Shown: positions 1 through 58,075 of the stretch, piece after piece | Layout of the letters: every line of letters starts with the position of its first letter | Numbering within the stretch: position 1 is the stretch's first letter | Origin: Clostridia bacterium | Lineage (GTDB): Bacteria > Bacillota > Clostridia > Lachnospirales > Lachnospiraceae | Assembly: GCA_029101305.1 (NCBI GenBank) | Contig: JAQXQS010000147.1 | Location: forward strand, 1 to 58,075 | Direction of reading: 5' to 3' | Length of the DNA stretch: 58,075 nucleotides | Position numbers and translations under genes: made by a program | The notes under the pieces: model-generated | Told to the model about the DNA's origin: nothing | The model's database searches: none | The model's input: only the letters and a program-made list of their open reading frames with translations

Positions 1-731
1 AATTTGTCAGTGTTTATTATTCCTGACGAGATGCTTTCAATCCTTGTTATTTTATATCTGTGGTTTCTTTTTCCATCTGCCTTATAACTATATCCATTTC
101 GAATAAACTCAGTAACATCCCCCAACTTACGCTGTTCCCAATCATCCGTAAAACCAGCAAATCTAATCTCTGGAACTTTTTTGCCATTTTGAGGAAACAT
201 TTTTTGAAGCATGTATTTTTTTAGTTTTTTCGCATCTTCATACTTCCGCTGGTGAAGAGTGATGAGGTGATCGAGGGTAGTTAAATATTCAGATATTCTT
301 ATCTGTTCGTCAACAGAGGGGATTGAAACTACTGTATCATGAACATCATTTCTATTCAAAGTAGGAACTCCACTACCTGTACTAAAGCGGCTTAAGTCAA
401 TGCATTGAAACATATAATAAACAAACTTTGGATTGTTGCCTTTAAAGTCTGTAACCCACAATGCTGTATTATGTGGCCAGTAATTATCCTCTATATAGTG
501 TAACTTTCCAATCGTTCCGGATCGTCCGGTAACCACTCCTGGTCCCTTAGCCTTATATTCGGAATGATAACTGCCTATTCCATTTGACATTACTACAGGA
601 TACTTGCCTTGTTTAATGTCAGTACTTGGAAGGTCAAATCCTCTTTGTAGAGGAGCTATATCCAAAACCTTACGCTGTTCCCAATCATCTCCATACCCCT
701 TAAATCTGATCTTCGGTTTTCCCATATCCAT
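1..731 (-). CDS. hsdS: Type I restriction-modification specificity subunit HsdS (partial, runs off left edge)
   Basis: The frame reads from an ATG at 731 to the window edge without a stop, about 243 residues. It would be the DNA-recognition subunit of a type I restriction-modification complex, directing HsdM (and HsdR, not seen) to a bipartite target. The first target-recognition domain is followed by a conserved helical spacer with LDHLITLHQRKYEDAKKLKK, then a second domain begins. Each domain opens with the same DDWEQRK segment, encoded by a 21-bp perfect direct repeat at 126-146 and 669-689. Its ATG overlaps the hsdM stop by one base (TGATG), so the two are translationally coupled. The second recognition domain and C-terminus lie outside the window. 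Confidence 0.93.
   Translation of the reverse strand, partial: MDMGKPKIRFKGYGDDWEQRKVLDIAPLQRGFDLPSTDIKQGKYPVVMSNGIGSYHSEYKAKGPGVVTGRSGTIGKLHYIEDNYWPHNTALWVTDFKGNNPKFVYYMFQCIDLSRFSTGSGVPTLNRNDVHDTVVSIPSVDEQIRISEYLTTLDHLITLHQRKYEDAKKLKKYMLQKMFPQNGKKVPEIRFAGFTDDWEQRKLGDVTEFIRNGYSYKADGKRNHRYKITRIESISSGIINTDK
126..146 (-). repeat. 21-bp direct repeat in hsdS (copy 2)
   Basis: Perfect 21-bp match to 669-689, encoding DDWEQRK at the entry to the second recognition domain. Such repeats at domain boundaries are known recombination points for swapping HsdS recognition halves; here that is inference. Confidence 0.8.
669..689 (-). repeat. 21-bp direct repeat in hsdS (copy 1)
   Basis: Perfect partner of 126-146, at the entry to the first recognition domain. 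Flanking codons are also similar (IRFKGY against IRFAGF). Confidence 0.8.
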
Positions 732-2329
732 CACCCCTTCATTTCCCCGATCAACTCACTCAATGATGCCATTATGTTTTCATCATCTGATGTCAATTCC
801 TCCAAAAGTGACAGAAATTCCCCCTGCACCTGCTTAATTTCGCTATCCGTTTTCTTCATTTCCACCAATAGTGCATTTAAATCAATTTCTTCCTCTTTTT
901 CAAAATTATCCACATAGCGGGGGATATTAAGATTAAAATCATTTTTCTCAATGTCTTCAAAGCTGGCAAGAAATGTCTCTTTTTCCACTGTTTCTCTTCT
1001 ACTGTATAATTCAAGAACTTCATTAATATGTTCATCTGTCATTTCATTTTGTTTCTTACCTTTGTTGAACTTCTTTGAAGCATCTATAAACAATACATCC
1101 CGACCATCTCGGTGCTTCTTCAGCACAATAATACAGGTAGGAATAGATGTATTATAAAATAAATTTGCAGGTAAACCAATCACAGCGTAAATATTACCTG
1201 AACGAAGTAATTTTTCTCTTATTTTCCCTTCAGCAGCACCACGGAAGAGAACTCCGTGAGGTAAAACAATCGCCATTGTTCCATTACTCTTTAAATGATA
1301 CAAACCATGAAGTAAAAATGCATAATCCGCTTTTGATTTCGGAGCCAGTACCCCATAATCACTGAATCTTTCGTCCTGCAAAAAACCCTGTGCGGCACTC
1401 CAATGTGCTGAATATGGTGGATTCATAAGAACCATATTAAAATCCGTTTCTTCATCTGTAGGCCAGTCCTCATCCAGTGTATCACCATTTCGCAGTTTCT
1501 GATTCTCTGCTGCAACACCATGCAAAATCATATTCATTCGTGCCAGATTATAAGTAGACGTATTCAATTCCTGTCCATAATATCCAATATATCTTGGAGC
1601 TGCTGCATATTTTTTCACGTTTAAAAGCAACGATCCCGAACCCATACATGGGTCATATACAGACAATCCCCTTTTATCTTCCTGCCCCGAAATCGCAATT
1701 CTGGTCAAAATCTTGGATACTGCCTGTGGTGTGTAGAATTCTCCAGCTTTTTTCCCTGTCTCTGACGCAAACTGACCAATCAGATATTCATAAGCATTCC
1801 CCAGTATTTCCTCGTTTGAATTCAATAAATCAGCTTTATCAATTTCTTTAATCAGACTGACGACGGTATCACTTTGCTTCTGATCCCCAGTTCCCAAACG
1901 GTTGGAATACAAATCAATATCCGCAAAAAGCCCTGCAAACATAGGATTACTTTGTTCAATAGTATTAAATCCCTTCTGCAACTGTTCACGGCTAAAGCAA
2001 CTATTCCGTGCTGCATCTGCAAAATAAGTATAGGTAAGCTCCGGTTCCATCACATAATGGCACTCATCCATCATTGCTTGCTTTAAATCTCCTGCACCTT
2101 CACTTTTCAATTCTTTTTCATAAACATTTAAAGCTTCTTTTAGAGATTCCGGTTTGCCATTGCGGATCATATCATACGCTTTTATAAGAAAAGAATCCGA
2201 TAGATATTTATAAAAAACAATTCCCAGCAAATAGTTTTTGTATTCATTCGCATCCATTTTAGAACGGAGAATGTCCGCACCACTCCATAATACACTGATT
2301 AAATCCTTACTATTTCCCACTTCTGCCAT
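731..2329 (-). CDS. hsdM: Type I restriction-modification N6-adenine methyltransferase HsdM
   Basis: This 532-residue protein is the methyltransferase subunit of a type I system, transferring a methyl group from S-adenosylmethionine to adenine within the site chosen by HsdS. An N-terminal helical HsdM domain (about 1-150) precedes the methyltransferase fold. Motif I is DPCMGSGS near residues 226-233 and the catalytic motif IV is NPPY at 303-306. A GGAGG site sits 8 bases before the ATG. It lies 59 bases downstream of the Fic gene and overlaps hsdS by one base, so fic-hsdM-hsdS is probably one transcript. No hsdR is in view; it may be to the left or missing. Length is normal for the family. 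Confidence 0.95.
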   Translation of the reverse strand: MAEVGNSKDLISVLWSGADILRSKMDANEYKNYLLGIVFYKYLSDSFLIKAYDMIRNGKPESLKEALNVYEKELKSEGAGDLKQAMMDECHYVMEPELTYTYFADAARNSCFSREQLQKGFNTIEQSNPMFAGLFADIDLYSNRLGTGDQKQSDTVVSLIKEIDKADLLNSNEEILGNAYEYLIGQFASETGKKAGEFYTPQAVSKILTRIAISGQEDKRGLSVYDPCMGSGSLLLNVKKYAAAPRYIGYYGQELNTSTYNLARMNMILHGVAAENQKLRNGDTLDEDWPTDEETDFNMVLMNPPYSAHWSAAQGFLQDERFSDYGVLAPKSKADYAFLLHGLYHLKSNGTMAIVLPHGVLFRGAAEGKIREKLLRSGNIYAVIGLPANLFYNTSIPTCIIVLKKHRDGRDVLFIDASKKFNKGKKQNEMTDEHINEVLELYSRRETVEKETFLASFEDIEKNDFNLNIPRYVDNFEKEEEIDLNALLVEMKKTDSEIKQVQGEFLSLLEELTSDDENIMASLSELIGEMKG

Positions 2330-2388
2330 CTCTTAATCCTCCGTTTTATCCTCGTTTATAACACAATTCTTGAATTTGCTTTTCCGCC

Positions 2389-3381
2389 CTACTTTTTAAC
2401 ATACCTCTGATTCCTGCTATTCGGCTTCTCCGGAATTGTCATCTCCACAACTCCAAGCTTCAATGCCGGATTCATGTAATTTTTCCGGAATGTCTCCCGC
2501 GATTTTATGCCCAGATTTTCCATAATTGCAACCGCCGTATAAGGAACATCATATTCCATTACATCCAGCATTCGCTTTACATATTCACTTAATTCGGCAT
2601 TTGATTTTTTCATCTGCAAAATAACCTGATCCAGGATCCCGTCAATCTGTTCCAACATAAATTCAATGAATACATTAGAATCTCCACGGACATGGCATCT
2701 GGCAATCGCATCATAATACTCACTTTGAAATTTTTCAATCTGACTCTCCAATGGGATATACTCAAAGATGCTTCTCCACCTATACAGCAGTACAGTATGC
2801 CATAATCTTGCCATTCTTCCATTTCCATCAGCAAAAGGATGAATAAATACAAATTCGTAATGGAATACAGCTGACAGAATTAAGGGATGCACGTTTTCCC
2901 GGTTTGCCTTCATCCAGGAAAATAAATCTTTCATAAGTTCTGGTACCATATTTGGCGGTGGTGCAACAAAAATGCATTCCTCACCGTCAAAAACTCCCTC
3001 TTCACCTCTGCGGAAAGTTCCTGATTCTTTCACGATCCCCGCCGTCAAAATTCTATGGATTCGTTTTAATTCTCCAATACTATATGGATTAATTTCTTCA
3101 ATTTTTTCATATGCTTCATAAGCATTTTTTACTTCCTGGATTTCCAGTCTGTCTCCCAGCACAAATTTTCCATTAATAACATCCCTTACTTCCGACAATG
3201 AAAGAGAATTTGCTTCAATTTTCAATGAAGAATGAATCGATTTTATTCTGTTGTTTCTTCTGAGATGCGGTTTCGTATCCAGTTGGTAATGGCTGGTGAT
3301 GTTTCCTACCTTCTCAGAGATAGAAGCCACATAATCAAGCATTTTATTTGTAATTGTAAAAGGTGGGGCATAGTTTTCCAT
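2389..3381 (-). CDS. Fic-domain protein (putative AMP/nucleotidyl-transferase)
   Basis: This is a 330-residue Fic protein. The signature HPFADGNGR at residues 181-189 carries the catalytic His and the phosphate-binding GNGR of enzymes that usually AMPylate Tyr, Ser or Thr of a target protein. Near residues 51-58 SSLKIEAN resembles the class II autoinhibitory helix (S/T-xxx-E-G/N), but Ala replaces the usual Gly/Asn after the Glu. A winged-helix-like C-terminus follows (YTAVAIMENLGIKSRETFRKN). The start has a GAGGTG ribosome site. It precedes hsdM in the same direction. Fic genes recur inside type I loci; the target is unknown, and no separate antitoxin gene was seen. Confidence 0.9.
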   Translation of the reverse strand: MENYAPPFTITNKMLDYVASISEKVGNITSHYQLDTKPHLRRNNRIKSIHSSLKIEANSLSLSEVRDVINGKFVLGDRLEIQEVKNAYEAYEKIEEINPYSIGELKRIHRILTAGIVKESGTFRRGEEGVFDGEECIFVAPPPNMVPELMKDLFSWMKANRENVHPLILSAVFHYEFVFIHPFADGNGRMARLWHTVLLYRWRSIFEYIPLESQIEKFQSEYYDAIARCHVRGDSNVFIEFMLEQIDGILDQVILQMKKSNAELSEYVKRMLDVMEYDVPYTAVAIMENLGIKSRETFRKNYMNPALKLGVVEMTIPEKPNSRNQRYVKK

Positions 3382-3700
3382 GTGTTTTCACCTCATATCT
3401 TGCTTATTATCTTGCTTATTATCTTACCACATTTCCCATTGCTTATACAATTAGTATTTGTTTGCAATAAAAATCCGACCTCATATATTACATATCGTTA
3501 CGAAATGAGAAACGGCTACAAGGCTTGATTTACAAGGTTTGCAATCGTTTTTTAATCATTTAACTGTCAAAGATAGGATTGTACCATATTTTCCATAACC
3601 CCACCAAAATTTTGTCGTATTCTGACTGATATTTCCATCCAATATCAATTGTAGAATTCATGAAAAAAGCACTTTAACCTATCGGCTAAAGTGCTCATCT
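3382..3700. promoter_or_regulatory. Intergenic region with duplicated upstream sequence (fic side)
   Basis: The 319-bp gap between the nuclease gene and fic. Next to fic, 3409-3460 closely matches 5369-5421 upstream of the AAA-like remnant. A tandem 12-bp unit (ATCTTGCTTATT, twice) lies at 3397-3420. On the minus strand the shared block contains TTGTAT, 18 bases, then TAAGAT, a reasonable sigma-A promoter firing into fic-hsdM-hsdS. Nothing further was recognised at 3470-3700. Confidence 0.6.
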
Positions 3701-4762
3701 TTACATTCCCATTTCTTCCATCTCTTTTAACATAAATTCTTCTAGTCTCTTCTTATCTGGCAAATGCAGCATATATGTTGATACAAATAATTGATTATCC
3801 ATACCTGATAACGCATATTCAACCATTTGTGAACCTTTATCTGTGCAAAGAAGTATTCCTACAGGTGGATTATCCCCTTCATTCATTTCATTTTTCTTAT
3901 AATAACCTACATAAGCATTGAGCTGTCCTAACTCTTCGTGCTTAAATTCATCATTCTTAAGTTCAATAATGACATTACAATGTAAAATGCGATTATAAAA
4001 AACAAGGTCAATAAAATAATACTTATCATCTATTATAATACGTTTTTGCCTGGCTTCAAAACAAAATCCCTCACCAAGTTCAAGCATAAACTCCTGCAAA
4101 TGATCCATAAGTGCCTGTTCTAAATCAGATTCAGACACTGCTTCCTTCGCATCCAGCCCCAAAAATTCAAATGTAAATGGATCTTTTATCGAAAGCATTG
4201 TTTTGTTTCCACTACCTTCGGATTTTTTTAATAATAATTCAGGCTTTTTACTTATGCCAGCTCTTACATAAAGATTGGTCTTTATCTGTCTGCGAAGTTC
4301 TCTCACATTCCAATTACACTTCATACATTCTGTTTCATAAAAAAATCTCTCAAAGGCATCTGCCAGTCCCATAATCTCACGTATATGCGAGAACGATAAG
4401 TTATTGACCAAAACATCTGGAGCTGTGACAAATTGGTTCGACACTGTCGAACTTTTTCCAAAATCTGGTAATTCAAATTCGCTCGACACAGTCGAACCAA
4501 TTTGAGGATATACTTTATAAAACTGTCTACAAACCTTGAAAAGAGTTGCGTTCATTCCTTTTTTATTAATTCTATTTTCCAAATTTTTCAAAAGATGTGA
4601 ACCATATTCAGCTCTGTCACTACCATCTTGTTCATATTCAACTATATAATATCCAATTGCCCAATTTCTCAATGTCATAAGCTGATTTACAGCACTTTTC
4701 GCCGCCGAACTCGCTTTATCATTTATCTGTATAATGCTATCTGCCAGCAATTGAAATTCCAT
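3701..4762 (-). CDS. DUF1016 / YhcG-family PDDEXK nuclease
   Basis: This 353-residue protein belongs to the YhcG (DUF1016) family. The N-terminal helical half (about 1-170) has the family's RNWAIGYYIVEYEQDG and YGSHLLKNL segments and was proposed to bind DNA. The C-terminal half is a PD-(D/E)xK fold: Asp252 in FIDLVFYN and Glu267-x-Lys269 in IELKN are the expected metal and catalytic positions, followed by GQLNAYVGYY. A GGAGG site precedes the ATG by 7 bases. The family is common beside type I restriction genes and in defence islands; its exact role is not settled. It is separated from fic by 319 bp with its own promoter, so it is probably a separate unit. Confidence 0.9.
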   Translation of the reverse strand: MEFQLLADSIIQINDKASSAAKSAVNQLMTLRNWAIGYYIVEYEQDGSDRAEYGSHLLKNLENRINKKGMNATLFKVCRQFYKVYPQIGSTVSSEFELPDFGKSSTVSNQFVTAPDVLVNNLSFSHIREIMGLADAFERFFYETECMKCNWNVRELRRQIKTNLYVRAGISKKPELLLKKSEGSGNKTMLSIKDPFTFEFLGLDAKEAVSESDLEQALMDHLQEFMLELGEGFCFEARQKRIIIDDKYYFIDLVFYNRILHCNVIIELKNDEFKHEELGQLNAYVGYYKKNEMNEGDNPPVGILLCTDKGSQMVEYALSGMDNQLFVSTYMLHLPDKKRLEEFMLKEMEEMGM

Positions 4763-4857
4763 TAACTAACCTCCAATAGATTATCTTACAATAATTATAG
4801 AAATGCTTTCTTTACTTCTTCTTTCTGATCCGATGTATTTCTTTTCTAGCCTTGCCA

Positions 4858-5325
4858 CTATTCCATCAAATATTCCTCAATCACACACTCATGCTCTTTT
4901 GTCTTCTTATTATAATTCACTCCCACCAGCAAAATATTTCCCCTGTAACCTTCCAGACTTCTGCAATACTCCTTCTGCTTAATCTGGCTGATCAGCTCTT
5001 CTATATTTTCGCTTCTGCTTAAAAACTCCTGTATATTCAGGGAAATCGTATTATATTTGTTTCTGTATATTTCAAAATCCTTACTTTTCGAGATTTCAAA
5101 TTTTGAAAAAAGTTCTCTGGAATCACAGCCTTTGCTGTAATATGCAGTCAGCATATTCGCGGCCAGCGATTTTCCGAATCTGCGTGGTCTGCTGACGCAG
5201 ACATAACTTTGCATTGTATTCATAACCCGGTTGGTATATTGGATCAAGCCGGTTTTATCTACATAAATTTCAGAATTTACACTTCTGGCGAAGCTTTCAT
5301 TTCCCTGACTCAGATATCTTCCCAT
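4858..5325 (-). pseudogene. AAA-ATPase-like / PD-(D/E)XK protein, internally deleted remnant
   Basis: The 155 residues begin like the large AAA-ATPase-like family, with a YVDKT segment and P-loop RPRRFGKS at 46-53, up to about residue 115. They then jump to a short piece resembling the extreme C-terminus of the family's nuclease domain (GNILLVGVNYNKKTKEHECVIEEY). Full members are about 500-570 residues, so roughly 350-400 residues, including Walker B and most of the nuclease domain, are missing while the frame stays open. The start at 5325 is preferred over one 27 bases upstream because GGGAGG lies just before it. It is probably non-functional. It shares its upstream block with fic. Confidence 0.75.
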
Positions 5326-5368
5326 ATTCGCCTCCCGGGTTGTAATTCCCACCTATATTTCATCGGAA

Positions 5369-5421
5369 TATCTTGCTTATTATCTTATCACATTTCCATC
5401 TGCTTATACAATTGGTATTTG
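5369..5421 (-). promoter_or_regulatory. Second copy of the fic-type upstream block
   Basis: About 52 bp, differing at only a few positions from 3409-3460. It has TTGTAT and TAAGAT at similar spacing on the minus strand and drives the AAA-like remnant. Only one copy of the 12-bp unit is present here. Confidence 0.55.
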
Positions 5422-5469
5422 ATCGCCGCCAAACTCTTTTCCGAATCATATAAATACAGCCATCAGCAC

Positions 5470-5496
5470 AAAAAAAATCCCGGCATTTCTGCCGGG
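5470..5496 (-). terminator. Rho-independent terminator of the sugar-import operon
   Basis: On the minus strand CCCGGCA, a 4-base loop, TGCCGGG, then A and eight T. It lies 56 bp past the BadF-type kinase stop. Confidence 0.9.
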
Positions 5497-5551
5497 TACT
5501 GCAAACTCATGATGCCAGGGGCAAAAAGTCAGAAAGCTGTTCCTGCCTGCA

Positions 5552-6499
5552 TCATTCAATATTTTTTCTCATTCTCAGCATCTGCACTGCGCCTTCCACT
5601 GGACGCCTGTCACACATCTTCACATCCAGTTTTCCCTGGCAGATGCAGCCCAGAGATTTGCGCAGCAGGGAAAGATACTCCTCCGGCGCCGCCTTCGTCA
5701 ATATGGATCCGGAAAAATATACTGGAATTTTTTCATGGGAAAATTGAAGATTCCTGACCGCCGCATCAATGGTGTAAGCTGCACATTTCACCATCCGGTT
5801 CGCCAATACCTCTGTTTCTGGATTGTACCGCTGAAAAAGTGCAAAAAACAACTGGATGATTTTCTGATGCAATTCCCTACTCTCCGGGTCATCCACGCTT
5901 TTCAGTGCCGCCCAGGAATTTATAAAATCTTCTTTTCCGCTAAGAGACAGCCTTTCCATATAAGCCTCTACTAATGGAGTTCTGGAATTTTTCAAAATCA
6001 GATCTTCGTAAACCTTACGGTACATATGCATTACGATCCAGTTTCCTCCACCGGCATCCCCGGACCATTCATCCATACCCGCCAGCTTGATTTTGTTTCC
6101 CAGTTCATCAATGGCCGCACAACACATTCCCGTTCCACAATTAAGGGAAACTCCCCATCCAGCCGGATTTTCAGCCCAAATGGGGAGATAGCCATCATTC
6201 ATTGCAAGAAAACGGGAAAAACCTATTCTGGAAAAACAGGCATCCATATGCTTCTGGTCTTCCGAGGTATCCAGACCTGAAATTCCTCCTGCTACGTCCT
6301 GAATATCCGAAATTGTCAAACTGTTACGTCCCAGCAGGGCATCCAGTGAATCCCGCAGCAGCCGCTGCACATCCTCCCAGCCTTTTCCAAGGAAATCGTG
6401 ATTCAGACAGCCTCCCAGATAACGATCTGTTACCTGGAAGTTTTTATCCAGAAGCAGATATTCTGTTTTGGTTCCGCCTCCGTCTATTGCAATATACAT
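5552..6499 (-). CDS. BadF/BadG-family ATPase, probable N-acetylglucosamine-kinase-like sugar kinase
   Basis: This 315-residue protein has the ASKHA kinase fold. DGGGTKTEYLLLD at residues 6-18 is the first phosphate loop, and NCGTGMCCAA near 120 is the second. Members phosphorylate N-acetylglucosamine or related sugars, or act as activator ATPases of iron-sulfur enzymes. The activator type has conserved cysteines around a cluster that are not evident here, and the sugar-transport setting favours a kinase. It is the last gene of the minus-strand operon, 9 bp after the ADP-ribosylglycohydrolase-fold gene and just before a strong terminator. It plausibly phosphorylates the sugar released from the imported compound. 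The substrate cannot be named. Confidence 0.8.
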   Translation of the reverse strand: MYIAIDGGGTKTEYLLLDKNFQVTDRYLGGCLNHDFLGKGWEDVQRLLRDSLDALLGRNSLTISDIQDVAGGISGLDTSEDQKHMDACFSRIGFSRFLAMNDGYLPIWAENPAGWGVSLNCGTGMCCAAIDELGNKIKLAGMDEWSGDAGGGNWIVMHMYRKVYEDLILKNSRTPLVEAYMERLSLSGKEDFINSWAALKSVDDPESRELHQKIIQLFFALFQRYNPETEVLANRMVKCAAYTIDAAVRNLQFSHEKIPVYFSGSILTKAAPEEYLSLLRKSLGCICQGKLDVKMCDRRPVEGAVQMLRMRKNIE

Positions 6500-6508
6500 A
6501 AATATCCC

Positions 6509-8068
6509 TTACTTTCCAGCAAAAAGAACAACCTTTACAGGACCATCAGAATGTCTTCCTGTAAGAGAAATATCCACGATCAGCTCCAGTCTGCTCTCTT
6601 TAAATTCTTCTGTATTGATTTCAAATTCCTTCTCCGCGCAGGAAAGATAAAGATTATTTAATGGCAGCTCTGCTGTAGATGCTCCGACAGCTGTAACTCC
6701 ATCCGGAAGATATAACTTGATTTTTACCCACTGCTGTTCACGCATTGTATTTGAATTTACTACTTTAACTTTAAATTTTCTTGTTTCACCTGGTGTGAAG
6801 AAAACAGAATCCTCATAGTCAACCATAACACTAAATGCAGGGAACTGATATCTGGCAACATAGGAAGAAAGAGAGCACAGATCACGGATCGGCATTTCTT
6901 CTGATTTTCCATTTCCATTGATCAATGGCAGATAATCTGTAGTCTGACTACAGAACAATCCATCTTTTTCCAGGCACTCAATTGTCATACCACCTTCTGC
7001 AAACGCATCGCACAGATCCTGTCCAAGGAAGCCCGGTACAACACGAAGAATACGCTCCGCAAGCTCTGTTGCCGTATCCGGAACCCAGATTCCATGGCTT
7101 GTCTTATCAATACACATCGTTACGATCTTGTCATTAAGAGGCTTGGTCCATTTTTCCGGCAGCCCGGATGCGCCATAAATAATTCCCAGAAGGGCGCCAA
7201 GCGTTGCACAGGTACAATCTGTATCTTCTCCACAGTTATTGGCAATAATCAGACTCTTTCCGAAATCCCCTTCTCCATAAAGAAGTCCTAAAACTGCAAA
7301 TGCTACGTTCTCCGGAGCATCAAAACCAGGCTCTCCAATTTCCATTCCCTCATTATTCTCTTTCGGTATTTCATTTAACTTGCATTCCTGGATTCCGAAA
7401 GTTCCAGGTGCTGTATTATGTACGATTTTTCTTGCTTCCAGATAATCAATTCCATTGTGATAGCACTCCACTGTCTTGCGGATTGCCCTTGATACTGCAC
7501 AATTTTCCGGAATATAGGAAAGACCAATATCAACCAGCTTCTCACGATCGCTTTCCACAAATGCAGCACTCTGTATCGCTGCTGTAAAAATCTCTCCATA
7601 CATGCCTTCATCAGCATGATCTACAATCGCATCTTCAAATGCGTATCTGGTGGCAATTTCTGGATGTCCCGGAGCCAGGCAAGCCCAAAGCTCGGAACGA
7701 ATCCAGCAACCGTTGCTGTTTTTGTAAGTATTATCCACATCCCCACATAAAGGCGGAACGATTCCAGCCTTCAGATTAGCTTTTCCTGTTCCATATTCTA
7801 CCCAGTTCGGAATTACATAGGACAGCCAGTACTCACCAAGAATAGACGCATTTACATTTCTGCCATAACGCTCTACTGCTGCCAGCCACACAATCTGAAG
7901 GTCAAGATCATCATTTGCCGGTGGTCCCATAGTCAGATCCTGAATATAGAAATCTACGTCCGGCACCATTCTTTTGCACTCAAAAGGTGCTCCCAGAACA
8001 CCTCCTACATTTTTTCCTGCCCAGCATCCTGCCAGCTTGTCACGGAATTCATTTAATCTTAAAACCAT
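6509..8068 (-). CDS. ADP-ribosylglycohydrolase-family enzyme
   Basis: This 519-residue protein has the ADP-ribosylglycohydrolase fold, a di-metal helical hydrolase normally cleaving N- or O-glycosidic ADP-ribose bonds. The N-terminal region has KLAGCWAGKNVGGVLGAPFE and the metal-site segment ANDDLDLQ. The C-terminal metal motif is GEDTDCTCATLGALLG. An extra C-terminal beta-rich domain of about 150 residues follows, which simple family members lack. The start at 8068 is chosen over 8083 because GGGAGGT lies at the right spacing. Its place in a carbohydrate uptake operon beside a sugar kinase suggests an imported N-glycoside or riboside rather than protein ADP-ribose. That substrate is inference. 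Confidence 0.85.
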   Translation of the reverse strand: MVLRLNEFRDKLAGCWAGKNVGGVLGAPFECKRMVPDVDFYIQDLTMGPPANDDLDLQIVWLAAVERYGRNVNASILGEYWLSYVIPNWVEYGTGKANLKAGIVPPLCGDVDNTYKNSNGCWIRSELWACLAPGHPEIATRYAFEDAIVDHADEGMYGEIFTAAIQSAAFVESDREKLVDIGLSYIPENCAVSRAIRKTVECYHNGIDYLEARKIVHNTAPGTFGIQECKLNEIPKENNEGMEIGEPGFDAPENVAFAVLGLLYGEGDFGKSLIIANNCGEDTDCTCATLGALLGIIYGASGLPEKWTKPLNDKIVTMCIDKTSHGIWVPDTATELAERILRVVPGFLGQDLCDAFAEGGMTIECLEKDGLFCSQTTDYLPLINGNGKSEEMPIRDLCSLSSYVARYQFPAFSVMVDYEDSVFFTPGETRKFKVKVVNSNTMREQQWVKIKLYLPDGVTAVGASTAELPLNNLYLSCAEKEFEINTEEFKESRLELIVDISLTGRHSDGPVKVVLFAGK

Positions 8069-8168
8069 AATACTACCTCCCATATTATAATAGTGATCTT
8101 ATGACCAAAAGCTTTCTTGTCCCCCACGAACTGCTCTTTGATCTTTACTCTTTGATTCTTGTATCCTG

Positions 8169-8894
8169 CTATTTACGGAATTGCGAAGGTGTTACCCCCA
8201 CAATTCCCTTAAATATTTTTGTAAAAATACGGTAATCACTGAACCCAACCTTTTCTGCCACAACCGTGATCGGCTCATTTGTCTTCTTTAAATATTCTTT
8301 TGCCTTCTCCACACGCGCCTGATTCAGATAGGTATGATATCCATATCCCAGTTCCTTTTTAAACAACTGACTAATATAATTCGGATTCAGATTCATATTA
8401 CGGGCCAATAAAGTAAGCCTCATATCCTCGTTTTCAAGATTTTCGTTGACATAATCGACTACTTTTTTCAAGGTATCCGACAAAATCATCTGACGGTCTG
8501 GATTTTCCATTATTTTCGTAACAATACTCTCAATCACTTCTCCAAAAGCATCAAAATCAATTGGCTTCAATAAAAAATCTGAAACTCTCAGCCGAAGTGC
8601 CTCCTGGCAATAGGAAAACTCATCATATCCAGTCACCACGATCATATAAATAGGGTGATCTACTGGTACACTTTCCTGAATCGCCCGGATTGCTTCCAGC
8701 CCGTTCAGTTTGGGAAGATTAATATCCATGATCACAATATCTGGATTTAATTCTCCCGCCATTTTCACTGCTTCCTGTCCATCCATAGCAGTTCCCACAA
8801 TTTCACAATTGTATTTCTGCCAGTCAAATAGCAATTTGTAACCTTCCAGAATAGCCGCTTCATCATCTGCTAAAAGTACTCTGCAATTTTTCAT
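8169..8894 (-). CDS. YesN-type response regulator (REC + AraC HTH)
   Basis: This 241-residue regulator has an N-terminal receiver with the phospho-acceptor Asp in IVIMDINLPKLNG and LKPID near the end of the domain. A C-terminal AraC-type double helix-turn-helix has LTLLARNMNLNPNYISQLFKKELG and VGFSDYRIFTKIFKG. It is shorter than typical YesN proteins (about 350-530) because the middle region is nearly absent. Its ATG overlaps the yesM stop in ATGA, so the pair is coupled. It probably activates the binding-protein promoter upstream of 13882 in response to extracellular sugar sensed by YesM. Confidence 0.92.
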   Translation of the reverse strand: MKNCRVLLADDEAAILEGYKLLFDWQKYNCEIVGTAMDGQEAVKMAGELNPDIVIMDINLPKLNGLEAIRAIQESVPVDHPIYMIVVTGYDEFSYCQEALRLRVSDFLLKPIDFDAFGEVIESIVTKIMENPDRQMILSDTLKKVVDYVNENLENEDMRLTLLARNMNLNPNYISQLFKKELGYGYHTYLNQARVEKAKEYLKKTNEPITVVAEKVGFSDYRIFTKIFKGIVGVTPSQFRK

Positions 8895-10771
8895 GTTTCC
8901 TCACTTGCTGTCCTGATCTTAATTTTTACAGTAGTTCCTCCAGTTTCATTTCTCATATAAACGACTTCTACGTTTTCCTTATAATACAGTTTTAATCTGC
9001 TTATTACATTGATTACGCCCAGATGGGTGCGATCCCCCTGGCTTTGGGTCTGTACACGGTAAAGAGCTTCATTGTCTTTGTCATTATAAGCATTTAATTC
9101 TGCAATTTTATCATCTGGAATTCCGATTCCATCATCAATCAGCCAAATATCCAGTTCTTTTTTATCCTGCTCATTTACCCATATACGAAGGGTAACCGTG
9201 CCTTGATAGCGTCTATCTTTCAAACCATGCATCAAACTGTTTTCCAGCAATGGCTGTAAAATAAAATTAGGAATCTCCATATCCAGCGCTTCCGGCATAA
9301 TGTCCGAATGATACACAATATCTGAATACCGATAACACATCAGGCTCATATAGGCATCCAACATTTCCACTTCTTTCCTTACTGCAACCATGGAATCATG
9401 CACCTTGGTACTGAGCCGATAAAAGCTGACAAGCTTCATCAGCATCTGGGATACTTCCATATCTTTATTAATAGCCGCTTTCAGCCGGATCATATCCAAT
9501 GTGTTATAAAGAAAATGAGGATTGATCTGTTGCTTCAGATACAGCATCGCCATTTTCTGTTCAGAAATCTCTGCCTTCTGCAACTCATCCTTCGCCTGAT
9601 ATTCTGAAATAACCAGATCATTCAGCCGACGAATCATTTTATTGAAAGAATCCTTCAGCACACCAACCTCATCCATATATCCAACCTCATAATGACGGGT
9701 CAGGTCATCTGGCTGAAAATTCTTAATATCTACAGAAAAATCAGTAAGACGCTTCAGATTTTTTCTGGTAAGCGCACCTACACTGAACAGCACCACCAGA
9801 GCACTTACAATCGTTATAATGATACAGGTAACCACCAGAGGTGTCAGTTCATCATATATAGATTCATAGGTTTTCAGTGTGATCAGAAGCATATTACTGT
9901 AACTTGAGCGCTGGTATGCACACAAGTATTTTTCTCCCTTCAGCTTCAGGCTGAAAGATCCTTTGGATCCATCCATATGATTTAGCAATTCCGGATAAAC
10001 ATCTGACAGATTCCCGCTGATAATCGTCTCATTAGAGCTACAGGCAATATTACTATTCTCATCCGCAACAATATAAGAAACATTACTTTCCAGATAACTG
10101 CTGCAGATTTTCTGTAATGTAAAAATCGGAGTCCGCAGTGCAATATAACCGATTACCTCATATGGAGAAAAGCTGCGGATCGGACGCACCAGATAGATAT
10201 TATTCTCCTGGAAAATATTCTTCGTGTAGGTTTGAACATACTTGAATCCTTCCGGAAGTGTATCCATATACATATGGCACCCTGAAATATTGGTAGTAAG
10301 ATCGGAATTTACTTTTACCTTCTGGAAAAAGGGTGTCACATCCCATTCAAAACCCAGAAACGGATTAGCCACATCGCTGTAGAACACCATATCATCCTTG
10401 TTAAAAATATAAATTCCTTTTACATCATCTCTGATGGAAATCATGGAAGAATACAACTTTGTCAGATATTCATCGTTCTCCATCTTTTCATTAAAGGAAT
10501 AATCAGTGCCCTTTAGAATGTCTTGTACGGTCTGATCTGAAAATGCAATCAGGGATACTCTTCCCATATCCTTCAGGGTATTATCAACGGAATTTAAGGT
10601 ATTAGAAATGTACACCCTCATCATCTGGGCATCACGGTCAATATGATATTCCACATTCAGCTCCAAAGTCGCCAGAATACTTAAAAGACATGCAATGATA
10701 AAGATGCCAATATTCGTAATGCTGATACGTTTTACTATGCTGATTTTTTTGCGGGAAGAATTCTTTTTCAT
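8891..10771 (-). CDS. YesM-type sensor histidine kinase
   Basis: This 626-residue membrane kinase has a transmembrane helix near residues 15-37, an extracellular Cache-like sensor of about 260 residues and a second helix around VVTCIIITIVSALVVLFSVG. A HAMP linker follows, then the His-kinase module with its His in QQINPHFLYNTLDM, N box ENSLMHGL and G box DDGIGIP. This is the HPK7/YesM architecture that controls carbohydrate ABC operons in Firmicutes. It is 21 bp after the second permease and overlaps yesN by 4 bp. Membership inside the transporter operon suggests autoregulated sensing of the transported glycan. Confidence 0.93.
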   Translation of the reverse strand: MKKNSSRKKISIVKRISITNIGIFIIACLLSILATLELNVEYHIDRDAQMMRVYISNTLNSVDNTLKDMGRVSLIAFSDQTVQDILKGTDYSFNEKMENDEYLTKLYSSMISIRDDVKGIYIFNKDDMVFYSDVANPFLGFEWDVTPFFQKVKVNSDLTTNISGCHMYMDTLPEGFKYVQTYTKNIFQENNIYLVRPIRSFSPYEVIGYIALRTPIFTLQKICSSYLESNVSYIVADENSNIACSSNETIISGNLSDVYPELLNHMDGSKGSFSLKLKGEKYLCAYQRSSYSNMLLITLKTYESIYDELTPLVVTCIIITIVSALVVLFSVGALTRKNLKRLTDFSVDIKNFQPDDLTRHYEVGYMDEVGVLKDSFNKMIRRLNDLVISEYQAKDELQKAEISEQKMAMLYLKQQINPHFLYNTLDMIRLKAAINKDMEVSQMLMKLVSFYRLSTKVHDSMVAVRKEVEMLDAYMSLMCYRYSDIVYHSDIMPEALDMEIPNFILQPLLENSLMHGLKDRRYQGTVTLRIWVNEQDKKELDIWLIDDGIGIPDDKIAELNAYNDKDNEALYRVQTQSQGDRTHLGVINVISRLKLYYKENVEVVYMRNETGGTTVKIKIRTASEET

Positions 10772-10792
10772 AAAAACAGGCCGTCCTTTGGA

Positions 10793-11587
10793 TTATCCCT
10801 TCACAGCTCCTGCTGTAAGACCTGCCATCAATTGCCTGGATGCAAAAATATAGAACACGGCAATTGGAAGAAGGCAGATAATACATGCTGCAAAAAGATT
10901 ATTTATTGTAAATCCGGAGCCCGAGGTTGTCTGTGCAAATCGAAGCGGCACAACAGAAAGTGGCTGTTTGGTGGTATCATTAATAAAGATAATTGCCATC
11001 TGCAGCTCATTCCATGCGGAAAGGAAGGTCTGGATCAATACAAACACCAGTCCTGGCTTGGCGATTGGAAGCATAATCTGTAAAAATGTGGTCCACTTAT
11101 TGGCGCCATCAATTTTCGCCGCGTCAATCAGCTCATCTGGCAATGCATTATAATAATTTGTCAATACCATAAGATTGAAGCAGGCACTTGCTGTGGCATA
11201 TGGAAATACCAGTGACCAACCGGTATTATTCAGATGAAGACCTCTTACGATCTGATAAAGGGGAAAGATCAACGCAGAGGTAGGAATCATCATACCAGTA
11301 AGAATCAGATAATACACTGCCTGTTTATGCGGGAATTCCAGCTTGGAAAATGCGTATGCGGCCATCGAAACTACAAGCGCAACAACAACAAGGGTTCCTC
11401 CTACCACGATAATACTGGTAATAACGTTTGGAATCAAGTTGAAATATTCGAAGACTTTTGTATAATTGCCAAATCCATTTACTGCCAGTGATTTTTCTAC
11501 CATCAGATACAGTGGAAAGACCAGGATGACCAGCAGCGCCACACAGATAACCTGAGTGACAATTTTATATGGTAATGAATTTTTCAT
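10793..11587 (-). CDS. Carbohydrate ABC transporter permease (MalG-like)
   Basis: This 264-residue inner-membrane protein has about six helices and the CUT1 permease EAA loop (DELIDAAKIDGANKWTTFLQ), which contacts an MsmX-type ATPase. It pairs with the preceding permease, 3 bp away. No dedicated ATPase is in the operon, as is usual for CUT1 systems that share one. Confidence 0.93.
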   Translation of the reverse strand: MKNSLPYKIVTQVICVALLVILVFPLYLMVEKSLAVNGFGNYTKVFEYFNLIPNVITSIIVVGGTLVVVALVVSMAAYAFSKLEFPHKQAVYYLILTGMMIPTSALIFPLYQIVRGLHLNNTGWSLVFPYATASACFNLMVLTNYYNALPDELIDAAKIDGANKWTTFLQIMLPIAKPGLVFVLIQTFLSAWNELQMAIIFINDTTKQPLSVVPLRFAQTTSGSGFTINNLFAACIICLLPIAVFYIFASRQLMAGLTAGAVKG

Positions 11588-11590
11588 CAG

Positions 11591-12484
11591 CTAGTTCATC
11601 TCCTTGTCTTTTTTATAGTAAATCTTTAATTGGATCACAGTCAGCACCATAGCAATCAGAAACATAAACACAACAATGGTAGACGCCTGCCCCTGTTGGA
11701 AGGTGTTAAAAGACTTCGTGTATATATATGTAGAAAACGTTTCTGTCGCATGAGCTGGTCCACCATCTGTCAATACATAGGAAAGGTCAAAAAACTTCAG
11801 TGCACCCAGAATATCCAGAATGATCAAAGTAATATGTGTACCACGCAGAAGCGGAAATGTTATGTACACAAACTGCTTGAAGCTTCCAGCTCCGTCAATG
11901 GTAGCAGACTCATAAAGTTCCTGTGGAATATTCAGCATATTGGTGTAGTACATCAGCATGCTGTAACCTGTCCACTGCCAGATATTTACAAACAACAGAC
12001 AGGCAAGGGCTGTTTTTGGCGTTGCCAGCCATTGCTGACAAAGAAAATCCAAATGAAGTGCCCTCAGAATTACATTCAGGTATCCACGGTTTGTTTCAAA
12101 AATCTTGGAAAATACAGTACCGACAATTGTAGAGGTGCAAATCGCCGGAAGATAAAAAAGGATTCTGTAAAATCCTGAAAATTTTATTTTCCTGATAAAA
12201 AAGGATGCCAGCATCAACCCCAGCGCAGACTGAATAACAGTAGTTGCAATGGCAATCACAACAAAATTCCAAAATGTTTTTTTCATTACAGGATCAGCCA
12301 GAAGCTTCGTGTAGTTTGCAAAGCCTACAAAAACCTTCTCCACACTGATTCCATTCCAGTCATAAAAGCTAATGATAATGTTATAAATGATCGGATATGC
12401 AAAAAACACAAGGAACAAAGCCAAAAGAGGTAATACAAATAGAAAACTGGTAAAAGAGTCTTTCCGTTTTCGAGCCGAGACCAT
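11591..12484 (-). CDS. Carbohydrate ABC transporter permease (MalF/UgpA-like)
   Basis: This 297-residue permease has an N-terminal helix (LFVLPLLALFLVFFAYPIIYNI) typical of MalF-like subunits and the EAA motif in QELYESATIDGAGSFKQF. It is the first membrane component after the binding protein and is separated from it by a terminator-like stem-loop at 12523-12555. It forms a heterodimeric sugar channel with the downstream MalG-like subunit. Confidence 0.93.
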   Translation of the reverse strand: MVSARKRKDSFTSFLFVLPLLALFLVFFAYPIIYNIIISFYDWNGISVEKVFVGFANYTKLLADPVMKKTFWNFVVIAIATTVIQSALGLMLASFFIRKIKFSGFYRILFYLPAICTSTIVGTVFSKIFETNRGYLNVILRALHLDFLCQQWLATPKTALACLLFVNIWQWTGYSMLMYYTNMLNIPQELYESATIDGAGSFKQFVYITFPLLRGTHITLIILDILGALKFFDLSYVLTDGGPAHATETFSTYIYTKSFNTFQQGQASTIVVFMFLIAMVLTVIQLKIYYKKDKEMN

Positions 12485-12522
12485 AGTTTTCCTCCTGCTA
12501 TAAAAATATATTATGCTTTTGT

Positions 12523-12555
12523 AAAAGGCTGCCCTGGGAATGAGGGCAGCCTTTT
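12523..12555 (-). terminator. Stem-loop between binding protein and permeases (partial terminator)
   Basis: A 13-bp stem (AAAAGGCTGCCCT and its complement) with a 7-base loop, 13 bp past the binding-protein stop. On the minus strand only four T follow, so it probably terminates partially or stabilises the upstream message. Confidence 0.75.
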
Positions 12556-12568
12556 ATTTTATTTTTAT

Positions 12569-13882
12569 TTATCTCTCCTGTGCCTGGGAAGCTGCTTCAA
12601 TTGTCTCTGCTGCCTCTTCTGGTGTCACATCTCCCAGTGCCAGTTCTGTAAGCTCATTGCTGATGGTTTCTTTCAGCTCTGCATAAGCCATCTCTCTGTA
12701 TCCACCTACATTATCTTTACCCTGCTCTACACAATAGTTAAGATTTTCAGTGCCATTCTCGTTCAGACCTTCTACATTCAGTTCCATGTCATTACGTGCA
12801 GGCATGTACTGTAACTGTCCGTTTACAAGAGTTTCTGCACCTTCATGGATCATCCAGTCAACAAATGTCCATGCTGCATCTTTTACCTTAGACTGATTAT
12901 TAATAGCAAGAGATACGTCAACCGCTTCTTCTACTGGTGCGATCTTTCCATCATTGTTCCAGTCCATAAGGAATACCTTGTGATTAGCACCTTCGCCATT
13001 ATAAACCTCCTGACTCTGCTCATCACTGTCTTTATATGCTCCAAGTGCCCAGGAACCATTGAGGATCATTGGGATAGAGCCCTCTTTCTGATACATATCT
13101 GTGGAATCTGTATACATTCCAACTCCAAGTGCTCCATCCTGGAAAATACCATCTGTAAAGCAGTTCTGCCATATCTGGAAGGACTGAACCAGATCCTCAT
13201 CTGTAAATGGGGTTTCTCCTTCAATTGCGGAATACAGCTTCTCTGTATTGATATCTGCTGCAATATTCATCCAGGTATCAATGTTGATCCAGGAATCCTT
13301 AGCTCCGATTACCAGTGGATATTCCCCGTTATCACGGAAGGTCTGGCAAACTTCTTTCAATTCATCATAGTTAGTTGGCAGCTCCAGATTGTATTTATCA
13401 AAATATTTCATATTTGCCCATACATATCCGGCGTAGCTAAGTCCAAGAGGAACTGCATAATACTCCCCATCATCACCCTGAAGAAGGCTCATTGCGTATT
13501 CGTTATAGTTTGATGCCCAGTCATCTCCATATTTGTCTACCAGATATGGCGTAAGGTCTTCTTCAAAATCACGGAATTCTTTATACATTGCTCCTGTCTG
13601 AACTCCGTAAACATCTGCTGCATCACCTGCTGAAAGATCAACTTTCAGTTTCTCTACGTGATCAGTATACGGCATAAACGTATAGTCAATCTGGATATCC
13701 GGATGCTCTTCTTCGAATTTTGCCAGCATGGCATGCGTGTACTCTTCATCGCCAGGGTTCCATGTCTGGAATTTTACAACGGTCTTCTCTCCACTATCCC
13801 CGTCTTCTGCGAAAACAAATTGTGTAGGCATAAGTGCAGCCATAACACCAGCCATCAGGATACATACCATTTTCTTTTTCAT
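12569..13882 (-). CDS. Extracellular sugar-binding protein of the CUT1 transporter
   Basis: This 437-residue substrate-binding protein delivers a carbohydrate to the two permeases. Residues 1-25 form a signal peptide ending in FVFAED with no lipobox cysteine, so it appears to be cut by signal peptidase I. That is unusual for a Gram-positive binding protein, which is normally lipid-anchored. The mature part has family 1 features (VKFQTWNPGDEEYTHAMLAKFEEEHPDI, AADVYGVQ, MILNGSWALGAY). It is the first gene of the operon; the stem-loop downstream should raise its level over the permeases. The ligand is unknown. Confidence 0.92.
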   Translation of the reverse strand: MKKKMVCILMAGVMAALMPTQFVFAEDGDSGEKTVVKFQTWNPGDEEYTHAMLAKFEEEHPDIQIDYTFMPYTDHVEKLKVDLSAGDAADVYGVQTGAMYKEFRDFEEDLTPYLVDKYGDDWASNYNEYAMSLLQGDDGEYYAVPLGLSYAGYVWANMKYFDKYNLELPTNYDELKEVCQTFRDNGEYPLVIGAKDSWINIDTWMNIAADINTEKLYSAIEGETPFTDEDLVQSFQIWQNCFTDGIFQDGALGVGMYTDSTDMYQKEGSIPMILNGSWALGAYKDSDEQSQEVYNGEGANHKVFLMDWNNDGKIAPVEEAVDVSLAINNQSKVKDAAWTFVDWMIHEGAETLVNGQLQYMPARNDMELNVEGLNENGTENLNYCVEQGKDNVGGYREMAYAELKETISNELTELALGDVTPEEAAETIEAASQAQER

Positions 13883-14277
13883 GTTTCAAATCTCCTTTCA
13901 TAATGGAATCACGTTTTGTTTTATTTGACTATAATTTATCATCTCTCCCAAGTTTCAGATAGGCGTTTTCGTTATAAAAATGTGTCAAAAAATTAGTTTT
14001 ATGTTCATTTTGTATATTCTTATTGCATTCGCATTATTCAAGAGCCGTTACAATGTATTTATTCACATGCCGCTCATAAGGCCGGTCAAAGCCTGATAGC
14101 CGCAGTTCCTTTTTCTCATCAATCCCCATACGATGTGAAGCTGTTTTCGTTCGTATCTGTCGATTTTTGTAAAATTATACAATTTATCAGTTGTATCTTA
14201 TAAATTTACAAAAGCAGCGTTGAATTTCAGATATAAATATGATAAGCTATACTCAGTTACAGGTAAGGAGGCTGATT
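13883..14277. promoter_or_regulatory. Divergent intergenic region, binding protein / ATPase gene
   Basis: A 395-bp AT-rich gap holding both outward promoters. On the minus strand a TTGACA (complement of 13983-13988) has no good -10 at 17 bp, so the operon promoter may depend on an activator such as YesN. On the plus strand an AAGGAGG ribosome site at 14265-14271 sets the ATPase start at 14278. No RNA gene or repeat was recognised. Confidence 0.5.
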
Positions 14278-15495
14278 ATGATGATTAAACGTGAAATGTA
14301 TATGAAGCGCATCCGTCCATTTATCGAAACGGACCTGATAAAAGTCATGACTGGTATCCGCCGATGCGGTAAATCTGTCATGTTAGAGCTGATCAAAGAA
14401 GAACTTATAGAGTCCGGTGTTAATCCTGCTCAGTTTATCTCTATCAACTTTGAGGATTTAAACTACGCTCATCTGCAAACTGCAAAAGCATTACATGATG
14501 AGATTACCGGAAGGGCTGCGGATATCCCCGGCAAGGTCTATCTTTTTTTCGATGAAATTCAGGAGGTAAAAGACTGGGAGAAGTGTATCAACTCCCTGCG
14601 TGTAAACCTTGATTGCGACATATATATCACCGGCTCAAACGCCAGGCTCCTGTCCAGCGAGCTTTCTACCTATCTCGGCGGACGCTATGTAAAGTTCATC
14701 ATTTACCCATTCTCCTTCGCGGAATTTCTAGAACTGTACCGTCCCATCGCACCTGATGAATCCATTCAGAGATGCTTTCAGAAGTACCTTATATCCGGCG
14801 GTATGCCGTACCTTGCCCATATTCGCTATGAAGATGCTCCTTCCAAGTTGTATCTCCATGATCTGTTTAACTCTGTCCAACTCAAGGACATTGTGACGCG
14901 GAACAAGATTCGTGACGTAGACTTGCTGGAACGCATCATTACCTATGTAATTGCGAATGTAGGTACGACCTTCTCCGCTACTTCTCTGGCAAAGTTCCTC
15001 AAAAGCGAGAATCGAACTATTGCACCGGAAACCATCCTTAACTACATCAAATACTGCTGCGATGCATTTTTATTCTATCAGGTCAAGCGCGAAGATTTGC
15101 AGGGAAAACAGATTCTTGCCTCTAATGAGAAATATTACATTGCCGACCATGGTATCCGGGAGGCTGTTTTCGGCGGTAATATGCGTGACATCAACCTCAT
15201 TTTGGAGAACATCGTGTATCTGGAACTACTGCGCCGGAACTATAAAGTAACCGTCGGCAGAACTGGTAACAAGGAAATTGACTTTGTCTGCGACAAGCGT
15301 GGAGAAAAACTGTATGTTCAGGTTACCTATCTGCTGGCATCCGATGAAACCATCCAGCGCGAGTTCGGCGCATATGATCATATACGCGATAATTACCCGA
15401 AATATGTTGTCTCTCTGGATGAGTTCGACATGAGCCGCAATGGAATCAAACACCGCAACATACGCGATTTCCTGTTGGCAGAAGAATGGAATTAA
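14278..15495 (+). CDS. ATP-binding protein with DUF4143 domain
   Basis: This 405-residue protein belongs to the AAA_14/DUF4143 family. It has a P-loop GIRRCGKSVML near residues 27-37, a Walker B-like VYLFFDEIQEV, and a C-terminal DUF4143 half with the nuclease-like segment GNKEIDFVCDKRGEKLYVQVTY. The start at 14278 is set by AAGGAGG six bases upstream; an in-frame ATG 39 bases earlier lacks a site. The family is widespread in gut anaerobes with many paralogues and no assigned function. It stands alone on the plus strand next to tRNA-Arg and is followed by a long-stem hairpin. Confidence 0.88.
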   Translation: MMIKREMYMKRIRPFIETDLIKVMTGIRRCGKSVMLELIKEELIESGVNPAQFISINFEDLNYAHLQTAKALHDEITGRAADIPGKVYLFFDEIQEVKDWEKCINSLRVNLDCDIYITGSNARLLSSELSTYLGGRYVKFIIYPFSFAEFLELYRPIAPDESIQRCFQKYLISGGMPYLAHIRYEDAPSKLYLHDLFNSVQLKDIVTRNKIRDVDLLERIITYVIANVGTTFSATSLAKFLKSENRTIAPETILNYIKYCCDAFLFYQVKREDLQGKQILASNEKYYIADHGIREAVFGGNMRDINLILENIVYLELLRRNYKVTVGRTGNKEIDFVCDKRGEKLYVQVTYLLASDETIQREFGAYDHIRDNYPKYVVSLDEFDMSRNGIKHRNIRDFLLAEEWN

Positions 15496-15498
15496 AAG

Positions 15499-15561
15499 AA
15501 AGTTACTGTTCACTCCGTTCACAGAAAACACCTCGCGGAATGCTGCCAGTGAACAGTAACA
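15499..15561 (+). terminator. Long-stem hairpin after the ATPase gene
   Basis: GTTACTGTTCACT at the 5' side pairs perfectly with AGTGAACAGTAAC about 35 bases later, just past the stop codon. The 3' side is A-rich rather than T-rich, so termination is uncertain. Confidence 0.5.
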
Positions 15562-15598
15562 AAAGAAAATACAAACTTACTTGGAATATTAATTGGAC

Positions 15599-15627
15599 TT
15601 GTAATTTATCCCAAATTATAGTACAAT
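15599..15627 (+). promoter_or_regulatory. Promoter of tRNA-Arg(CCU)
   Basis: TTGTAA at 15599-15604, 17-bp spacer, TACAAT at 15622-15627. Transcription would begin about 9 bases before the tRNA. Confidence 0.65.
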
Positions 15628-15642
15628 ATTTCCCGTAAGTTC

Positions 15643-15714
15643 GTTCCCTTAGTTAAACGGATATAATAAGGGCCTCCTAAGCTCTAGTTATGGGTTCGAT
15701 TCCCGTAGGGAACG
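15643..15714 (+). tRNA. tRNA-Arg (anticodon CCU)
   Basis: A complete 72-nt cloverleaf. The acceptor stem is GTTCCCT/AGGGAAC, the D stem GTTA/TAAT, the anticodon stem AGGGC/GCTCT with loop CTCCTAA (anticodon CCU), and the T arm ATGGG-TTCGATT-CCCGT. The discriminator is G and CCA is not encoded. It reads AGG codons. Confidence 0.93.
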
Positions 15715-15727
15715 CTTATTAATAAAT

Positions 15728-15772
15728 AGCGGAATGTGTTAGCTGAGAAGCAGATTCACATTCCGCTGTTTT
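15728..15772 (+). terminator. Terminator of tRNA-Arg(CCU)
   Basis: An 11-bp perfect stem (AGCGGAATGTG at 15728-15738, CACATTCCGCT at 15757-15767) followed by GTTTTA, starting 13 bp after the tRNA. Confidence 0.8.
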
Positions 15773-15833
15773 ATCTTTACAGGAAGGAAAAAGAAGGATT
15801 AATCTTTTGTAAATAAAGAAAAGGAGAAGAAAG

Positions 15834-16754
15834 ATGAAGGAAATCGTATTAGGCTCTACAGGTAAGAATATGCCTGCTATCGTGGTAGGCTGTATGCGCT
15901 TGGCAGAGAAAAATTGTGCCGAGATGCAAAAATTTATACACAAATGTCTGGAACAGGGAGCTTTTTATTTCGACCATGCGGATATCTACAGCGACGGACA
16001 GAGTGAAACAATTTTCGGAGAAGCCATGGCACAGGATCCATCCATAAAAAGAGAAGATTTATTCCTGCAGTCCAAATGTGGTATACGTCAGGGATTTTAT
16101 GATTTATCAAAAGAATATATCATTTCTTCCGTAGACGGAATCCTAAAAAGACTGCAGACAGAATATCTGGATGTTCTGTTACTGCACCGCCCGGATGCAT
16201 TGGTGGAGCCAGAGGAAGTAGCTGCCGCATTTGAAGAACTGCATCAAAAAGGGAAGGTACGATATTTCGGTGTATCCAACCATAAACCAATGCAGATTGA
16301 ATTGTTGAAAAAATATGTGAAACAGCCTCTGATCATTAATCAGCTGCAGTTTAGCATCCCAGTGTCAAACATGGTCGCAAACGGTATGGAAGTCAATATG
16401 ACTTCGGACGGAGCGGCAGATCGGGATGGCAGCGTTTTGGATTATTCCAGATTGCAGGATATGACGATTCAGGCATGGTCCCCATTCCAGATGCCGAACT
16501 GGCAAGGCTGTTTTATTGGCAGCGAAAAATATCCGGAATTGAACAAAGAGTTACAGACTTTGGCGCAAAAGTATCAGGTCAGCACCACTACAATTGCCGC
16601 GGCATGGATTTTACGTCATCCGGCCGGAATACAGATAATTACAGGAACCGCAAGCGAGGAACGTCTGACAGAAATTATTGCGGCGGAAAAGGTCTCTCTT
16701 TCCAGAGAGGAATGGTACCGGCTGTATCTGTCAGCTGGACATTTACTGCCATAA
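15834..16754 (+). CDS. Aldo/keto reductase (YdhF-like)
   Basis: This 306-residue NAD(P)H-dependent oxidoreductase has the (beta/alpha)8 AKR fold. The catalytic tetrad is visible: Asp and Tyr in FDHADIYSDG, Lys in LQSKCGI and His in VLLLHRPD. The cofactor region includes GTASEERLTEIIAAEK near the C-terminus. The best overall likeness is to the YdhF/general-stress AKR group. An AGGAGAAG ribosome site precedes the ATG. It is a single-gene unit on the plus strand, ended by the shared terminator at 16817-16866. The substrate is unknown. Confidence 0.92.
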   Translation: MKEIVLGSTGKNMPAIVVGCMRLAEKNCAEMQKFIHKCLEQGAFYFDHADIYSDGQSETIFGEAMAQDPSIKREDLFLQSKCGIRQGFYDLSKEYIISSVDGILKRLQTEYLDVLLLHRPDALVEPEEVAAAFEELHQKGKVRYFGVSNHKPMQIELLKKYVKQPLIINQLQFSIPVSNMVANGMEVNMTSDGAADRDGSVLDYSRLQDMTIQAWSPFQMPNWQGCFIGSEKYPELNKELQTLAQKYQVSTTTIAAAWILRHPAGIQIITGTASEERLTEIIAAEKVSLSREEWYRLYLSAGHLLP

Positions 16755-16816
16755 ATGCTTCAGTTCTATAAGATGAATAATATGGTTCCAAAAGTGTATT
16801 GTTAAAATCAAAGCAT

Positions 16817-16866
16817 AAACCGGATACAACTCCAGTAAGTATAAAAGTTGTACCCGGTTTTCTTTT
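16817..16866. terminator. Bidirectional terminator (aldo/keto reductase and cytX)
   Basis: AAACCGG-A-TACAACT pairs with AGTTGTA-C-CCGGTTT around a 14-base loop, then TTCTTTT on the plus strand. It lies between two converging genes. Confidence 0.8.
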
Positions 16867-16873
16867 ATTCTCT

Positions 16874-18040
16874 CTATTTTTCTTTCCCGATTTTTCCCAC
16901 GATCACACATATCACTGATGTGATCACCATGTCCGGAAGTGTATTTCCTACCGGAAGATCTACTCTCATAAGCATCCGGTATAAGATAAATCCAACCACC
17001 CAGATGATCAGGTTTCTCCAGTCAAAGCTATTCTCCCGCCTGTCTCTGTGCAGTATAAAGAAATCTGCGATCTGAATGGCGATCATCGGTGCAAAAACCG
17101 AGCCGATCAGATAGAGGAAATCCGTGATATCATCCATTGGAAACAAAATTGCTCCCAAAGTTCCGATTACAGTGACTACTATGGCAGCGTATTTGCCTTT
17201 TATGGTAGATACAATAGATTCGCTGGAAATTCCCGCGGAATAGGCATCCAGAAAAGTGGTAGTGACTGTGGAAAATACAATGATCAGCAGACCGGCAATA
17301 CTTAAGCCTGCCTTTAACAGGATCTGCGCGATATCGGATTCTCCGGTAAAAATCGCAGCTCCCATTCCAATGATATACATCCAGCAGCTGACCAGACCAT
17401 ACACAATGGCACTGACCGCCGTTGCCTTTACTGGTTCTTTTGCTTCTCTTGTATAGTCACTGATCAGGGGCAGCCAGGAAAGGGGCATCGCCACCGCAAG
17501 TTCCACCGCCGCTCCAAAGGACATACTTTCATCTGCAACCGTCTGCATTACATTTCCATCAAAGAAAATCACCTTGCACAGCACCAGTGTAAGTAAAAAC
17601 AACAGTCCCATGGCAATGGTATTGATTTTTCCAAGATTGGTGATTCCGATCATGATCCACACAACGATCAGCGCCCCGATTACCAGGCACCAGATCCATT
17701 TCCCTGCGGATAAAATGCCGTCTGCTGCCAGCGCTCCGTCATAAATCATAATAGCAGTCCAGCCTACCAGCTGCAGTACATTCAAAAAGGCAAATAAAAG
17801 CCCTCCCAGATTACCAAAGCTGCTTTTTACCGTTTCCATTGCACTCAGGCGGCTTTTTCCACCGATCACACCTGCCAGGAAAAGCATCAGGCAGCCAATC
17901 ACATGGCCCACCAGAATTGCGGCCAGGCCTTTCCCAAATCCCAGTGAGGAAAAATAGGTTCCTGTTAATATTTCTGCGATAGATACACCGGCTCCAAACC
18001 AGATCAATCCATTTTCCACAAGTGAAGTACGTCTTTCCAT
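16874..18040 (-). CDS. cytX: Putative hydroxymethylpyrimidine transporter CytX
   Basis: This 388-residue membrane protein of the NCS1/cytosine-permease superfamily has about 12 helices and begins with NGLIWFGAGVSIAEILTGTYFSS. Position rather than sequence singles it out: it is 3 bp downstream of thiD at the end of a thiamin salvage operon, where CytX members are proposed to import the pyrimidine moiety HMP. That would feed ThiD directly. An ordinary cytosine or purine permease would also fit the fold. Length is normal for CytX. Confidence 0.85.
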   Translation of the reverse strand: MERRTSLVENGLIWFGAGVSIAEILTGTYFSSLGFGKGLAAILVGHVIGCLMLFLAGVIGGKSRLSAMETVKSSFGNLGGLLFAFLNVLQLVGWTAIMIYDGALAADGILSAGKWIWCLVIGALIVVWIMIGITNLGKINTIAMGLLFLLTLVLCKVIFFDGNVMQTVADESMSFGAAVELAVAMPLSWLPLISDYTREAKEPVKATAVSAIVYGLVSCWMYIIGMGAAIFTGESDIAQILLKAGLSIAGLLIIVFSTVTTTFLDAYSAGISSESIVSTIKGKYAAIVVTVIGTLGAILFPMDDITDFLYLIGSVFAPMIAIQIADFFILHRDRRENSFDWRNLIIWVVGFILYRMLMRVDLPVGNTLPDMVITSVICVIVGKIGKEK

Positions 18041-18043
18041 CTG

Positions 18044-18856
18044 TCAGACCTCCTTTTCCTGTGTATACTGATTTGAAATGGCGAAACCATGATCCATCGG
18101 GCCGCTTCCTGCTCCAAGATCCAGCATCGCAGACAAAGCACCGGATATATAATCTTTTGCACGCTCTACAGAAGTCTCCAGATCATAGCCCTTTGCCAAA
18201 TTGGAAGCAATAGCCGATGACAGTGTGCATCCGGTTCCATGTGTGTTCGGATTGTTGATCCGTTTTCCGCAAAACCACTGATAACTGCCATTGGCATACA
18301 ACAGATCGTTGGCATCATTTAACTGATGTCCCCCCTTGCAAAGCACTGCACACTGGTATTCTTCTGCGATCTGCTTTGCTGCAGCGATCATATCCTCTGC
18401 GCTTCTGATCTGCATACCGGTCAGTTCCTCTGCCTCGGGAATATTTGGAGTTAATACAGCTGCCAGTGGAAACAATTCCTTTTTCAATGTTCCAATGGCA
18501 TCCTCGCTGATCAGTCTCGCTCCGCTGGTGGCTACCATGACCGGATCTACCACAATGTTCTTTGCCTGATATTGTTTTAATTTTTCTGCAATGACACGGA
18601 TCAGTTCTCCATCTGATACCATGCCGATTTTTACTGCATCCGGGAAAATATCAGTAAATACACTGTCCAGCTCCTGTCCCAAGAATTCTGGTGTTGCATT
18701 CAAAATTGCTGTCACGCCGGTCGTATTCTGAGCTGTCAAAGCCGTGATCGCGCTCATGGCATATACGCCATTCGCCATCATTGTTTTGATATCAGCCTGG
18801 ATGCCGGCGCCTCCGCTGGAATCACTTCCAGCGATCGTTAATGCGGTTTTTCTCAT
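18044..18856 (-). CDS. thiD: Hydroxymethylpyrimidine/phosphomethylpyrimidine kinase ThiD
   Basis: This 270-residue ribokinase-fold enzyme phosphorylates HMP and then HMP-phosphate to give HMP-pyrophosphate for ThiE. It opens with ALTIAGSDSSGGAGIQADIK, has the pyrimidine-site segment NTTGVTAI and ends with the anion-hole motif NTHGTGCTLSSA. The start is placed at 18856, where AAAAGGAG precedes MRKTALTIAG; the frame stays open another 111 bp upstream but those residues are not ThiD-like. It is 3 bp upstream of cytX. The 292-bp leader between the HAD gene and thiD is unusually long for this otherwise tight operon. Confidence 0.95.
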   Translation of the reverse strand: MRKTALTIAGSDSSGGAGIQADIKTMMANGVYAMSAITALTAQNTTGVTAILNATPEFLGQELDSVFTDIFPDAVKIGMVSDGELIRVIAEKLKQYQAKNIVVDPVMVATSGARLISEDAIGTLKKELFPLAAVLTPNIPEAEELTGMQIRSAEDMIAAAKQIAEEYQCAVLCKGGHQLNDANDLLYANGSYQWFCGKRINNPNTHGTGCTLSSAIASNLAKGYDLETSVERAKDYISGALSAMLDLGAGSGPMDHGFAISNQYTQEKEV

Positions 18857-19148
18857 CTTTTTTCTCCTTTTCGCATATACGTTTTCTTTTGCGGGTTTAA
18901 AAAGGTATTCTGCAAAGTGTGCCGCTAAGCGGTGGTCTGCAAATTGCAGGAATGCTTTTCCAAACACTCACTAAGAGACAGAAGGTGGTGCCCCCAATCT
19001 GCCGCTGTTACTGTAAATAATACCCTGTTACCTTCATAATGCAGTGTACTACTCACAGAGGGTAATACTCCATTTATGTAACTTCAGAGCCAGACAAATT
19101 TTCATACGAAAATCCATTTATCCCTGAATAGCTACCTACTTACACAAG
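18857..19148. other. Structured leader of thiD; plus strand resembles a diverged cobalamin riboswitch
   Basis: A 292-bp gap in an otherwise overlapping operon. Read on the plus strand it follows the order and spacing of a cobalamin riboswitch: GGT near 18903, a P2-like arm, then GGTG, CTGC and ACTGTAA, a hairpin closed by ATACCCT/AGGGTAAT, and AGCCAGA at the B12-box position. The invariant GGGAA and the rest of the B12 box are not conserved, and no plus-strand gene follows. It may be a relic, an antisense RNA or a chance likeness. No TPP-riboswitch core is present on either strand here. Confidence 0.35.
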
Positions 19149-19805
19149 TTACTTCAATTTTTCAAATACACCTGGGAATTCTGCTAAATCCTTCAGGTAC
19201 ACTTCTCCGGTCTCTTTCACCCCGGCCTGGTTTGTTTCTCCATTGCCGTCATAAACACCAATGGCACGAAATCCAGCCTGCTTCGCAGTCTGAAGTGCAT
19301 ACAGGGAATCCTCGAATACCAGTGTTTCCTCTGGTCTGGTTCCCATATATTCTGCTGCCAGTCTGTAGATCAGCGGGGAATGCTTGCTTTCTCCCACCTC
19401 ACTGGTAGTATCTATTTTTTGCAAGAACTCCAGAAGTCCGTTTCGCCGAAGTGCCCTTGTCACATGCTCCCGCGGACTGGAAGTAGCCGCTGTCATCTTG
19501 ATCCCTTTCTCCTGCAAAAAAGCCAGCAGCTCCCTGGCGCCGTCTTTCGCTTTTACCTCGTAGAAGTAATAATCCTGCAGCATTTCCTGAATTCCTGCCA
19601 GTACCTCTTCTACAGACTGTTTCAGATGATACTGCTGCTTCATATATTCTGCGCCCTGTTCCATACTCATGGAAAACAACATCTCTCTTAGGTCCGGCTC
19701 TGGCTGGATTCCCTGATTTTGCAGGTATCTCGCTCCAAGATCATTCCAGATTGCCATAGAATCCAGCAACACACCGTCCAGGTCAAAAACTGCTCCCCGA
19801 ATCAT
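19149..19805 (-). CDS. HAD-superfamily phosphatase in the thiamin operon
   Basis: This 218-residue protein is of the beta-phosphoglucomutase-like HAD subfamily. Motif I is VFDLDGVLLDS with the nucleophile Asp, motif II is TAATSSPRE, a conserved Lys is in ESKHSPLIY, and motif IV is LVFEDSLYA. A helical cap lies between motifs I and II. Its ATG overlaps the thiE stop in ATGA. Within a thi operon without thiL in view, it could dephosphorylate thiamin monophosphate or a pyrimidine or thiazole phosphate. That function is inference; related HADs are promiscuous sugar phosphatases. Confidence 0.88.
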   Translation of the reverse strand: MIRGAVFDLDGVLLDSMAIWNDLGARYLQNQGIQPEPDLREMLFSMSMEQGAEYMKQQYHLKQSVEEVLAGIQEMLQDYYFYEVKAKDGARELLAFLQEKGIKMTAATSSPREHVTRALRRNGLLEFLQKIDTTSEVGESKHSPLIYRLAAEYMGTRPEETLVFEDSLYALQTAKQAGFRAIGVYDGNGETNQAGVKETGEVYLKDLAEFPGVFEKLK

Positions 19806-20443
19806 GCTTCCACCATCTTCTTTGTTTCTTCTTTCAGATCTTCTGTCGCCTTTTTAATATTCTTCTGTGCATAGATCGCACTGATAACTGCAATTCCACA
19901 GATCCCGCTTGTTTTCAGTTCTTTCACATTCTCCTGGGTTATGCCGCCAATGGCTATTACCGGAATCGATACTGCCTCGCAAATAGCCTTCAGTGTCTCA
20001 TGGGGCACTTCCACGGCATCTGCTTTAGAGCCGGTAGGAAATACAGCTCCCACCCCGAGATAATCCGCTCCTCGTTTTTCCGCCAGAACTGCCTGTTCCA
20101 CAGTCTGCGCAGATACACCAATGATCTTATCCGGTCCAAGCTTGGCCCGCACGTCGCCAGCTTCCATATCACTTTGTCCTACATGTACACCGTCTGCATT
20201 CATTGCAATCGCGATATCCACATTATCGTTGATCACAAACGGCACCTGATATTCCTTACATAACTTCTGAAGCTGCTTTGCCTCCTCCAGGAAATGTGCT
20301 TCATCCAGTTCCTTTTCCCGAAGCTGCACAAAGGTCACACCACCATCCAGGCTCTCTTTTACTACAGAATATAAGGTACGTCCATCCAGCCAGTGACGGT
20401 CCGTAACTGCATACAACAGCAGGTCTTTTTTATCGACGTTCAT
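19802..20443 (-). CDS. thiE: Thiamine-phosphate synthase ThiE
   Basis: This 213-residue TIM-barrel enzyme couples HMP-pyrophosphate and thiazole phosphate to thiamin monophosphate. Signature parts are GGVTFVQLREKELDE, the pyrophosphate/Mg site INDNVDIAIAMNADGVHVGQSD and the C-terminal phosphate loop PVIAIGGITQENVKEL. The start at 20443 is preferred because GAGGGGG precedes it and MNVDKKDLLLYAVTDR matches the family N-terminus. It overlaps thiM by 14 bp upstream and the HAD gene by 4 bp downstream. Confidence 0.96.
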   Translation of the reverse strand: MNVDKKDLLLYAVTDRHWLDGRTLYSVVKESLDGGVTFVQLREKELDEAHFLEEAKQLQKLCKEYQVPFVINDNVDIAIAMNADGVHVGQSDMEAGDVRAKLGPDKIIGVSAQTVEQAVLAEKRGADYLGVGAVFPTGSKADAVEVPHETLKAICEAVSIPVIAIGGITQENVKELKTSGICGIAVISAIYAQKNIKKATEDLKEETKKMVEA

Positions 20444-21254
20444 ACTTGGCCCCCTCATTCAGGACTGCCTCGTCCATCTGATAAATAGCATCAATAATAC
20501 GATTGCGGTATGTAGAATTCCCTTCCCATTCCTGCATATGGCTCCATCCGATTTCTCCTGCCAGTCCCATCACGCAGACTGCTGCTGCGGCTGCCTCCAG
20601 CTTCTGCTCCGGATTCGCTGTGATATAGGCTGTCATCATTCCGGACAGCTGGCATCCGGTTCCTGTGATTTTACCCATCTCCGGTCTGCCATTTCGGATC
20701 ACATAACAGTTTTCCCCATCACTGACCAGATCAATAGCCCCTGTGATTGCTATTACAGAGCCGCTTTTTTTGGCAAAATCTTTTATGAAAGCGATAGAAT
20801 TTTCCAGATTTTCTTCTGTTACGGCATCTGCCACATCTGCATCTACCCCTTTGGTTGTTCCACTTCCAAATGCAAGTGTCTTGATTTCAGAAATATTTCC
20901 GCGGATAACTGTCGGGTGCAGTTCTTCCATCAGTTTCAAAGCGGTCTCTGTACGCAGCTTCGATGCACCGGCGCCCACCGGATCCAGCAAGATCGGATGT
21001 CCCAGCTCTTTAGCACGCTTTCCTGCAAGAAACATTCCTTCGATGCTGCGCTCATTCAGGGTTCCAATATTGATATTTAACCCACCACAGATCGTTGTGA
21101 TATCTTCCACATCCTTCGGCTCATCAGACATGATCGGGCTGCCGCCACAAGCCAGCAATACATTTGCCACATCATTTACTGTTACATAATTTGTAATATT
21201 ATGCACCAGCGGTACCTGCTTTCTTACCTTTGTTAAACATTCTCCAAACATCAT
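20430..21254 (-). CDS. thiM: Hydroxyethylthiazole kinase ThiM
   Basis: This 274-residue kinase phosphorylates hydroxyethylthiazole to the ThiE substrate, a salvage step. Recognisable parts are LVHNITNYVTVNDVANVLLA, SPIMSDEPKDVEDI, LLDPVGAGASKLR, VIRGNISEI and the catalytic-loop segment ITGTGCQLSGMM. It is the first gene of the operon behind a promoter, TPP riboswitch, terminator and a structured repeat. With thiE, thiD and cytX it gives salvage of both thiamin halves; no thiC or thiG is present, so de novo synthesis is not shown here. Confidence 0.96.
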   Translation of the reverse strand: MMFGECLTKVRKQVPLVHNITNYVTVNDVANVLLACGGSPIMSDEPKDVEDITTICGGLNINIGTLNERSIEGMFLAGKRAKELGHPILLDPVGAGASKLRTETALKLMEELHPTVIRGNISEIKTLAFGSGTTKGVDADVADAVTEENLENSIAFIKDFAKKSGSVIAITGAIDLVSDGENCYVIRNGRPEMGKITGTGCQLSGMMTAYITANPEQKLEAAAAAVCVMGLAGEIGWSHMQEWEGNSTYRNRIIDAIYQMDEAVLNEGAKYERR

Positions 21255-21359
21255 TTTCCTCCTTTACCTGCTTCATAGACAATTTTGTACAAGCCTCCCA
21301 ACATGAAGAATTCACGTATTTACTTCGTAAATCGCGGCGTCTTCATATTTGAGCCAGCA

Positions 21360-21437
21360 AACTAAACGGACATGTCTGCTTACGCAGATATGTCCATGAA
21401 TGAAAGTCGATTGCTCCGCGCCTCTGGCGCTCCCACA
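21360..21437. repeat. Dispersed structured repeat, copy A
   Basis: This 78-bp block matches 31529-31606 at about 72 of 78 positions. It contains small hairpins (ATGTCTGC/GCAGATAT and GCGCC/GGCGC). It lies between the riboswitch terminator and thiM, and is continued by GGACCTTCATA as in copy B. A further nested hairpin (ATGAAGA...TCTTCAT) lies at 21302-21346. Confidence 0.8.
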
Positions 21438-21450
21438 GGACCTTCATACT

Positions 21451-21483
21451 AAAAAGCGGATATGCCACAAAGACATATCCGCT
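21451..21483 (-). terminator. Expression-platform terminator of the TPP riboswitch
   Basis: On the minus strand AGCGGATATG, a 9-base loop, CATATCCGCT, then five T. It lies just downstream of the aptamer and upstream of thiM, so TPP binding should favour termination. Confidence 0.85.
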
Positions 21484-21515
21484 CAAAATACACGTATGAA
21501 AAAAACACGTATCCG

Positions 21516-21605
21516 CTATATCCCTACGTTGGCATTATCCAAATCAGGTTACGGGTCCAGACCAAACATTCTGTTCTCAGCCTGCTTACGGCAAGCTCCC
21601 CTTTC
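21516..21605 (-). promoter_or_regulatory. TPP riboswitch controlling thiM-thiE-HAD
   Basis: On the minus strand the THI-box core is present: GGGGAGC, CTGAGA (complement of 21573-21578), GGACCCG, ACCTGATTTGGATAATGCC and AACGTAGGGA. The aptamer is followed by the terminator at 21451-21483, a transcriptional off-switch. Confidence 0.95.
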
Positions 21606-21619
21606 ATCTATTCTTGTAC

Positions 21620-21648
21620 ATTATAAGCCTGTCCAGCCCAAAATGCAA
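21620..21648 (-). promoter_or_regulatory. Promoter of the thi operon
   Basis: Minus strand TTGCAT (21648-21643), 17-bp spacer, TATAAT (21625-21620). Transcription would begin a few bases before the riboswitch. Confidence 0.8.
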
Positions 21649-21670
21649 TCTGCTTTTTTTGCGAATTTCG

Positions 21671-24600
21671 TTATTCTTCTTTTTGTACTTTTACTTTTTT
21701 CTTTTTATATTTATCAGGATTCAGCTTTTCATCTTTTGTTCTTCTCACCATTACAAAAATGCCAAGTCCAATAAGTGCTGCGATTATAACATCAACAATA
21801 ATTACTGCAACTCTCCATGGAGACATTTTATAGTAAACTTTTGCTCCTGGCGCTGTGTTATTAACCTGTGCTGAATTTGCCATCGTATACAGAGTATCTT
21901 TTATAGCTCTTCGAAGTGCTGCCACGCCTGTTGCTGTATCAATAGATGTATATTTTCCTGGGCTAAGAGTCTTATCGATCATATGCTGGTCTACTCCGGC
22001 TCTTACCATTCTGTTTACTGCAACATTGTCATTTGGACCATTTCCCTGATCATAATCAGTAATTACAAATCCCTGGAATCCCCATTCATCTCTGAGCACT
22101 GCAGTCATAAGATTGTAATCATAGCCAGAATACAAACCACCTATTCCTGACCATCCGCTTGTCATCATGTTATCACATGCGCGCATAGTTTTTGTGCTGA
22201 CTGTACCTTTATCATCAGAAATATACTTAATTGTTTTCATTGCTTCTTTTACAGGTATCTCAAATGCTTTGAGGTACAGTTCACGGATTGTCTGTTCTGT
22301 TGCCCATGCTGACGGAATCCACCAACGCTGTTCTTCCTGTTCAACCATTGCAAAGTGTTTCAGCGCACAATAAGTTCCTTTATCTCCTGCACCAGATATT
22401 ACACCAGCTGCTATCTTTCCTGAAATAATTGGATCCTCTGAATAATATTCATAGTTTCTTCCAGAGAATGGAGACCAGTGAAGATTTACCGCCGGTGCGT
22501 ACCATCCACTGCCATCAATCCAGTAATTTTCTTCTGCCACATGACTGCCCATCTCATATGCCAGATCCACATTCCATGTCTGCGCCAATGTCGTTGCGGC
22601 AGGGAAGGAACAACAGGATACCCAGTTATTACCAGAATTATCATTCAGGCCAATTCCCTGTGGACCATCATGTTCAGATGTAGCCATTTTACCAACTGCT
22701 GATAACTTTCCAGATGCATATCCATTTGCAAATAATGCTCCATTAATCTCATCGCTTTCATAGTCAAGCTGGTCTAACAGCTCGTCCCACTTTGAATCAT
22801 AGTAACTGATTCCTCTCATGTTCGATAAAGTAAGACCATTATCCTGTTTGGATTTCGGCATATCTTTTTCTGCTACATATACTTTACTACCTTCACTAGA
22901 TCCCAATACCGGATCGTTTACATCATCCCAGGTTCCTTTTCCAAGATCATATGTTGCATATCCATAATCCAGCCATGAAATCACCGTATCGCTTGCCTGC
23001 TTAGTTACATCTGTAGGTGCTGTTGGCTGAGTATTTTCCCAGTCTGCTCTTGTCAGAATTGTAACATCATTTCCAACAGATGGATCTGTCATATATTCAT
23101 TTGCGTGCTCGAATTCATTTGTTGTTGCAATAAACTCAGCTGAATCGTCTGCTTCTTTCTTCGCTGGTTCCCCAGTTGATGTTCCATCAGCGTTTAATGC
23201 TGCCTGGGCATTTTTATCATAATTGCGGATATGATCTTCATCCGATCCGTCATACCAGAAAGTATCATCAATCGTTGTAATTTTCTTTTCGATTACATCA
23301 TGACTGTTCTGACGCAAAGTAATCTCATAATCGCCTTTCTCAAGAACATATGCACCTGTTGTTCCGTTTCCATTATCATGTGTATAACAATAAGATGCCA
23401 TATCTTCTTTCGGAATACTGATCTTAACAAGCTCAGACTCCCCTGGCTGTAATTCTCCTGTCTTATCAAAGGCAATCAGATTTGCTGTTGGTTTTTCGAT
23501 TTTGTTCTCTTCATCAAACTCTGTATATGGAGCATTATAATAAATCTGCACAACATCCTTGCCGGCATATGTATCTCCTGTATTTGTTACCTTTACAGAA
23601 AGTTCAATATTATCTCCGGAATCATCATAGCTTTCAATTTTCTGATCAAAAGTAGTATAACTCATTCCATATCCAAATGGATATACAACACCATTATCAC
23701 GGTTATAATACGGATCTGTCTCTCCCGCTGGAAGATTATTGCTTGTAAAGTATCCTAAATCAGATGCTGTTTCATACCAACGGTATCCAAGGTACATTCC
23801 TTCTTCATATTCACGGAAAGGAGCCTGGAATTCTGAGCCTCCCTTAAATGCAGCTAACCATATATCTCTTGTATATGTAGCATTCTCATATACAGTGTTT
23901 CCTTCTCCGTTATTAAAATTAACAAATGTAGGAGTTTCCTGGTTATTTGCTACAAATGTATCTACTGTTCTACCAGATGGGCATACAGTACCATTTAAGA
24001 TTTTCCCAAGAGACTTGAATCCCATCGCACCAGGTGTACAAATCTGCAGAATTGCATTAACCTGGTCATCATCCTCGAGCTCCGGAATCTGCATAGCATT
24101 TGTTGAATTTATAACCACTACAACACCAGAGCAATTATCTTTTGCAAACTGAATGGTTTCTTTTTCTGCTTCTGTGAGAGCTAACTGATGAGGAGTTCCG
24201 TCCGCGTACTCCTTTGTATACAAATCTCCACCTTCTCCTGAAGCACGTCCAACGAAAACAATACCAACTGTATCTTTGCAGCTGTCTTCTAAACCTTTAT
24301 AAGTATCTGCCGGATATTCACTGATATTTACAGATGCCCCTAAAAATGCTGTCTGTCCGCCTTCTCCGCTGGCTGCTACTGGTGTAGTATCAACCGTTTC
24401 TGCTTTTTTCATGGCATCTACAACATCCGTATTTACATTCCCGAATGCCTCTGTCAGACCTTTTTCTGCTGTATATACATAGTCTGCTGTTGTATTAGTT
24501 CCACCTGAACCAGAACCGCTCATTACAGGATTTATGTAACGATAACCAAACGGGGTTACCTTGCTATCCGTAGTAAGTGGCAAAATTCCGTCATTCTTTA

Positions 24601-24889
24601 ACAGTACTTCACCTTCATCGCCAATCTGCTCTGCTATTTTCACACTATTATTCAATGCTTCTTCTGAATTCGTACTTTCAAAATCATAATAATTTGTATC
24701 CCAATCAGAAGTTCCTTTCGGTACAGTTGCTGTCTTTTTTCCTTTTCCAAGGAAGGTATCCAACGACGGTGTAAAATAATTTGTTACTGTCGTTAAAACT
24801 ACAGCAAAAATCAAAAAAATAGCCATAATGGTGCTCATTATGATTCTGAATACCTTATTACTCATTTTTAATTTCTTTTCTTTTTTCAT
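21671..24889 (-). CDS. GH3 beta-glucosidase-like enzyme with permuted domains, membrane-anchored
   Basis: This 1072-residue glycoside hydrolase has GH3 domains in reversed order. After an N-terminal transmembrane helix (about 12-35), residues from about 75 resemble the usual C-terminal GH3 domain (EGEVLLKNDGILPL). A fibronectin-III-like domain follows (YPFGYGMSYTTFDQKIESY onward). Only in the last 400 residues does the usual N-terminal catalytic barrel appear (SEHDGPQGIG, YALKHFAM-like, and FVITDYDQG with the probable nucleophile Asp). A C-terminal helix (VAVIIVDVIIAALIGLGIFVMV) and a lysine-rich tail end the protein. This permutation is known in rumen and gut Lachnospiraceae enzymes. With the adjacent GH43, 2 bp upstream, it probably trims plant glycans at the cell surface. 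Confidence 0.92.
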   Translation of the reverse strand: MKKEKKLKMSNKVFRIIMSTIMAIFLIFAVVLTTVTNYFTPSLDTFLGKGKKTATVPKGTSDWDTNYYDFESTNSEEALNNSVKIAEQIGDEGEVLLKNDGILPLTTDSKVTPFGYRYINPVMSGSGSGGTNTTADYVYTAEKGLTEAFGNVNTDVVDAMKKAETVDTTPVAASGEGGQTAFLGASVNISEYPADTYKGLEDSCKDTVGIVFVGRASGEGGDLYTKEYADGTPHQLALTEAEKETIQFAKDNCSGVVVVINSTNAMQIPELEDDDQVNAILQICTPGAMGFKSLGKILNGTVCPSGRTVDTFVANNQETPTFVNFNNGEGNTVYENATYTRDIWLAAFKGGSEFQAPFREYEEGMYLGYRWYETASDLGYFTSNNLPAGETDPYYNRDNGVVYPFGYGMSYTTFDQKIESYDDSGDNIELSVKVTNTGDTYAGKDVVQIYYNAPYTEFDEENKIEKPTANLIAFDKTGELQPGESELVKISIPKEDMASYCYTHDNGNGTTGAYVLEKGDYEITLRQNSHDVIEKKITTIDDTFWYDGSDEDHIRNYDKNAQAALNADGTSTGEPAKKEADDSAEFIATTNEFEHANEYMTDPSVGNDVTILTRADWENTQPTAPTDVTKQASDTVISWLDYGYATYDLGKGTWDDVNDPVLGSSEGSKVYVAEKDMPKSKQDNGLTLSNMRGISYYDSKWDELLDQLDYESDEINGALFANGYASGKLSAVGKMATSEHDGPQGIGLNDNSGNNWVSCCSFPAATTLAQTWNVDLAYEMGSHVAEENYWIDGSGWYAPAVNLHWSPFSGRNYEYYSEDPIISGKIAAGVISGAGDKGTYCALKHFAMVEQEEQRWWIPSAWATEQTIRELYLKAFEIPVKEAMKTIKYISDDKGTVSTKTMRACDNMMTSGWSGIGGLYSGYDYNLMTAVLRDEWGFQGFVITDYDQGNGPNDNVAVNRMVRAGVDQHMIDKTLSPGKYTSIDTATGVAALRRAIKDTLYTMANSAQVNNTAPGAKVYYKMSPWRVAVIIVDVIIAALIGLGIFVMVRRTKDEKLNPDKYKKKKVKVQKEE

Positions 24890-24891
24890 AG

Positions 24892-26352
24892 TTACTCCTT
24901 TCTCAGTTCAAATGCTTTAAAATCAATTGCTCCATTTCCACTATATTTGAAAAATATCGCATTTGAATGTTTCTCCCTTTTTTTCATTTCCTGCGCCTTT
25001 TCACTCACCACATGCCACTCATTTCCAGACTCAGAAACTCTGATCTCAGTCAACACATTGTCAAAAGTTTCATCCAATGAAATGATCATTTTGCCGTCTG
25101 CATTTCCTCTGATTTCTATTGAAACACTTCCAAGTTTCCGTATATCGAAATACTTAAATCCTGCAACCGCGCCATCTCTCATATTTGCAATGTATTGAAC
25201 CGCTGTTGCATCTCCATCTTTTTTATCTTGTGTAAAATATGGATGTTCTGATAACTTCTTTCTCGGGTTCTTTCCATCATATCTTCCGGTACCATTCTTT
25301 GACCAGAGATTACATGCAATTCGTGCCTCATACCTTCCCAGTCCGTCCAATGGTCCACCATTCAGGCCACAGCTTGTAACCTCTGCCTGAGCAAAACTTC
25401 CATCAGACCGCATCTCTATTTCCTCTGCGCATGCCTGTCTTGCATAGGAGCTTCTGTTTGTCTGTCGATGGTAAAAAATATAATACTTATCATTTAAATG
25501 CAATATACTTCCATGAGTATTTCCCAGATAGTTTTTAGCATGGTTCTCATCTGTATTTTCATTCAGGAACAGATCCCCCTGGCTGATCAGCGTTCCTCCA
25601 AATTTGAAGCCTTCGGTTGGCTTATCACTAATTGCATAACAAAGTTCATGATTATTCTTTGAGGAATACACAAAATAATATTTCCCATTATATTTTCTCA
25701 TAGAACTTGCTTCAAAAAATTCATGACCAGTAAATGCTCCAGTTCCCTCTTTTGGAAATAAAAGTTTTTCCGGGGTTTTTATCGTTATCATATCCGGTTC
25801 TAGTTCTAATACATATCCGCCTTCGAATTTTCTTTTTCCGCCTGTTACCACTCCTGGAACTGGCGTATAAAATCCTGAGTAGAGATATACCTTCCTGTCA
25901 TCATCAATAAAAATACCTGGATCAAAAGGAAATGAATCTCCTTTTTTTCGTCCCCATACCGTACCATCTTTATAATGTACATAGCCATAAAATTCATACG
26001 GTCCCTGTGGTTTATCACTTACCGCAACTCCCATGATTCCCATGAAATCAAATGCATAATACAAATAATATTTTCCATCTGGTGCCTTCGCAACATCCGG
26101 TGCAAACAAAAGCCTCATTCCCAGTTTATTTTTTGGATCCTGGTTTTTACGATAAATGATTCCCTCATATCTCCAGTCACTCAGATCCTCAACTGGTGCA
26201 GAATAGCATACATAATCATTCATACAGAACATTGGTGCTCCAAATCTGTCATGTGATCCGTATATATACACTCGGTTTCCAAACACATAGGGTTCTGCAT
26301 CTGGAATGTACTCATTCTGCGGCAAATATGGATTAAATGCCTGTCCTCTCAT
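24892..26352 (-). CDS. Glycoside hydrolase family 43 protein
   Basis: This 486-residue enzyme has the five-bladed propeller of GH43 (arabinofuranosidase/xylosidase types). The catalytic-base region is YIPDAEPYVFGNRVYIYGSHD. Blade motifs include FAPDVAKAPDGKYYLYYAF and FDPGIFIDDDRKVYLYSG, and the probable general acid lies in HEFFEASSMRKYNGKYYFVYS. A beta-sandwich of about 130 residues follows (carbohydrate-binding-like). No signal peptide is evident, so it may be cytoplasmic. It lies between the GtrA-like gene and the GH3, all closely spaced. Arabinoxylan-derived oligosaccharides are a likely substrate but not proven. Confidence 0.9.
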   Translation of the reverse strand: MRGQAFNPYLPQNEYIPDAEPYVFGNRVYIYGSHDRFGAPMFCMNDYVCYSAPVEDLSDWRYEGIIYRKNQDPKNKLGMRLLFAPDVAKAPDGKYYLYYAFDFMGIMGVAVSDKPQGPYEFYGYVHYKDGTVWGRKKGDSFPFDPGIFIDDDRKVYLYSGFYTPVPGVVTGGKRKFEGGYVLELEPDMITIKTPEKLLFPKEGTGAFTGHEFFEASSMRKYNGKYYFVYSSKNNHELCYAISDKPTEGFKFGGTLISQGDLFLNENTDENHAKNYLGNTHGSILHLNDKYYIFYHRQTNRSSYARQACAEEIEMRSDGSFAQAEVTSCGLNGGPLDGLGRYEARIACNLWSKNGTGRYDGKNPRKKLSEHPYFTQDKKDGDATAVQYIANMRDGAVAGFKYFDIRKLGSVSIEIRGNADGKMIISLDETFDNVLTEIRVSESGNEWHVVSEKAQEMKKREKHSNAIFFKYSGNGAIDFKAFELRKE

Positions 26353-26370
26353 CTCATTTTTCCTGCCTTT

Positions 26371-27054
26371 TCACTCTTTCTGCCCTTTCATTGCCTGCTC
26401 TGAAGGAAAAATAATCTTATTTACAACAAAAAAGATTACCATGGAAACTCCCCCATTCAAAACAGTTGTTCCTATATTATAAATGAAATCTGGAACAAAT
26501 TTTCCTGCTACAGCAATCCAGATACAATTGACTGAATTTACAATACAGGTCACCACGAAAAAAGCTACCATATACCATAGAATCTGTCGTCTCAGATTAC
26601 CATGGCTGCGAAATACATAATTTCTCTGAATTACAAAATTCACGCATTCGCCGATCACCATTGCCGTCATGTATGCGCAAAAATAAGGTAAACCACCATG
26701 TGCTGTGTCATACCCTATAACGTTCCATTCAAACTGCTCGCCAAACAACTGAACCTGGATTCCTGGCCATCCAAATTTGACCATTGGTAGTCTTGCAAAA
26801 AGCTTTGGCAAAAACTGAAGCATCAGATATTTAAATACGGTTATCAGGTTACATACGATCACGAATAAACCGCCCTCACGTACCCATCGGGCAACTGCTG
26901 GCCTTTCATCCGCCCACTTATTCCATTTCTCAGCTATGAAAAACCTTTTATCGTCCTTTATTTCCTGCGTTTCTTTTAGCCTCCTTCCTTCTATCCTTGA
27001 AAACGATTCTGCGCAGTTAATCATTTTCCTTTTGATGTTTGTATCATAACACAT
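26371..27054 (-). CDS. GtrA-family membrane protein
   Basis: This protein of up to 227 residues has four predicted transmembrane helices and a GtrA-like layout, with the family segment GECVNFVIQRNYVFRS between helices 2 and 3. GtrA proteins are thought to flip lipid-linked sugars or assist in cell-envelope glycan modification. It is first in the unit with GH43 and GH3, an odd partnership. The true start is uncertain: 27054 has no ribosome site, and MINCAESF 30 bases downstream has a site that is rather close. A TATGAT just upstream of that inner start could be a -10 element. Confidence 0.82.
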   Translation of the reverse strand: MCYDTNIKRKMINCAESFSRIEGRRLKETQEIKDDKRFFIAEKWNKWADERPAVARWVREGGLFVIVCNLITVFKYLMLQFLPKLFARLPMVKFGWPGIQVQLFGEQFEWNVIGYDTAHGGLPYFCAYMTAMVIGECVNFVIQRNYVFRSHGNLRRQILWYMVAFFVVTCIVNSVNCIWIAVAGKFVPDFIYNIGTTVLNGGVSMVIFFVVNKIIFPSEQAMKGQKE

Positions 27055-27145
27055 ATTTTTTTCGAATTTTCCTCATTTCAAAAATCGCATTTTTCATTTC
27101 ATATTTTGCACTCAGATTCCATAAATGGACATTAACGAAAAAATA

Positions 27146-27190
27146 AAAAAGTCTGTCATTTCCGTTCAACGAAATTCGACAAACTTTTTT
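27146..27190 (-). terminator. Terminator after the AgrC-like kinase
   Basis: AAAGTTTGTC and GACAGACTTTTTT flank an imperfect stem with an inner TTTC/GAAA pair. The T-run follows on the minus strand, 9 bp after the kinase stop. Confidence 0.75.
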
Positions 27191-27198
27191 TACTTTTC

Positions 27199-28536
27199 TT
27201 ACAATTTCTGTTTTGTTAATCCTTTACGGGGGAAAAGCAGTTCCAGGCGAAACCAATTATCTTTTATCGTAACATTAAAACAACCATGATATTTTTCTGC
27301 GGAATAACGAATACTCTTTAATCCATATCCATGATATCTCTTATCTGCTTTTGTCGTAGGAGGTAATTCTCCTATCTTTAAATGCTCTCCTTCATAATAA
27401 TTCTCCACAAGTACACATACAAAAGATTGCTTCTCAGATATGCTCACATGAATCATTTTCATCTCTGGATCCTGAATCTGCACCTCATATTCAATCGCAT
27501 TATCCAATGCATTTCCAAAAATCGTACATAGATCCATCACGTGTATCTGATTTAACAGTTTCCCATCTGCAACAACTGTCATTTTTATTCCAAGTCGTAC
27601 GCATTGTGTACTTTTACTCGTAAAGATTGTATCAAGTACTGAGTTTCCAGTCTTTATCTCTGAATCATACAAATGAATTCCCCGTTCAATCTCATCTAAA
27701 TACTGACCTTTTTTCTTCTCATTGGGTTCCTCCCGAAGTACCTGTATCTGATGCTTTAAATCATGATATTTCCGATTCAACAACTCTATATTTTCCTGCG
27801 ATTCCCTGTACTGCAAATACTGCGTACGAAGTACATTCTGGATTGCCATCATCTCCTGCTTGGTATCATTATCAAGCTTCACTATCTGGAAAATTTCAAT
27901 CATAAGAACTCCAGCCAGATCCATCAACGTGCGGATATTAAAGATTTCAGATTTCATTACCCCGGTAAATGGTGTTATCACTTCTGTATAACTTAAATTA
28001 CTAAGCGCAAACATAAATAGAGTAAGAATCCAGACAAGTAACAGATTTTTTCTGCTGATTTCCAACTCATAGTTTTCTCTTTCTCTCACTTGGTGGATAT
28101 CCAGATAATAAAAAAGAAGAAATCCTACTACATAAATCGCCCCACAAAAAAGAACACTTTTCACTGTATATTCTTTTCGTCCGTTTTTCCAAAAATAAAA
28201 TGAATAAATCTGCCATTCAAGTGCTGCAATCAATTCTGCACGCATAAATGCCCTTGCGCACATATAAGCAGCATTTTTCCATTTTGTCTGGCAACCATAT
28301 TTTAAAAGAATTGTCATTACAGCAATTGCTGCAAACATTCCGGCTAGCCAAAGCCAGTTTTCCACGGTTCCACACCAAAGCTGAATTATCGCCAGAGGCA
28401 GAAAACCAGCTGCCACTGCGGTCAGTTTTATCTTTTTTTCCTTTAAGATACCACCACATGCTATGATCATATTCACACATGACAGCCATTCTGCAAATGC
28501 CGTATATAATTTAGGAATGTCCTGTATTTTTCTCAC
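27199..28536 (-). CDS. AgrC-like GHKL sensor histidine kinase
   Basis: This 445-residue kinase has an N-terminal region of about six transmembrane helices (to roughly residue 225) and a coiled linker. The phospho-acceptor is in NRKYHDLKHQIQVL, followed by a GHKL ATPase with N box GNALDNAIEYE and glycine-rich YHGYGLKSIRYSAEKY. This is the quorum/peptide-sensor type (AgrC). No AgrD-like peptide or AgrB gene is visible nearby. It is 10 bp downstream of its LytTR partner. The following GtrA-GH43-GH3 unit is a possible target because it lies immediately downstream. Confidence 0.9.
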   Translation of the reverse strand: MRKIQDIPKLYTAFAEWLSCVNMIIACGGILKEKKIKLTAVAAGFLPLAIIQLWCGTVENWLWLAGMFAAIAVMTILLKYGCQTKWKNAAYMCARAFMRAELIAALEWQIYSFYFWKNGRKEYTVKSVLFCGAIYVVGFLLFYYLDIHQVRERENYELEISRKNLLLVWILTLFMFALSNLSYTEVITPFTGVMKSEIFNIRTLMDLAGVLMIEIFQIVKLDNDTKQEMMAIQNVLRTQYLQYRESQENIELLNRKYHDLKHQIQVLREEPNEKKKGQYLDEIERGIHLYDSEIKTGNSVLDTIFTSKSTQCVRLGIKMTVVADGKLLNQIHVMDLCTIFGNALDNAIEYEVQIQDPEMKMIHVSISEKQSFVCVLVENYYEGEHLKIGELPPTTKADKRYHGYGLKSIRYSAEKYHGCFNVTIKDNWFRLELLFPRKGLTKQKL

Positions 28537-28546
28537 CTCCCATCTG

Positions 28547-29251
28547 TTACTCAGTCATATAGCTCACAAGCTTTGCCATAAATTCATTCTTTTTCCCACG
28601 ACTGATTTTTAACATTTCACCATTTACATTTACTATACTGTTTTCTACCTCCCTGACCCACTTCAGATTTACCAGACAGCCGCTGCTGCATCTTGTAAAT
28701 CCATCTGATCCCAGTTTGTCTTCCATCTCTTTCATTGAAAAAATAGTGGTTTCATATGTTCCATTAACTGTGTGAAACGTCAGTCTATGCCCCATACTTT
28801 CAATCCATTCAATATCAGACGTTTTTATTCTTCTTACCCCGTCCCTCATGGAAATAGACAAATACTTTTCTTTTGTTCTTTCCAGAGAACGGATTGCTTT
28901 TTTCAGGGTTTCTGTAAAGCTTGCATAGCTGATCGGCTTCAAAACATAATCAAGCGCATTTACTTTATATCCCCGTAACGCATACTGCGCCATATTGGTG
29001 ATAAAAATAATAATAACCTGCTCATCCACTTTACGAATCTGTTCTGCGGCTTCCATCCCATCCATCATGCCCATTTCAATATCCATCAAAATGATATCCT
29101 GCGCCTTGTTATAACCATCTACTATTTCATATCCATCATGGAACCTTGAAACCTGAAACTGCTCTTGCTGCGCCTCTCCAAATTTCTTCAGATATTCCTG
29201 TATTGTCTCAGCGTAGTTATCATCATCCTCGACAATTGCTACATGTATCAA
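28547..29251 (-). CDS. LytTR-family response regulator (AgrA-like)
   Basis: This 234-residue regulator has an N-terminal receiver with acidic pocket VEDDDNYA, phospho-acceptor in IILMDIEMGMMDG and Lys in LDYVLKPISY. A C-terminal LytTR DNA-binding domain follows (SDIEWIESMGHRLTFHTVNG, FTRCSSGCLVNLKWVREV). It starts with TTG (TTG ATA CAT) behind AAAGGA. It forms an operon with the AgrC-like kinase. LytTR proteins bind pairs of 9-bp direct repeats; none was confidently located upstream of 27054 or 29251. Confidence 0.92.
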   Translation of the reverse strand: MIHVAIVEDDDNYAETIQEYLKKFGEAQQEQFQVSRFHDGYEIVDGYNKAQDIILMDIEMGMMDGMEAAEQIRKVDEQVIIIFITNMAQYALRGYKVNALDYVLKPISYASFTETLKKAIRSLERTKEKYLSISMRDGVRRIKTSDIEWIESMGHRLTFHTVNGTYETTIFSMKEMEDKLGSDGFTRCSSGCLVNLKWVREVENSIVNVNGEMLKISRGKKNEFMAKLVSYMTE

Positions 29252-29366
29252 TTTATTTTTTCCTTTCTGCCGCCTTTGGCCAAATCATATTTTAGTTTCT
29301 GTTTGTAAAGACATTCCTTCACTTTGCAGAATGCCTTTTTCAAAAACTTTCCAGATTTTATTTCAT

Positions 29367-30238
29367 TTACAACTTAACCATCTCACATATGGTCTGTTTC
29401 ACTTTCTCCATATCCAGCGGCTTCGCCAGATGGGCATTCATTCCAGCTGCAAGACAGTTCTCTTCATCCTCTTTGAAAGCATTCGCTGTCATGGCAATGA
29501 TCGGAATCGTCTTTGCTGCATCCCTGCCAGCACCTCTGTCAGCTGTGTATTTAATCCGCTTGTATCTTTTTTATCAAATGCAACTCCAAGCTCCACTGAC
29601 TGCAAAGTTTCTTCCAGAATCCTGAATTTCAATCCTGTATCTGCCATAAACTGGTCTACTGAAGTGTCATGTGCTGCCAACGCATCCACATACCCTTTAC
29701 TTAGAAGAATAAAGATCAGGTCTCTTTTCTGTACGAAAATCACCTTACGCAGCTGAGGAAACGTACCATCATGACTGCGGATGATATCCTCTGGTTTGGT
29801 GGTATTCTGTACAGCGATCACTTTATCCTCCAGATCCTGCAATGTCTGGATGTCACTGTCTTCGTTTACCGCACCTACCTGACGGCTGCGCATGTAAGGT
29901 CCGGCCCAGTTATATTCATCCTCACGCCCGGTCATGGTAAAACTACTCCAGATACAGTCTATCTCTCCATCTGCCAGTAAATCCTTCTTGTCCTCCCAAT
30001 TGATGAAAACAAATTCCGGAGCATACCCCATTCTGGAAAAAGCTTCCCTGGCCAGTTCTACGTCAATTCCCGTCATTTCCCCATTGGCGTCTGCATAACT
30101 AAACGGAGAATAGTTGTCACAGCCCACTATTATTTCAGGCAGATTTTCATTTTTTGTATTTTCCTCAGCTCTGCTGCATCCGCCGAGTATGCTTCCCAGC
30201 AGCAGAACTACCAGGCCAAGGCTGATTATCTTTTTCAT
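29367..30238 (-). pseudogene. Remnant of a binding-protein/hybrid kinase: intact sensor domain fused out of frame to a receiver tail
   Basis: Residues 1-242 of the open frame (29489-30238, 249 aa) form a lipoprotein (lipobox LGGC) with a family 3 amino-acid-binding domain (GCDNYSPFSYADANGEMTGIDVELA). After VLAGMQQ the frame runs seven foreign residues to a stop. In another frame, from the same point down to a TAA at 29367, lies the end of a receiver: KTIPIIAMTANAFKEDEEN, then MNAHLAKPLDMEKV. The parent was probably a binding-domain hybrid kinase of about 900 residues that lost its kinase and most of its receiver. The junction is near 29515-29530, where both parents could share a GCAGGGATGCAGCA segment. 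The binding domain alone might still be secreted. Confidence 0.8.
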
Positions 30239-30456
30239 AGGCTCCCCCTTTGTATCCTTAGAAGCTTAATTACGTTTTTCCCTTGCATAAGATCATAATC
30301 TTCCGCCAACCATCATTCTTGTATTCCCCTCAAGTATATCACAAAGGTATCTAATATAGACAAAAACATTCCAAAATAACTAGGCAAAAGGGATTTTTTT
30401 TAAGCGCAAACTATGTTAAAATGTGGCAAACTTAAATTATTTGATGGAGAACTCCA

Positions 30457-31497
30457 ATGAACAAACTATTTAATTCTGAAATAGATTTAAAGCTCCGGTT
30501 ATTTTATGTCCTTGCCTGGACAGGATGTATTGCAAATACTATTGGCTATGTGTCAAATGCACTGTTGTATGGACTGTCGGCCGCTACGCTGTTTCCTTTT
30601 TTCTGCGCTCTGATTATCTATGCAGCCAGTGCCTATGGTATCCATACAGGTAAAACGCGAGTACCTGCGCTTCTCATTCTTTCCATATGCAATCTGGTGG
30701 AATTCCCCGTACTGTATTGTCTGTACGGACCATACCGGTTGTCTTATATGATATTGGGAATCGTGGCCACAGCGCTATTCCTTGAAGATGCCTGGAGAAT
30801 TGCCGGTACATCCCTGCTGATGTTATTTGACTGTATGCTTATTATATGGAAAATGGTCCGGCCGGATTTTTTCTCAGCCTTCGTGGTTGAAGAAAATCTG
30901 CTTTCCGCAGTCATTACCTTTTTAATCGCCAGCGGAAGTATCATATCCATGCTGACTATTCTTCTCAGGCAATACGCCCAGCAGCAGAAATGTATGCAGC
31001 AGATGACAGAAGACCTGCAGCTGGCAGCACACCTGGATCCATTGACCCGGTTATATAACCGACGCTATCTTACACAATATCTGACGGACAAAATAAGTGA
31101 CGGTGAGGTAACTTTCGCTGTGGTTCTTCTGGATATTGATAATTTTAAGCAGATCAATGACACCTATGGTCACATGTTTGGCGATGAAGTTTTACAGAGC
31201 TTTTCCCAAATTCTTCTGAAACATATGAAAGGTCATGGCATTGTCACCCGTTTTGGCGGGGAAGAATTTATGCTGGTATTTAATTCCGTGGATAAATCCT
31301 CTATGCAACAAATTCTGAGTCAGTGCGCATCCGATTTTAACCTTTTCGGTCTGTCCACCAAGAAACGACCTATGACTTTCAGCGGTGGGGTTGCTATTTT
31401 CCATAATGAAGACATGCTGGTCAAGCTTTTTAACCAGGCGGATGAACGATTGTATGAGGCGAAGCATACCGGGAAGCAGCATGTAGTGTATGAGTAA
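30457..31497 (+). CDS. Membrane-bound diguanylate cyclase (GGDEF)
   Basis: This 346-residue protein has about six N-terminal transmembrane helices (to about residue 175) and a C-terminal GGDEF domain that makes c-di-GMP from two GTP. The active-site loop is RFGGEEF (GGEEF variant, normally active); DPLTRLYNRRY and DIDNFKQINDTYGH are intact. No inhibitory-site RxxD is obvious five residues before the loop. It is a single plus-strand gene with a weak ribosome site (GGAGAACTCCA). It ends in copy B of the dispersed repeat and a strong terminator. Confidence 0.93.
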   Translation: MNKLFNSEIDLKLRLFYVLAWTGCIANTIGYVSNALLYGLSAATLFPFFCALIIYAASAYGIHTGKTRVPALLILSICNLVEFPVLYCLYGPYRLSYMILGIVATALFLEDAWRIAGTSLLMLFDCMLIIWKMVRPDFFSAFVVEENLLSAVITFLIASGSIISMLTILLRQYAQQQKCMQQMTEDLQLAAHLDPLTRLYNRRYLTQYLTDKISDGEVTFAVVLLDIDNFKQINDTYGHMFGDEVLQSFSQILLKHMKGHGIVTRFGGEEFMLVFNSVDKSSMQQILSQCASDFNLFGLSTKKRPMTFSGGVAIFHNEDMLVKLFNQADERLYEAKHTGKQHVVYE

Positions 31498-31528
31498 TTG
31501 CAGTAGCTTGCACCATCCTTTTATATTT

Positions 31529-31606
31529 AACTAAACGAACATGTCTGCTTACGCAGACATCACCATAAATGAAAGTCGATTGCTCCGCGCCTATGGCGCT
31601 CCCACA
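31529..31606. repeat. Dispersed structured repeat, copy B (extended)
   Basis: Matches 21360-21437 at about 72 of 78 positions. Here a 113-bp segment (31607-31719) is inserted before the common end GGACTTTCATA. The insert folds into two compound hairpins: GACTGTAT 31613-31620 with ATACAGTC 31651-31658, and CCTGTGCA 31662-31669 with TGCACAGG 31714-31721. The second encloses a long imperfect stem centred on ACATGCAAGCATG. Confidence 0.8.
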
Positions 31607-31739
31607 ATCGCTGACTGTATTCGTAATCCGGGCTATCGCCCTACTTACTCATACAGTCTAGCCTGTGCAATATCCATAAATCCAACATGCAAGCATGCTG
31701 GATTCATGGCTGCTGCACAGGACTTTCATAGTAAAAAAG

Positions 31740-31790
31740 ATCCTGAGTAAGTTGGATGTCCATTTCCTAACAACTTGCTCAGGATTTTTT
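31740..31790. terminator. Bidirectional terminator, diguanylate cyclase / UroD gene
   Basis: A 15-bp stem, ATCCTGAGTAAGTTG with CAACTTGCTCAGGAT (one G-T pair), 16-base loop. T-runs flank it on both strands (ATTTTTT on plus, ATCTTTTTT on minus). Confidence 0.9.
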
Positions 31791-31852
31791 ACTTAATACT
31801 TTCTTTTTACAATTCTCTTTTTATAACTCTCTTTCCCTTCGCTCTATTTCCT

Positions 31853-32929
31853 TTATCCTTCCCGGACCACCTTCTGGATCAGCCTGATCCTGTCTTTTCC
31901 AATTCCCTTGTTTGAAAGGATTCCGCATCCCGGTGTAAAAATAAAATTCTTTCCGCCTACTTCTGCACACGCATTCTGATATCTCTCTTTGAACCTTTTC
32001 TCAATTTCCTCCAGCGAAGAAGAGAAAGTAAAATCCGAAACTCTCTCAATTCCTGCCATAATCACCTTGTCTGTGTGGGAACGGACTTCGGAAATAGAGG
32101 TGCGCTCCTCATCACTGACTCCAGGCACATGATCTTCCCAGTTAAACGCCTGGGCTTCACACTGATAGATCTGGTCAAACATAAGATTTTTGATTCCATG
32201 TACATGAAGCACATTAAACCAGGTATACCCTTTCACTTTTTCCAGAAAATCCATGAGAAAAGGCTTCTCAAACCGCTGGAAATCAGCTTCACTGATCAAT
32301 TCCCTGGTTGTATACTGGGTAGAATAAAAGAATCCATCTACACCAGCTTCGATCATGCCTTTGGCAAGTCTCAGATTGTTCTCATGAATCACTTCCAGCC
32401 CATGCATCAGTTCGTTCGGATATTTCTCTATATAATCAGAAACTGTCGGCACCTGGTAACTGCTGTAATCCAGACCTTCCACCCGCTCTATAGGTGAAGT
32501 ACAAAGCTTCAGCCAGGAAAGCGGAGTAAAAAATGTGGGAATTACCACTTTTTCTTTTTTGTAATGTTTCACAATTCCGTCAGCCGCACGAAGTTCCCTG
32601 GCAAATACCGGGTTTTCCAGTGTCAGAGGCTCCAGCGCAGCCAGTGCCTCCGGTGAAGAAAACGCAAATTTCTTTGTAATTCCGCAAAGTCTGGCAGGAT
32701 CATTTTCAGGAAATTCGATCACATCCCCGCAGGCTTCTCCCATATACTGAGGCTGTGACATGATCTTTACCAGATCCCAGTTATTTTCCTCTGTGAAACG
32801 AATGGTTCCGGCAATCATTTTCTCCGGATCACGGTCGATTAGCGAATTATGCTGCCAGCCTCCGATCGGTGTTACGTCCACTTCTTTTCCTTCCAGAACT
32901 GCCTGGATTCTCTGATAGCCATTCATCAT
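31853..32929 (-). CDS. Uroporphyrinogen-decarboxylase-family protein (corrinoid methyltransferase type, MtaA/CmuA-like)
   Basis: This 358-residue TIM-barrel protein is of the UroD superfamily. Lachnospiraceae use many members as methyl-corrinoid:acceptor methyltransferases rather than in haem synthesis. A probable zinc site comprises HVHGIKNL and the C-terminal TPGCGI. The start at 32929 is chosen because ATGA overlaps the previous stop and GGAGAG is correctly spaced; the frame stays open 57 bp further upstream but without a site. It is last in the EamA-chimera-QueG-like operon. The substrate is unknown and no corrinoid protein gene adjoins it. Confidence 0.87.
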   Translation of the reverse strand: MMNGYQRIQAVLEGKEVDVTPIGGWQHNSLIDRDPEKMIAGTIRFTEENNWDLVKIMSQPQYMGEACGDVIEFPENDPARLCGITKKFAFSSPEALAALEPLTLENPVFARELRAADGIVKHYKKEKVVIPTFFTPLSWLKLCTSPIERVEGLDYSSYQVPTVSDYIEKYPNELMHGLEVIHENNLRLAKGMIEAGVDGFFYSTQYTTRELISEADFQRFEKPFLMDFLEKVKGYTWFNVLHVHGIKNLMFDQIYQCEAQAFNWEDHVPGVSDEERTSISEVRSHTDKVIMAGIERVSDFTFSSSLEEIEKRFKERYQNACAEVGGKNFIFTPGCGILSNKGIGKDRIRLIQKVVREG

Positions 32930-33621
32930 CGTTCTCTCCAATCTTCCCATCCCTCTTCCGTTCCCATTGGACAGGATACTATACATTTTCCGCAGGCCAG
33001 CTTTCTTCCCAGCTTTGTGTTTTTCGCACGGTTTCTTCCATCACTGCATAACTGGTAATTTACCATTTTTTCCCGGGAAATGCCAGGTTCCCACTGAACA
33101 CCGCTCAGCACCTTAAACAAACATGCATCTACACATTTGCGACAGTCTCCGCAATGACTTTTATCCATCGGGATTCCGTCATCCAACGGTGCATCCACCA
33201 GAATCCCGGACATGGAAAGCCTTGGACCAAATCCTGGCGTGATCAGCAGATTGTTCTTTCCGATCCAGCCAAGACCAGCACGCCTTGCGGCCTCCTTCAC
33301 GGAAAATTCAGCTGTCATTGTCTTACTCAGATCCGGCAGAACTACAACATGATGCGCAATCCCCTTTTCCTCCAGCATCCTGCTCATTTTTGCCTCAAAT
33401 TCATTCCGATAGGGAAAAGTAGCATATTGGATTTCACGGAAATGAGGTTCTTTATATCCTTTCAAAGTCAGCATTTCAGAAAAAGGAAATACAGTTACGA
33501 TCACGTGGGTATAGGTTCCCTTACAGGCGTCTTTCCACAAAGCACAGCTCCCCCAGAATGCATTCGGATAGCTCTCTTTCACAATGCTGTCTATCGCATT
33601 TTCAAGCTCTTTTCTTTCCAT
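32926..33621 (-). CDS. QueG-like 4Fe-4S double-cluster protein
   Basis: This 231-residue protein resembles the C-terminal half of epoxyqueuosine reductase, with the corrinoid-contacting segment AARRAGLGWIGKNNLLITP. Two ferredoxin motifs follow: CGDCRKCVDAC and CGKCIVSCPMG, with another Cys in YQLCSDG. Full QueG has a longer form with HEAT repeats; such short versions accompany methyltransferase operons. Coupling to the UroD-like gene by ATGA suggests electron transfer to, or reductive activation of, a corrinoid cofactor (inference). The start at 33621 follows TGGAGG; an upstream in-frame ATG lacks a site. Confidence 0.85.
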   Translation of the reverse strand: MERKELENAIDSIVKESYPNAFWGSCALWKDACKGTYTHVIVTVFPFSEMLTLKGYKEPHFREIQYATFPYRNEFEAKMSRMLEEKGIAHHVVVLPDLSKTMTAEFSVKEAARRAGLGWIGKNNLLITPGFGPRLSMSGILVDAPLDDGIPMDKSHCGDCRKCVDACLFKVLSGVQWEPGISREKMVNYQLCSDGRNRAKNTKLGRKLACGKCIVSCPMGTEEGWEDWRER

Positions 33622-34288
33622 TCTGTATTGCCTCCACATTTATTAATCTATCTTCAATTACTGTATTCTGGATTTCAGCGTAAAGTTCATTTCTCTTCTC
33701 TTCATCTCTGCAGGAACGAGCTTCGTCCAGCATTGCATCTACATCCGGGTTGCTATATGTAGAATAGCTTTCTCCGGAATGAAGAACTGCATAGATTGCA
33801 GCATCAACATCCAGATATTGTCCGCCGCCATGCAGATCCACTACATAATCAGCAATCCCAAGAATCATCCCCAATATAAATTCTCCATATTTATAAGAAA
33901 ATGAATCTCCCGGCTGTTCCCGGTCAAATACCCGGTTTAGATTGACTCCGTCCACCGGACTTCCATTAGCCTGACCTTCATATGCTGAAACATTCAGGAT
34001 TGGAACCAGAAGTACATTCCCATATAGTTCTTCCGGCTTCAATTCCTCCCGCAGATGCATAACCGTGATGATTCCGTCGTATTCATCTCCATGAAGCGCT
34101 GCTTCCACCCAAATTGTCTTCTGTTTGTGACCCTGGCTCCCCTGTATTCCCTTCAGATAATAATATGGAATCTTCTGCCTTATTCCTTCCACTTTAGTGG
34201 AAAAGAATCCTGCCAGGCTGCTTCCACATTCCATGTTCCTTGTCTTTTCCCGGAACAAGGCCAGTTCTCTTTCCACTTCCTTCTTCAT
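33602..34288 (-). pseudogene. Chimera of an M14 aspartoacylase-like peptidase and a peptide-binding-protein tail
   Basis: Residues 1 to about 172 are a succinylglutamate desuccinylase/aspartoacylase-type zinc enzyme, with HGDE at 66-69 and HGGG at 153-156. Normal members continue another 100-150 residues. Here the sequence switches at about residue 173 to YSNPDVDAMLDEARSCRDEEKRNELY, the typical C-terminus of a family 5 dipeptide/oligopeptide-binding protein. A deletion probably joined two genes in frame. The zinc ligands remain but the C-terminal part of the fold is lost, so activity is doubtful. AAAGGAG precedes the ATG. The 3' end overlaps the QueG-like start and the 5' end overlaps the EamA gene by 95 bp. 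Confidence 0.8.
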
Positions 34289-35174
34289 TGGTATTCTCCT
34301 TTCGGTTTCCTTTTGTAAAAAGGATCAATCCCAGTATGATGATTCCACCACCAAGAATAGTTCCGGTACCAGGTATCTCTCCCAGCATTGCAAAACTCAT
34401 AATACTGCTTAACAGTGGTGTAAGAAACATTGCATTGGTCACATCTGACGTCTTATCCGCAAGATTCAGCGCTTTGTTCCACATCGCGTATGCGATCACG
34501 CTACCGAATATTCCCAGAAACAATACGCTGACCAATCCATTTCTGTTCCATCCGTGTATTCCCTGAATAGTTTTTGGCAAAAACAATAAATACAACACAG
34601 CTGCACTGATCATGCTATATTCCGTGATCTGATACGCACTGTATCTTTTTACCAGGATTCTGGTCAGCAGATTGTACCCGGTAAAACAAAGCATCGCCAG
34701 AACAATAAGAAAAATACCACTGCCGGCATATGCATCTCCATTCCAGAAACAGACGATCAAAACTCCAATAAATTCTACTGCAATTGCCGCAATCTGAATT
34801 TTCCTCAAATGTTCATGAAACAATATACTTCCGAACAGTGCCACCATGATCGGCGAGGAACTGACGATTACACTGGAAGTCGAAACGGATACCGTCTCCA
34901 TTCCATTATTCAAAGCTACTACATACAATACAAACCCGGCAGCTCCTGTCAGCAGAAAAACTGGTATATCCCTTCTGGCAGGAAGCGTCTCCCGACGAAA
35001 AATGACTGTCAGCAGCGTAACTGCGCCAGCAGACAAATACCGCAGCGCACTCAGTGCAAACGCATCATAATACAGCAATCCGACCTTCGTAAAAATGTAA
35101 GTCAGAGCCCAAAGTAAAATCGTTCCCCAGGCCAGTAATAAAACTTTCAACTGTTTATTCTCTATTTTATGCAT
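34194..35174 (-). CDS. EamA/DMT-family transporter
   Basis: This 326-residue permease has two EamA repeats, about ten helices, and exports metabolites or amino acids in characterised relatives. The helical part ends at IIILGLILFTKGN, near residue 290. A hydrophilic tail of about 35 residues then overlaps the next gene by 95 bp in another frame. Such a long overlap is unusual and suggests the original stop was lost when the downstream deletion or fusion occurred. It is first in the four-gene operon, behind a promoter at 35241-35269. Confidence 0.9.
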   Translation of the reverse strand: MHKIENKQLKVLLLAWGTILLWALTYIFTKVGLLYYDAFALSALRYLSAGAVTLLTVIFRRETLPARRDIPVFLLTGAAGFVLYVVALNNGMETVSVSTSSVIVSSSPIMVALFGSILFHEHLRKIQIAAIAVEFIGVLIVCFWNGDAYAGSGIFLIVLAMLCFTGYNLLTRILVKRYSAYQITEYSMISAAVLYLLFLPKTIQGIHGWNRNGLVSVLFLGIFGSVIAYAMWNKALNLADKTSDVTNAMFLTPLLSSIMSFAMLGEIPGTGTILGGGIIILGLILFTKGNRKENTNEEGSGKRTGLVPGKDKEHGMWKQPGRILFH

Positions 35175-35240
35175 GTTCTAAATCCGTCCAATTTATACCC
35201 TGTATTCCCATCAATTTTGTAGATTTAGCGTTTTAGCGGA

Positions 35241-35269
35241 TGATAGCATAATTGAGAGATTGTGTCACT
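35241..35269 (-). promoter_or_regulatory. Promoter of the EamA-UroD operon
   Basis: Minus strand GTGACA, 17-bp spacer, TATCAT, about 65 bp before the ATG at 35174. Confidence 0.6.
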
Positions 35270-35294
35270 TACTCAAATATATTTTTGAAAAAAC

Positions 35295-35342
35295 AATCCC
35301 GCGCAGGCTATGCCTTTATCCTGACATAACCTACGCGGGATC
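35295..35342. terminator. Hairpin family member 1 (terminator)
   Basis: Outer stem ATCCCGCG/CGCGGGAT, inner TATG/CATA. On the minus strand the inner 20 nt are TATGTCAGGATAAAGGCATA and the stem is followed by GTTTTTTC. It closes the esterase gene at 35399. Confidence 0.8.
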
Positions 35343-35398
35343 TTTCATCCATAATTTTTTCTTATAGCCTGATTACAAATAACTCTCCTCATTATCTT

Positions 35399-36082
35399 TC
35401 ATTTAGCGGATATAAAAATATGTCTCATTACCCACACAAACCCTTTTGCCGTCCGCAGCTCCGGATTTGAAAAGTGTCCTCCCCTATTCCACTCCAGAAT
35501 ACAGTCTATATTCTCTTCTTTCAGCAGTGCATATCCCTCCCGGATGCAGTTGCCAACCTTTGCCATCACGGGATTTCTAGTTCTTTCCTCCCGATCACCA
35601 AGACTCAGATAAACCACATCACCGTTACTCTTGTACTGTCTCATGTATTCCATAAATCCCGGATACCAGACTGATGGAGATACCGCCGCCACACCGGAAA
35701 ATAAGTCCGTCTGGCAGGATGCCCACAAGGAAAATAACCCGGCCAAAGAATATCCGCCGATGCAATATATCTTCTCTTTATCCGTGCATAGCTTCTTGAT
35801 TTCTTCTAACGTCTCTGCTGCACCATTGCCGAAGCCTTCTTCTCCAAATACAGCTGGCGCCTCCCAAGGAGCCAGATCACGATTCCAGTTTTCTACCTTC
35901 ACCGCGACCAGCTGAAACTCCAGATCTGTCAGCCTTTCAATTTCCCGGACTTCCTCTTCCAGAAGCGGAAGGTCATGATCTCCAACCGGCTGTATCAGGA
36001 CAATCTGAGCCTGGCGATTCCCAAATTTATATATTATTTTCTCTTGATAAGATGAATCCGCACAAAAATCTCTATTACTCAT
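35399..36082 (-). CDS. Alpha/beta hydrolase, esterase D-like
   Basis: This 227-residue hydrolase has the nucleophile elbow GGYSLAG (Gly-x-Ser-x-x-Gly) around residue 119, a probable acid in LSLGDREERTRNP and His in RGGHFSNPE. Lipid-droplet/esterase-D type serine hydrolases have this size. No signal peptide is present, so it is cytoplasmic. It sits between two members of the hairpin family. The substrate is unknown. Confidence 0.82.
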   Translation of the reverse strand: MSNRDFCADSSYQEKIIYKFGNRQAQIVLIQPVGDHDLPLLEEEVREIERLTDLEFQLVAVKVENWNRDLAPWEAPAVFGEEGFGNGAAETLEEIKKLCTDKEKIYCIGGYSLAGLFSLWASCQTDLFSGVAAVSPSVWYPGFMEYMRQYKSNGDVVYLSLGDREERTRNPVMAKVGNCIREGYALLKEENIDCILEWNRGGHFSNPELRTAKGFVWVMRHIFISAK

Positions 36083-36121
36083 TATAATTTTCCTCTTGAA
36101 AAATTTCTCTTAGTGCGTTTG

Positions 36122-36176
36122 AAAAATCCCATGCCCGCTATGTTCTTATCTCAACATACTCTGCATGGGATTTTTT
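36122..36176. terminator. Hairpin family member 2 (bidirectional terminator)
   Basis: Outer stem AAAATCCCATGC/GCATGGGATTTT, inner TATG/CATA. On the minus strand the inner 20 nt are TATGTTGAGATAAGAACATA. T-runs on both sides. It overlaps the 3' end of the small open frame at 36151. Confidence 0.85.
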
Positions 36177-36378
36177 CTGAAAATTTTAAATATGTTTCTT
36201 CGTTAATATCTTCTGCTCCCTTCTCCGCCCTATCTGCGCGTTCCTTTTCTCTCTGCGTGTTTCGTCGTTCAGCCTGAATGTCCATTTTCTCCATGTTTTC
36301 AAATAAAAATCCCATTCCACGACCTCCAATCTCACCCATTAACTCTCTTGCTTCTTCACTGGGCACGTTCATCTTCAT
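36151..36378 (-). pseudogene. Small open frame, probable C-terminal fragment of a larger protein
   Basis: A 75-residue frame, rich in charged residues after residue 30 (coiled, RRNTQREKERADRAEKG). It is open for several codons upstream of its first ATG with no ribosome site, and its end runs into the terminator hairpin. The tail resembles C-termini of Rpn/PDDEXK-type transposase-like proteins of gut Clostridia, but I could not confirm that. Probably a fragment. Confidence 0.35.
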
Positions 36379-36625
36379 TAGTAAGGACCATAATATGTCC
36401 TGGTATAGTCATGTTTCTTTTGTTCTGCGCGGTTTTCTTCATAGTTCTTCCTTATATGAGAAACAGGTCACAGACAAAAGATATATACATTTTCATATTA
36501 GCATGTGCTTATTTTGAATACAAGAAGTAAATAATCTTTTTTAGCAAAAAACGATGCCCTGGCAAATTATCACCACGGCATCGTTCTTTCGACTATTGCT
36601 ATTACAAATTTAAACTATAAATAAT
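36379..36625. other. Intergenic, no gene recognised
   Basis: A 247-bp gap. A palindromic GATGCC...GGCATC hairpin near 36552-36584 (with GCAAATTATCACC in its loop) lies downstream of the membrane hydrolase and may be its terminator. Nothing else was seen. Confidence 0.45.
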
Positions 36626-38500
36626 CTATCCAATCAATCTGCTGGTTGTATTTGCGCAACTGATGATTGCAACTAAAATACCTGTTATAATACCGGCAAG
36701 ATACGGATTCTTAGAAACTTTATAAAGCATCCTGTCAATTACAGAAGCTCCTGGAATGATCATCAGGAACGCCCAAAGCTGTGCGATGTTCATTGGAGCA
36801 TTATTATCTGACCATGCCATGTGTCCCTGGCTTACATAGGTACCATACTGAATTGCAAGTAAAATAATAATCGGAGCCATTGTAACTAATGTTAATATTA
36901 AATTATTTACCCATGATTTTTTTCCTCCGATCTGGTTAAAGTTAAAACTGTTGCTTGAAACAGAATATGCAACGTAGAAGATCAAGAATAAAAATGCATG
37001 TGGGAAAATCGCCATACGAAGCGTATTTGCATTTACAATCTTCATTCCTACGTTCCAAATACGGAAATCTGTCATAAAGAAATAATCAGCAGTAAATACG
37101 CAAAGGTAAGAAGCAATTACAACAATAAGCGCAAGAAGAATTGTTTTACCCAGCTTCTTCAGTGGCATTTTCACTCCACTTTCAACTAAATCCGTATTTG
37201 CACCATTCAGCTTATACGATACAATCATTACAATAATGCTCAGAATACCATTTAACGCAGCCCAAAGAGCAATACCAAAAATCATCGGCTGTTCTGCAAA
37301 TCCGACATTTTTACCAAATTCCACTACTGGCTGATATGTTACAGCACCAATAATCGTAGTTATTACTGCACAAAGTACATATATCTTTAAACTCTTCTTA
37401 TCTGCCTTCTTAGCAACTGCCAAATCCTGTGCTCGCAGCTCTTCGAACGTTTTTGTATAAAGAAGCACTGTTGCAAGTGATATGATAAAGAAAATAACTC
37501 CAATTAATCCCACAAAGTTGAACGCCTCTTTTACCTGCCAAATCTGACTTCCATTATCAATAGATACCGGGTATCCGAAGGCTTCACCAAAAAATTCAAT
37601 GGTAGCTGCTGCAGATCTCTTTGAAAAATGTGACCATGGATGGATCTGTGCCGGGTTATAAATAACACGAATTGCATCTTCCCCATCAATTGTTTCATGA
37701 TAAATAGTTCCTGCTTCCCTCACATCCTGTCCTTCCGGATCTGTTCCGAAATGCAGAAATGACTGTGCGAAATAACTCTTTTCCATAAAGTATGGTGCCT
37801 GAAGTATCTCTCCATCATCTGTTAATGTCTGATGGAAAAATTCATCATATTTGCAAGCTATAATTCCAACATCACGAGAACCATAATTATTTTTGTATGG
37901 AGAACCAACACCAGCTAAAGAAGCAAGTCCTCCCATAGTATCAGCTTCTACATACATTGCGTCCTGACAATTCAGAAGAACTGCTGAAATAATGTGTTCT
38001 CCAGAAGCATCATCTGCCTGGACAGCCCAGTTTGAGGACATTCCCCCCATTGAATGACCTGTCACACCAATTTTAGTCTTATCTACATATGGAAGCCTTG
38101 AGACTTCTAAAGCCCCCTGATAAACAGCAGTAAATTCAAATCCAGAACCATGCCCACCAGCATAATCCCCAATATCAGACTCACCACATCCCGGCTGGTC
38201 AACTGCAAGAACAACATATCCTCTTCTTGCCAGCTCAACCGGATTAATGTCCTGCATTTCTTTATTGTTCAGATATCCATGACTTGTAACAACTGCGGGT
38301 GCCGGCGTATCTGCTGTCGCATTATCCGGAACATACAAATTAGCACTGATTCCCATTCCTTCTTCTGTTTCCCAATACATGTGTTTCATTTTAACATGTC
38401 CGAAATTCGTCTGGACCAGAGATGCTACAATACTGCTCAGAAGCATCAGTGCAATTGAAACCACAAGCATAATGGATGCTTTCTTTTTCATGTTTTTCAT
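36626..38500 (-). CDS. Alpha/beta hydrolase fused to an eight-helix membrane domain
   Basis: This 624-residue protein has an N-terminal helix (about 9-30) followed by an alpha/beta hydrolase domain to about residue 320. The oxyanion region is VVTSHGYLNN, the nucleophile Ser150 is in GVTGHSMGG, and a probable His is in IHPWSHFSKR. The domain resembles dienelactone-hydrolase/acetyl-xylan-esterase types and, by topology, should be extracellular. About eight hydrophobic helices follow to the C-terminus with no recognised transporter signature. It is divergent from a LacI regulator with a palindromic operator between them. The role could be surface deacylation of a glycan or lipid coupled to transport or anchoring (inference). 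Confidence 0.85.
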   Translation of the reverse strand: MKNMKKKASIMLVVSIALMLLSSIVASLVQTNFGHVKMKHMYWETEEGMGISANLYVPDNATADTPAPAVVTSHGYLNNKEMQDINPVELARRGYVVLAVDQPGCGESDIGDYAGGHGSGFEFTAVYQGALEVSRLPYVDKTKIGVTGHSMGGMSSNWAVQADDASGEHIISAVLLNCQDAMYVEADTMGGLASLAGVGSPYKNNYGSRDVGIIACKYDEFFHQTLTDDGEILQAPYFMEKSYFAQSFLHFGTDPEGQDVREAGTIYHETIDGEDAIRVIYNPAQIHPWSHFSKRSAAATIEFFGEAFGYPVSIDNGSQIWQVKEAFNFVGLIGVIFFIISLATVLLYTKTFEELRAQDLAVAKKADKKSLKIYVLCAVITTIIGAVTYQPVVEFGKNVGFAEQPMIFGIALWAALNGILSIIVMIVSYKLNGANTDLVESGVKMPLKKLGKTILLALIVVIASYLCVFTADYFFMTDFRIWNVGMKIVNANTLRMAIFPHAFLFLIFYVAYSVSSNSFNFNQIGGKKSWVNNLILTLVTMAPIIILLAIQYGTYVSQGHMAWSDNNAPMNIAQLWAFLMIIPGASVIDRMLYKVSKNPYLAGIITGILVAIISCANTTSRLIG

Positions 38501-38550
38501 GATTCTTCCCCCTTGTAAAATATTGATATTTGAGATAGCTAAATATTATA

Positions 38551-38579
38551 TTGAAATTTTCTCAATAGCAATATATAAT
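38551..38579 (+). promoter_or_regulatory. Promoter of the LacI-family gene
   Basis: TTGAAA 38551-38556, 17-bp spacer, TATAAT 38574-38579, close to consensus. Confidence 0.8.
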
Positions 38580-38609
38580 TGAGTAAATATTTACTAAATT
38601 ATTACTCAA
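38579..38609. promoter_or_regulatory. Palindromic operator between LacI gene and membrane hydrolase
   Basis: A perfect 14-bp palindrome AGTAAATATTTACT at 38582-38595, inside a wider inverted pair TTGAGTAA (38579-38586) and TTACTCAA (38602-38609). It covers the LacI transcription start, so autorepression is likely, with joint control of the divergent hydrolase. The center is AT rather than the common LacI CG. Confidence 0.6.
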
Positions 38610-38622
38610 CAGGAGGGCAGCT

Positions 38623-39630
38623 ATGTCTATCACAGCAAAAGAAATTGCAAATGCACTAGGTCTTTCTCCTTCTGCAGTCTCTTTGGCACTTAATAACAAA
38701 CCAGGAGTCAGCGAGGAAACCAAAAATACAGTTTTAGAATATGCAGAAAAACATGGTTTCGTCTTCAAAAAATATGATATGTCTCAAAATAAAAAATTAA
38801 ATATCCTTTTCATCATTCACCAGGAGTATTCTCTTGCCTTGGATTATCACAATATCTCACTGGAAATGCTGGACGGAATCAGCGAAGTTTGCCAAAATCA
38901 TCATTGTATTTTAAACTCACAGACCATAAAGTCAGATGAAGATTCTATTCGCAATTGCATCGAAAATTTAAGACTTAATCCGGTAGATGGTATCCTGATT
39001 CTTGGAACCTCAATCCAGAAGGAAACAGTCAAACGCTTTTTGTCACTAAATATTCCACTTGTCCTTTTAGATTCCTCATTAGATTCTGTTGATTGCAGCC
39101 GCATCTGTATTAATAATATACAAGGAAGCTATCATGCAACAGATTACCTTATTCAGATGCGCCATTCGCAGCCAGGATATCTTTGTTCAAATATCCGACT
39201 CAATAATTTTGAAGAGCGCCGTCTTGGTTTTAAAGAGGCACTTCATGATCATGGCTTATCATATTCAAGATCTATTATTCACGAACTTTCACCATCTATT
39301 GACGGTGCTTTTGCTGATTTTATGGAAATACTTGAACAGAACCAGGATTTAGCCGACTGCTATTTTGCTGATAATGATCTGATTGCGATTGGCGTAATCC
39401 GGGCACTCCAGGCAAAAGGCATTAATGTCCCGGAAGACGTTGGCATTATCGGTTTTGATAATATTAACCTTTGTCGTATATTGCAACCTTCCCTAAGTTC
39501 CATTGCCTTTTCGCGCAAATATCTTGGGCAATTGGCTATTTACCAGCTTTTATACCATATTCAAAATCCAAATCAGCCCCATATAAAAATTGCAATTGAT
39601 ACAAAGCTGATAAAACGATTTTCGATATAA
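38623..39630 (+). CDS. LacI-family transcriptional regulator
   Basis: This 335-residue regulator has an N-terminal helix-turn-helix (TAKEIANALGLSPSAVSLALNNKPGVS) and a periplasmic-binding-like sensor domain with GILILGTSI, YLIQMRHSQPGYL and VGIIGFDNINLCRILQPSLSSI. AGGAGGGCAG precedes the ATG. The divergent hydrolase is the most likely target. The canonical minor-groove hinge after the HTH is less clear. The ligand is probably a sugar or a sugar ester product. Confidence 0.93.
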   Translation: MSITAKEIANALGLSPSAVSLALNNKPGVSEETKNTVLEYAEKHGFVFKKYDMSQNKKLNILFIIHQEYSLALDYHNISLEMLDGISEVCQNHHCILNSQTIKSDEDSIRNCIENLRLNPVDGILILGTSIQKETVKRFLSLNIPLVLLDSSLDSVDCSRICINNIQGSYHATDYLIQMRHSQPGYLCSNIRLNNFEERRLGFKEALHDHGLSYSRSIIHELSPSIDGAFADFMEILEQNQDLADCYFADNDLIAIGVIRALQAKGINVPEDVGIIGFDNINLCRILQPSLSSIAFSRKYLGQLAIYQLLYHIQNPNQPHIKIAIDTKLIKRFSI

Positions 39631-39668
39631 CCTTATGACTACCCACTTAGATTTTTCGTCCAATAATA

Positions 39669-39716
39669 AATCTCATGCAAATTATGTACTTATTTCACCA
39701 TAACTTGCATGAGATT
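39669..39716. terminator. Hairpin family member 3 (bidirectional terminator)
   Basis: Outer stem AATCTCATGCAA/TTGCATGAGATT, inner TATG/CATA. On the minus strand the inner 20 nt are TATGGTGAAATAAGTACATA. It lies between converging lacI-type and hybrid-kinase genes. Confidence 0.8.
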
Positions 39717-39732
39717 CTTCTCAAGGCGCCAC

Positions 39733-41505
39733 TCATCTTCGGACAATTTCCATCCTGATTACATCCTTCAGCCTCTTCATATCCACCGGCTTGGACACAT
39801 GTGCATTCATACCAGCTTTCATGCTGCGCTCAATATCTTCCTGAAACGCATTGGCAGTCATTGCAATGATCGGAATGGTCTTTCCAAGAGGATTTCTGCC
39901 AGTTCGGATCTCCTTCGTCGCCTCATATCCATTCATAACCGGCATCTGCACATCCATTAAGATAGCCGCATATTCTCCCGGCCGTACTTTTTCAAAAGCT
40001 TCCACCAGCAGCTTTCCATTTCCAAAAACAGTACAGCCTGCACCTTCCAGCTCCAGCATGGAAACCAATATTTCAGCATTCAACGCATTGTCTTCCGCAC
40101 AGAGGAAATGCAGGCCACTTAAGCTGAAAGCCTCGCCCTTATTCTGTTCAGCTTTATTCTTTACACTACCTTCATCATAGAAAGCCATTTTATTTTGCGA
40201 TTCACCTTTTAATATTTCTTCACTCAATGATACTCTATTGGGGATTTCTCCATCTTTCGCACTACCATTCAGATATATATTCCCCAGCCTATCCTCAGGC
40301 TTCTTCAGCATTTTTTCTTCCTGGCACACCTCAAACGGAATCTCGATTTCAAATCTGCTTCCCTTTCCAAGCTCACTTTCCACGCAGATCTTTCCGCCCA
40401 TGGCATCCACTATATTCTTAGTAATCGCCATTCCAAGTCCGGTTCCCTGGATTTCGCCTACAGTTGCTTCTGAACGGGAAAACGCGTCAAAAATATGCTC
40501 CAGGAATTCCTTAGACATACCCATTCCGCTGTCCTCTATCACAAAATAATAATTTCGTTCCTGCTCATCTATATCTGTTTCCCCTATGGTAAAACGAATC
40601 TTCCCTCCATTTGGAGTATATTTAATCGCATTGGAAAATATATTCATCAAAACCTGCCGGAACCGGACTGGATCTCCATATAGGTATCCATATCTTGCAT
40701 TCTCTCCCCTGACAGTCAGTTCCAGATTCTTTTTATTAATCTGCGGGCGTATGATCGTAATAATCTGTTCAATCTGCGCACCGATATCCATAGCTTCATT
40801 TCTAAGTTCCATGGAACCATTCTCGATTTTACTCAGATCCAGGATGTCATTGATAAGATCCAACAAATACTGGCTGGAAGACTGCAGTTTCTCAATATAG
40901 TTTTTCAGCACTTCCGGATTTTCTACATTCCGCCACATCAGCTCTCCCAGTCCCACAATGGCGTTCATGGGTTTACGGATATCGTGACTCATATTAGCCA
41001 GAAATTCTGTCTTGGAACGGTTCGCCTGCTCTGCTGCCCGTCTGGCATAATCCAATTTCTTATTGATTTCCTGATTTTCCCGGAGTGTCTGCTCCAGCTT
41101 CCGGTTACTGCGCGTCAGCTGTCTTTTGGCATCAGTCAGCTGATTGTTGATCTGTTGGATCATAAAATATTCGTTATGAAAAATCCCATATATGTGATCT
41201 TCTGCCCAGGCTACATATTTAGGATACTCGTTGTTAAACTCCTGAAATTCCCGGCTGTTTTCAACCTTTGAAAGGATAACCAGACGTCCCTCTTTATAAG
41301 AACGGATAACTGCAGGTACCACCAGGTTTTCTTTTGCAAAAGTAAGCTCCAGTGAATATTATTCTTCCTCGTTATCCTCCAGTTTCTCTTTCTCCGAAAT
41401 CATTTTAAACAGAGACTCCCCCTCACTTAAGCTCAAATCAGGGCTGCATTGACGTATTTTTCTGATATTCCATTTTCTGTCACATAAAAAAACTGCGTAT
41501 ATCAT
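39733..41505 (-). pseudogene. Soluble hybrid histidine kinase with an in-frame TAA
   Basis: The frame from an ATG at 41505 gives a 48-residue segment ending EKLEDNEEE, then TAA at 41359-41361. It resumes in the same frame with YSLELTFAKENLVVPAV and runs to 39733. The downstream part (from 41322, 529 aa) has a PAS-like segment, a coiled coil, a HisKA box SHDIRKPMNAI, an HATPase with DSGMGMSKEF and GTGLGMAI, and a C-terminal receiver with AILMDVQMPVMNG and KPVDM. No membrane helix is present. Lys replaces the usual Thr four residues after the phospho-acceptor His, a position needed for phosphatase activity. The gene follows a B12-sensor gene that is also stopped by TAA. Confidence 0.75.
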
Positions 41506-41610
41506 CTCTTCTAATACAACCTCTGCTCTCTTAGTTTCATAACATCAAAGACAAGAAAAAAATACTGTTTTTATAACACTCTGCCCAATATACAAAGTAG
41601 ACTCCATCAA

Positions 41611-42666
41611 TCAAGCACAAATCTTATTCGCTCTCTCCAGCAATTCCCTGGCATCCTTCGAATAAATATCCACCGGCCACTTTTTCCAGATGTCATTGGT
41701 ACTTTCAAATGCTTTTCCGCCAACTGCCACCTTTATATTCGGAAACTCCTTTTTAATCTCCCTTACCGCCTTTTCACAGTCCATCAGATGCTGTGGCATA
41801 GATACAGACAATGTGATCAGATCTGGCTGATTCTCCTTTACAGATTCCATAATATAATCTACCGGAACCGCAGCCCCAAGGAAAATACTGTCCCATCCGT
41901 GATTTTCAAAAAGGTCTGCTACAATGCGCGCTCCCATCTCATGAAGCTCCATTCCCGGACAGACACTTAAGATCGTCTTATTCTTTCTCTCACCGTCAAA
42001 AAGCTTGTCGTACATCTGGGACATTGCCATCTGGGTAACTGAGGTACAATAATGTTATGTATCGACAGAAATCTCCGCTGTATGCCAAAGCTCTCCTACT
42101 CTTCTCATACTCTCAGAAAGAATCTCCACATAAATATCATCAAGCTCCATTCCCTGTTCCATAAATTTACGGATCTTTCCAACAGCCCCGCGGGTATCCT
42201 TTTTGAAAAGACAGCCCATATATTCCTCTATTTCTTTTTCATAACGTGATTCTTTTTTCACATTATCTGCGGGAACATAATCCCGGATGCACTGCTGTGC
42301 CTCCTCGATCAGCTGCTGCGGCTTCTCATGCTTCTCCTCACTTACCACCTTCGGTATCGTTTTCTTGATCGCTTCCAGATGGAAAATCACATATTCTCTT
42401 GTCTGCTCACGGGTAAAACGTTTCTTGTGGATTCCAACCATAAGTTCATATAACCACACTGCATAACTATTCATGATCTTCTCGTCGCCTAACACATAAG
42501 CCGTGTACAGATAATCTATATTATAGCGGGTATCCCTGTAAATAATCTTTCTCGCGCGTTCATCAATAGACCGGAAATACTCTTCCTTATCATGACTCTC
42601 TCTTGCATAAGATTCCTCCACAAGATGTTCAAACTCAGCCTCATATTCCATCCATAACAAACTCAT
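41611..42666 (-). pseudogene. CarH-like B12-binding sensor protein with an in-frame TAA
   Basis: Two open pieces in the same frame are split by one TAA at 42055-42057. The first part (to GELWHTAEISVDT) has an N-terminal helical region and the B12 cap helix bundle. The second (HYCTSVTQMAMSQ onward) completes it and has a Rossmann B12 domain with the cobalt-ligand motif ELHEMG and VAVGGKAF. If TAA were GAA, the protein would have W-x9-E-H, the motif that cradles the adenosyl group in CarH-type light sensors, so the stop replaces the conserved Glu. Reading through gives about 351 residues from 42666 (AGAAGGAG upstream). No DNA-binding domain is present; the adjacent hybrid kinase is the likely partner. 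Confidence 0.78.
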
Positions 42667-42772
42667 TTTGTAAACAACTCCTTCTGTTTCTTTTGTATCC
42701 ACAAAAGTATTAAATCTTAACTCAAACAATACTATAATAAATAATATACACTTAGCATCTGCTTGGCTCTGA

Positions 42773-42826
42773 ACAAAAAAAATTAATCCAGCTCTTATAA
42801 TTCAAAAAAAATTATAAGAGCTGGAT
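42773..42826 (-). terminator. Terminator of the tannase-like gene
   Basis: A 17-bp perfect stem (42786-42802 with 42810-42826), 7-base loop, then AATTTTTTTT on the minus strand. Confidence 0.92.
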
Positions 42827-42841
42827 CAATCAGATTACCAA

Positions 42842-44539
42842 TTATTTATCTGCCAGTACCTCATCTAACCAAGCATATGCCTCCGTCACATCATAATCTC
42901 CCTTATGTGGCTGAAGCCATGCAAATTTGAAATTCGCATTTTGAATATCCGCATTATTTGTAATGCTATAACGCAAAACTGTTTCCAGCGCAAAAGAAGT
43001 ATCACGGTCATTCATGCCATGGCGTACATACCAGTTTGGTGCTTTTACACCAGAAGCATCGTTATTTTCTTTATCATTCAGATAAGCAACTGCATTTGTC
43101 ATACGGATCTGTTTCTGTAATGCCTGTCCATCCTCGGTTTCCAGATACTCGTCCCAGGTAAGGCCTGTATCATCTTTTCCACATCCATTTCCTTCCACCA
43201 CATCATTATCCCAGGAATATGGATTAAACGCACAATACTCAACGTCTTTGGAGCCAAAAAGAGAATCTTCATTTGTGGGCCCGTAATTCAGACCTGCATT
43301 ACTGAATGCACTCACCACTTTCAACTTATTATTAGAAGCAACATAGGTAAGATGCTTATCATAATCGTATGTAAAGCTGCCATCTTCTCCAAAAGTAACC
43401 CAATCCAGCGGACCTGCTGCTTCCTTTCCATTTGTCTGTAGAACTTCCAGATCTTTTTTCATTGTATCTACACCATATTCTTCAATAGATGTCTCAATCT
43501 CATCTTTCATTAAATCTGTAATTGCATCTTTGAGATTATCACTGGTAAGCGGCGTTCCATCATCTAATTTTAAGCCAAGCTGGTTTACATAATCACTGTA
43601 GTAACCTGCCAGAAGTTCTGACGTTTCCGGATCCACTGTATGATCTTCTTTATTATACCAGATGTTTTCTTCTTTATCTGGGTCTGTCTCAAAATTCTCG
43701 CCTTCCAGAGCTGTACGGATATCTTTGTATGTCCATTCATAAGCCGCACAAGCATTCCCCAGATCTGTGATCGGACAATAAGCAATTACTCCAAAAACAT
43801 CATCATTTATGGTAGAAACCAAAGTTCCATCATCCTGCTTTTCAATTCCTGCTGCTCCAATTTCATATAAAGAATCAAAATAATCAGAGCTATTTCCACT
43901 TGCACCAATAACAGCAGATAATGCACCACCTCCAGAGGTTCCTGTAATCACGATCTTTTCTGTATCACCAGCTGGAAGTGCTGACGCATTATTGCGCAGA
44001 TAACGAATTACAGCTTTGGTATCTGCCACGATTCCAGGTGCATGTCCATCATATTTTCCATCAACAGGCTCCTGCTTACGGGAACGTCCACCGTAACTTA
44101 CAAGAATACAATTTCTTGAAAGAATTGCTCCTACTTTGTCATTATCATCACTGCTTGTATATTCTGCAACTTCCTCCGGATCATCTTCTGCCACTTTCGT
44201 CCGGCTTGCCCAGCTGTTTGCAATCCAGCCAGAATTATTCACACATAAAATAATCGGAGATTCTGCTGTCGCACCTTCTGGAACGTAAATGCTGATTCTC
44301 TGATCCGATATTGACGGTTCTGAAAGATAAACATCAATATATTCCGTAACCTTCGTTTCTTTTCCATCTACTTTCACTGTCAATTCCTGTGTTAAAGCAT
44401 CTGCAATATCCACATTTCCTGTAGGTGGCATGACTTCTTCATCCTCTGTACTTTCTGCTAAAGCCATAACAGAATTACCTGCCAGAAGGCTTAGCATCAT
44501 CGTTCCAGCCACTACTTTTTTTAAATACTTTCTCTTCAT
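42842..44539 (-). CDS. Secreted tannase-like (subtype B) alpha/beta hydrolase
   Basis: This 565-residue protein has a signal peptide (1-28, ending VMALAES) without a lipobox. The catalytic Ser202 is in VITGTSGGGALS, preceded by VADTKAVIRYLRNN. The probable Asp is in HGMNDRDTSFA and the His in QPHKGDYDV, both matching the triad spacing of Lactobacillus-type tannases, which hydrolyse galloyl esters of plant polyphenols. A general carboxylesterase is the alternative. It is a single gene divergent from an AraC-type regulator and has its own strong terminator. GGAGAAGAG precedes the ATG. Confidence 0.8.
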   Translation of the reverse strand: MKRKYLKKVVAGTMMLSLLAGNSVMALAESTEDEEVMPPTGNVDIADALTQELTVKVDGKETKVTEYIDVYLSEPSISDQRISIYVPEGATAESPIILCVNNSGWIANSWASRTKVAEDDPEEVAEYTSSDDNDKVGAILSRNCILVSYGGRSRKQEPVDGKYDGHAPGIVADTKAVIRYLRNNASALPAGDTEKIVITGTSGGGALSAVIGASGNSSDYFDSLYEIGAAGIEKQDDGTLVSTINDDVFGVIAYCPITDLGNACAAYEWTYKDIRTALEGENFETDPDKEENIWYNKEDHTVDPETSELLAGYYSDYVNQLGLKLDDGTPLTSDNLKDAITDLMKDEIETSIEEYGVDTMKKDLEVLQTNGKEAAGPLDWVTFGEDGSFTYDYDKHLTYVASNNKLKVVSAFSNAGLNYGPTNEDSLFGSKDVEYCAFNPYSWDNDVVEGNGCGKDDTGLTWDEYLETEDGQALQKQIRMTNAVAYLNDKENNDASGVKAPNWYVRHGMNDRDTSFALETVLRYSITNNADIQNANFKFAWLQPHKGDYDVTEAYAWLDEVLADK

Positions 44540-44734
44540 TCTCTTCTCCTTTATACTATTTATTGACTATATAATATTTATTTGCATTCCACATTTGAAA
44601 AGCAGATATACTTTTATATTACGCTTTTCTAGTTCTTCTTCAATGTTATTTCATTTCTATTTTGTACTGTTTGTTGAACTACACAATTAATAGTGATATA
44701 CTTATTCCAATTCAAATAGAACCGTAACAAATGT

Positions 44735-44760
44735 TATACTTATCTCAATGCATAAAGGAG
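44735..44760 (+). promoter_or_regulatory. -10 element and ribosome site of the AraC-family gene
   Basis: TATACT at 44735-44740 with a poor -35 (TTCAAA, 18-bp spacer). AAAGGAG at 44754-44760 is 13 bases from the ATG, rather far. Confidence 0.5.
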
Positions 44761-44773
44761 ACTACATACACTC

Positions 44774-45811
44774 ATGAAGCCACTTAACAATGCCGAACAT
44801 ATTTTTAAATATCTTTATGAACATCAGATTAATTACAGCAATTATCAGGAACATGAAAAAGCTCTTTGTTCTTTTTTTCCTGATAAAGCTTCTTATGACG
44901 AATTCATTAAGTCTAATCTGCAGCCCTTTAATTTTTTAAGCTACCAGGATTTCCTTCCAGATACAGAGCATATGGACGCATTTTTTCATCCCCGTTTTAT
45001 TCAACAGCAGGCTCATTCCCATAATTTTTTTGAAATGAAATATCAATTACAGGGAACCAGTACTGTTACAATTGGAAATGAAGCTATTGTTTTGAAAGAA
45101 AATGATATATTACTGATTGCACCATCCATTCCACATCTTACCGAAATATTTGACGCAAGTTCTTATATGATTAACGTAGTAATCATACCAGAATATATTT
45201 CGTTGCTATTCCCCCGATTACTATCATTTTCAAACACATTCAAAGACTTCTTTTTAACGTCCCAAAATGATACTGGTAATTTTACACCTTACATGCACCT
45301 TCATATAAAATATCCTGAAGAAATCGTATATCTGGTAAAGCGAATTTTCCACTATTATTCACCACCACGAAAAACTTTTTCCCACCTTAATTCGCTTATT
45401 ACTGAATCCGAATTAGAAAGTCTTTTTCTTTTGCTCTTACAAAAGCAGAGCTTTGTAGAAAAATATTACAACGTGCAGCAAAACCAATCAATCAAACAAA
45501 TGATAGACTATATTATTGATCATCTGGACAGTATTTCTTTTGCAGAATTTGCTGATTACTTTCATTACAGTCAGTCTTACGCCAGCCGTTTTATCAAGAA
45601 ATATACCGGCATGACTTTCACTGACCTTGTAAAAAATATGCGTTTGAAAAAAGCTGCAAGCCTTCTTTGTTCAACTTCCTTAACTGTAGAACAGGTTGCC
45701 CTTCAAACTGGATATTCTGGAAGAACAAATTTTTACCAGAGCTTTCAGAAGCATTATGGCGTCACCCCTTCTGAATTCCGAAAGAACAAAAGAATACCGG
45801 CGGACCTTTAA
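44774..45811 (+). CDS. AraC-family transcriptional regulator with cupin sensor
   Basis: This 345-residue regulator has a cupin-like N-terminal/middle domain (HSHNFFEMKYQLQGTSTVTI) and a C-terminal AraC double helix-turn-helix (SFAEFADYFHYSQSYASRFIKKYTG, VALQTGYSGRTNFYQSFQKHYG). It is divergent from the tannase-like gene with 234 bp between, so it probably activates it in response to a plant phenolic or sugar (inference). Its stop codon lies inside its own terminator stem. Confidence 0.92.
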   Translation: MKPLNNAEHIFKYLYEHQINYSNYQEHEKALCSFFPDKASYDEFIKSNLQPFNFLSYQDFLPDTEHMDAFFHPRFIQQQAHSHNFFEMKYQLQGTSTVTIGNEAIVLKENDILLIAPSIPHLTEIFDASSYMINVVIIPEYISLLFPRLLSFSNTFKDFFLTSQNDTGNFTPYMHLHIKYPEEIVYLVKRIFHYYSPPRKTFSHLNSLITESELESLFLLLLQKQSFVEKYYNVQQNQSIKQMIDYIIDHLDSISFAEFADYFHYSQSYASRFIKKYTGMTFTDLVKNMRLKKAASLLCSTSLTVEQVALQTGYSGRTNFYQSFQKHYGVTPSEFRKNKRIPADL

Positions 45812-45831
45812 TCCCGCCGGTATTCTTTTGG
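45790..45831 (+). terminator. Terminator overlapping the AraC-gene stop
   Basis: AAGAATACCGGCGG (45790-45803) pairs perfectly with CCGCCGGTATTCTT (45814-45827), then TTTGG and a second ATTCTTTTT. The stop codon lies in the loop. Confidence 0.85.
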
Positions 45832-45859
45832 TATTCTTTTTCTATTCTCTTTTCATTTT

Positions 45860-47164
45860 CTATTTATTTACTTCCCCGAAGCATTCCTCAACTTTTCTGA
45901 TAACTTCCTTATCCAGCCAGCCTCTGCCGCCCATATCTTCCAGAATCCCACAAGCTTTTTCATGGGACATTTCCTTTTTATATGGCCGGCTCTCTGTCAG
46001 CGCCTGATAGATATCAGCACATGCCATGATTCGCTCCTGGGTATTCAATTCCTCTCCTGTTTTTCCAAAAGGATATCCACTGCCGTCCAGATGTTCATGA
46101 TGAAAAGCTGCCCAATCCCTCATCTCATGGAAATTATCAATTTCTGCCAAAATATAATAGGTGTAAGCAGCATGATGCTTCATGATTGCAAACTCATCAT
46201 CCGTAAGGCGCCCCGGTTTTTCCAGAATCTCATTTCCAATGGCTACCTTTCCAATATCATGCAGCGCACCAGCCAGATACATCTTCTGTGCTGTCTCCTC
46301 ATCAAAACCCATGAAGCGTGCCAGTCTCTCAGCAGTCTCTGCTACTCCAATAGAATGTGTGCTGGTAAAAGGAGATTTATAATCAACGATTCGGGCAAAA
46401 AACTTTGCCAGCTCTTTTATCTGGGAAAAATCAAGCTCCTTTGTTTCACGTGAAACTCTATTCCACAGCTTTTTTTCCAGATCTTTTTGTTTCAGAGACA
46501 GGAAATGTTCCTCTGTAAATGCTGCACGGAAACCATTTATGCACTCTTCATCCACAACTGAGCCATTGATTTGTGTGATAAAATTATCCCCCTGCTTCCA
46601 GGTATCTTCTGCAAACTCTTCTTTTCCATAATCCCGGTCCAGCAAATCACAAAAATGTATAATTCTTGCAAAAAGCGGAACCTCCTTCCAGTTTTTCCCG
46701 AAAGGACCACTTCCATCTGCATTTTCATGGTGATACAATATTACATTTTTTACATCTGTATGAAAAGGAAGGTTGCGGATATTTTTTTCGCCCAGGGCAC
46801 AATGAATGCCAAGCTGTGGTACTGCTTTGCCACTTATGTCATTACCATCCTCATTCCTTACTGAACCTGCAGTGAAATTTTTATTCGGGCTTTTATCCAA
46901 GCTTTCATTCGAGCCATCGTTCTGACTTTCATCCATCCCCTGCAGTTCTTCCTGTATATACTGTGTAAGTGCATTATCATGCAGCAAAGCACACACAGTC
47001 AGATCCTGCAGCTTTTTCCCCTGGATTCCCATCTGCTGTGCCATGCACACACTCATATATGCCACACGCTTCGCATGTTTATCTGTTACATGGACCAGCT
47101 CCGCCTCTACGCAGTCTAACGCGTAGGAGCAGGCTGCCATCAGACCTAAAACATCTAATTCCAT
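45860..47164 (-). CDS. HD-GYP c-di-GMP phosphodiesterase
   Basis: This 434-residue soluble protein has two HD halves. The first (about 20-215) has CALLHDN and a HHE-like YHHENADGSGPFGKNW. The second (about 255-430) is a full HD-GYP domain: ALHDIGKVAIG, KHHAAYTYYIL, HHEHLDGSGYPFG (the GYP motif) and ACADIYQALTESRPYK. It should hydrolyse c-di-GMP. It ends the operon with the GGDEF sensor and sugar-binding lipoprotein, 18 bp after the former. A synthase and a degrader in one operon imply local, ligand-set c-di-GMP control. Confidence 0.92.
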   Translation of the reverse strand: MELDVLGLMAACSYALDCVEAELVHVTDKHAKRVAYMSVCMAQQMGIQGKKLQDLTVCALLHDNALTQYIQEELQGMDESQNDGSNESLDKSPNKNFTAGSVRNEDGNDISGKAVPQLGIHCALGEKNIRNLPFHTDVKNVILYHHENADGSGPFGKNWKEVPLFARIIHFCDLLDRDYGKEEFAEDTWKQGDNFITQINGSVVDEECINGFRAAFTEEHFLSLKQKDLEKKLWNRVSRETKELDFSQIKELAKFFARIVDYKSPFTSTHSIGVAETAERLARFMGFDEETAQKMYLAGALHDIGKVAIGNEILEKPGRLTDDEFAIMKHHAAYTYYILAEIDNFHEMRDWAAFHHEHLDGSGYPFGKTGEELNTQERIMACADIYQALTESRPYKKEMSHEKACGILEDMGGRGWLDKEVIRKVEECFGEVNK

Positions 47165-47182
47165 ATAGAATAATTTCCCCTC

Positions 47183-48628
47183 TTACTTCATCTTAAAAGC
47201 GCCTTTTCCATGCTGCTTCACATCATACAAGGCCGCATCTGCTGCTCTGCACAAGGATACGAAATCCTCTCCCTGCTCTGGGAAAGCAGAACCTCCGGCG
47301 CTTGCAGACAACTCCACCTCTTCGCCTGTAGACAACGTCAGATGAGAAATCAGCCTCTGGAAATCTGCCATATAATTCCGCACTTCCTCTGCATTCATAT
47401 TTTTCAGATAAGCAACGAACTCATCCCCGCCATATCTTCCAATAATACTGTCCTGTGGAAAACAGGTTCGCATCATTTCTGCAAAGTGCTTCAGGCACAA
47501 ATCTCCGTTGTTATGTCCATAAGTGTCATTATATTTTTTGAAATTATCTACATCAATAAATACAAAATATCCAGGAGTCTTCTTACTAAGTTCTCCTTCC
47601 AGCGCACTCTGGAATGCCCTGCGGTTCAAAATTCCTGTAAGCGCATCTGTAGCCGACAAGCCCATGTACATCTTCTTATCTTTTTTCTCCAGGAACACAA
47701 TGGTAAGCATATACAAAACCGTGAAGCCCACAAGAATACTGCCATATACTCCACCCCACGCTGAAAAATGCTGGGTAATATCTGAAATATTCTTATTCGT
47801 AAGTTCAACGATCACATACCAGCCCGGCATACCTGAAATGCTGCAATAAGATATAGTAGATGCTTCATCTCTGATCGTCACGGAAAATCTGCCTTCCTTT
47901 TTCCCGGACTGCATATCCTTTACCCACTGATTATATGAATAATCCGCATCGTACTGGAAATACCTCTGCTGAAGCAGAAGATTGTTCCAATTTCCTGCTA
48001 TATTGGAGGCATCACTGATACAAGTGATATAATTCTCCGAATCAGCTTTCAGAAGATGGACGCTGATCTTGCCCTGCAGCAGCTCATAATCCCCAAGCTG
48101 TCTCAGATTCTCGATCATAATCGATACGTAAAGAGAATGAATCCTTGCAGACTCTTTCATAGGAACAAAAACTGTCATAACCATGCTTCCGTTCTCACTT
48201 GACTGATACGGATCTGAATTAAAAGTGGTGTCTGTACTTAACGCAAGCTTATCAAGCCCTTCTTTTTTTATATCAGAGGCTGTACATGAGCTGCCATATA
48301 TTTCTCCATTATTCAGAATGATTCCGATGTTACTGAACACTGTCTCATCCAAATTTTCTTCCAGCTGTTTCTGGATTTCCTCCAGACTGGAATTTCCCAT
48401 GGACTGGATCATCTTTACATCCTCCTGGGCAAAATTCTGAAGGTATTCCATGGAATCGTTCATTCGTTCCGCATACAATCCGGTGATCAGCTCGAGATGC
48501 TGGGTATTAAAATTTCTGGCAATCCTTGACAGATGAAAATAAGCGGCTATAACAATTGCCAGACAGACGGTCAGATACAGGACCAACAGCATTTTTCTTT
48601 TTGTTTTGTGTTTTCTACGGTCTTTCAT
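47183..48628 (-). CDS. Membrane sensor diguanylate cyclase (extracellular Cache-like domain + GGDEF)
   Basis: This 481-residue protein has a helix at about 13-34, an extracellular sensor of about 250 residues, a second helix (YGSILVGFTVLYMLTIVFLE) and a C-terminal GGDEF domain. The active loop is GRYGGDEF; DALTGILNRRAF and VDVDNFKKYNDTYGH-like segments are intact. Its ATG overlaps the preceding binding-protein stop by 4 bp. The lipoprotein may present its ligand to this sensor at the outer face of the membrane, as sugar-binding proteins do for LytS/YesM-type kinases (inference). Confidence 0.93.
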   Translation of the reverse strand: MKDRRKHKTKRKMLLVLYLTVCLAIVIAAYFHLSRIARNFNTQHLELITGLYAERMNDSMEYLQNFAQEDVKMIQSMGNSSLEEIQKQLEENLDETVFSNIGIILNNGEIYGSSCTASDIKKEGLDKLALSTDTTFNSDPYQSSENGSMVMTVFVPMKESARIHSLYVSIMIENLRQLGDYELLQGKISVHLLKADSENYITCISDASNIAGNWNNLLLQQRYFQYDADYSYNQWVKDMQSGKKEGRFSVTIRDEASTISYCSISGMPGWYVIVELTNKNISDITQHFSAWGGVYGSILVGFTVLYMLTIVFLEKKDKKMYMGLSATDALTGILNRRAFQSALEGELSKKTPGYFVFIDVDNFKKYNDTYGHNNGDLCLKHFAEMMRTCFPQDSIIGRYGGDEFVAYLKNMNAEEVRNYMADFQRLISHLTLSTGEEVELSASAGGSAFPEQGEDFVSLCRAADAALYDVKQHGKGAFKMK

Positions 48629-49713
48629 GATTCTTCGTTCTCCATAAGATAATCCTGATCGATCATGGTCACTCCGGTATCAAAATACTTTTGTTGGGAT
48701 TTTTCTCCTTTTATGAAAGAATCCAACATATGCATTCCCAGATATCCCATCTGATCCTGCTTCTGCAGCAAAGCAGCCGCCTGATAATCCGGATTTTCGA
48801 TGATTTCCTTTGTTTCATCTGCCAGATCAAAGCCCACCATGGCCACGTCTGACCGCTTTTTTGCCAAAAGTGTATTCACAATACCTACCGTAGACGTATT
48901 ATTACATCCGAAAAAGCCCTTTATCTTTTCATTTTCTTTCAGAAGCGCCTCTGCGTCTGACTGCGCCTTTTTCACACTGCCACCATTAATACGGATATCC
49001 TGGGCAATGCCCCATTTCTCCGGCGCATAATTTGTCCAGTAATCAAGAAAGCCGGAAATCCTGTTTACCATTGCCTGGGAGGTATCTGAGGATAACAGGA
49101 TTCCCACCTCCAGCTCCTCTGAAGGCGAATTGCCTGCCTCATTCAGCATTTCCAGAATTTCCTCTGCTGCCATTTTCCCAGCCGCAATATTATCCGTCAT
49201 GTAGCAGGCATCATATTCTGTACTATTAATAGAAGAATCAATAAGAACCAATGGAATCTCATCTGCATAAGCTTTCTCACAGCTTTCTACAAGGAAACTG
49301 GAATTCGCCGGAGCAAGCAGTATTCCGTTCGCGCCCTGCTCCATAGCCTGATTCACCAGAGAAATCTGCCCGGAAATGTCCGTCTCATTATCAATTCCGC
49401 CAAGATAGACAGCTTCGTCCATCTCTTTTGCGGCATCCGAAATCCCCTCAATTACAGACTTCCAGTATGCCCCATGGTAATTCTTCAGGATAACATAGAT
49501 TTTCTTCTCACTTTCCGGATTGGAAATGCAGGTATATTCCACGACAGCAGATTCTTCTGTCTGTTCCTCCGTTGAGGAAGCATTTTTGTTCCAGCTGCCG
49601 ACTATGCCAGCACAACCGCTCAGACTGAAGCCCAATGAAACAGCTCCAAATGCAGAAATCAGATATGTAGTTGTTTTTTTTCTTAAATATGCTGTCTTTT
49701 TGTACTTTTGCAT
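48625..49713 (-). CDS. Sugar-binding lipoprotein (RbsB-like, periplasmic-binding type 1)
   Basis: This 362-residue protein has an N-terminal signal and lipobox LSGC (Cys34), then a ribose/galactose-binding fold: KKIYVILKNYHGAYWKSVIEG, GANGILLAPANSSFL, DEIPLVLIDSSINS, FFGCNNTSTVGIVNTLL and VAMVGFDLADE. No permease or ATPase follows; instead the next two genes make and break c-di-GMP. It is therefore probably a sensory, not transport, binding protein. It is the first gene of the three-gene operon. Confidence 0.9.
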   Translation of the reverse strand: MQKYKKTAYLRKKTTTYLISAFGAVSLGFSLSGCAGIVGSWNKNASSTEEQTEESAVVEYTCISNPESEKKIYVILKNYHGAYWKSVIEGISDAAKEMDEAVYLGGIDNETDISGQISLVNQAMEQGANGILLAPANSSFLVESCEKAYADEIPLVLIDSSINSTEYDACYMTDNIAAGKMAAEEILEMLNEAGNSPSEELEVGILLSSDTSQAMVNRISGFLDYWTNYAPEKWGIAQDIRINGGSVKKAQSDAEALLKENEKIKGFFGCNNTSTVGIVNTLLAKKRSDVAMVGFDLADETKEIIENPDYQAAALLQKQDQMGYLGMHMLDSFIKGEKSQQKYFDTGVTMIDQDYLMENEES

Positions 49714-49852
49714 ATTTGTGCATTCTCCCGACGGTTTTATTTCTTGTAATATGTTAGAAAAATCAATATATTACAATTATATTCTCTGCCCGGATATGCT
49801 GTCAATGCAATGTTCGTGCACAGCTTGAATTACATTTTCTCCAAATAAAAAG

Positions 49853-49925
49853 CACTCCCGGCAGGATTCGAACCTGCAAAAACACGATCCGTAGTCGTGT
49901 GCCTTATCCATTAGACAACGGGAGC
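49853..49925 (-). tRNA. tRNA-Arg (anticodon ACG)
   Basis: A complete 73-nt cloverleaf on the minus strand. The acceptor is GCTCCCG with CGGGAGT (terminal G-U), the anticodon stem CACGA with loop CTACGGA (ACG, expected to be edited to ICG), and the T arm contains GGTTCGAATCC. CCA is not encoded. Confidence 0.95.
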
Positions 49926-49954
49926 ATGGTCAGTCTTTTTCCTGACCTGTTTGT

Positions 49955-49983
49955 AGTCTATCGCAGTTGACGTAAAAAGACAA
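49955..49983 (-). promoter_or_regulatory. Promoter of tRNA-Arg(ACG)
   Basis: Minus strand TTGTCT, 17-bp spacer, TAGACT. The -10 ends 29 bp before the tRNA. Confidence 0.6.
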
Positions 49984-50005
49984 TTCAACCCGTAGTTTAA
50001 ATAGC

Positions 50006-50047
50006 CAAAAAGACCGGAAAAGATCCTCCTCGCACCATTTCCGGTCT
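50006..50047 (-). terminator. Terminator of the amino-acid operon
   Basis: AGACCGGAAA (50011-50020) pairs with TTTCCGGTCT (50038-50047); five T follow on the minus strand. It lies 86 bp past the ygeY stop. Confidence 0.85.
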
Positions 50048-50132
50048 ATAATATCTATAATATCCTACAGTGAAAACTCTCTTTTCATATACAGGTAAAT
50101 CATCCTTGCTGCAGCGTGAAATCACTTCGTAT

Positions 50133-51323
50133 TCACTTTTCCCCAAGCAGCGCTTTCATAATTCCCACATAACACGCAGATACATTCGTCAGGTCTTTCA
50201 CCTCCACATATTCATCGATGGTATGTGCCAGATTCTCTCTTGCGGGTCCCATTCCAATTGTGCGGATACCAGCTTCCCCTGCATAGTGGCTTCCATTCGT
50301 GCAGAAATTGTAAGTGGTTATTTCAGGAGAAAATCCATCCTTTTCCAATTGGGATTTTATTTTTGTCACCCACTCTTCTTCCATATCAAACAGCCATCCT
50401 GGGAAAAAGCGCTCACCCTGGATTTCTTCTCCGGTATAGCATTTCTCTTTTCCCACTGCATAAGAAACCTTATAAGAAAACTGCGAATCCTTCTCCTTCA
50501 GTTCTTCCATTTTCTCAATAATCGGCTGAAGGACGCTTTCTTTCGTTTCCCCCACCAGAAGTCTGCGGTCATAGGTCGCACGACAATATTCCGGTACTAC
50601 AGACGCACCAGGATATGGGGAAGACTTCACATCTGTCAACTCCAGGATTCCCTTGCCCAGCTTATCCTGGAACGGTGGTATAATCTGACGGATTGCCTGT
50701 ATGGCTTCACACATTTTGTACACTGCATTCACACCTTTTTCCGGATTTGCCGAATGTGCCGGTACTCCAAAGGTCTCCACCACTATTTCAGCCCGTCCCC
50801 GCTGTCCCACTTTCAGATTCATCTCAGAAGCTTCGCCAATTACCACGTAATCCGGTCTGACTTTCTCGCTTATTTTACGTGCTGCGACGCCTTCAAAGCA
50901 TTCTTCATGCACAACTCCAGCCACATATACATCTCCTGCAAAATCCTTTCCATTCTCCGTAGCATATCTCTGCGCAGCGACTGTAAATGCAGCTACCGCC
51001 CCTTTCATATCAGCTGCGCCTCTGCCATAAAGCTTTCCATCCTCAACCACAGAATGAAACGGATCGTGCTTCCAATCCTTCAGATTTCCAACCGGAACGG
51101 TATCTATATGTCCGTCAAACAGAACTTTAGGGCCGGGATTCTTCCCTTTAATATGACCGATCACGTTTCCATAACAGTCTGTCTCTATCTCATCAAAAAC
51201 GCCAGCTTTTTCCATATATTCCTTTAAGGTTTCCGCCACTTTATCTTCGCAGCCTGAATAGCTCTGGCAGTTTATCAGACTTTGTGCCAGTTCAATTACC
51301 TTCTCATCCCATTTTTCACTCAT
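50133..51323 (-). CDS. ygeY: YgeY-type M20 hydrolase
   Basis: This 396-residue M20 metallopeptidase/deacylase is of the group annotated as YgeY, a selenium-metabolism-linked hydrolase. Metal ligands are seen in LFDGHIDTVP and YGRGAADMKG, the catalytic Glu in HEECFEG and another ligand in GEASEMN. C-terminal TNGSHYAG and TIDEYVEVKDL match. In enterobacteria ygeY sits in a purine/selenium cluster; here it ends an amino-acid uptake operon after a racemase and a kinase-like gene. It probably hydrolyses an N-acyl or related amino-acid derivative; the substrate is unknown. Confidence 0.9.
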   Translation of the reverse strand: MSEKWDEKVIELAQSLINCQSYSGCEDKVAETLKEYMEKAGVFDEIETDCYGNVIGHIKGKNPGPKVLFDGHIDTVPVGNLKDWKHDPFHSVVEDGKLYGRGAADMKGAVAAFTVAAQRYATENGKDFAGDVYVAGVVHEECFEGVAARKISEKVRPDYVVIGEASEMNLKVGQRGRAEIVVETFGVPAHSANPEKGVNAVYKMCEAIQAIRQIIPPFQDKLGKGILELTDVKSSPYPGASVVPEYCRATYDRRLLVGETKESVLQPIIEKMEELKEKDSQFSYKVSYAVGKEKCYTGEEIQGERFFPGWLFDMEEEWVTKIKSQLEKDGFSPEITTYNFCTNGSHYAGEAGIRTIGMGPARENLAHTIDEYVEVKDLTNVSACYVGIMKALLGEK

Positions 51324-51329
51324 GGTATA

Positions 51330-51935
51330 TTACTCCTCCTCACCCGTTTTCGTACGGATCATCGTTTCCAGAATTTTTACACAGCCATCAATTCCAAAAG
51401 TCTCCCGGTTTATGGTCAGATCCTTCTTTTTCTTATGGCTCCATTTTCCCATGGAATAAAAACGATAGTAATTGTCCCGCGCCGCATCCATCTTTTTTAC
51501 CAGCTTCTTTGCTTCCTTAGCTGAAATATGATGCTTCTTCATAATATTGTCGATTCGAAAGCTTTCCGGAGCATAGATAAACACACTCAACACGTCCGGC
51601 TCATCGTGAAGTACATAATCTGATAATCGTCCTATAATGATGCAGGACTCTTTTGCATACAAATCTCGCATAACCTGTGCTTCCTGATGAAAAAGCTTGT
51701 CCTCCTGCGCCGAATTAATACGTCCATTTCCCAGATACGGATCCATAAAACGTCGTTCCACATTCTCATCATACCCGCATACAGAGTTGACGTCTACTCC
51801 TGATTTTGCAGCTGCCCTGGCAAGCAGCTCTTTATCATAAAGCTTTACTCCCAGACGTTCTGAAAGTACTTTTCCTATTTCATGACCTTCTGCCCCAAAC
51901 TCACGGCTGATGGTCAGCACAAAATGCTTTCCCAT
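51330..51935 (-). CDS. Cytidylate-kinase-like protein
   Basis: This 201-residue P-loop-superfamily protein is of the Cmk-like family. It begins LTISREFGAEGHEIGKVLSERLG, where the usual Walker A is degenerate, and has CIIIGRLSDYVL and KMDAARDNYYRFYSMGKW. Such proteins are abundant in Lachnospiraceae and distinct from true Cmk, and their substrate is unknown. It is 6 bp upstream of ygeY and 17 bp downstream of the racemase. Confidence 0.85.
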   Translation of the reverse strand: MGKHFVLTISREFGAEGHEIGKVLSERLGVKLYDKELLARAAAKSGVDVNSVCGYDENVERRFMDPYLGNGRINSAQEDKLFHQEAQVMRDLYAKESCIIIGRLSDYVLHDEPDVLSVFIYAPESFRIDNIMKKHHISAKEAKKLVKKMDAARDNYYRFYSMGKWSHKKKKDLTINRETFGIDGCVKILETMIRTKTGEEE

Positions 51936-51952
51936 AATTTGCCTCCTGCATT

Positions 51953-52999
51953 TTATTCATATAATTTTTTCACATATTTGCTGGTAAAAGCCCGCATCAC
52001 GGCAAAATATCCCAGACGGAAACAGATCTTATCCCCTGTCTTAAACTTTCTCTCACAGTCTGTGACATCTACGATCAGATGATCACTGCTGGCTCCGATG
52101 ATTTCCACACCTTTATCTACAGGCCACATGGTTTCTATATCAACATCCTGCCTGCCAAGGGCACAGATTGCTCTCTTTCTGATTCCCTTGTCTGTAAAAA
52201 CAGGTACATGTCCGTAACTGTCTGCTCCGATCCGTCCAATTGGCATGGATGGCTTTTCCTTTGATTCAATGATCGCAGCCTCCATAATAAATGCGTCATT
52301 ACTTGTTCCAGGCAAATATTCATAGTTTGTACGCTCTCTTCCGAACAACACAGATTCCCCAAGGCGAAGATTATTAATCCCTTCCGGAATTCCATTCTCC
52401 ATCATCAGATGAACCGTCGCCGAATTGCCGCCGCTGATACACACCGTTGCATCGTATTTTTTTGCCAGACTAAGAAGCCGGTTCATTTTCTCTTCATCCG
52501 ATTGCACAAAAGAAAAACAGGTCAGATTTGTACCAAGTCCATACAAATCCAACCCCTTTGCCTGCTTTGCATAGTTTATTGCTTCTACCAGATGTTCCTC
52601 TTCAAAATATCCTTCGCGAAGATCTCCCAGATCAACCATCAGAATTACTTTGTGTTTCTTTTTTAACTCTATCGCCTGCCGGTTAAGTGCTTTAAGTGTG
52701 GTAAGTTCTGAATTTACTGATACGTCACAGAACTGGACCACGTCTCTCGCCTCAGACACGGACGGCATACGGATAAGCCATTTTTCACATGGCAGCTTCT
52801 CATAATTTTTGATATTTTCAATTCTGGAATCTCCCAGTCTTTTAATTCCCTGGTTCACCAGGGTTTCAGCAATCTTCTCTTCACCACCAAATACCTTAGT
52901 TACACCAGTTATTTCTATATGGTATTTTCTGGTCAGTTCTTTCATGACTCTTGCATTTTCTGCAATTTTATCCAAGTTAATATGTACGCATGGATACAA
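51953..52999 (-). CDS. Alanine/ornithine-racemase-family PLP enzyme
   Basis: This 348-residue fold-III PLP enzyme has the PLP lysine in EITGVTKVFGG, GDSRIENI, and MVDLGDLREGY. It resembles the ornithine racemase/YhfX group that interconverts amino-acid enantiomers. The start is placed at a TTG (52999-52997) behind AAGGGAG, giving MYPCVHINLDKI. An ATG at 53089 would overlap the transporter ATPase by 53 bp and add 30 unlike residues. With the upstream transporter it suggests uptake and racemisation of a basic or other amino acid (inference). Confidence 0.85.
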   Translation of the reverse strand: MYPCVHINLDKIAENARVMKELTRKYHIEITGVTKVFGGEEKIAETLVNQGIKRLGDSRIENIKNYEKLPCEKWLIRMPSVSEARDVVQFCDVSVNSELTTLKALNRQAIELKKKHKVILMVDLGDLREGYFEEEHLVEAINYAKQAKGLDLYGLGTNLTCFSFVQSDEEKMNRLLSLAKKYDATVCISGGNSATVHLMMENGIPEGINNLRLGESVLFGRERTNYEYLPGTSNDAFIMEAAIIESKEKPSMPIGRIGADSYGHVPVFTDKGIRKRAICALGRQDVDIETMWPVDKGVEIIGASSDHLIVDVTDCERKFKTGDKICFRLGYFAVMRAFTSKYVKKLYE

Positions 53000-53036
53000 A
53001 TCCGACCACTCCCTTATCTGTTTACTCTGAAAGTTT

Positions 53037-53762
53037 TTACAAAACACTGGCAAGGAAATTCCTGCATCTTTCCGTTTTCGGGTGCGCAAACATTTCTTCT
53101 GGCTTTTCCTCTTCTACAATGTAGCCGTCATCCATAAAAATGATCCGGTCTGCAACATCTCTTGCAAATCCCATTTCATGTGTAACCACAACCATGGTCA
53201 TGCCTTCCTTTGCAAGCTCCTTCATAACATCCAGAACTTCTCCTACCATTTCCGGATCCAGCGCACTTGTAGGCTCATCAAACAACATAATCTTCGGGTT
53301 CATTGCAAGTGCCCTGGCTATTGCCACACGCTGCTTCTGTCCTCCTGATAAAGTTACCGGATACACATCCTTTTTATCCAGAAGTCCCACACGGTTCAGC
53401 AGCTGCTCCGCTTTTGCAATTGCATCTGCCTTGGACATTTTTTTCAGCATAGTCGGTGCCAGGATCATATTCTGCAGCACAGTGTAGTTTGGGAAAAGAT
53501 TAAAATGCTGAAATACCATGCCGATATTTTCACGGAACTGATTGATTTTCTTTATTTCGGAAATATTTTCTCCAAGAATCACAATATCTCCATCCTGTTT
53601 TTCTTCCAGCTTGTTCAGGCATCTGAGCAAGGTAGATTTTCCAGAGCCAGACGGCCCAATCAGGCAAATCACTTCGCCCTCTTCTACATTAAAGGAGATA
53701 TCCTTCAGGACCTCCAGATCTCCAAATACTTTATGTAAATGTTTTACCTCTATAATTGCCAT
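53037..53762 (-). CDS. Polar amino-acid ABC transporter ATPase (GlnQ-like)
   Basis: This 241-residue ATPase has Walker [10 protein letters not shown], the Q-loop [12 protein letters not shown], signature LSGGQKQR and Walker [15 protein letters not shown]. It is typical of the PAAT family and works with the permease 12 bp upstream and the binding protein at 55429. Confidence 0.96.
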
Positions 53763-53774
53763 AATTCATTTCTC

Positions 53775-54428
53775 CTAACGTTTGTCATAGCTGAGTCTGC
53801 GCTCTACTTTCTTGGAAAGCCATGTCAGAGCGGTGATCAATACAATATAAATGATTGCGGCATAAGAATATAATTCAAAAGCTTTATAGTTTCTAGCAAT
53901 AATGGTTTTTGCAGTCATTGTCAGCTCATTGACACTGATTGCGGAAAGAATTGCAGTATCCTTCAGACTGCTGATAAACTGGTTCATAAGAGACGGAATC
54001 ATGATCTTTACCGCCTGGGGAAGAACGATTTTTCTCATAGTCTGGAAATAGCTTAAACCAAGGCTTCTGGCCGCTTCCATCTGACCATAATCAATGGCCT
54101 GAATACCTGCTCTGAATATCTCTGCCATATAAGCAGAAGCATTGATTCCAAGGATAATGATTGCCGCAAGCACCAGTGTCATAGAGTTTTTGATTACGCC
54201 AAAATACAAAAAAAGTGCCAGAATCATAAGGGGAATTCCTCTTATAATTGTGATATACACACTGGCAATCTTCTGTAAAATACGACTGTTGCTGATTGAA
54301 AAAATACAAAGTACAATGCCAAGCGCCACCGCCAGGAGAATACCAAAAATCGCTATTATAATTGTCAGTTTTAAACCTTCCATCAACCGTGGAAAGTATT
54401 CTATAAAATTGGAAAAATAATCTGCCAT
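53775..54428 (-). CDS. Polar amino-acid ABC transporter permease
   Basis: This 217-residue permease has about five helices and the EAA loop QMEAARSLGLSYFQTMRKIVLPQA. The start at 54428 is set by AAAGAGGT; the frame is open a further 78 bp upstream but runs into the stem-loop region. A single permease gene implies a homodimer. Confidence 0.95.
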   Translation of the reverse strand: MADYFSNFIEYFPRLMEGLKLTIIIAIFGILLAVALGIVLCIFSISNSRILQKIASVYITIIRGIPLMILALFLYFGVIKNSMTLVLAAIIILGINASAYMAEIFRAGIQAIDYGQMEAARSLGLSYFQTMRKIVLPQAVKIMIPSLMNQFISSLKDTAILSAISVNELTMTAKTIIARNYKAFELYSYAAIIYIVLITALTWLSKKVERRLSYDKR

Positions 54429-54494
54429 AATGTACCTCTTTATTATCGGATTTCTTTTTGTTTCCCTTAAAAAGTTCCCTTTTTTGCCTGTCAT

Positions 54495-54538
54495 AAAAAA
54501 GAACAAGGGAGAACGCTTCTTTTTTGCGTTCTCCCTTG
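54495..54538 (-). terminator. Stem-loop between binding protein and permease (partial terminator)
   Basis: A 13-bp perfect stem (54504-54516 with 54526-54538) followed on the minus strand by TTCTTTTTT. It separates the binding-protein gene from the permease and ATPase. Confidence 0.85.
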
Positions 54539-54661
54539 AATGCCTTTTTACGATTCAATTGTTATTTTTATGAGTATCATTCTGATGAATATCTTTTTTC
54601 CTATGATTCTATTTTACACATTCTGAATATTATTTCGTATTTTTATACCATTTTTCCAATC

Positions 54662-55429
54662 TTATTCATATTCAGCGATGATTTCATCATATTTTCCGTT
54701 GTCTCTGATCTTCTGAAGACCATCGTTAAACATCTCAAGCAGTTCTGCATTTTCACCTTTCTTTACAGCAAATCCGTTCTGCGGTGCTTCCTCGATGGCA
54801 TCAATAGCAACTTTCAGATTTTCCTGCTCACCGATCTTGATCTGATAACTGATTACCGGATAATCCTCGATAAGGAAATCTGCCTGACCGTTTGCAACTG
54901 CCATCATCATACTTACAGAATCCGGATAAACAGTTGTCTCAAATCCATACTCGTCTGCATGGTCTTCGCACCACAGCTGACCTGTAGTTCCTTCCTTGCA
55001 AGCTGCAACCTTTCCATCAAGATTCTCGAAATCAGAAATGGAATCATCATCCTTATTTACGACCAGTGCGGAACCGGATTCATAATATCCGTCAGAGAAG
55101 TCAACGCTCTCTTTTCTTTCATCTGTGATATTCATTCCTGCGATGGAACCGTCAATTGTTCCGGAAACAAGTGCAGGGATAATACCGGAGAAATCCATAG
55201 GAGTCAGTTCATATTCAAAACCTTCTTCTTTTGCGATTGCGTCCAGAAGTTCTACATCAATTCCGATATAGCTTCCATCATCCTGCTGAATGGAAAATGG
55301 AGCATATGCCTGGTCGCACGCGATCTTGTAAACTTTCTGATCATCTGCAAATACCTGAGTTGCACCAAGACCAGTCATCAGTCCCATTGTAAGTACCAGT
55401 CCCATTGAAATTGTTTTGAATTTTCTCAT
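54662..55429 (-). CDS. Amino-acid-binding protein of the PAAT transporter
   Basis: This 255-residue binding protein has a signal peptide (to QVFADD) and no lipobox. The family 3 fold is seen in YKIACDQAYAPFSIQQDDGSYIGIDVELLDAI, GSIAGMNITDERKE and a C-terminal LQKIRDNGKYDEIIAEY. The ligand-binding Arg/Asp set of polar amino-acid binders appears present (TDERKESVDF). It heads the operon behind a near-consensus promoter and a leader hairpin; GGAGGAG precedes the ATG. Confidence 0.93.
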   Translation of the reverse strand: MRKFKTISMGLVLTMGLMTGLGATQVFADDQKVYKIACDQAYAPFSIQQDDGSYIGIDVELLDAIAKEEGFEYELTPMDFSGIIPALVSGTIDGSIAGMNITDERKESVDFSDGYYESGSALVVNKDDDSISDFENLDGKVAACKEGTTGQLWCEDHADEYGFETTVYPDSVSMMMAVANGQADFLIEDYPVISYQIKIGEQENLKVAIDAIEEAPQNGFAVKKGENAELLEMFNDGLQKIRDNGKYDEIIAEYE

Positions 55430-55480
55430 AATTAATCTCCTCCTCGTAAAAAGATTGACTTTAAAAGTTTAGAAACAGAA

Positions 55481-55514
55481 AAGGCGTAGACACATTGAAG
55501 TGTTCTACGCCTTT
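55481..55514 (-). promoter_or_regulatory. Leader hairpin upstream of the amino-acid-binding protein gene
   Basis: AAGGCGTAGACAC pairs with GTGTTCTACGCCTT with a one-base bulge. On the minus strand TTTTCTGTTTC follows. It begins about 23 bp after the predicted transcription start, so it lies in the message, as an attenuator or a 5' stabiliser. Confidence 0.65.
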
Positions 55515-55543
55515 GTAGTTTCATTTGCTTTTGATAGTTCTGC

Positions 55544-55572
55544 ATTATACGAACTTTTTTCTGGATTGTCAA
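55544..55572 (-). promoter_or_regulatory. Consensus sigma-A promoter of the amino-acid transporter operon
   Basis: Minus strand TTGACA, 17-bp spacer, TATAAT: perfect consensus, starting 10 bp after the DUF3881 stop. Confidence 0.92.
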
Positions 55573-55581
55573 GAACTTTTT

Positions 55582-56454
55582 TTAAAAGTGTAATTGTCCC
55601 TGCAGCCAGATCAATCCTTTGAATCTGCGTCCTACTGTTGGTTCTCCCAACAGATCTGCCCTGTTTATACACACATCAAACTGAATATCATTGCACTCAA
55701 TGGTCATTTGACACAGTTCTTCACCAGTAAGAATGTTCTTAAAATTCACAAAATCTACAATCTCACCCATTACACTGTACTGGTCACATTCGATTCCATG
55801 GGGCATGAAACAGGTATCCACAATAGTCAGCACATCATCTGTAACAATGCGCTCGGAAATCATGGAATACGTGTCCATATCTTCCATTGTCAGGTCTTCC
55901 ATTGCCTCTTCGTCACCATTTCTGGCAGCTGCGATCAGATTGTTGCGGTTCTTTGTCAGCTCCCGCTCTACTTTCACAGCCTCTTTATCCTTCTGAACAG
56001 GGAAAAGGATTTTTCCCTCTCTTGCCAGACCAGTAATAGTCAGCGGCTGTCCTTCCCGCATATTTCCTTTATACTTCTCCAGCATATATTCTGCTGGGTT
56101 CTGAAGATAAAAGATTAATGTGACTCCCAGACGCATATCATCGCACGCGCCTGCATAAGACTCTTTTTCTGCATGTCTTTCTACAATTACATTTTCCTGA
56201 GAAGTGATCCCTGTGCCGCGAAAAAACGGGAATGTATATTCCACGTGAAACTCATTATCCTCATCGTACTGGCCACAAACTGTTATTCCGCAGTCGCAGC
56301 CATAGTTCTTGGAATATTGTACAAAAACACCGTCTGGATGATTTTCTACTGCAATTTTTTCATCGTAAGTATTCATCACATCCTGAATGATTTCCTGCAT
56401 TTCTTTACGTGACTTTACCTTTGAAAAGCCAACAGTTCTCAAATAACTGTGCAC
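55582..56454 (-). CDS. DUF3881 family protein
   Basis: This 290-residue protein belongs to a family found almost only in Lachnospiraceae and relatives; no function is known. It begins HSYLRTVGFSKVKSRKEMQ, lacks membrane segments and has many conserved acidic residues in its second half (DLTMEDMDTYSMISERI). The start is a GTG at 56454 because AGGGAGGTGATAAT precedes it; an upstream ATG overlaps that ribosome site. It lies directly downstream of serS, as commonly seen in this family. Confidence 0.85.
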   Translation of the reverse strand: MHSYLRTVGFSKVKSRKEMQEIIQDVMNTYDEKIAVENHPDGVFVQYSKNYGCDCGITVCGQYDEDNEFHVEYTFPFFRGTGITSQENVIVERHAEKESYAGACDDMRLGVTLIFYLQNPAEYMLEKYKGNMREGQPLTITGLAREGKILFPVQKDKEAVKVERELTKNRNNLIAAARNGDEEAMEDLTMEDMDTYSMISERIVTDDVLTIVDTCFMPHGIECDQYSVMGEIVDFVNFKNILTGEELCQMTIECNDIQFDVCINRADLLGEPTVGRRFKGLIWLQGQLHF

Positions 56455-56472
56455 ATTATCACCTCCCTGCAA

Positions 56473-56610
56473 AGTAATTACTGCAATTACTGTTTATTAT
56501 GTTTATTTATTATGTTTTGTTTATTACAATGATATTTATTATGTCGTATCGTGTTTGTATTTTCTGTCCGTTTTTATGGACTTTTCTACAATCCCGTTTG
56601 TAAAGTCCGA
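56473..56610 (-). other. serS-DUF3881 gap with two GTCC/GGAC hairpins
   Basis: AAAGTCC/GGACTTT encloses the serS stop (about 56604-56626). A second GTCC...GGAC hairpin is near 56567-56582. Both have T- or A-rich flanks and could terminate serS weakly. The rest is very AT-rich. Confidence 0.5.
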
Positions 56611-57903
56611 TTATTTGGACTTTTTCTCAATTTTTGTCATTCCACCCATATATGGCTGAAGTGCTACCGGAATATTTACACTTCCATCTGCATTCAGATT
56701 ATTCTCGAGGAATGCGATCAGCATTCTTGGCGGAGCTACAACTGTATTGTTAAGGGTATGAGCAAGATATTTCTTACCATCTTTTCCGTTTACACGGATT
56801 TTCAGACGACGAGCCTGCGCATCACCAAGGTTGGAGCAGCTTCCTACCTCAAAGTATTTCTTCTGTCTTGGAGACCATGCCTCAACATCGAGAGATTTCA
56901 CTTTCAGGTCTGCCAGGTCACCAGAGCAGCATTCCAGTGTTCGAACCGGAATATCCAGGGAACGGAACAGATCTACTGTGTTCTGCCACAGTTTATCAAA
57001 CCACATTTTGCTCTCTTCTGGCTTGCAGACTACGATCATCTCCTGTTTCTCGAACTGGTGAATACGGTAAACACCTCTCTCCTCAAGTCCGTGAGCACCT
57101 TTCTCTTTACGGAAGCATGGAGAATAGCTGGTAAGAGTTTTCGGAAGTTCCTCCTCAGGAATGATCTGATCGATGAATTTACCAATCATGGAATGCTCGC
57201 TGGTTCCGATCAGATAAAGATCCTCACCCTCGATTTTGTACATCATTGCATCCATCTCAGCAAAACTCATAACACCTGTAACAACATTGCTTCTGATCAT
57301 GAAAGGCGGTACGCAGTATGTGAAGCCTCTGTTGATCATGAAATCACGTGCATATGCGATAACTGCGGAGTGAAGTCTTGCGATGTCGCCCATCAGATAA
57401 TAGAATCCGTTACCTGCAACACGTCTTGCGCTGTCAAGGTCGATTCCATCAAAAGCTTCCATAATTTCTGTATGATATGGTACTTCAAAGTCCGGAACAA
57501 CCGGCTCACCGAATTTCTCAATCTCAACGTTCTCGCTGTCATCTTTACCAATCGGTACAGACGGATCAATGATGTTCGGGATAACCATCATATCTTTCAG
57601 AAGCTCTTCCTCAACCTCTTTCTCTCTCTTGGAAAGCTCCTCAATACGCTCACCGGAAGCTGCAACCTGTTTCTTAACTTCTTCAGCTTCTTCTCTCTTG
57701 CCCTGGCCCATAAGAGCACCGATCTGTTTGGAAATCTTATTTCTCTCTGCACGAAGTGCCTCTACTTCCTGCTTGATCTCACGGTTCTCTTTATCCAGCT
57801 CCAGAACCTTATCAACCAGCTCCAGTTTGCTGTCCTGGAATTTGTTGCGGATGTTCTGTTTTACGATCTCCGGATTCTCTCTCACAAATTTAATGTCTAA
57901 CAT
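56611..57903 (-). CDS. serS: Serine-tRNA ligase
   Basis: This 430-residue class II synthetase charges tRNA-Ser (and tRNA-Sec if present). It has an N-terminal antiparallel coiled-coil arm (about 30-100) that grips the tRNA long variable arm. Motif 2 is SYSPCFRKEKGAHGLEERGVYR followed by HQF, and motif 3 is GSCSNLGDAQARRLKIRV. Length is normal and the start MLDIKFVREN is typical. Upstream to the window edge no T-box (no GGTGGnACC) was found. Confidence 0.97.
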   Translation of the reverse strand: MLDIKFVRENPEIVKQNIRNKFQDSKLELVDKVLELDKENREIKQEVEALRAERNKISKQIGALMGQGKREEAEEVKKQVAASGERIEELSKREKEVEEELLKDMMVIPNIIDPSVPIGKDDSENVEIEKFGEPVVPDFEVPYHTEIMEAFDGIDLDSARRVAGNGFYYLMGDIARLHSAVIAYARDFMINRGFTYCVPPFMIRSNVVTGVMSFAEMDAMMYKIEGEDLYLIGTSEHSMIGKFIDQIIPEEELPKTLTSYSPCFRKEKGAHGLEERGVYRIHQFEKQEMIVVCKPEESKMWFDKLWQNTVDLFRSLDIPVRTLECCSGDLADLKVKSLDVEAWSPRQKKYFEVGSCSNLGDAQARRLKIRVNGKDGKKYLAHTLNNTVVAPPRMLIAFLENNLNADGSVNIPVALQPYMGGMTKIEKKSK

Positions 57904-58075
57904 GTCTTCCTCCTGTACTGATACATTTATTATATAGTAAGTATCTGTTTTATTTTTCCATATTTTGTGTTGCTTATTACTGATTTATGCTGGGAAAATG
58001 GATTGGTTAATCGGCAATCATTTTATAACAATATTGATATTTGTTTTTTTATTTTATAACAATATTGTCATTTTG
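57904..58075. promoter_or_regulatory. serS upstream region with 17-bp direct repeat
   Basis: ATTTTATAACAATATTG occurs perfectly at 58020-58036 and 58051-58067, 31 bp apart, each containing palindrome-like ACAATATTG(A/T). On the minus strand each reads CAATATTGTTATAAAAT. The region is AT-rich and holds the serS promoter, which was not pinned down. Confidence 0.55.

What the first reader, a model, noticed from the sequence alone, without database searches (positions are those of the whole stretch)
39733..42666. CarH-like B12 sensor paired with a soluble hybrid kinase: a possible B12/light-responsive phosphorelay
Seen: a DNA-binding-free B12 protein (helical cap plus Rossmann domain with ELHEMG) followed directly by a cytosolic hybrid histidine kinase with PAS-like, HisKA, HATPase and receiver parts. 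Known: CarH/LitR light sensors use W-x9-E-H to bind adenosylcobalamin, but are fused to MerR-type DNA-binding domains. Here the same cap motif (W-x9-[stop]-H) belongs to a protein whose partner is a kinase. Inference: an adenosylcobalamin-state sensor feeding a phosphorelay in a gut anaerobe.
Basis: partly seen in the sequence, partly recalled or inferred. Interest (0 to 1): 0.75.

Follow-up and report, generated by a model that had tools for sequence, protein, structure and literature searches.

The report
Broken photocobilin gene with kinase partner
This two-gene unit looks like a decayed copy of a vitamin-B12-and-bilin sensor (a photocobilin) next to the signalling protein it probably controls; relatives in other bacteria keep the pairing but swap the signalling output.

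Summary
On the minus strand, gene A (42666-41611) is followed after 105 bp by gene B (41505-39733), a soluble HisKA-HATPase-receiver kinase. Both are broken: A by TAA at 42055-42057 inside W-x9-E-H, B by TAA at 41359-41361. So A is best read as a photocobilin with the globin first. Relatives keep the cap and cobalt-ligand residues. In 22 of 25 globin-B12 loci the next gene encodes a hybrid kinase (14), GGDEF (5) or GGDEF-EAL protein (3), nearly always with a shared coiled-coil motif; XRE-HTH relatives show this in 1 of 13 (2 more upstream). The window's kinase pair nests among GGDEF-EAL pairs, implying output swapping. Light sensing is untested; 24 of 28 genomes searched gave no heme-oxygenase match. 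Photocobilins are known; the two-gene, swappable-output form is the variant, unless the photoglobin paper of 2022, which is not held, already lists it.

The parts
41611..42666 (-). gene A: photocobilin-type B12 protein (351 codons and stop), interrupted
   Evidence: ATG at 42666 with AGGAG upstream
42247..42666 (-). N-terminal photoglobin-like (bilin-type globin) domain; Asp45 and Trp71 present
   Evidence: model and PDB matches made on the relative L073, window piece as an alignment row
42058..42246 (-). linker and first part of the B12 cap (B12-binding_2), up to W-x9
42055..42057 (-). in-frame TAA, codon 204 of gene A, at the column where the other 26 aligned loci have the cap Glu
41611..42054 (-). 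rest of the cap and Rossmann B12-binding domain with ELHEMG (cobalt-ligand His)
39733..41505 (-). gene B: cytosolic hybrid histidine kinase, interrupted
41359..41361 (-). in-frame TAA, codon 49 of gene B, in its N-terminal sensor-like part
41116..41151 (-). coiled-coil motif INNQLTDAKRQL of the kind shared with other partners
39757..41016 (-). HisKA, HATPase_c and receiver domains (outer bounds of the Pfam stretches)

Best explanation
Gene A is a photocobilin: an N-terminal photoglobin domain with a bilin pocket, followed by a CarH-type adenosylcobalamin-binding unit (helical cap with W-x9-E-H, Rossmann domain with E-x-H). Gene B is its dedicated cytosolic effector, encoded in the same unit. 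In intact relatives, loss or photolysis of the adenosyl ligand would change A's shape or assembly; A would pass this to the partner by direct contact, most likely at the partner's conserved coiled coil just before the output domain, and so change kinase, diguanylate cyclase or phosphodiesterase activity. Shown here: domain make-up (the globin by weak sequence and better structural evidence), residue conservation, gene pairing, shared coil, output swapping on a tree. Inferred: ligand binding, light or cobalamin response, contact at the coil. In the window's own strain both genes carry a premature stop, so the pair is probably recently inactivated, or the stops are assembly errors.
For: Profile of 12 rows against the PDB: B12 unit to photocobilins 8j2w/8j2x (114 bits) and 8j2y (82 bits), the first three of 32 sequences, CarH lower (34 bits); N-terminal part to the globin domain of 8j2y (16.6 bits, i-E 0.034) and 8j2w/8j2x (9.0 bits). 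Model of the N-terminal domain (pLDDT 87.0) matches phycobiliproteins, smURFP and 8j2w/8j2x. Asp45 in 23 of 24 and Trp71 in 24 of 24 globin-type loci aligned. Next gene is a recognised signalling output in 22 of 25 globin-type loci, against 1 of 13 XRE-type relatives. Coil motif in 22 of 23 partners, 0 of 22 other kinases or cyclases (see report for one misfiled row). Tree: the window's HK pair groups with GGDEF-EAL pairs at 97/96. dN/dS to L073 0.084 for A, 0.17 and 0.18 for the pieces of B. Precedent: stand-alone photocobilins change a separate diguanylate cyclase's activity in vitro (PMC10979010, section 8).
Against: The globin match is weak by sequence (i-E 0.034 for 8j2y, 6.8-6.9 for 8j2x/8j2w), and no Foldseek match of the N-terminal model reaches E 0.001 (best 0.021). 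The full-length model is poor (pLDDT 65.5) and its top matches cover mainly B12-unit proteins. No heme-oxygenase match in the window's genome and in only 4 of 28 genomes; HutW/ChuW over cut-off in 0 of 28. Three of 25 loci lack a recognised output next door: G075 (L098/L099), L146, L160. Two XRE-type loci (L106, L113) have a GGDEF gene just upstream, so signalling neighbours are not exclusive to the globin type. Partners of L158, L162 and L099 lack the coil motif. No ligand, light or contact data.
Confidence: 0.72

Rival explanations
1. A is a chemical sensor of adenosylcobalamin (level, form or redox state) that acts in the dark; the photochemistry is incidental. The partner reports coenzyme B12 supply.
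For: Most of the 28 genomes show no recognised bilin source; if the hosts live in guts (not tested) they see little light. The window's genome has four cobalamin riboswitches over the gathering score, so B12 supply is regulated there.
Against: The residues of the light-responsive proteins are kept almost without exception (residues as described in PMC10979010 and PMC11796333). No cobalamin riboswitch lies in the window.
Confidence: 0.35
2. Both genes are relics in this strain with no function: lesions arose in both, one after the other.
For: Two in-frame TAA stops in adjacent genes. The relative L073 has a frameshift in its kinase and L074 one in its B12 gene; L146 (G795) carries three stops.
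Against: dN/dS to L073 stays low on both sides of the stop in A (0.103 and 0.055; dS is 1.2-1.6, near saturation), so decay is recent if real. The genome is a 226-contig draft and the stops could be assembly errors. After its stop the kinase keeps 541 open codons and resembles the L109-L112 partners, whose kinase frames begin close to the coil.
Confidence: 0.6
3. A is an ordinary corrinoid protein of a methyltransferase system.
For: NCBIfam hits of the Rossmann part to pyl_corrinoid, MtaC and others; a URO-D family protein (31853-32986) and a 4Fe-4S protein (32926-33639) lie 8-9 kb from gene A.
Against: The corrinoid-protein scores are far under cut-off (best 49.1 bits against 215.3). W-x9-E and the globin-like domain are present, and relatives sit beside signalling genes.
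Confidence: 0.03

Closest known systems
Photocobilins SasPcob (8j2w/8j2x) and AbDPcob (8j2y), Zhang et al. 2024, PMC10979010 (seen: abstract, the opening up to part of the first results section, part 1 of section 7, sections 8 and 9, and passages)
   Same: Globin plus CarH-type B12 unit, W-x9-E-H, E/D-x-H, Asp and Trp of the biliverdin pocket; a stand-alone form acting on a separate enzyme is shown in vitro there.
   Different: Globin first; in the two solved proteins it is last (the paper says the B12 domain may be at either end). The effector is a separate adjacent gene, most often a hybrid kinase; most hosts searched gave no heme-oxygenase match.
CarH / LitR
   Same: B12 unit with cap and Rossmann domain; PDB hits 5c8a and 5c8d.
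   Different: No DNA-binding family found in A; a globin-like domain instead.
AerR (7te2)
   Same: B12 protein that acts through a protein partner (recalled); profile hit 27.9 bits.
   Different: Much weaker similarity than to photocobilins; no globin known to me.
Photoglobin-B12 neighbourhoods, Schneider et al. 2022 (doi 10.1016/j.csbj.2021.12.022)
   Same: From recall of the abstract: photoglobins are tied to B12 domains and signal-transduction domains in fusions and gene neighbourhoods.
   Different: Paper not held, so I do not know whether it lists these Bacillota pairs, the coil or the output swap.

Membership tests
photocobilin | CarH-type B12 unit with W-x9-E-H | tested here: met
   Cap W in 26, E in 26 and H in 27 of 27 aligned loci. 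The window itself has a stop in place of E, so its own copy is incomplete.
photocobilin | E/D-x-H cobalt-ligand motif | tested here: met
   27 of 27 aligned loci, window included
photocobilin | globin-like bilin-binding domain fused to the B12 unit | tested here: met
   weak profile match, 16.6 bits and i-E 0.034, to the 8j2y globin; model of the L073 domain matches phycobiliproteins and photocobilin at probability 0.99-1.00, TMq about 0.5-0.7, but best E 0.021
photocobilin | biliverdin-contact Asp270 and Trp296 (SasPcob numbering) | tested here: met
   Asp 23 of 24 (Gly in L108), Trp 24 of 24 globin-type loci; window has both; in three divergent loci Asp 0 of 3, Trp 1 of 3. Numbering offset of 6 counted by hand from Trp61, Glu71-His72 and His108.
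photocobilin | binds AdoCbl and biliverdin; green/red light response | not testable with these tools
   needs a purified intact homologue
CarH/LitR transcription regulator | fused DNA-binding domain | tested here: not met
   no HTH family in the Pfam scan of the gene A pieces at E 0.001
corrinoid methyltransferase protein (MtaC/MttC type) | NCBIfam model above cut-off | tested here: not met
   best 49.1 bits against cut-off 215.3
hybrid histidine kinase | HisKA, HATPase_c and receiver domains | tested here: met
hybrid histidine kinase | uninterrupted reading frame | tested here: not met
   TAA at 41359-41361

The most novel reading that the evidence does not exclude
In Bacillota without heme oxygenase, presumably anaerobes, photocobilins have been turned from light receptors into detectors of two tetrapyrroles at once: corrinoid through the B12 unit and a linear tetrapyrrole from outside or from the B12 pathway (host bile pigment, or a bilane) through the globin. 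They report this through a common coiled-coil socket to whichever output is plugged in: phosphorelay or c-di-GMP.
Probability: 0.12. Interest if true: 0.82.

Novelty: new variant of a known kind. Interest (0 to 1): 0.5.

Why it matters
The 2024 photocobilin paper calls the function of stand-alone photocobilins less clear. These pairs name a concrete adjacent candidate partner in many genomes, with a shared coil and interchangeable outputs, which is directly testable and could serve as a ready-made modular switch. They also ask why a light-sensor architecture with a conserved bilin pocket persists in genomes with no recognised way to make biliverdin.

Tried and rejected
Anaerobilin as bilin source: the HutW/ChuW model gives matches in 28 of 28 genomes but none over its cut-off (over the cut-off in 1 of 14 control genomes). 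Endogenous biliverdin by heme oxygenase: no PF01126 match in the window's genome, 4 of 28 in the wider set; PMC10151467 notes that heme oxygenases can show no significant homology to each other (passage), so this is not proof of absence. Cobalamin riboswitch near the pair: none over gathering score in the window. Corrinoid methyltransferase reading: under the cut-offs. Close orthologue in the genus: of 64 genomes, 3 matched at E 1e-12: the window's own, G430 (47%) and G447, whose match covers only the B12 part of an 814-residue frame. Full-length model: too poor to discuss domain contacts. Literature: the listings of searches showed no title or abstract start on photocobilin-kinase pairs in Lachnospiraceae (79 listed 0 papers). 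I did not read the listed papers other than PMC10979010 (parts), PMC11796333 (abstract, sections 8, 9, 12) and PMC10151467 (passages). Schneider 2022 and the Cheng 2016 review are not held. For the BilR paper and the others only the listing was seen.

Full report
What is there. The window is one whole contig of a 226-contig draft genome; that it belongs to the Lachnospiraceae is inferred from its nearest named relatives. On the minus strand gene A runs from ATG 42666, with AGGAG upstream, to 41611; gene B runs from ATG 41505 to 39733. Each has one in-frame TAA: 42055-42057 in A, 41359-41361 in B. Pfam sees B12-binding_2 and B12-binding in the pieces of A, and HisKA, HATPase_c and a receiver in B.

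Gene A has a further domain. Its first ~140 residues match no Pfam family at E 0.001. A 12-row family profile searched against the PDB ranks photocobilins first of 32 sequences, through the B12 unit, and adds a second, weak match of positions 35-79 to the globin domain of 8j2y (16.6 bits, i-E 0.034) and of positions 40-82 to that of 8j2w/8j2x (9.0 bits, i-E 6.8-6.9). The globin is C-terminal there and N-terminal here. A model of this domain from three rows (L073 first) is good (pLDDT 87.0). Its 50 listed Foldseek matches are nearly all phycobilisome proteins, the biliverdin-binding smURFP and SasPcob; the best E is only 0.021, with probabilities 0.99-1.00. From Trp61, Glu71-His72 and His108 of SasPcob the offset to the chain is 6, so biliverdin-contact Asp270 and Trp296 fall on Asp45 and Trp71 of L073. 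Asp45 is kept in 23 of 24 globin-type loci aligned (Gly in L108), Trp71 in 24 of 24; in three more divergent loci (L157, L158, L162) Asp is kept in 0 and Trp in 1 (L146 was not aligned there). The photocobilin with weak biliverdin binding has His at the Asp position. The stretch x-x-[RQ]-D of many members resembles the CXRD/CXQD motif described for phycobiliproteins and photoglobins, mostly without the Cys.

Light-sensor residues. In the same 27 loci the cap Trp is kept in 26 (Ser in L098), the cap Glu in 26 (the window has its stop there), the cap His and the ligand His in 27.

The pairing. Loci were collected from searches of 392 order, 64 genus, 22 family-f22, 397 family and 398 phylum genomes and one scan of genome contigs. 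Within the window's family the gene is rare: 7 of 397 genomes matched at E 1e-18, one of them (G691) by XRE-type or globin-less proteins. Of 25 loci with both globin and B12 parts (G075, found on two contigs, counted once), the next gene on the same strand is a hybrid kinase in 14, GGDEF in 5 and GGDEF-EAL in 3. The three misses are G075 (partner N-terminus weakly related to other partners, no recognised output), L146 (partner recognisable but without output) and L160 (none). The three divergent loci all have a GGDEF gene next. Pfam was run on ten partner frames from nine loci; the others rest on phmmer with pieces of these. Thirteen relatives in which the B12 unit carries an XRE-type HTH (10 by a pattern, 3 by eye, 1 of them, L106, confirmed by Pfam) have such a downstream gene once (L097, GGDEF at 213 bp) and an upstream GGDEF gene twice (L106, L113). 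The phylum search used a profile built from globin-type rows, so these numbers are not frequencies in nature, and many loci are related. Flanking genes of the window and L073 differ, by eye.

A shared coil. A motif of the kind [LMI]NN-x-L-x-N-x-QR-x-L precedes the output in 22 of 23 partners and in 0 of 22 other kinases and cyclases, seven of them from the window's genome. One 'control' row, L162, is really a partner missed by the distance filter, so the true figures are 22 of 24 against 0 of 21. The window's own kinase, not in that call, has it; the output-less partner of L095 has it and that of L099 lacks it. The motif was written after seeing partners and rows are related, so the Fisher value of 6e-12 overstates the case.

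Swapped outputs. On a 31-row tree the window and L073 pairs (kinase) group with L074, L094 and L108 (GGDEF-EAL) at 97/96 support, with L074 their sister at 100/99. The partner N-termini of L073 and L074 are related (27.3 bits). Five labels (three outputs, XRE, none) need 8 changes where 4 is the least. Nine forks are open and two rows (L099, L162) have long branches.

Decay. Window against L073: dN/dS 0.084 for A, 0.103 before and 0.055 after its stop; 0.17 and 0.18 for the two pieces of B, with dS 1.2-1.6, near saturation. Constraint thus held until recently, or the stops are errors. L073's kinase and L074's B12 gene have frameshifts. I cannot tell decay from draft error.

Mechanism. Stand-alone photocobilins alter the activity of a separate diguanylate cyclase in vitro, which is the model I adopt. 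What the pairs sense in nature is open. A heme-oxygenase match was found in 4 of 28 genomes that carry one of these loci (divergent and globin-less ones included), all in family f56; HutW/ChuW over cut-off in 0 of 28. Heme oxygenases can be too diverged to detect. The window's genome has four cobalamin riboswitches, so it regulates B12 supply.

Verdict. Known kind (photocobilin), in a two-gene, swappable-output form; whether that form was already listed by Schneider et al. 2022 I could not check.

Noticed in passing
L097, L100-L107, L113, L155, L159, L161: XRE-type HTH fused to a CarH-like B12 unit in Bacillota; W-x9-E-H in 12 of 13; Pfam confirms HTH_3 plus both B12 domains in L106, the only one scanned. 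Candidate B12 or light repressors that do not use a MerR domain.
   Followed up: partly
L156 2044-5040: A photocobilin gene is split by an ORF that looks like a group II intron reverse transcriptase (recalled resemblance, no family search); a kinase partner follows.
   Followed up: no
L160 4257-5360: Globin and B12 parts lie in separate adjacent frames without a signalling neighbour, and a Cys stands at the CXRD Cys position, which might allow covalent bilin attachment.
   Followed up: no
L106 and L114, downstream of the B12 gene: B12 proteins followed by what look like FtsX-type ABC permease and ATPase genes (by eye).
   Followed up: no
window 29388-30238: Solute-binding (SBP_bac_3) fragment and a receiver-like remnant on the minus strand, looking like a decayed hybrid sensor.
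   Followed up: no
window 45860-48628: A protein with an HD_5 (HD-GYP-like) domain and a GGDEF protein beside each other, about 3 kb upstream of gene A: perhaps another c-di-GMP module.
   Followed up: no
window 31570-31728 and 21504-21612: Clostridiales-1 RNA and a TPP riboswitch.
   Followed up: no
window gene B, HisKA motif: MSHDIRK where L073 has MSHDIRT: the residue linked to phosphatase activity in HisKA kinases (recalled) differs.
   Followed up: no
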